DNA of 20,746 nucleotides, taken from positions 1-20,746 of IMG/VR virus record IMGVR_UViG_3300009502_000240. One strand, 5' to 3'. The translations under genes were made by a program, and so were the position numbers. Below are positions 1-20,746 of this stretch, piece after piece (the stretch's first letter is position 1; each line of letters opens with the position of its first letter). Source of the DNA: a virus. The notes beneath the pieces are model-generated. The model saw only the letters and a program-made list of their open reading frames with translations, was not told the DNA's origin and ran no database searches.

Positions 1-217
1 ATAAACTATGTAAATTACCTATTTTTTCACTTAACTCTGTCACTGATTCCATCATTAGTTTATGTATTACATTAAGTCTATTGTTCTGATTTCCTGCTTT
101 TGCTAGCGCAAGTTCAATCTTAGATTGCATTTCTTCATATTCGGGATGTTCTTTTAGAAACTCACTACGAGCCTCTAAAGCAGCCGCTAATCCTGGTTTA
201 ATTATATTAAGTGTCAC
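1..217 (-). CDS. Hypothetical phage protein, C-terminus cut by window edge
   Basis: An open frame runs off the left edge; 72 residues are visible. It starts at GTG (217), which overlaps the polymerase stop by the four bases GTGA. A GGAG five bases upstream decides this start. The visible part is charged and probably helical, beginning VTLNIIKPGLAAALEARSEF, with an alanine- and leucine-rich segment and a later MMESVTELSEK stretch. I do not recognise a family. Its translational coupling to DNA polymerase suggests a replication-associated role, but that is inference. Confidence 0.75.
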   Translation of the reverse strand, partial: MTLNIIKPGLAAALEARSEFLKEHPEYEEMQSKIELALAKAGNQNNRLNVIHKLMMESVTELSEKIGNLHSL

Positions 218-2166
218 TTAATCTCCAATCCTAATAAAGGTGCTAGTTTTCTTAAATCTGTTTCTCCTTTTTCCTCCATCCATATTTCATTATGATGAAT
301 AACTTTAGTATCAATTCTCATAGTAGTTACTGGTATTTGTAGTATCTCTCTAGTAGCTTGTAACATTGCTTCCTCAACCCAATGTATTAACATACGTTCA
401 TTTCTAGCGGCACCTCTTACATATACAGCATCATGAAGACCACACATAACCTTAAGATTTTTTTCAACTAGTAAAGTTATTGCTCTTCTTGTAATTGAAG
501 CAGCATTACCTTGTACTGGGAAATTTCGAACACTTGTCATAACAGGATTATCGGGAAATAATACCCAACCATCATTAGTAATTAACGGAACACCGTCTTT
601 ATATCTTTCAGATAAGTCATAAACCCATTGCCAATAAGTTGAGAATGTATTTTTATGGGCTTGTATCAATTCTAGTGTTCGTTCAATTGTTACATCAGTT
701 TTGGTATCGAATTTTAATTTAGTCTGTAGTTTAACACTTCCCATACCAAACTGGAGCCCTAACACTGTAGATTTACATAGGTTTCTTTCAAATTTATGAG
801 AGCTTTTAGTTGCAGATTCTGGAACCATTCCAGCCATCTTAGCAAAGGCTAAATAAACATCTCCAGAATTATAAGCGTCTAATAGATTTTGATCTCCAGA
901 CAATATGGCAGCTACATAGACCTCTTGTTGTGAGAAGTCCGAACCAACAATGATTTCTCCTTCTTCCGGGTTAATGATTGCACGAAGCCAGGATGACATA
1001 GCGAGTGGGAACGTCTTAGCTTTCGCTGCATTTCGTCCAGTTTGTGTACCAAAAATACCAAAGTAAGGCCGTATATTGTTATCAGAACCAAACCTAGTAA
1101 AAAAGCCGTTTCCATTATCCCCCCTAAACCATTTAAGTGATGAATCTGTTTTATTGAACTTCCAAAGTTCTTCTAAACCTTCTCCATATGTAGAATAACC
1201 AAACTCTTCTAGAGTTTTAGAATCAGATTTGTATTTTCCAGTTTTAGTTTTAGGGAAATTTTGTATGTTTAAAGAACTTACATATACTTGATATGCATTC
1301 ATATCTTTATGAGCTGGTTCTGGTTTATAGTGGAATACATTACCATTCTTATATGTTTTTGGTGGTTTACAGGTTTCAGGTACAAAGAAAGGGAAAAACT
1401 TATTAACTGTTTCTTTATGTGAATCTAAGATTGCTGGAGTCTTTTCTATTATTTTATTAAGTAGTTCTACGTTAACTGGCATTCCTATTTGCTCACATAA
1501 AGCTGTTGCTACACTGTATCTACCACGTTCTAATTGATCTTTACGAACATCACAAATAGATTCCTTAAGTAAAGCATTAGTAATTGCAACATCTAAAGCT
1601 CGAAGATATCTAGTATCACTAGCACAATATTCTAGTATTTCATCCATATGCTCTTGAATCTTTTCAAGATCTTTAGATAAAATTAAATTTCTCATTTCGT
1701 CCTTGTATATAGAGTCTAATTTTACATCAAGCATTTTATATACAGCATTTACTAAATTATATGGAGTTTCTGAATGATCTTCCGTATCGTCCTCATCATC
1801 TAAAGCTGGATATGGTGGAGGAGTAGAATATCTAGAAAGACCTTCTTTATCTAAATATTTACCATATTGATACTTATGGTTACTGTTACATAGCATTCTA
1901 AATTCTACATATAAATCTACCCATTCATACTCGAGAGGATTTAAGCCCAAACTTAACATGGATCTAGCTTCAGCTGATGCAGCATATGCTAAAATAATTT
2001 TTTTATTTTTATAACCTTCTATTATTTCTATAAATTTATGTTTATGATTAACTAAATCAAATTTTAAAGTCTCAGTTGTAGATGTACAAATAACTCCGGC
2101 TACATTGAACTGATTCTTTTCATTTGAGTTAAAAAACTCAGTATCAAGAGCTAAAGTTTCTGTCAT
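214..2166 (-). CDS. Family-A DNA polymerase with 3'-5' exonuclease domain
   Basis: This is the replicative phage DNA polymerase of the PolA/T7 gp5 class, 650 residues. The N-terminal DEDD exonuclease shows its first motif at the extreme N-terminus (LALDTEF, D8 and E10), and SDTRYL near residue 182 fits the last exonuclease motif. Polymerase motif A is GSDFSQQEVYVAA near 410 (canonical DYSQIELR). Motif B is the RNLCKSTVLGLQFGMG stretch near 460. Motif C is GLHDAVYV near 577. The 5'-nuclease domain of bacterial Pol I is absent, as is usual in phages. Motif C reads HDA where Pol I and T7 have HDE, a variant I believe also occurs in some other phage polymerases. The start ATG overlaps the stop of the upstream gene (ATGA) and follows GGAGAGGG. 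The gene lies at the distal end of the early operon. The assignment is secure; processivity factors are unknown. Confidence 0.96.
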   Translation of the reverse strand: MTETLALDTEFFNSNEKNQFNVAGVICTSTTETLKFDLVNHKHKFIEIIEGYKNKKIILAYAASAEARSMLSLGLNPLEYEWVDLYVEFRMLCNSNHKYQYGKYLDKEGLSRYSTPPPYPALDDEDDTEDHSETPYNLVNAVYKMLDVKLDSIYKDEMRNLILSKDLEKIQEHMDEILEYCASDTRYLRALDVAITNALLKESICDVRKDQLERGRYSVATALCEQIGMPVNVELLNKIIEKTPAILDSHKETVNKFFPFFVPETCKPPKTYKNGNVFHYKPEPAHKDMNAYQVYVSSLNIQNFPKTKTGKYKSDSKTLEEFGYSTYGEGLEELWKFNKTDSSLKWFRGDNGNGFFTRFGSDNNIRPYFGIFGTQTGRNAAKAKTFPLAMSSWLRAIINPEEGEIIVGSDFSQQEVYVAAILSGDQNLLDAYNSGDVYLAFAKMAGMVPESATKSSHKFERNLCKSTVLGLQFGMGSVKLQTKLKFDTKTDVTIERTLELIQAHKNTFSTYWQWVYDLSERYKDGVPLITNDGWVLFPDNPVMTSVRNFPVQGNAASITRRAITLLVEKNLKVMCGLHDAVYVRGAARNERMLIHWVEEAMLQATREILQIPVTTMRIDTKVIHHNEIWMEEKGETDLRKLAPLLGLEIK

Positions 2167-2336
2167 AGTTTTCCCTCTCCACGTAACTTCTGTACATACA
2201 TATATACTATTCCTAAAGAGTCTTTTGCTTTATTACCTTCTTCTATAAGAGCTTCATCTTCCAGTTGTTCCAGAATAAAGTTTAAAATATCCTCTAATTC
2301 TCGTATATTATGTTTTGCTTCTTTATAAATTGTCAT
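2163..2336 (-). CDS. Small hypothetical protein, 57 aa
   Basis: ATG at 2336 and TGA at 2163-2165, overlapping the upstream and downstream genes by ATGA on both sides, so it fills the gap exactly. GGAG lies about ten bases upstream of the start. The product (MTIYKEAKHNIRELEDILNF at its N-terminus) is highly charged, predicted all-helical and possibly coiled-coil, with heptad-like leucines and isoleucines. No family is recognised. Tight coupling to polymerase is the only functional hint. Confidence 0.75.
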   Translation of the reverse strand: MTIYKEAKHNIRELEDILNFILEQLEDEALIEEGNKAKDSLGIVYMYVQKLRGEGKL

Positions 2337-2500
2337 TGTCTAACTTCTCCAAAATACACTGCTATTGCAAGTAAAACAACCAGTATAACGTAGATTATAT
2401 CTATAAATAAATCAGTTAAATCCCTTTTAGTAAAAAGTTTTAGTGTTTCAGATAATATAAGAAATAATACGCAAAGTAGGCAAGCTGTTATAAGATTCAT
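2333..2500 (-). CDS. Small two-helix membrane protein, 55 aa
   Basis: The preferred start is the ATG at 2500, because GAGG lies five bases upstream of it. An ATG at 2521 would add seven residues but has no ribosome site. Two hydrophobic segments are visible: LITACLLCVLFLIL near residues 3-16 and IIYVILVVLLAIAVYF near 34-50, separated by a charged KLFTKRDLTDLF linker. The product should sit in the inner membrane. It could be holin-like, but its place between a lipoprotein and DNA polymerase in an early operon makes a membrane-remodelling or superinfection role at least as likely. It overlaps the next gene by ATGA. Confidence 0.72.
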   Translation of the reverse strand: MNLITACLLCVLFLILSETLKLFTKRDLTDLFIDIIYVILVVLLAIAVYFGEVRQ

Positions 2501-2510
2501 TACTTCCTCG

Positions 2511-2786
2511 TTACTGATCATCTTTAATCAGTTTAAGTAGCTTTGTGTCATTACATACTTCGGACAGTTGTCCTACATAAGAATTACCATATAAAGAAAA
2601 AGAAACATCTCCATTAGGCAATATATTTAGTTTATATCTTTCACATTTTTGTAAAGCTGCTTTGTTTATTGCTGTTTCCTTTGTATACGGTCGAAGGGTG
2701 TCAGACTCGTATTGAATACAACTAGAAAACAGTCCAAAACTTAAAAGAGCGCACATGCGCACTATTACTTTTTGATTATTTTTCAT
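2511..2786 (-). CDS. Predicted lipoprotein, 91 aa
   Basis: The N-terminus is a type II signal peptide: basic n-region (MKNNQKVIVR), hydrophobic core (MCALLSFGLF) and a lipobox-like LFSSC with the acceptor Cys at residue 23. The mature part is about 69 residues with two further Cys residues that could form a disulfide outside the cytoplasm. The start at 2786 follows GGAGG at good spacing and overlaps the stop of the upstream gene by ATGA. It precedes a two-helix membrane protein. Phage lipoproteins expressed early are often superinfection-exclusion proteins (such as T5 Llp, known), whereas Rz1-type spanins lie in lysis cassettes. Here there is no lysis neighbour, so exclusion is favoured by inference. 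Confidence 0.8.
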   Translation of the reverse strand: MKNNQKVIVRMCALLSFGLFSSCIQYESDTLRPYTKETAINKAALQKCERYKLNILPNGDVSFSLYGNSYVGQLSEVCNDTKLLKLIKDDQ

Positions 2787-2941
2787 TGTTCACCTCCACC
2801 CCAACACGAATCAAAAGACCATCCTTTGAATGTTGTTGCAAGCATCTTATTTAGTTTTTTATCAAAATCTGAAAGGTCTAAAGCCTCCATATAAAATGTC
2901 CTGGTTTTTTCTTCTTTAGATATCCATATTTTAAATTTCAT
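2783..2941 (-). CDS. Small hypothetical protein, 52 aa
   Basis: ATG at 2941 with AGGTAGGAC just upstream; the TGA at 2783-2785 overlaps the lipoprotein start. The product begins MKFKIWISKEEKTRTFYMEA and ends in a Trp-, Cys- and Gly-rich tail (GWSFDSCWGGGEQ). The C-terminal GGAGGTGA codons double as the ribosome site of the lipoprotein gene. No family is recognised. Confidence 0.72.
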   Translation of the reverse strand: MKFKIWISKEEKTRTFYMEALDLSDFDKKLNKMLATTFKGWSFDSCWGGGEQ

Positions 2942-2952
2942 AGTCCTACCTA

Positions 2953-3117
2953 CTAATTAGAAGATTCTTCTTTATCGTCTATATATTCAAGATCAAGTCG
3001 CAAATCTTCAATCATCTCATTAAATAGTTGATCCCTGCTAAGATTTGGGTTTTCTTGCAAAATCATATCAATAAATGCTCTATTATCATCAGTTAACTCT
3101 AAAATTATAAATTTCAT
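2953..3117 (-). CDS. Small acidic hypothetical protein, 54 aa
   Basis: ATG at 3117 preceded by a strong AGGAGGAG, overlapping the previous stop by ATGA; it ends at TAG 2953-2955. The product is strongly acidic, with the C-terminal half dominated by Asp and Glu (EDLRLDLEYIDDKEESSN), and probably helical. Short acidic early phage proteins sometimes act as DNA mimics or host-enzyme inhibitors, but nothing specific supports that here. Confidence 0.75.
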   Translation of the reverse strand: MKFIILELTDDNRAFIDMILQENPNLSRDQLFNEMIEDLRLDLEYIDDKEESSN

Positions 3118-3698
3118 AAATCTCCTCCTGAGATTACTTTAATAACCTCTTCGTATGAACTTCTGGATTGAATACGATATAACATATTAATATTTGCTGC
3201 CAGGTGTGCTAGATGACTCAATCCACTATCAGATGCGGATTCCTCACCACCTATATAAGCTAAGAAATGCCTCATAGAAGCGTCTATAAGCTCACCAGCG
3301 GCTTCAGAAGTCATCAGCCTAAAATTATCCACACCGTGTTTCTTCTGCCCAAAACGGAACACCTGACCTATTTCTAATAGAAATTTAGGGTTCAATGCTC
3401 TCATGTGAGGTTTGTCAGACATATCTCCTTTACCGGTGATACCGAGTATATCAGATTTCATTTCTCCTCTCACTTCTGGGCTAGGTGTTTTCAATTCATT
3501 ATCCTCATCTGGGATGATAAATTCAACAAAATCATCCTTATTTTGCTTTTTCTTTAAATCATTAATTACGTGGTATAAACACATAGTATGTGAATCTAAT
3601 ACTTCTCTTAGAATTGATGGATTTAGTCGTTCAGGTGGTATTGTTTGTAATGCAGTTTTAATATTAGTTAGTCTTTCTATTTCTTTTTCATTGTTCAT
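3114..3698 (-). CDS. dATP/dGTP diphosphohydrolase-like protein (DUF5664 family)
   Basis: 194 residues. The segment from about residue 100 (RALNPKFLLEIGQVFRFGQKK), through HGVDNFR and ELIDASMRHFLAYIGGEE, to SGLSHLAHLAANINMLY is the pattern I associate with the phage family called DUF5664 or dGTP diphosphohydrolase N-terminal, an all-alpha MazG-related fold. The conserved Glu/Asp/His residues of that core are present. The N-terminal 90 residues are variable and charged. The expected role is hydrolysis of a purine dNTP to the monophosphate in nucleotide-pool remodelling. GGGAGG precedes the ATG, which overlaps the adjacent MazG-like gene by ATGA. Family membership comes from memory of the motif pattern; the substrate is unproven. 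Confidence 0.78.
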   Translation of the reverse strand: MNNEKEIERLTNIKTALQTIPPERLNPSILREVLDSHTMCLYHVINDLKKKQNKDDFVEFIIPDEDNELKTPSPEVRGEMKSDILGITGKGDMSDKPHMRALNPKFLLEIGQVFRFGQKKHGVDNFRLMTSEAAGELIDASMRHFLAYIGGEESASDSGLSHLAHLAANINMLYRIQSRSSYEEVIKVISGGDL

Positions 3699-4006
3699 TT
3701 ATTACCTCCCTTATGTCTATCTTGCAGTTTCTTAAATACTTTTTCTTCAAGTTCATTGATATCTGTTCCTAACTCATCACAGGCTAAATGAACAAACCAT
3801 ATTACATCAGCTAATTCATTTTCTAATTCGGATTTCCACCCTGGTTTATCATAAAATATGTTTTTATGTATGATTTCGAGAAACTCTGCAGCTTCTAATG
3901 AAATACCCATAGCAGCATGTAACATCCTCATATTGCCAACTAGTTTAGCACGTTTAGTATCTGTATAGTTAGTTTCAGTTAAAAGAAGTTCTTTAGTTGT
4001 TACCAT
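3695..4006 (-). CDS. MazG-like nucleotide pyrophosphohydrolase
   Basis: 103 residues, the length of a single-domain MazG-like enzyme. The metal-binding signature is visible: E38, E41 and E44 in SLEAAEFLE, and E64 with D67 in ELENELADVIWF, matching the EExxE-(12-28)-ExxD pattern of all-alpha NTP pyrophosphatases. The enzyme would convert a (d)NTP, or an alarmone in some phages, to the monophosphate plus pyrophosphate in the cytoplasm. It directly precedes a second pyrophosphohydrolase-like gene, so the two probably act together on nucleotide pools. The start has only a weak GTGAG ribosome site, two bases after the previous stop, so translation is probably coupled. Confidence 0.85.
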   Translation of the reverse strand: MVTTKELLLTETNYTDTKRAKLVGNMRMLHAAMGISLEAAEFLEIIHKNIFYDKPGWKSELENELADVIWFVHLACDELGTDINELEEKVFKKLQDRHKGGNK

Positions 4007-4008
4007 TG

Positions 4009-4194
4009 TTAACTCACTGTAAAATTTAGGTTTTCAAACGGTATTACCCTAACACTAAAAGGCCACACACCGGCATTTGACTCATAAATTGAACGTAAAA
4101 TATATGGGATTGTACCGTTTAGATTGTTATTATGAACAAAATTCAAAAATCGTTTTGTTTGTAATGCTATCATCTCTGGTGTTGCTTGTCCCAT
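4009..4194 (-). CDS. Small hypothetical protein, 61 aa
   Basis: The chosen start is ATG 4194 (MGQATPEM). A TTG 12 bases upstream would add four residues but overlaps the TTGGAGG that serves as the ribosome site. The product has a basic N-terminal half and ends in SVRVIPFENLNFTVS, probably beta. No family is recognised. It lies immediately upstream of the MazG-like gene. Confidence 0.7.
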   Translation of the reverse strand: MGQATPEMIALQTKRFLNFVHNNNLNGTIPYILRSIYESNAGVWPFSVRVIPFENLNFTVS

Positions 4195-4206
4195 ACTAAC
4201 CTCCAA

Positions 4207-4683
4207 TTATCCTAGCTTCTGATAGGAATAACTCATTCGTATATTATAGTAAAAATAACTGCCTGCTGAAGATGCTTCTTCCCATTCCATTACTGTATCA
4301 ACTGGAACCCCTGAATAACTATATGTAGAACCAGACTTAAAACTAACTACTAGGTATTGTTTATCTACCCAGTAAGTAGATGATTGTATGGTTGAAGATG
4401 GTTTAGTTTTAACGTTAGTATTAGCTTTACTAAATCGTTCTATTTCTCCGGGTTTAAGAGATTCTTCAGGATCTTTTTCATCCTCAATTTTACCATCTCT
4501 AATTATTAATCTTCTACCTGAAGATTTAGAACTTCTTGTAGATAATCCTTGCTGTTTAAGAAAGGCTGTAGGTATATTAAACTTTAATGTATCTGCTTTA
4601 AAATCAGCGTGATACACATTCTCTGAACCTAGTTGTTTATATAAGTCTTTAAGTAAATCTTCATAACTTGTATTAATTGCCAT
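4207..4683 (-). CDS. KTSC-domain protein
   Basis: 158 residues. The C-terminal 60 (from about STYWVDKQYLVVSFKSGSTY through YSYSGVPVDTVMEWEEASSAG to FYYNIRMSY) match the KTSC domain (lysyl-tRNA-synthetase C-terminal-like). This small fold occurs alone in many phages and is of unknown biochemical function. The N-terminal 90 residues hold a Ser/Lys-rich linker (STRSSKSSGRR) and look partly disordered. AAGGA precedes the ATG. The domain call is confident; no activity can be assigned. It lies in the small-gene part of the early operon. Confidence 0.8.
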   Translation of the reverse strand: MAINTSYEDLLKDLYKQLGSENVYHADFKADTLKFNIPTAFLKQQGLSTRSSKSSGRRLIIRDGKIEDEKDPEESLKPGEIERFSKANTNVKTKPSSTIQSSTYWVDKQYLVVSFKSGSTYSYSGVPVDTVMEWEEASSAGSYFYYNIRMSYSYQKLG

Positions 4684-4692
4684 ATAAATTCC

Positions 4693-4920
4693 TTAAGGTA
4701 GATTACTCCAAGATTTCCATATAACATTTTTACGAGGTTTATCTTCCTTATCTTCCAAATAAAAATCAGGAATACCCGTAAGATCGTCTACTTCTGGGTA
4801 AGCTCCAGCATAGGTGTTAGAAAATAGATTTAGTTTTTCTTTTTGTTCTTTATATCTTAGGTTTTTCTTAGCTTTGATTCTTTCCTTATTTTGTTGATAA
4901 TACTTCTTTTGGTCAGTCAT
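4693..4920 (-). CDS. Small hypothetical protein, basic N-terminus, 75 aa
   Basis: GGAG lies eight bases upstream of the ATG. The N-terminal 30 residues are Lys/Arg/Gln-rich and helical (KKYYQQNKERIKAKKNLRYK), of the type seen at the start of phage HNH and zinc-binding proteins. No Cys or His cluster follows, so no HNH motif is present. The second half is acidic. It could bind nucleic acid through the basic helix; this is inference only. Confidence 0.68.
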   Translation of the reverse strand: MTDQKKYYQQNKERIKAKKNLRYKEQKEKLNLFSNTYAGAYPEVDDLTGIPDFYLEDKEDKPRKNVIWKSWSNLP

Positions 4921-4924
4921 GTTA

Positions 4925-5116
4925 CTACTCCGTTCTATGACGTTTCTTTTGAGAACGTATATGTTCTTGAGAGAATGAACCTTCCCATGTTGTCCATTCA
5001 GTTATTAAATCAAAACTCATATTTATCTTACATTGTACACACGAATACCAATACTTTAGAGGTACAACCTTCTCCTTATTACATATTTTACATTTTATTT
5101 TATGCGTTTGTCTCAT
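4925..5116 (-). CDS. Small zinc-ribbon protein, 63 aa
   Basis: Two CxxC knuckles are present, CKIC (residues 9-12) and CVQC (about 26-29), 13 residues apart, which is the layout of a four-cysteine zinc ribbon. The rest includes a Trp/Thr segment (ITEWTTWEGSF) and a basic C-terminus (RSQKKRHR). The start overlaps the previous gene's stop by ATGA, and only a weak GTGAAG lies upstream. Phage zinc ribbons of this size often bind nucleic acid or host transcription proteins; the target here is unknown. Confidence 0.75.
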   Translation of the reverse strand: MRQTHKIKCKICNKEKVVPLKYWYSCVQCKINMSFDLITEWTTWEGSFSQEHIRSQKKRHRTE

Positions 5117-5346
5117 TTCTTCACCCGTACTTCTTTTTTAAGCGCTAAGAAATAACTGGTAGGATCATCTATTAAACCATAAAAAATAAATATTTTTTTA
5201 GGGTTTGCTTCATTAAAAATTCTTACATATTTTTTAGCTATATCTTCTGAAGATGTTAACAGTAGTTTACCGCTATCTGTTGTTAATGGAACCAGTTTTG
5301 GAAAATTATCGGTTATATCTAATACTAGTACTGCACTCTTAGCCAT
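5113..5346 (-). CDS. Small hypothetical protein, 77 aa
   Basis: AGGAG lies six bases upstream of ATG 5346. The predicted pattern is mixed alpha/beta (SAVLVLDI, then IFIFYGLIDDPTSYFLALKK) ending in a basic KKEVRVKK. No family is recognised. It overlaps the zinc-ribbon gene by ATGA. Confidence 0.7.
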   Translation of the reverse strand: MAKSAVLVLDITDNFPKLVPLTTDSGKLLLTSSEDIAKKYVRIFNEANPKKIFIFYGLIDDPTSYFLALKKEVRVKK

Positions 5347-5348
5347 AA

Positions 5349-5693
5349 TTATCTCCTGTTTGATAAATCAATATCCAACACACTATATATGGTGTTGTCA
5401 ATATCCACTCCTACGTATTTACAATCTGTTCTATTATAATGTTTTAATGTGAATTCTTGGCCATGTTCTATTTTAACCCTTTCGGTTATATCTTTGCTTG
5501 ATTCTACTTCATCATTTATAAATCTACCTGTTTTTGAATAAGTAAAATCTGTAAGTTTACATTTAAAAGTATACTTGTTTTTATAATTACCTTCTGGTTC
5601 GTCCTTATAAAGTAAGACTAATTTTCTATTTTGAATCTTTCCCTCTACTTCTTCACCCCTAGTCCTATATAGGACACTAGTTTTTATAATCAT
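5349..5693 (-). CDS. Hypothetical protein, 114 aa
   Basis: AGGA lies seven bases upstream of ATG 5693. The sequence is beta-rich with many alternating hydrophobic and charged residues (RKLVLLYKDE, YTFKCKLTDFTY, CKYVGVDIDNTIYSVLDI), suggesting a small beta-barrel or sandwich. It has two cysteines. No family is recognised. Confidence 0.7.
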   Translation of the reverse strand: MIIKTSVLYRTRGEEVEGKIQNRKLVLLYKDEPEGNYKNKYTFKCKLTDFTYSKTGRFINDEVESSKDITERVKIEHGQEFTLKHYNRTDCKYVGVDIDNTIYSVLDIDLSNRR

Positions 5694-5702
5694 ATTAGTA
5701 TC

Positions 5703-5963
5703 CTATACACCAGGTGTTGTAGGTTTAGGTTGTATCTTATATAACATACTAACCCGTTTGTTATGTTCTTCCCTTAGATTACGATTACTACATTCTCTCA
5801 ACCATTTTTTATGGTTAACCCAGTCTGTTATAACCCCATCTTTTACTGGTACATTACCGTATTTTTTAATACGTTCTAATGCATATGTACTAAGGGATAT
5901 TACATTCTCTCTTTCATTGAAAAGTGACCATATAAAATCACCTATAGACATTGTAAAGCTCAT
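5703..5963 (-). CDS. Hypothetical protein, 86 aa
   Basis: ATG 5963 overlaps the upstream stop (ATGA) and follows AAGGA at six bases. The product is basic with several Trp residues (GDFIWSLFNE, DWVNHKKWLRECSNRNLREEH) and a helical centre, ending in a proline-rich KPTTPGV. It could be a nucleic-acid-binding or host-interaction protein; no family is recognised. Confidence 0.7.
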   Translation of the reverse strand: MSFTMSIGDFIWSLFNERENVISLSTYALERIKKYGNVPVKDGVITDWVNHKKWLRECSNRNLREEHNKRVSMLYKIQPKPTTPGV

Positions 5964-6163
5964 GACAAATCCTTTTTTATTTGCTCCTGTACCATTTGAA
6001 AACGTTCTTGTTCTAGTTTAAACAACTCACGTTTAACATTTAGAAGCTGATTCTCTGCCTCAATTACTTGGTTCTGTAGGTATTCTCTATCTACTGTAAC
6101 GCTGTGTTTACCACCTTTAAAAATCATATATAAAACAACCCCAATTAGTATAACCCAAACCAT
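5960..6163 (-). CDS. Small membrane-anchored coiled-coil protein, 67 aa
   Basis: Residues 2-15 form one hydrophobic segment (VWVILIGVVLYMIF). A basic GGKH follows, then about 45 residues of heptad-like coiled coil (YLQNQVIEAENQLLNVKREL and onward). The topology resembles an i-spanin or Rz-type anchor, but the gene lies in the early operon away from any lysis gene. AGGGGAAG precedes the ATG, which shares one base with the previous stop (TAATG). Function unknown. Confidence 0.72.
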   Translation of the reverse strand: MVWVILIGVVLYMIFKGGKHSVTVDREYLQNQVIEAENQLLNVKRELFKLEQERFQMVQEQIKKDLS

Positions 6164-6387
6164 TACACTTCCCCTTTTAATTGTCTCTTTAGTGAATCTA
6201 TATATTTTTTGTCCATATATTCAAAAAGAGTTGCCCCGATAAAATTCTTACTTTTCTTATTCTTAGCCGTACTGTAAGCTATAGTTAACTCTATAAATGT
6301 TTTATCTTCTCTAAGTAGATTAGTAACTTCATTTATAGTTATCATCGCTTTATCTTTCTCAGCCTCAGTCATATCATTTAATTTCAC
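6163..6387 (-). CDS. Small hypothetical protein, 74 aa, GTG start
   Basis: GTG 6387 is chosen because GGAG lies about eight bases upstream; the ATG at 6372 has no ribosome site. The product is charged and helical (MTEAEKDKAMITINEVTNLL, then LTIAYSTAKNKKSKNFIGAT). It overlaps the end of the upstream gene by 14 bases in another frame. No family is recognised. Confidence 0.7.
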   Translation of the reverse strand: MKLNDMTEAEKDKAMITINEVTNLLREDKTFIELTIAYSTAKNKKSKNFIGATLFEYMDKKYIDSLKRQLKGEV

Positions 6388-6553
6388 TAGGTTTCTCCAT
6401 TAATTTTTGTAGTTCAAAAGAAATTTGTTTCTGTAAATCTCTATCTAAATCTTTAAACATAGCCCAGATAACTGTATTTAAAGAATAATTACAATCGTTA
6501 CAGAGCTCTATAGCTCTTTTAGCTAATTCCTTAGCTCTACCAAGGTTTTCCAT
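6374..6553 (-). CDS. Small helical hypothetical protein, 59 aa
   Basis: ATG 6553 follows a GAGGTGG ribosome site; the TGA is at 6374-6376. The product begins MENLGRAKELAKRAIELCND and is predicted all-helical with an amphipathic second half (LQKQISFELQKLMEK). Its tail carries the ribosome site of the next gene. No family is recognised. Confidence 0.72.
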   Translation of the reverse strand: MENLGRAKELAKRAIELCNDCNYSLNTVIWAMFKDLDRDLQKQISFELQKLMEKPSEIK

Positions 6554-6701
6554 TTAACCACCTCATCATTTGTTTATAAGTGTTGCCATATACTAAACAA
6601 CCACGTTTTTTTACTTGTTCCGTTAGAATAGGATTACCAAGAAAGTTTAACCAACTCTTAGTACATTTACGATAATCTCTAAGCATTACTTTTAGGTACA
6701 T
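6537..6701 (-). CDS. Small basic hypothetical protein, 54 aa
   Basis: The start is set at ATG 6701 (MYLKVMLRDY) because GAGGGG lies seven bases upstream. An ATG at 6722 would add seven residues but has no ribosome site and would overlap the previous gene. The product is basic and aromatic, with two Cys residues and a C-terminal WLNGKPW. It overlaps the next gene by 17 bases. No family is recognised. Confidence 0.66.
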   Translation of the reverse strand: MYLKVMLRDYRKCTKSWLNFLGNPILTEQVKKRGCLVYGNTYKQMMRWLNGKPW

Positions 6702-6705
6702 ATTG

Positions 6706-6915
6706 TTACCCCTCATATCCATGATCCCAATCTACACTGTAGAAGGCATCTTGTTCAGATTCCAATGGAATAATTTTATAACCTGCAAGATCTCGTTCAA
6801 CATCAACAATTACATCCCCAGGTTCTATTTTAGTACTTGTTCTTATGTAGTAGGTTTTAGATACTCCGAAGCATTTTTCATAATAATAAGCACGAGTTAA
6901 AATATATGTTGTCAT
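6706..6915 (-). CDS. Small hypothetical protein, 69 aa
   Basis: ATG 6915 overlaps the upstream TGA (ATGA) and follows GGGTGG. The pattern is beta-rich: YILTRAYYYEK, YYIRTSTKIEPGDVIVDVE, then an acidic end (DAFYSVDWDHGYEG). No family is recognised. Confidence 0.7.
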   Translation of the reverse strand: MTTYILTRAYYYEKCFGVSKTYYIRTSTKIEPGDVIVDVERDLAGYKIIPLESEQDAFYSVDWDHGYEG

Positions 6916-7139
6916 GATCCACCCTTTACTAGAGAAAATAGGTTTTTCTTCAAAAGTTCTAGAAATGCTTTATTACTTAATTCTACTCTTAAAGCAAGTC
7001 CAAGATCATTAAGTTCATAAATCTTAGGATTTTCTGACATAATAGTCTTAACTAGAACTTTATCATGGTTTAGTTCAAATCCTGTATCATTTGATGATTC
7101 AAGTGCTGCATCAAAGTCTTCAGATTCTTTCTTTTTCAT
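6912..7139 (-). CDS. Small hypothetical protein, 75 aa
   Basis: AAGGAG lies eight bases upstream of ATG 7139. A charged N-terminus (KKKESEDFDAALESSND) is followed by a helical, leucine-rich second half (ELNDLGLALRVELSNKAFLE). No family is recognised. It is the second gene of the early operon. Confidence 0.7.
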   Translation of the reverse strand: MKKKESEDFDAALESSNDTGFELNHDKVLVKTIMSENPKIYELNDLGLALRVELSNKAFLELLKKNLFSLVKGGS

Positions 7140-7150
7140 GACTAATCTCC

Positions 7151-7312
7151 TTAGTGTTCAAATCCATAGATAGTTTCTAAGAAATCTATTAGATTGTCTG
7201 TAAACGGGTCAAATCCCATATCAACAATATCAACTGCAAGGTCTTCAATAGAAGATAGACTACCGAACTCATTTACCAGTAGTTTAACAGTTTCATTATA
7301 TAGTGTTTCCAT
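7151..7312 (-). CDS. Small acidic protein, first gene of the early operon, 53 aa
   Basis: ATG 7312 follows AGGGGGAAC at ideal spacing; TAA is at 7151-7153. The product begins METLYNETVKLLVNEFGSLS and is strongly acidic (IEDLAVDIVDMGFDPFTDN), probably three short helices. It is the first cistron behind the consensus sigma70 promoter and the long structured leader, so it is likely one of the earliest and most abundant products. First early phage genes often encode host-takeover factors (anti-restriction or RNA-polymerase inhibitors); this is inference from position and charge. Confidence 0.75.
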   Translation of the reverse strand: METLYNETVKLLVNEFGSLSSIEDLAVDIVDMGFDPFTDNLIDFLETIYGFEH

Positions 7313-7558
7313 ATTGTTCCCCCTAATTAGTTGAATATGAGGCTAACACTGATGTGCAAGTAATTAGTAGTGTCTGTTTTAAGGTGGGATTTAAAAGCAG
7401 ATATATATATATATTGGTAGGCTATATTGATTATTACTCGCACGTCAGTGATATTCTCACTGTCCGGGTCACGGTAGGCATTGGCCTCCATCCGGTGCGG
7501 CATCCCTGGTTAAGTTTGTTCTTCCCCGGTTCATCTGCCAGAGGATATTTCTTCCTCT
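7313..7558 (-). ncRNA. Long structured 5' leader or regulatory RNA of the early operon
   Basis: Between the sigma70 promoter and the first early gene lie about 245 transcribed bases without a convincing ORF. The promoter-proximal 120 bases are 63/120 G+C, in a clearly AT-rich genome. Helices on the minus-strand RNA, in window positions: 7558-7553 with 7545-7540 (six pairs, at the very 5' end); 7529-7525 with 7468-7464 (CCGGG/CCCGG); 7497-7492 with 7474-7470; 7487-7484 with 7479-7476; 7462-7457 with 7451-7446 (CAGTGA/TCACTG, five-base loop); 7401-7391 with 7382-7373 (ten pairs and one bulge); and a long-range 14-position helix 7450-7437 with 7360-7347 (12 Watson-Crick pairs, one G-U, one mismatch). 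The last competes with the CAGTGA hairpin, as in riboswitches and attenuators. I could not match it to a known class. Confidence 0.7.
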
Positions 7559-7564
7559 TTATAT

Positions 7565-7593
7565 AATATAACACATAAGAAACTTGTTGTCAA
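7565..7593 (-). promoter_or_regulatory. Consensus sigma70 promoter of the early operon
   Basis: On the minus strand TTGACA (7593-7588) is followed after 17 bases by TATATT (7570-7565). The predicted start is near 7558, exactly at the base of the first leader hairpin. It faces the small-gene operon and lies just after the stop of the helicase gene. Confidence 0.88.
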
Positions 7594-7640
7594 GCTTTTT
7601 CTTTCTTATATATTACTTATCGTCAAAAATAATTTAAACT

Positions 7641-9161
7641 TTAGCATTGAGGCATAACCTCATCAATTGATTGTTGTTTTTTTTCTTTCATTCCTAAGAA
7701 TAATCTACCGTCGCATAATACATTATGTTCACTTCTTAACCATTGTTTAAAGTTATTTTTAGCAAACTTATCCTTGGAAAATTGCTTAGTTAGGTTAATT
7801 AAGATATCGGTCATATCACATTCACTATCTTTACATATTTCGTATTTAGGTTCAACATATTTCTTATAAAAGTCAGCAAATACACTATCTTGTACTAGAT
7901 CTCTCATACTTTCGAATACAGAATCATGATTAGGGGTTTTTTGTATAAGACCACCGCTATTTTTTACTTCAAGGATGTCAAAGCATTGACGACAATAATT
8001 TAAAAATTCATTATTAGTTGTTTTTAAGTCATTTAAATACATCTGCAAACTCATAGTGTTATTATCTAAATCAACAATAGGTTTAACACGAAAGAATCTT
8101 AAACGTCTACGTTCATCTGCAGTATTAGCACATTCAAGGTCATAGTTACTATCAACAAATAACAACCCACGAATTTGACTAGTAAAAGCATCTTTATTCT
8201 TACCTTCAATCTGTACTAAGTTACCACCGGTGATAGATTTTAATACTTTATTTTGCATAAGATGAGTAGTAGTATTTTCTTCAATAGATATAATAGCTTT
8301 ACCAAACATATTGTAGTAGTTAAAAGTAGTATTGGCGTCAAAAGAAGCAAAGCTCTTAGTTAATTGTCCTAAATACAATATGAACCCAGTTTTACCATCA
8401 CCTCCAAATCCTCTCATATAATTGACGTAGGGTAACATATTTCCTATTAGATGTGACCAAATAATGGCACATAGATATTGATGATGTTCTACCCTAGATA
8501 AGAATGATTGCATTGTCTTAGCTAAGTCAGTAAATACTACATCTTGTTTCTTATAAGGTATTGTTGACAAAGCAAATTCACATAATCCTTCTAATCCTAC
8601 TGTTTGAGGATCATTATCTAATTTAATCCTAGGTAGGGTTAATTGAGGGTGTGTAGTATTTATTATAGTAGTTACTGTATCCTCTAACGATACATTAGCT
8701 AGGCGTTTCTTACCTGAAAAAGGTGATAATTTAGTATATAATTCCTGTAACAAATCAGCTTCATATTTACATAGGTATTCTAAAGCAAATCTAGGGTTGT
8801 CAAATGCCCCTAAGGTACAAACACCATGTATAGAAGTTATATTTACCCCTTTAACAAGCTCTGTAGAGCGATAATAGACCAGTGTGTTAGACCCAACGAC
8901 ACTTACTATAAAGAAATTTTTAAGAGGCTGTGCTGCCAATATAATAGCTTCTATTTGATTATCTGTATCTTCTTCACCATCATTAGAAATCTTACGGGCA
9001 ACTTCTTTAAGTTCTATTACCTCTTGCCTAGCAGCTTTGATAGACAAATCTTCATCACGAAGTAAAACCTCTTGAAGTATATCTTCATCGGATAGCGCTT
9101 TAGACCCTTTCTTATTCTTATTGTAAAACTTACCATTGTTAAATTTTAAGAACATTTCCAT
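7641..9161 (-). CDS. D5-like / SF3 replicative helicase (primase-helicase C-terminal type)
   Basis: 506 residues. The Walker A loop is GFGGDGKTGF near residue 254, followed by Walker B-like KAIISIEEN near 292. The sensor/motif C region LLFVDSNYDLE leads to TADERRRLRFFRVKP, the typical ending of D5/SF3 phage helicases (TN..P..D...RRR..F.P). The N-terminal 200 residues do not show clear primase catalytic motifs, so priming may come from another gene. The expected role is ATP-driven unwinding at the replication fork beside the family-A polymerase. The start ATG follows AGGGGG and overlaps the end of the upstream DNA-binding-like gene. Transcription most likely comes from the leftward motifs at 9628-9650 and 9786-9808. 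Confidence 0.9.
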   Translation of the reverse strand: MEMFLKFNNGKFYNKNKKGSKALSDEDILQEVLLRDEDLSIKAARQEVIELKEVARKISNDGEEDTDNQIEAIILAAQPLKNFFIVSVVGSNTLVYYRSTELVKGVNITSIHGVCTLGAFDNPRFALEYLCKYEADLLQELYTKLSPFSGKKRLANVSLEDTVTTIINTTHPQLTLPRIKLDNDPQTVGLEGLCEFALSTIPYKKQDVVFTDLAKTMQSFLSRVEHHQYLCAIIWSHLIGNMLPYVNYMRGFGGDGKTGFILYLGQLTKSFASFDANTTFNYYNMFGKAIISIEENTTTHLMQNKVLKSITGGNLVQIEGKNKDAFTSQIRGLLFVDSNYDLECANTADERRRLRFFRVKPIVDLDNNTMSLQMYLNDLKTTNNEFLNYCRQCFDILEVKNSGGLIQKTPNHDSVFESMRDLVQDSVFADFYKKYVEPKYEICKDSECDMTDILINLTKQFSKDKFAKNNFKQWLRSEHNVLCDGRLFLGMKEKKQQSIDEVMPQC

Positions 9162-9583
9162 TAAACACCCCCTTTCAAAGTCCAGCAGTACGAATTACCA
9201 AATTTTTGAACAAATACAAACTGTTTGTATGCTCTTCTAAGATAAGACACTGATAGTTTAAGATAATCTGCAAGGAACTCAATAGCTTGTACTCTTGTTA
9301 AGTTATAAACTATTATCTCACCATTTGCATCCTTTAGATAATACTCATATTTGTTAGACTCAGTATTATGTGTAGGAAGTTTAATCTCATCTTTTAAATA
9401 GAAGTATGTGATATTACCTGCTTTAACTATATCAACCATAGACTTAAGATTAGAACTTACAGTATTATAAGAGTACTCTGTTAGAATACTTATACAATTT
9501 ACTGCACCTTTATAACTTAGTTTTTTATTCTCAATCTCACGGCTCTTACTTAACACAGTGTATTCGTTATTTTTACTACCCAT
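9161..9583 (-). CDS. Putative DNA-binding protein (HTH-like), 140 aa
   Basis: GGAGG lies six bases upstream of ATG 9583. The protein begins with a basic segment (SKSREIENKKLSYKGAVNC). A C-terminal stretch, TRVQAIEFLADYLKLSVSYL then RRAYKQF, has the spacing of a helix-turn-helix (helix, turn near LKLS, recognition helix SYLRRAYKQF). An earlier TEYSYNTVSSNLKSM could be a second one. Such a protein next to the divergent intergenic region and cotranscribed with the helicase could be a transcription regulator or an origin- or replication-initiation protein. No named family is recognised. Confidence 0.7.
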   Translation of the reverse strand: MGSKNNEYTVLSKSREIENKKLSYKGAVNCISILTEYSYNTVSSNLKSMVDIVKAGNITYFYLKDEIKLPTHNTESNKYEYYLKDANGEIIVYNLTRVQAIEFLADYLKLSVSYLRRAYKQFVFVQKFGNSYCWTLKGGV

Positions 9584-9627
9584 TTATATCCTCCCTCAAA
9601 GATAATTGTTAGTACCTTTTACTATAA

Positions 9628-9650
9628 TACATCAATTATAATAGAATTAC
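9628..9650 (-). promoter_or_regulatory. Promoter-like motif copy D (leftward)
   Basis: The minus strand reads GTAATTCTAT, then TATAAT (9640-9635), then TGATGTA. The ATTATAAT core and an AATT upstream are shared with four other copies. No -35 box is seen at 16-18 bases. The predicted start near 9628 gives a 45-base leader to the 140-aa gene. Confidence 0.6.
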
Positions 9651-9694
9651 AATACGATTTGTTCAATTTGTGCTTTTTAAAGGATACTTTCGTA

Positions 9695-9710
9695 ACACTA
9701 CAGGTAGTGT
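9695..9710. promoter_or_regulatory. 16-bp inverted repeat, possible operator
   Basis: ACACTAC-AG-GTAGTGT is a perfect 7+2+7 inverted repeat in the leader between leftward motif copies C and D. It may be a protein-binding operator or an RNA hairpin in the helicase transcript. No T-run follows on either side, so a terminator is unlikely. Confidence 0.5.
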
Positions 9711-9785
9711 GTCCCCTCATCAGCAACACACAATTACTGGGGTGTTTTGACCTCCTAATTTGCTAGTAATATCAACAAGTCCCAC

Positions 9786-9808
9786 CATATCAATTATAAT
9801 GAAATTAT
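9786..9808 (-). promoter_or_regulatory. Promoter-like motif copy C (leftward)
   Basis: The minus strand reads ATAATTTCAT, TATAAT (9798-9793), TGATATG. It is identical to copies A and B over AATTTCATTATAAT. No -35 hexamer is present. The predicted start is near 9786. It faces away from copy A, making a divergent pair with it. Confidence 0.65.
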
Positions 9809-9853
9809 ATACTAACATTAGATTTAAAAAAAAGTATATATAAGGATATAGTA

Positions 9854-9898
9854 ATATATAGAATAGAACCGACCGAAAATTTCATTATAATACACGTG
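9854..9898 (+). promoter_or_regulatory. Promoter-like motif copy A (rightward), long form
   Basis: ATATATAG (9854-9861), 12 bases, CGAAAATTTCAT, TATAAT (9886-9891), ACACGTG. The upstream box, its 12-base spacing and the core are all repeated in copy B 6.6 kb away. The -10 end lies in the perfect 12-base palindrome ATACACGTGTAT (9890-9901), a possible operator. No -35 TTGACA is present. Confidence 0.7.
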
Positions 9899-9928
9899 TA
9901 TAAAGTTTAGACAGTTGAACCAAAGAAA

Positions 9929-9958
9929 TTGACATAAACTATAGTAATACAGTATACT
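9929..9958 (+). promoter_or_regulatory. Sigma70 promoter of the virion-gene arm
   Basis: TTGACA (9929-9934), 18 bases, TATACT (9953-9958), with a predicted start near 9965 and the protease gene starting at 9988. Together with copy A this gives the rightward arm two tandem promoters of different type. Confidence 0.82.
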
Positions 9959-9987
9959 AAGGTAGAACCAGTCACCAGGAGTAAGAT

Positions 9988-10593
9988 ATGAGTGAACAGG
10001 AACCAACCGAACAAGATGATATTGCTATTATTTCCTACCTAGAAACTAAATTCAAGAATCTATCCCAACACAACTATGACTTAGACCAACGAAGAATCTA
10101 CCTAACTGGTGGAATATCTGAGAAATCTTGTCTAAGAACCATTAAACTATTAAACTATTTAGAATCTATAGATCATAAACCTATACATCTAATAATAAAT
10201 ACTGGTGGTGGTGATGCTGAACATGGATTAGCTTTGATTGATGCTATTAGAATGTGTACCTGCGAAGTAATAGGAACCGCTACAGGTGGTGTTAAATCTA
10301 TGGGACTACCAATATTAGCCTCCTGTGACTTCCGTATTGCTACTAACAATTGTATGTTTATGTGGCACAGTATTTCATATGGAATCCATCCTAGTAGTAT
10401 AGCAGAACATGACGTAGAGCTTAGACAAGCAAAACTCATATCTAAACTAGTTAATCAAGTATTAGCTAATAACACTAACAAACCATTTAATTTTTGGACT
10501 AGTCACAAATATCTTGACTTCGACTTTACAGCTGAAGATGCCCTAGAGTTTGGGTTGGTTGATGAAATTAGAGGTGTTGTTAAAAAACAATAG
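9988..10593 (+). CDS. ClpP-like serine protease, probable head-maturation protease
   Basis: 201 residues, close to the length of ClpP. The family fold shows as IYLTGGI, then PIHLIINTGGGD (the oxyanion strand of ClpP), GVKSMGLPIL with the nucleophile S104, FMWHSISYG with H127, and YLDFDFTAEDALEFGLVDEI with D177 aligned to the ClpP Asp by its distance to the AEDA segment. The catalytic triad is therefore intact. Phage ClpP-like enzymes (family S14) usually cleave scaffold and capsid precursors; here a separate scaffold and capsid gene lie downstream. It is the first gene behind the sigma70 promoter, so it may be made earlier than the capsid; a host-directed role is a possible alternative. AGGAG precedes the start. 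Confidence 0.88.
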   Translation: MSEQEPTEQDDIAIISYLETKFKNLSQHNYDLDQRRIYLTGGISEKSCLRTIKLLNYLESIDHKPIHLIINTGGGDAEHGLALIDAIRMCTCEVIGTATGGVKSMGLPILASCDFRIATNNCMFMWHSISYGIHPSSIAEHDVELRQAKLISKLVNQVLANNTNKPFNFWTSHKYLDFDFTAEDALEFGLVDEIRGVVKKQ

Positions 10594-10603
10594 GGGTGTA
10601 TAC

Positions 10604-10720
10604 ATGTTTTCACGAGTTAAACTATTGATATCATTACCTGCAATTGCAATCTCATTATTCCTTTTATATAAAGAGTATCAAGCAGTTAAGAAGAATAAGG
10701 TAACTAAACCAGTAAAATGA
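10604..10720 (+). CDS. Small single-helix membrane protein, 38 aa
   Basis: ATG 10604 follows AGGGGTG; the stop TGA overlaps the next start (ATGA). The product (MFSRVKLLISLPAIAISLFL then LYKEYQAVKKNK) is one hydrophobic helix followed by a basic tail, which implies inner-membrane insertion. It could be a small holin or antiholin-like protein, but there is no endolysin nearby. The gene fills the gap exactly, which supports it. Confidence 0.66.
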   Translation: MFSRVKLLISLPAIAISLFLLYKEYQAVKKNKVTKPVK

Positions 10721-11079
10721 ATGAATTACAAGAGCCAACTAAAAATATTGAAATATCTGAGGTAAATGGTAAAACTACTATTGTATTTAGGAAAGCTGCA
10801 TTAAAAGGTAGGGTTACTAATACTCAAGTATTAAATACAATTCTTATTGCTGCTCAGATGCAGGCCGAAAAGTACATCGAAAAGCTCTCAAGAGGAGCTC
10901 CATTAGATGTAAGTGAAATCAAAGCACTTAAAGAACTAGCAGATATAACCAAACTTAGTTGTGACAATAAACTTGAAGGACAATTGTTATTACAACAACC
11001 TTCAGAAGATGCAGATCAAGCTAAAACTAAACTATATAATCTACTATCAGATAGATTGAAAGGCAGTGGTAATGTTTAA
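10717..11079 (+). CDS. Possible terminase small subunit, 120 aa
   Basis: 120 residues, mostly helical: TNTQVLNTILIAAQMQAEKY, then VSEIKALKELADITKLSC. The N-terminus is beta-like (IEISEVNGKTTIVFRKAA). The length, the helical core with a helix-turn-like ALKELADITKL and the location between protease and large terminase fit a small terminase subunit, which would recognise packaging DNA. The family match is not certain. Start and stop overlap neighbours, so the gene is real. Confidence 0.55.
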   Translation: MNELQEPTKNIEISEVNGKTTIVFRKAALKGRVTNTQVLNTILIAAQMQAEKYIEKLSRGAPLDVSEIKALKELADITKLSCDNKLEGQLLLQQPSEDADQAKTKLYNLLSDRLKGSGNV

Positions 11080-11275
11080 AATAGACATAGATGAATTTAT
11101 CAGTAAACAGAAGCTTATCATTTATCTTTCAAATTATAAGAAAGATATGTTGGAATATATAACAGTATTTAAGGATAAACCTGACTGTAAGTTTCATCAT
11201 ACTAGGTGTGTAGCTAAGTATGAATTACTGGAACATTTAATAGATGAACTTGAGAAAAAGGAAGTAGAATTATGA
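11072..11275 (+). CDS. Small hypothetical protein, 67 aa
   Basis: ATG 11072 is preferred to GTG 11066 because AAAGG lies eight bases upstream of the ATG and only two from the GTG. It overlaps the previous gene by eight bases. The product is charged and helical, with two Cys and two His residues (PDCKFHHTRCVAKYELLEHL) that could hold a metal as C-x3-H-H-x2-C. No family is recognised. Confidence 0.68.
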   Translation: MFKIDIDEFISKQKLIIYLSNYKKDMLEYITVFKDKPDCKFHHTRCVAKYELLEHLIDELEKKEVEL

Positions 11276-11445
11276 AATATTATTGGGGAGTATTGAAGAT
11301 TAAATGGTGGGTATTAAAGATTAATATCCGGGCTCTTCTAAGAAAGATTCCTATATTAGATAGATATTATAGAAGAAAAGCTGAGCGGATGGCTGAAAAA
11401 ATGTTTAATTGTAAGATAATAGATATTAAAGATGTGAAGTGGTAA
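11272..11445 (+). CDS. Small basic hypothetical protein, 57 aa
   Basis: ATG 11272 overlaps the previous stop by ATGA; TAA is at 11443-11445, one base before the next start. The product begins MKYYWGVLKIKWWVLKINIR and is very basic and tryptophan-rich, containing RYYRRKAERMAEKM. The amphipathic N-terminal segment may associate with a membrane. No family is recognised. Confidence 0.72.
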   Translation: MKYYWGVLKIKWWVLKINIRALLRKIPILDRYYRRKAERMAEKMFNCKIIDIKDVKW

Positions 11446-11446
11446 C

Positions 11447-11905
11447 ATGACAAATTTAATTGATTTAGTTACTATACGTGAATTTAAAGAAGGGGATATA
11501 AACTTCTTATTAAGTAGTTTTATAGGTTGTTTGTCTCAGTATCATGAATCAATGTTTAAAGGTTGGTTGTCTAAAGATATTCATGAACATTTAGAACAAG
11601 TTATATTATATGCATTGGTTAAACTAGATTATAGTGCATGGATAGCGGCTAATAAAGATGATACAGATACAATCATAGGATATATAATAGGAGACCCTAA
11701 ACGTAACCACATATTCTTTAATTATACTAAGTATTCATTTAGAAAGCTTGGTATACAACAGAACATGTTATTACCTCTGATTATAGACCCAAGTCAGTTA
11801 GTTACTATTAACTGGCAAACTAAAGAAGCCCTTAAACTACATAAAAAGTGCGGATACATAGTTAGAAACGTATTTTTAGAACAAATAATGGAGTTAAGTA
11901 GATGA
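11447..11905 (+). CDS. GNAT-like acetyltransferase domain protein, 152 aa
   Basis: The order of elements fits a GNAT fold: TIREFKEGD at the start, AWIAANKDDTDTIIGYIIGD (beta strands 3-4), FNYTKYSFRKLGIQQNMLLP (the acetyl-CoA loop region, degenerate because the canonical RxxGxG is KLGIQ), and EALKLHKKCGYIVRN (the typical final helix and strand, like A.rLYeklGF). Similar proteins sit beside terminase genes in other podoviruses. The substrate is unknown, and the altered pyrophosphate loop leaves open that it is no longer an active enzyme. Confidence 0.65.
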   Translation: MTNLIDLVTIREFKEGDINFLLSSFIGCLSQYHESMFKGWLSKDIHEHLEQVILYALVKLDYSAWIAANKDDTDTIIGYIIGDPKRNHIFFNYTKYSFRKLGIQQNMLLPLIIDPSQLVTINWQTKEALKLHKKCGYIVRNVFLEQIMELSR

Positions 11906-12135
11906 AGATCAAACGAATATATGTAACACATGCTGTAAATAATCTAAATAGTAAAACCTCGTTTGATTGTTTAGTTCATGCTATATCTTATGTTAAAGAT
12001 GTTGATGGTTATCTTGTTGATAATAAGGTTCTAATACCTTCTGCTCATGTTTATGAAGTGTTGGTTGAACATGAAGAAGAATCTATTCCTAAACGGATTG
12101 TAAAAGAAACATCTAAGGTAAAAGACATACAATAA
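11902..12135 (+). CDS. Small hypothetical protein, 77 aa
   Basis: ATG 11902 overlaps the previous stop (ATGA) with GGAG eight bases upstream. The product looks beta-rich and basic (MKIKRIYVTHAVNNLNSKTS, later VLIPSAHVYEVLVEHEEESI). No family is recognised. It lies directly before the large terminase. Confidence 0.7.
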   Translation: MKIKRIYVTHAVNNLNSKTSFDCLVHAISYVKDVDGYLVDNKVLIPSAHVYEVLVEHEEESIPKRIVKETSKVKDIQ

Positions 12136-12138
12136 TCT

Positions 12139-13524
12139 ATGAGTGAAGAGCTGCTAAAATCTATATATAAAATCTATCCACTCTATCAAGAATTATTTGA
12201 TAAACAGTTAGAGTTTGTATTATCTCCTAGTAAGTATATAGCAGCTATTTGTTCACGTCGAGCTGGTAAAACAACAGTATGTGCTATTAGAGCCTTTCAA
12301 GAGCTTATGATGAAACCTAACTCATTAGGATTATATCTAGCGCTTACTGATGATAATGTTGAACGTATATTTATGCCAACAGTTAGACCCTTATTAGCGA
12401 AATATAAGATAACCGCTAATGTCACAAAAGATGAAATAGCATTTTCTAATGGTAGTAAGTTGATTCTAGCAGGAGCTAATCATATAAATAGAATAGAAAC
12501 TTTTCGTGGATTTAAATTAGTGTTCTGTATTATAGATGAGGCTGCATCCTTTACTGAACATATTTTACAGTATCTCGTGGATGAAATCATATCTCCAGCA
12601 TTGATTGATAACCAAGGTCAATTGATACTTATAGGAACACCTGCAAACCATTGTTCAGGTATGTTTTATAATGTAACAGCTACAACTAAAGAAGAATCTT
12701 GGATTGTTAAGAGATGGACAGGTTTTGATAACCCGCATATAGCCGTTAACTATGATAAGGCAACTAAAGAATTCCTTAAACGCAAGAAGGTGGATGAAAC
12801 TAATCCTAAATATCGCAGGGAGTACTTAGGTGAGTGGTGTACTGATGAAGATGCATTGATGATACGTCCATTTACTATAGGGTTACCTAGTGAACAGTAT
12901 AATACAGAGGACTGGAGAAGCGTTGTTGGTGTAGACTTTGGGTTTAATGATGAAACAGCTATTAGTGTTATAGGTTGGAGAAGAAACAATCCTACAGCGT
13001 ATGTACTTGAAACTGTTGGACTTCAATATGCTAATGTATCTACAATAGGTAATATGCTTAAAGGAATTAAAGAAAAATATAAACCTATTAAGGTAGTAGG
13101 TGACCCTGCTGGTTCATCTAAAATCATCATGGCTGAGTTTAGTGATAAGTATAAAGTATTTATTGAAAGTGCTCAGAAGACTAATAAGGCTCACTATATT
13201 GAAATCTTTAATGATGCTTTAGTTAATGATAACTTAATATTAGTCCCTGGTAAAACAGAAACTTTACAAAAAGAGATGAAAAAGGTAGTATGGAATGAAG
13301 ATAGAACCCGGGAGTTAGAGGGTATGAAATGTGACCATTTAGACGCAACACTATACGCTTATCGTGAAGCAATGGCTTATATAGAAAAAATACCTGTAAA
13401 AATAACTAAAACCGAACATATGATAGAACAAGAGATGCTGCAATCTCAGATAGATTATGATATAAAAAGACTGGAAGATAAGAATGATGATTTCTTCACC
13501 GATATTAGTAATATTTTAGATTAG
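12139..13524 (+). CDS. terL: Terminase large subunit
   Basis: The packaging ATPase and nuclease, 461 residues. Walker A is SRRAGKTT near residue 41. Walker B is VFCIIDEAA near 130, with the catalytic Glu. The coupling motif LILIGTPA follows near 170. The RNase-H-like nuclease begins at VGVDFGFNDETA near 265 and ends with the metal ligand in CDHLDATLYAYRE near 400. The set is complete, so the motor should be active. It docks on the portal, the next gene downstream. The ribosome site is poor (nearest AAGG about 20 bases upstream), so translation probably depends on coupling to the gene ending four bases earlier. Confidence 0.95.
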   Translation: MSEELLKSIYKIYPLYQELFDKQLEFVLSPSKYIAAICSRRAGKTTVCAIRAFQELMMKPNSLGLYLALTDDNVERIFMPTVRPLLAKYKITANVTKDEIAFSNGSKLILAGANHINRIETFRGFKLVFCIIDEAASFTEHILQYLVDEIISPALIDNQGQLILIGTPANHCSGMFYNVTATTKEESWIVKRWTGFDNPHIAVNYDKATKEFLKRKKVDETNPKYRREYLGEWCTDEDALMIRPFTIGLPSEQYNTEDWRSVVGVDFGFNDETAISVIGWRRNNPTAYVLETVGLQYANVSTIGNMLKGIKEKYKPIKVVGDPAGSSKIIMAEFSDKYKVFIESAQKTNKAHYIEIFNDALVNDNLILVPGKTETLQKEMKKVVWNEDRTRELEGMKCDHLDATLYAYREAMAYIEKIPVKITKTEHMIEQEMLQSQIDYDIKRLEDKNDDFFTDISNILD

Positions 13525-13533
13525 GAGTTCTTA

Positions 13534-15366
13534 ATGGGCAAGATTGACCAACATTATCCAGATTGGATTGATAGTAAATTTAAAGAGGCTCATGTAGCTC
13601 TACTAGCACAAGTAGAAGACTATAATAAGAATATAAGTAACTCAGTAGCTCAAAACTCTTTAAAGGGTTTACGTCAATATACTGGTAGAGGTATATCATC
13701 ATTACATGCTGCTGGTTATATGAGTGATGTTGATGTTAATGCTCAATTAGGAATGTCACCTGCTCAAGCTAAAGTAAACTTCAACCTAACAGCTAGTGTA
13801 ATAGATACACTTACTGCTAAATTAGCATCTATTGATACTATACCACAATCAGTTACTTTTAAAGGTAATCCAAAAGGACGTAACCTAGCAAGAGACTTAA
13901 ACTTTATTCTTAAAGGATTATTTCATAAAAAGAATTTATCACATATGATTAATTTAATTTATCGTGATGCTATGATTAATCGTGCAGGGTATCTTAAAGT
14001 TGTTGTTGAAGATGGGGATGTAATAATCGATAGAGTTATGGTCGATGAGATTATAGTAGATCCAGCCGACGGATATTATAACAACCCATATAAGATGATT
14101 CATCGTAAAGCTATACCACTACATGTAGCGTTGGCTAAGTGGCCAAAGTTTGCTAAAGATATCGAAGGTTGTCAGATTCAAGAAGTTCGTCAGTATAATA
14201 CTCGTAACTATACACCTTGTATTAATGTTATTGAAGCTTGGTGTAAGAATTCCTATGTAGGTGGTGGTCGTCATGTTATTGCTATTGAAACTAAAACTAT
14301 AATTGATGAAGACTGGGATAAGGATTACTTTCCTATTTTACGTTGTTCTTATAGTGAACCAGTAATTGGTTGGTTGGGGCAATCTGTAGTTGATGAACTT
14401 GACCCCATTCAAAAAGAAATTGACCGTATACTTATTACAATGCAAGCAATACTTAAACTTATTAGTATTCCTAGAGTATTTGTAGATACTAACTCACAAG
14501 TTAATAAGAACCACATAACCAATAAACTTGGTGTAATAATTGAATATGATGGAAAAAGCGGTGTAGCTCCTATTATTCATAATGGTGCTTCTATGCCTCC
14601 AGAACTACCAACTCAATTAGAATTTCTAATAGCTCAAGGTTATGCTCGAGTTGGCTTAACTTCTATGGATACACAAGGACAGAAACAAGCTGGATTAGAT
14701 AGTGGTGAAGCTCTTAAGACTATGAATGATATTAAGAGTGAAAGATGGCAACTACTACAAAAGAACTATGAACGTACACATGTTGAGCTTGCTAATTTGA
14801 TTCTTAAAGAGTTACAAGGAACTAATATTAAGATACCTGCTCTTGATAAGAAAATTGGGTTGGTTGAAATTAGTACTAAACGTATTCCAAAGACTGATGA
14901 TAGTTATATTCTAAAAGTATTTCCTATTAGTGCATTACCTGATAGTATCCCAGATAAAATAGATGCTGTAGAAAAACTAATGAAACTTGGGGTTATTCCA
15001 GCTTCCCATGTTCCTGACCTATTTCAAATGCCTGATCTTGATTCTTATTTAACTATGCAATCTGCTCCACGTCAATTAATCGAGGAACGTATTGCAGATA
15101 TGTTGGAAGAAGGAACCTATTTTAACCCTGAACCTTATCATGACCTTGATTTTGCTCTATCTCACGCATTACAGCAATATTCTTTTGGTCAATTACATCA
15201 TGAACCAGATTCAAAACTTAAACTTTTAAGATCGTTTATTAACGATGTTAGAAATCTACTGTCACAACGTATACAGCCAGTAGCCCAACAACCAGTTCAA
15301 CCACAAGGAGCAAATAATGGTGGAACAAGTAGCGGTGTCCCAGGACAACCAACTTCAGGACAGTAA
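13534..15366 (+). CDS. Portal protein
   Basis: 610 residues, in the position and size of a podovirus portal, with AGGAG six bases upstream. Recognisable features are an N-terminal helical region, a core with VIEAWCKNSYVGGG and FPILRCSYSEPVIGWLGQSV, a helix-rich segment VDELDPIQKEIDRI, and a tail with KMNDIKSERWQLLQKNYE-like helices (around 400), then a Gln/Pro/Gly-rich flexible C-terminus (QPVAQQPVQPQG onward). The dodecameric channel would sit at the capsid vertex. The last 50 bases overlap the scaffold gene in another frame. Assignment rests on order and pattern, not on a single motif. Confidence 0.88.
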   Translation: MGKIDQHYPDWIDSKFKEAHVALLAQVEDYNKNISNSVAQNSLKGLRQYTGRGISSLHAAGYMSDVDVNAQLGMSPAQAKVNFNLTASVIDTLTAKLASIDTIPQSVTFKGNPKGRNLARDLNFILKGLFHKKNLSHMINLIYRDAMINRAGYLKVVVEDGDVIIDRVMVDEIIVDPADGYYNNPYKMIHRKAIPLHVALAKWPKFAKDIEGCQIQEVRQYNTRNYTPCINVIEAWCKNSYVGGGRHVIAIETKTIIDEDWDKDYFPILRCSYSEPVIGWLGQSVVDELDPIQKEIDRILITMQAILKLISIPRVFVDTNSQVNKNHITNKLGVIIEYDGKSGVAPIIHNGASMPPELPTQLEFLIAQGYARVGLTSMDTQGQKQAGLDSGEALKTMNDIKSERWQLLQKNYERTHVELANLILKELQGTNIKIPALDKKIGLVEISTKRIPKTDDSYILKVFPISALPDSIPDKIDAVEKLMKLGVIPASHVPDLFQMPDLDSYLTMQSAPRQLIEERIADMLEEGTYFNPEPYHDLDFALSHALQQYSFGQLHHEPDSKLKLLRSFINDVRNLLSQRIQPVAQQPVQPQGANNGGTSSGVPGQPTSGQ

Positions 15367-16138
15367 ACCTGAAGAAATCAAACAAGAAGTTAAAGTTAAT
15401 GAGGAATCTCCTAAGGATGATAAACTCACTGAACAGTTTCATAGACTCTCTAAACAAGAAGCACATACTCGTGAACAACGTAAACAGTTAGAAGAAGCTA
15501 GGAAAGCTTTTGAGTCTGAACGTTCATTAGCAGAAGAAATGAAAATTATTAAGGCTTTACGTTCATCTGACCCAGTAGCTGTACTAGAAAAGTTAGGGCT
15601 TACTGTTGATGAATTAAATAAAGCTCTTAATGCTCGTAACCAACCTAGTGATCCTATAAGTGCTAGATTGAAACAATTAGAAGAAGAATTACAATCTGAA
15701 AAGAAACAAAAGAAGGCTTCTGAAGAAGTTGCTAATAGAGAGCAAATGCATCGAGCTGAAGTGTCTTTAAATGCCGAGATTGACAAAGTAATCAAGGAAA
15801 AGGATTATGACCTGATCCCAGCTTTAGGTATGCAGAAAGAGGTTTTAAACTTCATGGAAGAGATTTATGAATCTACTGGTGAAGTACCATCCGTTGATGA
15901 AGCCTGCAAGGCAGTTACTGATCATATTGTAGGATTATATCAGACAGCATCTAAAAGCAAATGGGTTCAACCTAAAGTTGAGGAACCTAAAGTTGAGGAA
16001 CCTAAAGAGGTATCATCGAAGTCTATAACAAATAAAATGGCTCAGTCGATGGATATTAAGAGGTCTGAGAAACCAGCTACAGATGCTGACAGACTGAAAG
16101 CGGCAATTCATGCTATGGAAGCTACCAAGAGCAAATAG
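15317..16138 (+). CDS. Capsid scaffold protein
   Basis: 273 residues of mostly charged, heptad-rich coiled coil (EQFHRLSKQEAHTREQRKQL, later KQLEEELQSEKKQKKASEEV), acidic and low-complexity, in the slot between portal and major capsid protein. This is typical of scaffolds. A tandem 15-base repeat at about 15970-16005 encodes PKVEEPKVEEPKE. The ATG lies inside the portal gene, with AAGGAG six bases upstream, so the two proteins share about 50 bases. The C-terminal LKAAIHAMEATKSK is a plausible capsid-binding helix. It is followed by an intrinsic terminator. Confidence 0.82.
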   Translation: MVEQVAVSQDNQLQDSKPEEIKQEVKVNEESPKDDKLTEQFHRLSKQEAHTREQRKQLEEARKAFESERSLAEEMKIIKALRSSDPVAVLEKLGLTVDELNKALNARNQPSDPISARLKQLEEELQSEKKQKKASEEVANREQMHRAEVSLNAEIDKVIKEKDYDLIPALGMQKEVLNFMEEIYESTGEVPSVDEACKAVTDHIVGLYQTASKSKWVQPKVEEPKVEEPKEVSSKSITNKMAQSMDIKRSEKPATDADRLKAAIHAMEATKSK

Positions 16139-16143
16139 GTTAA

Positions 16144-16217
16144 TAATTGATCTAGATCAAGTCTTAGGAAGCTTTTGAGAAGAAAGTAGACTAGTAATTG
16201 ATCCAGATCAAGTTTAA
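16144..16217. repeat. Twin direct repeats containing TTGATC palindromes
   Basis: TAATTGATCTAGATCAAG (from 16144) and TAATTGATCCAGATCAAG (from 16195) lie 51 bases apart. The first contains the perfect 14-base palindrome TTGATCTAGATCAA, and the second differs by one base. Each holds two GATC sites. The spacing is close to five helical turns, which fits two operators on the same face of the DNA. Confidence 0.75.
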
Positions 16218-16248
16218 GACTGTTTTTAATCATAAAGCAGTCTTTTTT
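16216..16248 (+). terminator. Intrinsic terminator after the scaffold gene
   Basis: AAGACTG (16216-16222), a 15-base loop, CAGTCTT (16238-16244), then a T-run. It is a standard Rho-independent form ending the protease-to-scaffold transcript before the capsid promoter. Confidence 0.85.
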
Positions 16249-16340
16249 CATGTTTTTTACACACCAGAGTTATTAGCTAATACCAATATGTTTAATTGAA
16301 AAATCGTCTAACTCTTTAATAAAAAATCAGAGTACCCTCC

Positions 16341-16372
16341 AAAACGGCCTCTATTTACTGTGAGGTGTTTTT
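16341..16372 (+). terminator. Weak hairpin with T-run, possibly bidirectional
   Basis: AAAAC-GG-CCTC pairs with GAGG-T-GTTTT across a ten-base loop, with one bulge. A T-run follows on the plus strand, and an A-run precedes it, so it might work in both directions. It is weaker than the terminator at 16216. Confidence 0.45.
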
Positions 16373-16410
16373 AAAAAGGCACATGTTGTTGATACGACTT
16401 CACAAGTGCC
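16373..16410 (-). ncRNA. Possible 38-nt leftward transcript ending in an intrinsic terminator
   Basis: On the minus strand, motif copy E predicts a start at 16410. The sequence from there is GGCAC, a 23-base loop, GTGCC (16382-16378), then TTTTT: an intrinsic terminator immediately at the 5' end. The same stretch holds a 13-codon ORF (16412-16371). It may be a tiny RNA or an abortive decoy; existence is unproven. Confidence 0.4.
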
Positions 16411-16434
16411 ATGTGTATTATAATAGTTTATTAT
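16410..16434 (-). promoter_or_regulatory. Promoter-like motif copy E (leftward)
   Basis: The minus strand reads AAACTATTATAATACACATG, sharing ATTATAATACACATG exactly with copy B on the other strand. TATAAT is at 16422-16417. It is divergent from copy B, which starts about 50 bases away. No -35 hexamer is seen. Confidence 0.55.
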
Positions 16435-16475
16435 ATATATTAGATTCTAAATTTATATATAAAGACAGTATGTGT

Positions 16476-16520
16476 ATATATAGGTATAACTTGGTCGAAA
16501 ATTTCATTATAATACACATG
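16476..16520 (+). promoter_or_regulatory. Promoter-like motif copy B (rightward), long form
   Basis: ATATATAG (16476-16483), 12 bases, CGAAAATTTCAT, TATAAT (16508-16513), ACACATG. It repeats copy A including the distant ATATATAG box at identical spacing. The predicted start is the G at 16520. A hairpin TTGTTC/GAACAA with an eight-base loop follows. Confidence 0.7.
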
Positions 16521-16611
16521 ACCCCTTTTGTTCAGGCGCTGGAACAACAAATGACTTGACGATGACATTGGGGTGTTAACTAAATCGATGTTTTTCGACC
16601 TTAAAAAAAAC

Positions 16612-16702
16612 TTTTATTAAAGGAATATGAGAATTCCCAAAATCGGTATAAGGCAGAGTTGAATAAGTTGATTTTTCAAAATGAAATTTTATTAAAGGAA
16701 TA
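16612..16702. repeat. Direct repeat pair TTTTATTAAAGGAATA
   Basis: Exact 16-base copies at 16612-16627 and 16687-16702, 75 bases apart. They are AT-rich and may be protein-binding iterons. No function can be assigned. Confidence 0.6.
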
Positions 16703-16750
16703 AGCGATTTTTTGATGTTTTTTAGAAAACACTTGATACTAGCTAATAAG

Positions 16751-16801
16751 TTTAATTATGAACCTGTAGGTTTAAATTTTAGTTTAATAATGAACCTGTA
16801 G
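16751..16801. repeat. Direct repeat pair TTTAATWATGAACCTGTAG
   Basis: Two 19-base copies at 16751-16769 and 16783-16801 with one difference, spaced 32 bases (about three helical turns). They lie just upstream of the capsid sigma70 promoter (-35 at 16839), so an activator or repressor site is plausible. Confidence 0.65.
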
Positions 16802-16838
16802 TAGATAATTAAGTCGAAATATAAACTAACAACCTATC

Positions 16839-16867
16839 TTGACAAATATCTTTTTAGGAATTATTAT
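16839..16867 (+). promoter_or_regulatory. Consensus sigma70 promoter of the capsid gene
   Basis: TTGACA (16839-16844), 17 bases, TATTAT (16862-16867), with a predicted start near 16874. It gives the major capsid gene its own strong promoter downstream of the scaffold terminator. Confidence 0.85.
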
Positions 16868-16873
16868 TAACGT

Positions 16874-17029
16874 GAATAAGCCTCGACGGTTAATGAGGTT
16901 ATGTTGTATTTATTAAGTCTCACTTAAATACATGTACGGGAAAGATTAGAGATAATTCTTTAACTACAAGGCCTTAGATAGTAAGTCATTGAACTACTAC
17001 TTACGCCGATAATTTTAGGTGATGCTTAA
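16874..17029 (+). promoter_or_regulatory. Structured 5' leader of the major capsid gene
   Basis: About 155 bases. Helices: 16879-16884 with 16895-16900 (AGCCTC/GAGGTT, one G-U); 16906-16918 with 16922-16931 (ten pairs, three-base bulge, CTC loop); 16981-16986 with 16999-17004 (GTAAGT/ACTTAC), flanked by GGC/GCC at 16970-16972 and 17005-17007. AGGTGA lies before the ATG. It may stabilise the messenger or control its translation. Confidence 0.55.
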
Positions 17030-18277
17030 ATGGCTCTAGATCAAACATCCTTTGCAGCGGGATTAAAAACACTGTACCCTTCTGAAGCAATTAAGAGTTT
17101 AATTTACAAACGTAACCCACTACTTGCTTTAATTCCTAAAGATGAATCATTCTATGGTGATAGTTCTAAAGAACCAGTAATCATTGGAACTCCTCAAAAT
17201 CGTTCAGCTTCTTTTTCTGGTGCAAATACAATTAATACTTCATCAGTAATCAAAGCTTTCTTAGTTACTCGTGTTCAGAACTATTCGATGGCAGCTATTG
17301 CTAATGAAACTCTATTAGCTTCTGAATCTGATAAAGGCGCTTTCCTTAAAGCTGCTAAATTCGAAATTGATAATGCTCTTATGGCATTGACTCGTTCTGT
17401 TGCTACTCAATTGTATCGTAATGGTACTGGTACTGTTGCTCGTCTTAGCGCTTCTGCTACTGTTAGTAGTGCTTCTACTATGGTTCAATTAGCTACTCCT
17501 TCGGATATTGTTAATTTGGAAATTGGTATGCCTGTAGCTTTCTCGAGTACTGATGGCGGTGCTGCACGTGCTACTAGTGGTGCATTTATTGTTAGTGTTG
17601 ACCGTGCTGCTGGCTCATTCCTTTGTGCTGCTACTGCTTCTGGTTCTGCTGCTGCACTTAATACTTTAGTTACTTCTCCTGCTGCTTCTGACTATGTTTA
17701 TGCTGCTGCTGGTGACCGTAACGCTGTAATCTCTGGTTTAAAAGCATGGCTACCTGGTTCTGCTGTTACTTCAACTACATTCTTTAATGTAGACAGAACT
17801 GCTGATAAAACCCGTCTTGCTGGTATCACATATGATGGTTCTGCAAGTTCTATCGAAGAAGCTCTTATTGATGGCGCTGGTCTAGTTGCACGTGAAGGTG
17901 GAGCTACTGACCATGCATTTATGTCTTATGAAGACTATCGTAAATTAGTAAAAGCATTAGGTTCTAAAGTACAATATGTTGATATAAACGTTAGTGAAGC
18001 TGAGGTAAATGTTGGTTTCTCTGGTATTTCTATCAATGGAGCAAATGGCGTTATTAAAGTTGTACCAGACCAAAACTGTCCAGCTGGATCAGCATTTTTA
18101 CTACAAATAGATACTTGGAAACTAAAATCTCTAGGTGAAGTTGTTCGTTTATTTGATGGTGATGGACTTAATATGATTCGTGATGCATCTAGTGATGCTC
18201 TATCAATTCGTTGCTTCTCGTATGCTAACCTTAGCTGCCGCGCTCCTGGTTGGAATGCAGTAGTTACTCTACCATAA
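17030..18277 (+). CDS. Major capsid protein
   Basis: 415 residues, the largest structural product after the scaffold, beginning MALDQTSFAAGLKTLYPSEA. The pattern from IKSLIYKRNPLLALIPKDES through PVIIGTPQNRSASFSGAN is typical of HK97-fold capsids of phages with a separate scaffold. An Ala/Ser/Thr-rich central domain (about 140-230) is likely a surface insertion, and the C-terminal half (DHAFMSYEDYRKLVKALGSK onward) carries the P-domain-like pattern. Codons favour GCT, GGT and ACT more strongly than in the neighbours, as in highly expressed genes. It has its own promoter and leader, fitting the hundreds of copies needed per virion. Confidence 0.9.
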   Translation: MALDQTSFAAGLKTLYPSEAIKSLIYKRNPLLALIPKDESFYGDSSKEPVIIGTPQNRSASFSGANTINTSSVIKAFLVTRVQNYSMAAIANETLLASESDKGAFLKAAKFEIDNALMALTRSVATQLYRNGTGTVARLSASATVSSASTMVQLATPSDIVNLEIGMPVAFSSTDGGAARATSGAFIVSVDRAAGSFLCAATASGSAAALNTLVTSPAASDYVYAAAGDRNAVISGLKAWLPGSAVTSTTFFNVDRTADKTRLAGITYDGSASSIEEALIDGAGLVAREGGATDHAFMSYEDYRKLVKALGSKVQYVDINVSEAEVNVGFSGISINGANGVIKVVPDQNCPAGSAFLLQIDTWKLKSLGEVVRLFDGDGLNMIRDASSDALSIRCFSYANLSCRAPGWNAVVTLP

Positions 18278-18299
18278 TGGTAATTCAATAATGAGATTA

Positions 18300-18337
18300 G
18301 GGGAACCTTCTTCTACAAGGTTGTAAAGTGGTTTCCC
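18300..18337 (+). promoter_or_regulatory. Intercistronic hairpin after the capsid gene
   Basis: GGGGAACC (18300-18307) can pair with GGTTTCCC (18330-18337) over eight positions, one G-U. An alternative AACCTT/AAGGTT stem (18304-18309 with 18317-18322) competes. No T-run follows directly, so it is more likely an RNA-processing or stabilising element than a terminator. Confidence 0.5.
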
Positions 18338-18359
18338 AAACTTTAAAGGTAAATAAAAA

Positions 18360-18779
18360 ATGGCTGCTAGAATGTTTCAACAATTCCAAGGAACTTTAGA
18401 AAAAGGTGTTGTTTCCCTTTTTGCTAACATTCCAATTGGAGGCACAGGTGCTGTAGGCACCTTAGTTGCTTCTAAAAATCAAGGTATTAAAAGTGTAGTT
18501 CGTAACTCTACTGGTAATTATACAATTAGTTTTGGTGATTCTATTCAAGGTTCACTAGATAAATATGTACGCTTACTAAATTTAAATTCTTCAGTAGTTC
18601 TAGGTTCTGTATCAACAGTAAGTGCTATTCAAGTATGGTCTGATGATGCTGCTACTGGTAGTATTACTATTCAAGTTGTTTCTCCAACTGCTGCTGGTAA
18701 CACTGCTCCCGTTGTTGCTGATCCTGATAATGGTGCAGTTATTATATTATGTATTAAATTAAAGAATGCTTCTGTTTAA
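18360..18779 (+). CDS. Probable capsid decoration or minor virion protein, 139 aa
   Basis: It directly follows the capsid gene. The pattern GVVSLFANIPIGGTGAVGTL, then GIKSVVRNSTGNYTISFGDS, DKYVRLLNL and a final GAVIILCIKLKNASV resembles small beta-rich virion proteins seen beside capsid genes in many podoviruses. It contains one Cys and many Gly/Ser/Thr, with no membrane segment. A decoration or head-fibre role is the likely one; the exact role is inferred from place and pattern. AAAGG precedes the start. Confidence 0.62.
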   Translation: MAARMFQQFQGTLEKGVVSLFANIPIGGTGAVGTLVASKNQGIKSVVRNSTGNYTISFGDSIQGSLDKYVRLLNLNSSVVLGSVSTVSAIQVWSDDAATGSITIQVVSPTAAGNTAPVVADPDNGAVIILCIKLKNASV

Positions 18780-18791
18780 TCGGAGACTGAC

Positions 18792-19076
18792 ATGAAAGTT
18801 GATGGTAAAGAAATAGCTAAACGTCATCTCGAGTCTAAACAACATGAGAAACATGAAGCTAAAGAATCACCAAGTGAAGAAAAAAAAGAGCATGACCCCG
18901 AACATCATAAACATATGATTGACGCTATATCCAAAGGCGATCATGAAGGGTTTAAGACTAGTTTGGGTAGTTTCATTGATCATCACTTAAAAAAACATGA
19001 AGAACCTAAAGGTGAAAAATTAGGAGAATTCATGGAAAAACATGGTATGAAGGACAAAGACGCTTATAAAGGATAA
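18792..19076 (+). CDS. Histidine- and lysine-rich small virion-arm protein, 94 aa
   Basis: Twelve of 94 residues are His, with abundant Lys and Glu (EKHEAKESPSEEKKEHDPEH, then HKHMIDAISKGDHEGFK). A compact helical part (ISKGDHEGFKTSLGSFIDHH) resembles short proteins in the same slot of other podoviruses. The His clusters could bind metal or nucleic acid. GGAG lies six bases before the ATG. It may be a virion or assembly protein; function unknown. Confidence 0.68.
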   Translation: MKVDGKEIAKRHLESKQHEKHEAKESPSEEKKEHDPEHHKHMIDAISKGDHEGFKTSLGSFIDHHLKKHEEPKGEKLGEFMEKHGMKDKDAYKG

Positions 19077-19081
19077 GATCT

Positions 19082-19792
19082 ATGGATACAACAGTACAAG
19101 TAATTACTGATAATGCTATAGATCTTGCCGATATGCGTAGGTCTGCTTTTATTGATCAGTCTGGTTTAGCTGGAACTGAACTTATAAGATATACAAACCT
19201 AGCATATCGAGATTTATATGCTCAAATAGTTGCTTCTAAGGAATTTTATTTTAGTACAACCTCTACATTGGTCGTAATACCTGGTGTAGATTCATATTCG
19301 TTGCCAGATGATTTCTATAAACTAGATGGTGTTGATTTAGCAATAGATAATAGTGGTAGATACTTAACATTAATGCCTTTTATGTTTAAAGAACGTAATA
19401 AATTTAGAAGTGGTTTGGCTTTGTCAACTGCTCCTTATGGTATGGTATTAAGATATGTACTAATAGGGTCTAAAATTAAATTTATACCACTACCTAACCA
19501 ATCTTCTAATATCCAATTGTGGTATACCCCTGAACCCGCTGTATTAGCTATCTTAGCTGATACAGTTTCTGTTCCTATTGGCGGCGATGAGTATATGAGT
19601 CTATATATTGCATGTGCCATGTTAGAAAAAGAAGAAAGTGATCCCTCAATACTTAATCAGAAACGATTAGAAGTACTTGATCAGTTAAAGGTATCTCTTA
19701 AAGATAGAGATCAAGGTTCAGCTTCTTGTATTATAGATGAAGCAACCATAAACTCAGGTGCTTTATATCCATTTAGTGGGTTTAGTAACTAA
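19082..19792 (+). CDS. Head-to-tail adaptor protein (gp11-like)
   Basis: 236 residues, in the T7 gp11-like position after capsid genes. Features: LIRYTNLAYRDLYAQIVASK (helix), then STLVVIPGVDSYSLPDDFYK, the usual turn of podovirus adaptors, LDGVDLAIDNSGRYLTLMPF, and a C-terminal helix LEKEESDPSILNQKRLEVLD. It would form the ring beneath the portal. AAGGAT lies before the start. Call based on pattern and order. Confidence 0.78.
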   Translation: MDTTVQVITDNAIDLADMRRSAFIDQSGLAGTELIRYTNLAYRDLYAQIVASKEFYFSTTSTLVVIPGVDSYSLPDDFYKLDGVDLAIDNSGRYLTLMPFMFKERNKFRSGLALSTAPYGMVLRYVLIGSKIKFIPLPNQSSNIQLWYTPEPAVLAILADTVSVPIGGDEYMSLYIACAMLEKEESDPSILNQKRLEVLDQLKVSLKDRDQGSASCIIDEATINSGALYPFSGFSN

Positions 19793-20106
19793 TGATACCA
19801 TATGTACCTTCTCACACAAAAGATAAAGATGTACAAAATCTTAATGACTCGGTTCAACGGGTCTTTAACTCTATATTTTCACACCCTTTATTACAAAATC
19901 CTGTTTTAGTTAAAGATTTAAAATTTACAAATGGGGTTGATCTTTTAGTAGATCATAAACTAAATAGAAAAGTAATTGGTTATTTTGTAACTCGTTCAAA
20001 TACACCAGTTTTAATTTACGATTCACCCTCGACAAATACAATCTCCACTGTTAGAATATGCTTGAGATCCAATGCGGATGCTACCGTTGATATTTTATTC
20101 TTCTAA
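19792..20106 (+). CDS. Small beta-rich virion protein, 104 aa
   Basis: ATG shares one base with the previous stop (TAATG). The second half, VDHKLNRKVIGYFVTRSN, then TPVLIYDSPSTN and DATVDILFF, matches a frequent small phage virion protein pattern (VPHGLGR-like strand, DS, then a final TVxLLFF). It could be a trimeric tail or fibre-attachment protein. The N-terminus carries a helix (NLNDSVQRVFNSIFSH). Confidence 0.7.
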   Translation: MIPYVPSHTKDKDVQNLNDSVQRVFNSIFSHPLLQNPVLVKDLKFTNGVDLLVDHKLNRKVIGYFVTRSNTPVLIYDSPSTNTISTVRICLRSNADATVDILFF

Positions 20107-20127
20107 TTCCCTTACAAGGAGAATTGC

Positions 20128-20746
20128 GTGACTACCACAACAACAAATATGTCATTAGTATTACCTGATGTATCAATAACTATTGGAGCTACTTGGGCTT
20201 CTTTATTAAATGCTTCATTAATCTTATTAGATGCACATGATCACACTACAGGTAAAGGTTCTAAGATAACACCTAGTGGTATAAACATCAGTAGTGACTT
20301 AACATTTGCGTCAAATAATGCTACTAATCTACGTACAATTAGAATGTATAATAATTCAGCCTTTACTACTGGGGTTAATGACCGTGGTTGTTTGTATGTA
20401 TTAAATAATGAACTTTATTTTATAGATGGCGTAGGTAATGCGATTCAGGTTACTTCAGGTGGTTTGTTAAACCTTGGTGCTTCTATTACTAGCCTTGGTT
20501 TGAATGATAGTACATTCACCCTTAAATATTTTGGGGATGTTACTCGTCAAATGAGGTTTGATGCTTCTCAAATTACTACAGGAACAACTAGGATTTATAG
20601 TTTACCTGATCCAGGTGCAAATGATACCTTAGTATCTCTTATATCTACTCAATCATTAACAAATAAAACATTTGATAGTACGTCTACAATGACAGGAGTA
20701 AAGATTGCTTCTTTAACTCCTGATGGTAGTAATACTATTACTTTTC
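20128..20746 (+). CDS. Tail fibre protein, N-terminal part (continues past window)
   Basis: The GTG start at 20128 has AAGGAG six bases upstream; 206 residues are visible. The N-terminus includes LDAHDHTTGKGSKITPSGIN, the HDH-x-GKG region common in tail fibres of many phages. Repeating beta segments follow (LTFASNNATNLRTIRM, FIDGVGNAIQVTSGG). The region SLPDPGANDTLVSLISTQSL then TNKTFDSTS is the usual entry to fibre repeats. It probably binds the host surface through its missing C-terminus. Confidence 0.86.
   Translation, partial: MTTTTTNMSLVLPDVSITIGATWASLLNASLILLDAHDHTTGKGSKITPSGINISSDLTFASNNATNLRTIRMYNNSAFTTGVNDRGCLYVLNNELYFIDGVGNAIQVTSGGLLNLGASITSLGLNDSTFTLKYFGDVTRQMRFDASQITTGTTRIYSLPDPGANDTLVSLISTQSLTNKTFDSTSTMTGVKIASLTPDGSNTITF

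Follow-up and report, generated by a model that had tools for sequence, protein, structure and literature searches.

The window analyzed here, a 20,746-nt (20.7-kb) metagenome-derived virus record, carries on its minus strand, at 7313–7558, a 246-nt structured element that lies between a near-consensus promoter and a long early operon. We interpret this element as the 5′ leader of the early operon, in which a stem at the 5′ end precedes a structured but variable body and a processing module at the 3′ end, an interpretation to which we give slightly less than an even chance. Among the schemes considered, a leader RNA ending in a processing module (a ribozyme motif in sister phages, a long hairpin here) is the best supported, because the fold goes beyond chance, leaders occur at a like place in related phages, and the leaders of sister phages contain hammerhead motifs. 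The leader has the appearance of a fast-changing and probably cut-off RNA rather than that of a classical metabolite switch.

Promoter and Genomic Setting

The promoter (7565–7593, minus strand) is of the sigma70 type, with a −35 element TTGACA (7593–7588), a 17-nt spacer, and a −10 element TATATT (7570–7565) preceded by TG; it matches at 11 of 12 positions and is the top minus-strand promoter in the stretches scanned. From its position, leftward transcription would start near 7558, where a 5′ hairpin has its base, and the first ATG (7312) lies 246 nt from this putative start. The initial annotation had described a near-consensus promoter at the hairpin base, a gap of about 245 bases before the first gene, and an operon of more than 20 genes downstream, all of which are borne out: approximately 22 ORFs, with the DNA polymerase gene last, occupy a single strand (214–7312, minus strand). 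The first of them (7151–7312, minus strand) encodes 53 amino acids, has no PHROG match, and is preceded by the Shine–Dalgarno sequence AGGGGGA (7318–7324, minus strand). Further along the operon (3114–4006), neighboring genes match the dATP/dGTP pyrophosphohydrolase and MazG-like pyrophosphatase families. A primase-like gene (7641–9161, minus strand) lies immediately upstream of the leader and served as a positional anchor for relatives. A 58-aa ORF within the leader (7327–7503) was treated as non-coding, as it has neither a usable ribosome site nor a PHROG match.

Fold of the Leader RNA

The leader (7558–7313) folds at −70.5 kcal/mol, compared with −49.4 ± 4.2 kcal/mol for dinucleotide shuffles (z = −4.99; none of 200 shuffles as good), and its GC-rich 131 nt folded alone still gave a z of −4.64. 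When the entire window was scanned, the leader ranked among the strongest 130-nt segments but was not unique, and fold energy alone is not a proof because segments with comparable bias exist elsewhere, some of them inside genes. A non-coding gap amid the structural genes (16121–16364) displays a strong fold bias on either strand. The leader had also been described as GC-rich against its surroundings, which holds for its promoter-proximal part (0.45–0.54 at 7400–7499 and 7450–7549, vs. 0.23–0.35 in the surroundings) but not for its 3′ third.

The predicted RNA opens with a 5′-terminal stem-loop, AGAGGA-(7)-UCCUCU (7540–7558, minus strand), which begins at the putative transcription start and would shield the 5′ end. 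Folding then places a second stem-loop, GGCA...UGCC, at 7499–7539 and a third, with stacked CGG/AUGG/AGGC, at 7464–7495 (both minus strand), and the approximately 100 nt after the 5′ stem-loop would form a compact multi-helix body. The final part would adopt a long, slightly imperfect hairpin of about 24 pairs that ends about 13 nt before the Shine–Dalgarno sequence and is built around an inner hairpin, UCUGCUUUUAA...UUAAAACAGA (7372–7402, minus strand), which caps the long helix. This long-range helix joins a 5′ arm at 7460–7433 to a 3′ arm at 7364–7337 (minus strand): 24 of the 28 positions pair, four mismatches break the helix, and its ungapped score of 17 was equaled by none of 400 shuffles, whose maximum was 13. 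The helix previously proposed at this place, of 14 positions (7450–7437/7360–7347), is therefore real and larger than claimed.

With its length of about two helical turns and its position ahead of the first gene, the long hairpin has the structure expected of an RNase III-processed phage leader. RNase III processes the lambda N-leader and T7 early RNAs (as cited in PMC5371410), and the window leader likewise belongs to an early operon and has a long hairpin close ahead of its first gene. By analogy, this hairpin is a candidate RNase III-type processing site, and most likely a cut there by the host enzyme would part the leader from the 22-gene mRNA. The 5′ end of the early mRNA would thereby be defined, and a short, stable, free leader RNA would be left, perhaps acting itself. 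The resemblance to the lambda N-leader is limited, as a nut box was not identified in the window and the first gene encodes an acidic protein rather than an Arg-rich, N-like one. A pairing of first gene and leader resembling N/nut was likewise rejected, the first gene products not being Arg-rich.

Leaders of Related Phages

The polymerase and primase of the window have distant relatives in Silvanigrella phage CP017838, and its terminase has relatives of 54–66% identity in IMG/VR; a terminase profile search of genome contigs yielded no relative. No leader relative was detected in the region upstream of the CP017838 polymerase. That record contains the same gene stretch more than once (22669–25296, 31731–34358, and approximately 37800), possibly an assembly artefact. 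Five relatives that share terminase and primase reach the leader position, namely L018, L019, L024, L025 (an identical stretch is present in L023), and L017. The leader lies between the primase and the early genes in four of them and several ORFs further on in L017. In all five, the putative leader RNA begins no more than a few bases downstream of a sigma70-like promoter, the −10 element of which is poor in L025.

These leaders differ in sequence from that of the window, the body of which matches none of them. Sequence searches in phages, plasmids, and the loci of the relatives did not find a homologue of the window leader, nor was an exact 29-nt leader pattern found in genome contigs. The leaders of L024, L025, and L017 are better folded than shuffles (z of −4.2, −2.8, and −3.4, respectively), whereas those of L018 and L019 are overall no better folded than shuffles. 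None of the relatives' leaders reaches the cut-off of an Rfam family. As in the window, the L024 and L025 leaders start near the base of a stem. They have in common a 5′ module spanning about 109 nt, a single closed domain whose closing stem starts near the transcript start, and a 69-nt core of this module is 92.8% identical between the two phages, compared with 68–78% (DNA) for most of their genes. Three stem pairs of the module are changed on both sides, a comparison of two sequences only for which the shuffle control is weak (52/500). A covariance model of this module (R1) gave no match to the window leader with filters off. The layout of the L018 and L019 leaders resembles the module by eye, but R1 finds L019 only at an E-value of 7.7, so that homology is not established. 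A common motif, CAACA..GATGTGCTCT, scanned across viral contigs, returned the known leaders only, the other matches being chance occurrences in other sequence. L018 and L019 resemble the window in that a long hairpin forms the final module ahead of the first gene.

Hammerhead Motifs in Sister Phages

In three of the five relatives (L024, L025, and L017), the 3′ end of the leader contains type II hammerhead motifs according to a strict core descriptor (CUGANGA and GAAA core strands, stems I–III, and a UH cleavage site), and shuffling the six leaders 2000 times produced no such motif in any set. Rfam hammerhead models gave sub-threshold matches in the L024 and L025 leaders and none in that of L017. 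A Shine–Dalgarno sequence follows closely downstream of the motif in all three. The L025 leader (11276–11515) has a tandem pair of motifs, of which the second carries a large stem III insert; stem II strands of one copy could also pair with those of the other. Judged from sequence, these sister-phage leaders end in predicted self-cleaving ribozymes, which, standing at the same place as the long hairpin of the window, would be the counterpart of its processing.

The closest published context is that of HHphage in haloviruses HF1/HF2, where a hammerhead lies 13 nt upstream of the start codon of an early helicase (Perreault et al. 2011, PMC3088659). The sister-phage motifs are similarly located at the leader 3′ end, near an early-gene start codon; they differ in being attached to further structured modules. 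The window leader itself differs from HHphage in having no hammerhead core: CUGANGA is absent, which also excludes non-circular hammerhead permutations (PMC10085705), and there is no Rfam hammerhead match at E-values up to 10.

A Replaced Domain in Two Near-Identical Phages

L018 and L019 differ at one position in the 4545 nt upstream of and into the leader. An internal leader block of about 40–60 nt (L018, 4545–4585; L019, 5284–5345) is then wholly different, and the next 240 nt or so are again almost identical. The closing pairs of the block, read from the sequences, change together (CUGU/ACAG vs. CUAC/GUAG). Unless one of the contigs is a metagenome assembly chimera, the block would mark a single RNA domain that has been exchanged or has diversified locally. 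In L018 (5115–5150), the 3′ half of the final leader hairpin recurs together with the ribosome site where the first early gene ends, ahead of the second.

Alternative Explanations

The initial annotation had taken the competing helices as the mark of a switch, attenuator, or riboswitch. The mutual exclusion that it noticed is confirmed, as bases 7460–7440 are common to the long helix, to the CAGUGA/UCACUG hairpin (7446–7462, minus strand), and to an alternative closure, GCAC 7498–7495 / GUGC 7443–7440, that is present only without the long helix. Forbidding the long helix raises the fold energy from −74.2 to −62.2 kcal/mol, and given this preference of about 12 kcal/mol the CAGUGA hairpin is best viewed as an early-forming, co-transcriptional intermediate: in modeled transcript prefixes, the hairpin and the GCAC/GUGC closure form and are both displaced once the downstream arm is made. 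The model thus describes ordered folding toward a single stable state, not a balanced switch. In a riboswitch, two states of nearly equal energy would be expected, with coupling to a terminator or to the Shine–Dalgarno sequence. Here the states are far apart in energy, no terminator-like site was found within the leader, which also led us to reject intrinsic attenuation, and excluding the long helix shifts the mean pairing of the Shine–Dalgarno bases moderately, from about 0.6 to about 0.7. The leader has no credible Rfam family at the gathering cut-off or at E-values up to 10, in agreement with the earlier failure to match any riboswitch or ribozyme class and extending to small RNA families; unlike a conserved aptamer, for which covariation across genomes would be expected, the element was not found in the loci of the relatives, in phages, or in plasmids, although it may be conserved outside these collections. 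A riboswitch, thermosensor, or attenuator governing the first early gene, to which the exclusive helices and the moderately higher Shine–Dalgarno pairing would lend themselves, is thus possible but unsupported, and we consider it improbable. The observation as a whole (promoter, structured leader, and exclusive helices) stands, without the switch drawn from it. The companion suggestion, that the element is a structured leader or a regulatory RNA and may be a processed small RNA, gains support from the fold statistics, from the lack of an Rfam match, from the leaders that follow a promoter in the five related phage genomes, and from the hammerhead motifs in three of them.

The best cis-acting rival is a put-type antiterminator RNA, as in HK022: the two leading stem-loops would bind the RNA polymerase that transcribed them and allow read-through of the long early operon. 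PutL is about 70 nt long and consists of two stem-loops that begin at the start site, immediately after an early promoter (PMC9378689); the window transcript is also predicted to open with two stem-loops, at +1 to +60, ahead of the 22-ORF operon. This likeness of position and layout is not accompanied by a credible sequence match in the phage records searched, the relatives' 5′ modules are laid out differently (one closed 110-nt domain), and terminator-like sites in the operon are few and not above chance, so that we regard this analogy as unlikely. Slightly better placed, while still unlikely, is the reading that the leader site carries a trans-acting regulatory RNA, set free from the early transcript, that would serve as a sponge, decoy, antisense, or immunity RNA. 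Sister hammerhead motifs would release the leader, and the domain replaced between L018 and L019 is what a specificity domain would be expected to show, insofar as it is not an assembly chimera. In addition, the purine-rich L017 leader (14560–14830), which is followed by its type II hammerhead motif, has GGA in six candidate hairpin loops versus 1.7 expected, resembling CsrA-binding sponges of the CsrB/RsmZ type. The replaced domain and the GGA-loop pattern make a trans function of a freed leader plausible. Nothing in the window indicates a target, however, and the window leader differs from these sponges in that GGA is weakly enriched and not in loops; a CsrA sponge was rejected for it on this account. 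Finally, the promoter, the inverted repeat, and the AT-rich (TA)n tract could act as DNA, as a transcript-primed replication origin. An inverted repeat with a TA-rich spacer does adjoin the primase gene, but the AT-rich stretch is absent from the L024, L025, and L017 leaders, and fold bias and ribozyme motifs are features of RNA, which makes an origin very improbable.

The interpretation as a leader with a 3′ processing module also has points against it: the window leader has neither a hammerhead nor the relatives' 5′ module, four mismatches break its long hairpin, no homologue was found that would lend its structure covariation support, and the relatives are few, with structure that is unequally clear among them (L018, L019).

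A Possible Modular Design of Early Phage Leaders

These data suggest, more tentatively than the leader interpretation itself, a modular early-leader RNA in which a promoter-proximal stem is followed by a quickly diversifying, exchangeable domain and by an interchangeable release module, either a type II hammerhead or a long hairpin. Such an arrangement could yield a free phage RNA acting as a determinant of specificity, for example, in phage–host or phage–phage conflict. A hammerhead motif or a long hairpin at the end of early leaders would make a specific role for phage ribozymes directly testable, namely the release of a leader RNA together with the definition of the 5′ end of the early mRNA. 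The domain exchanged between near-identical phages further suggests that diversifying selection can act on leaders of this kind.
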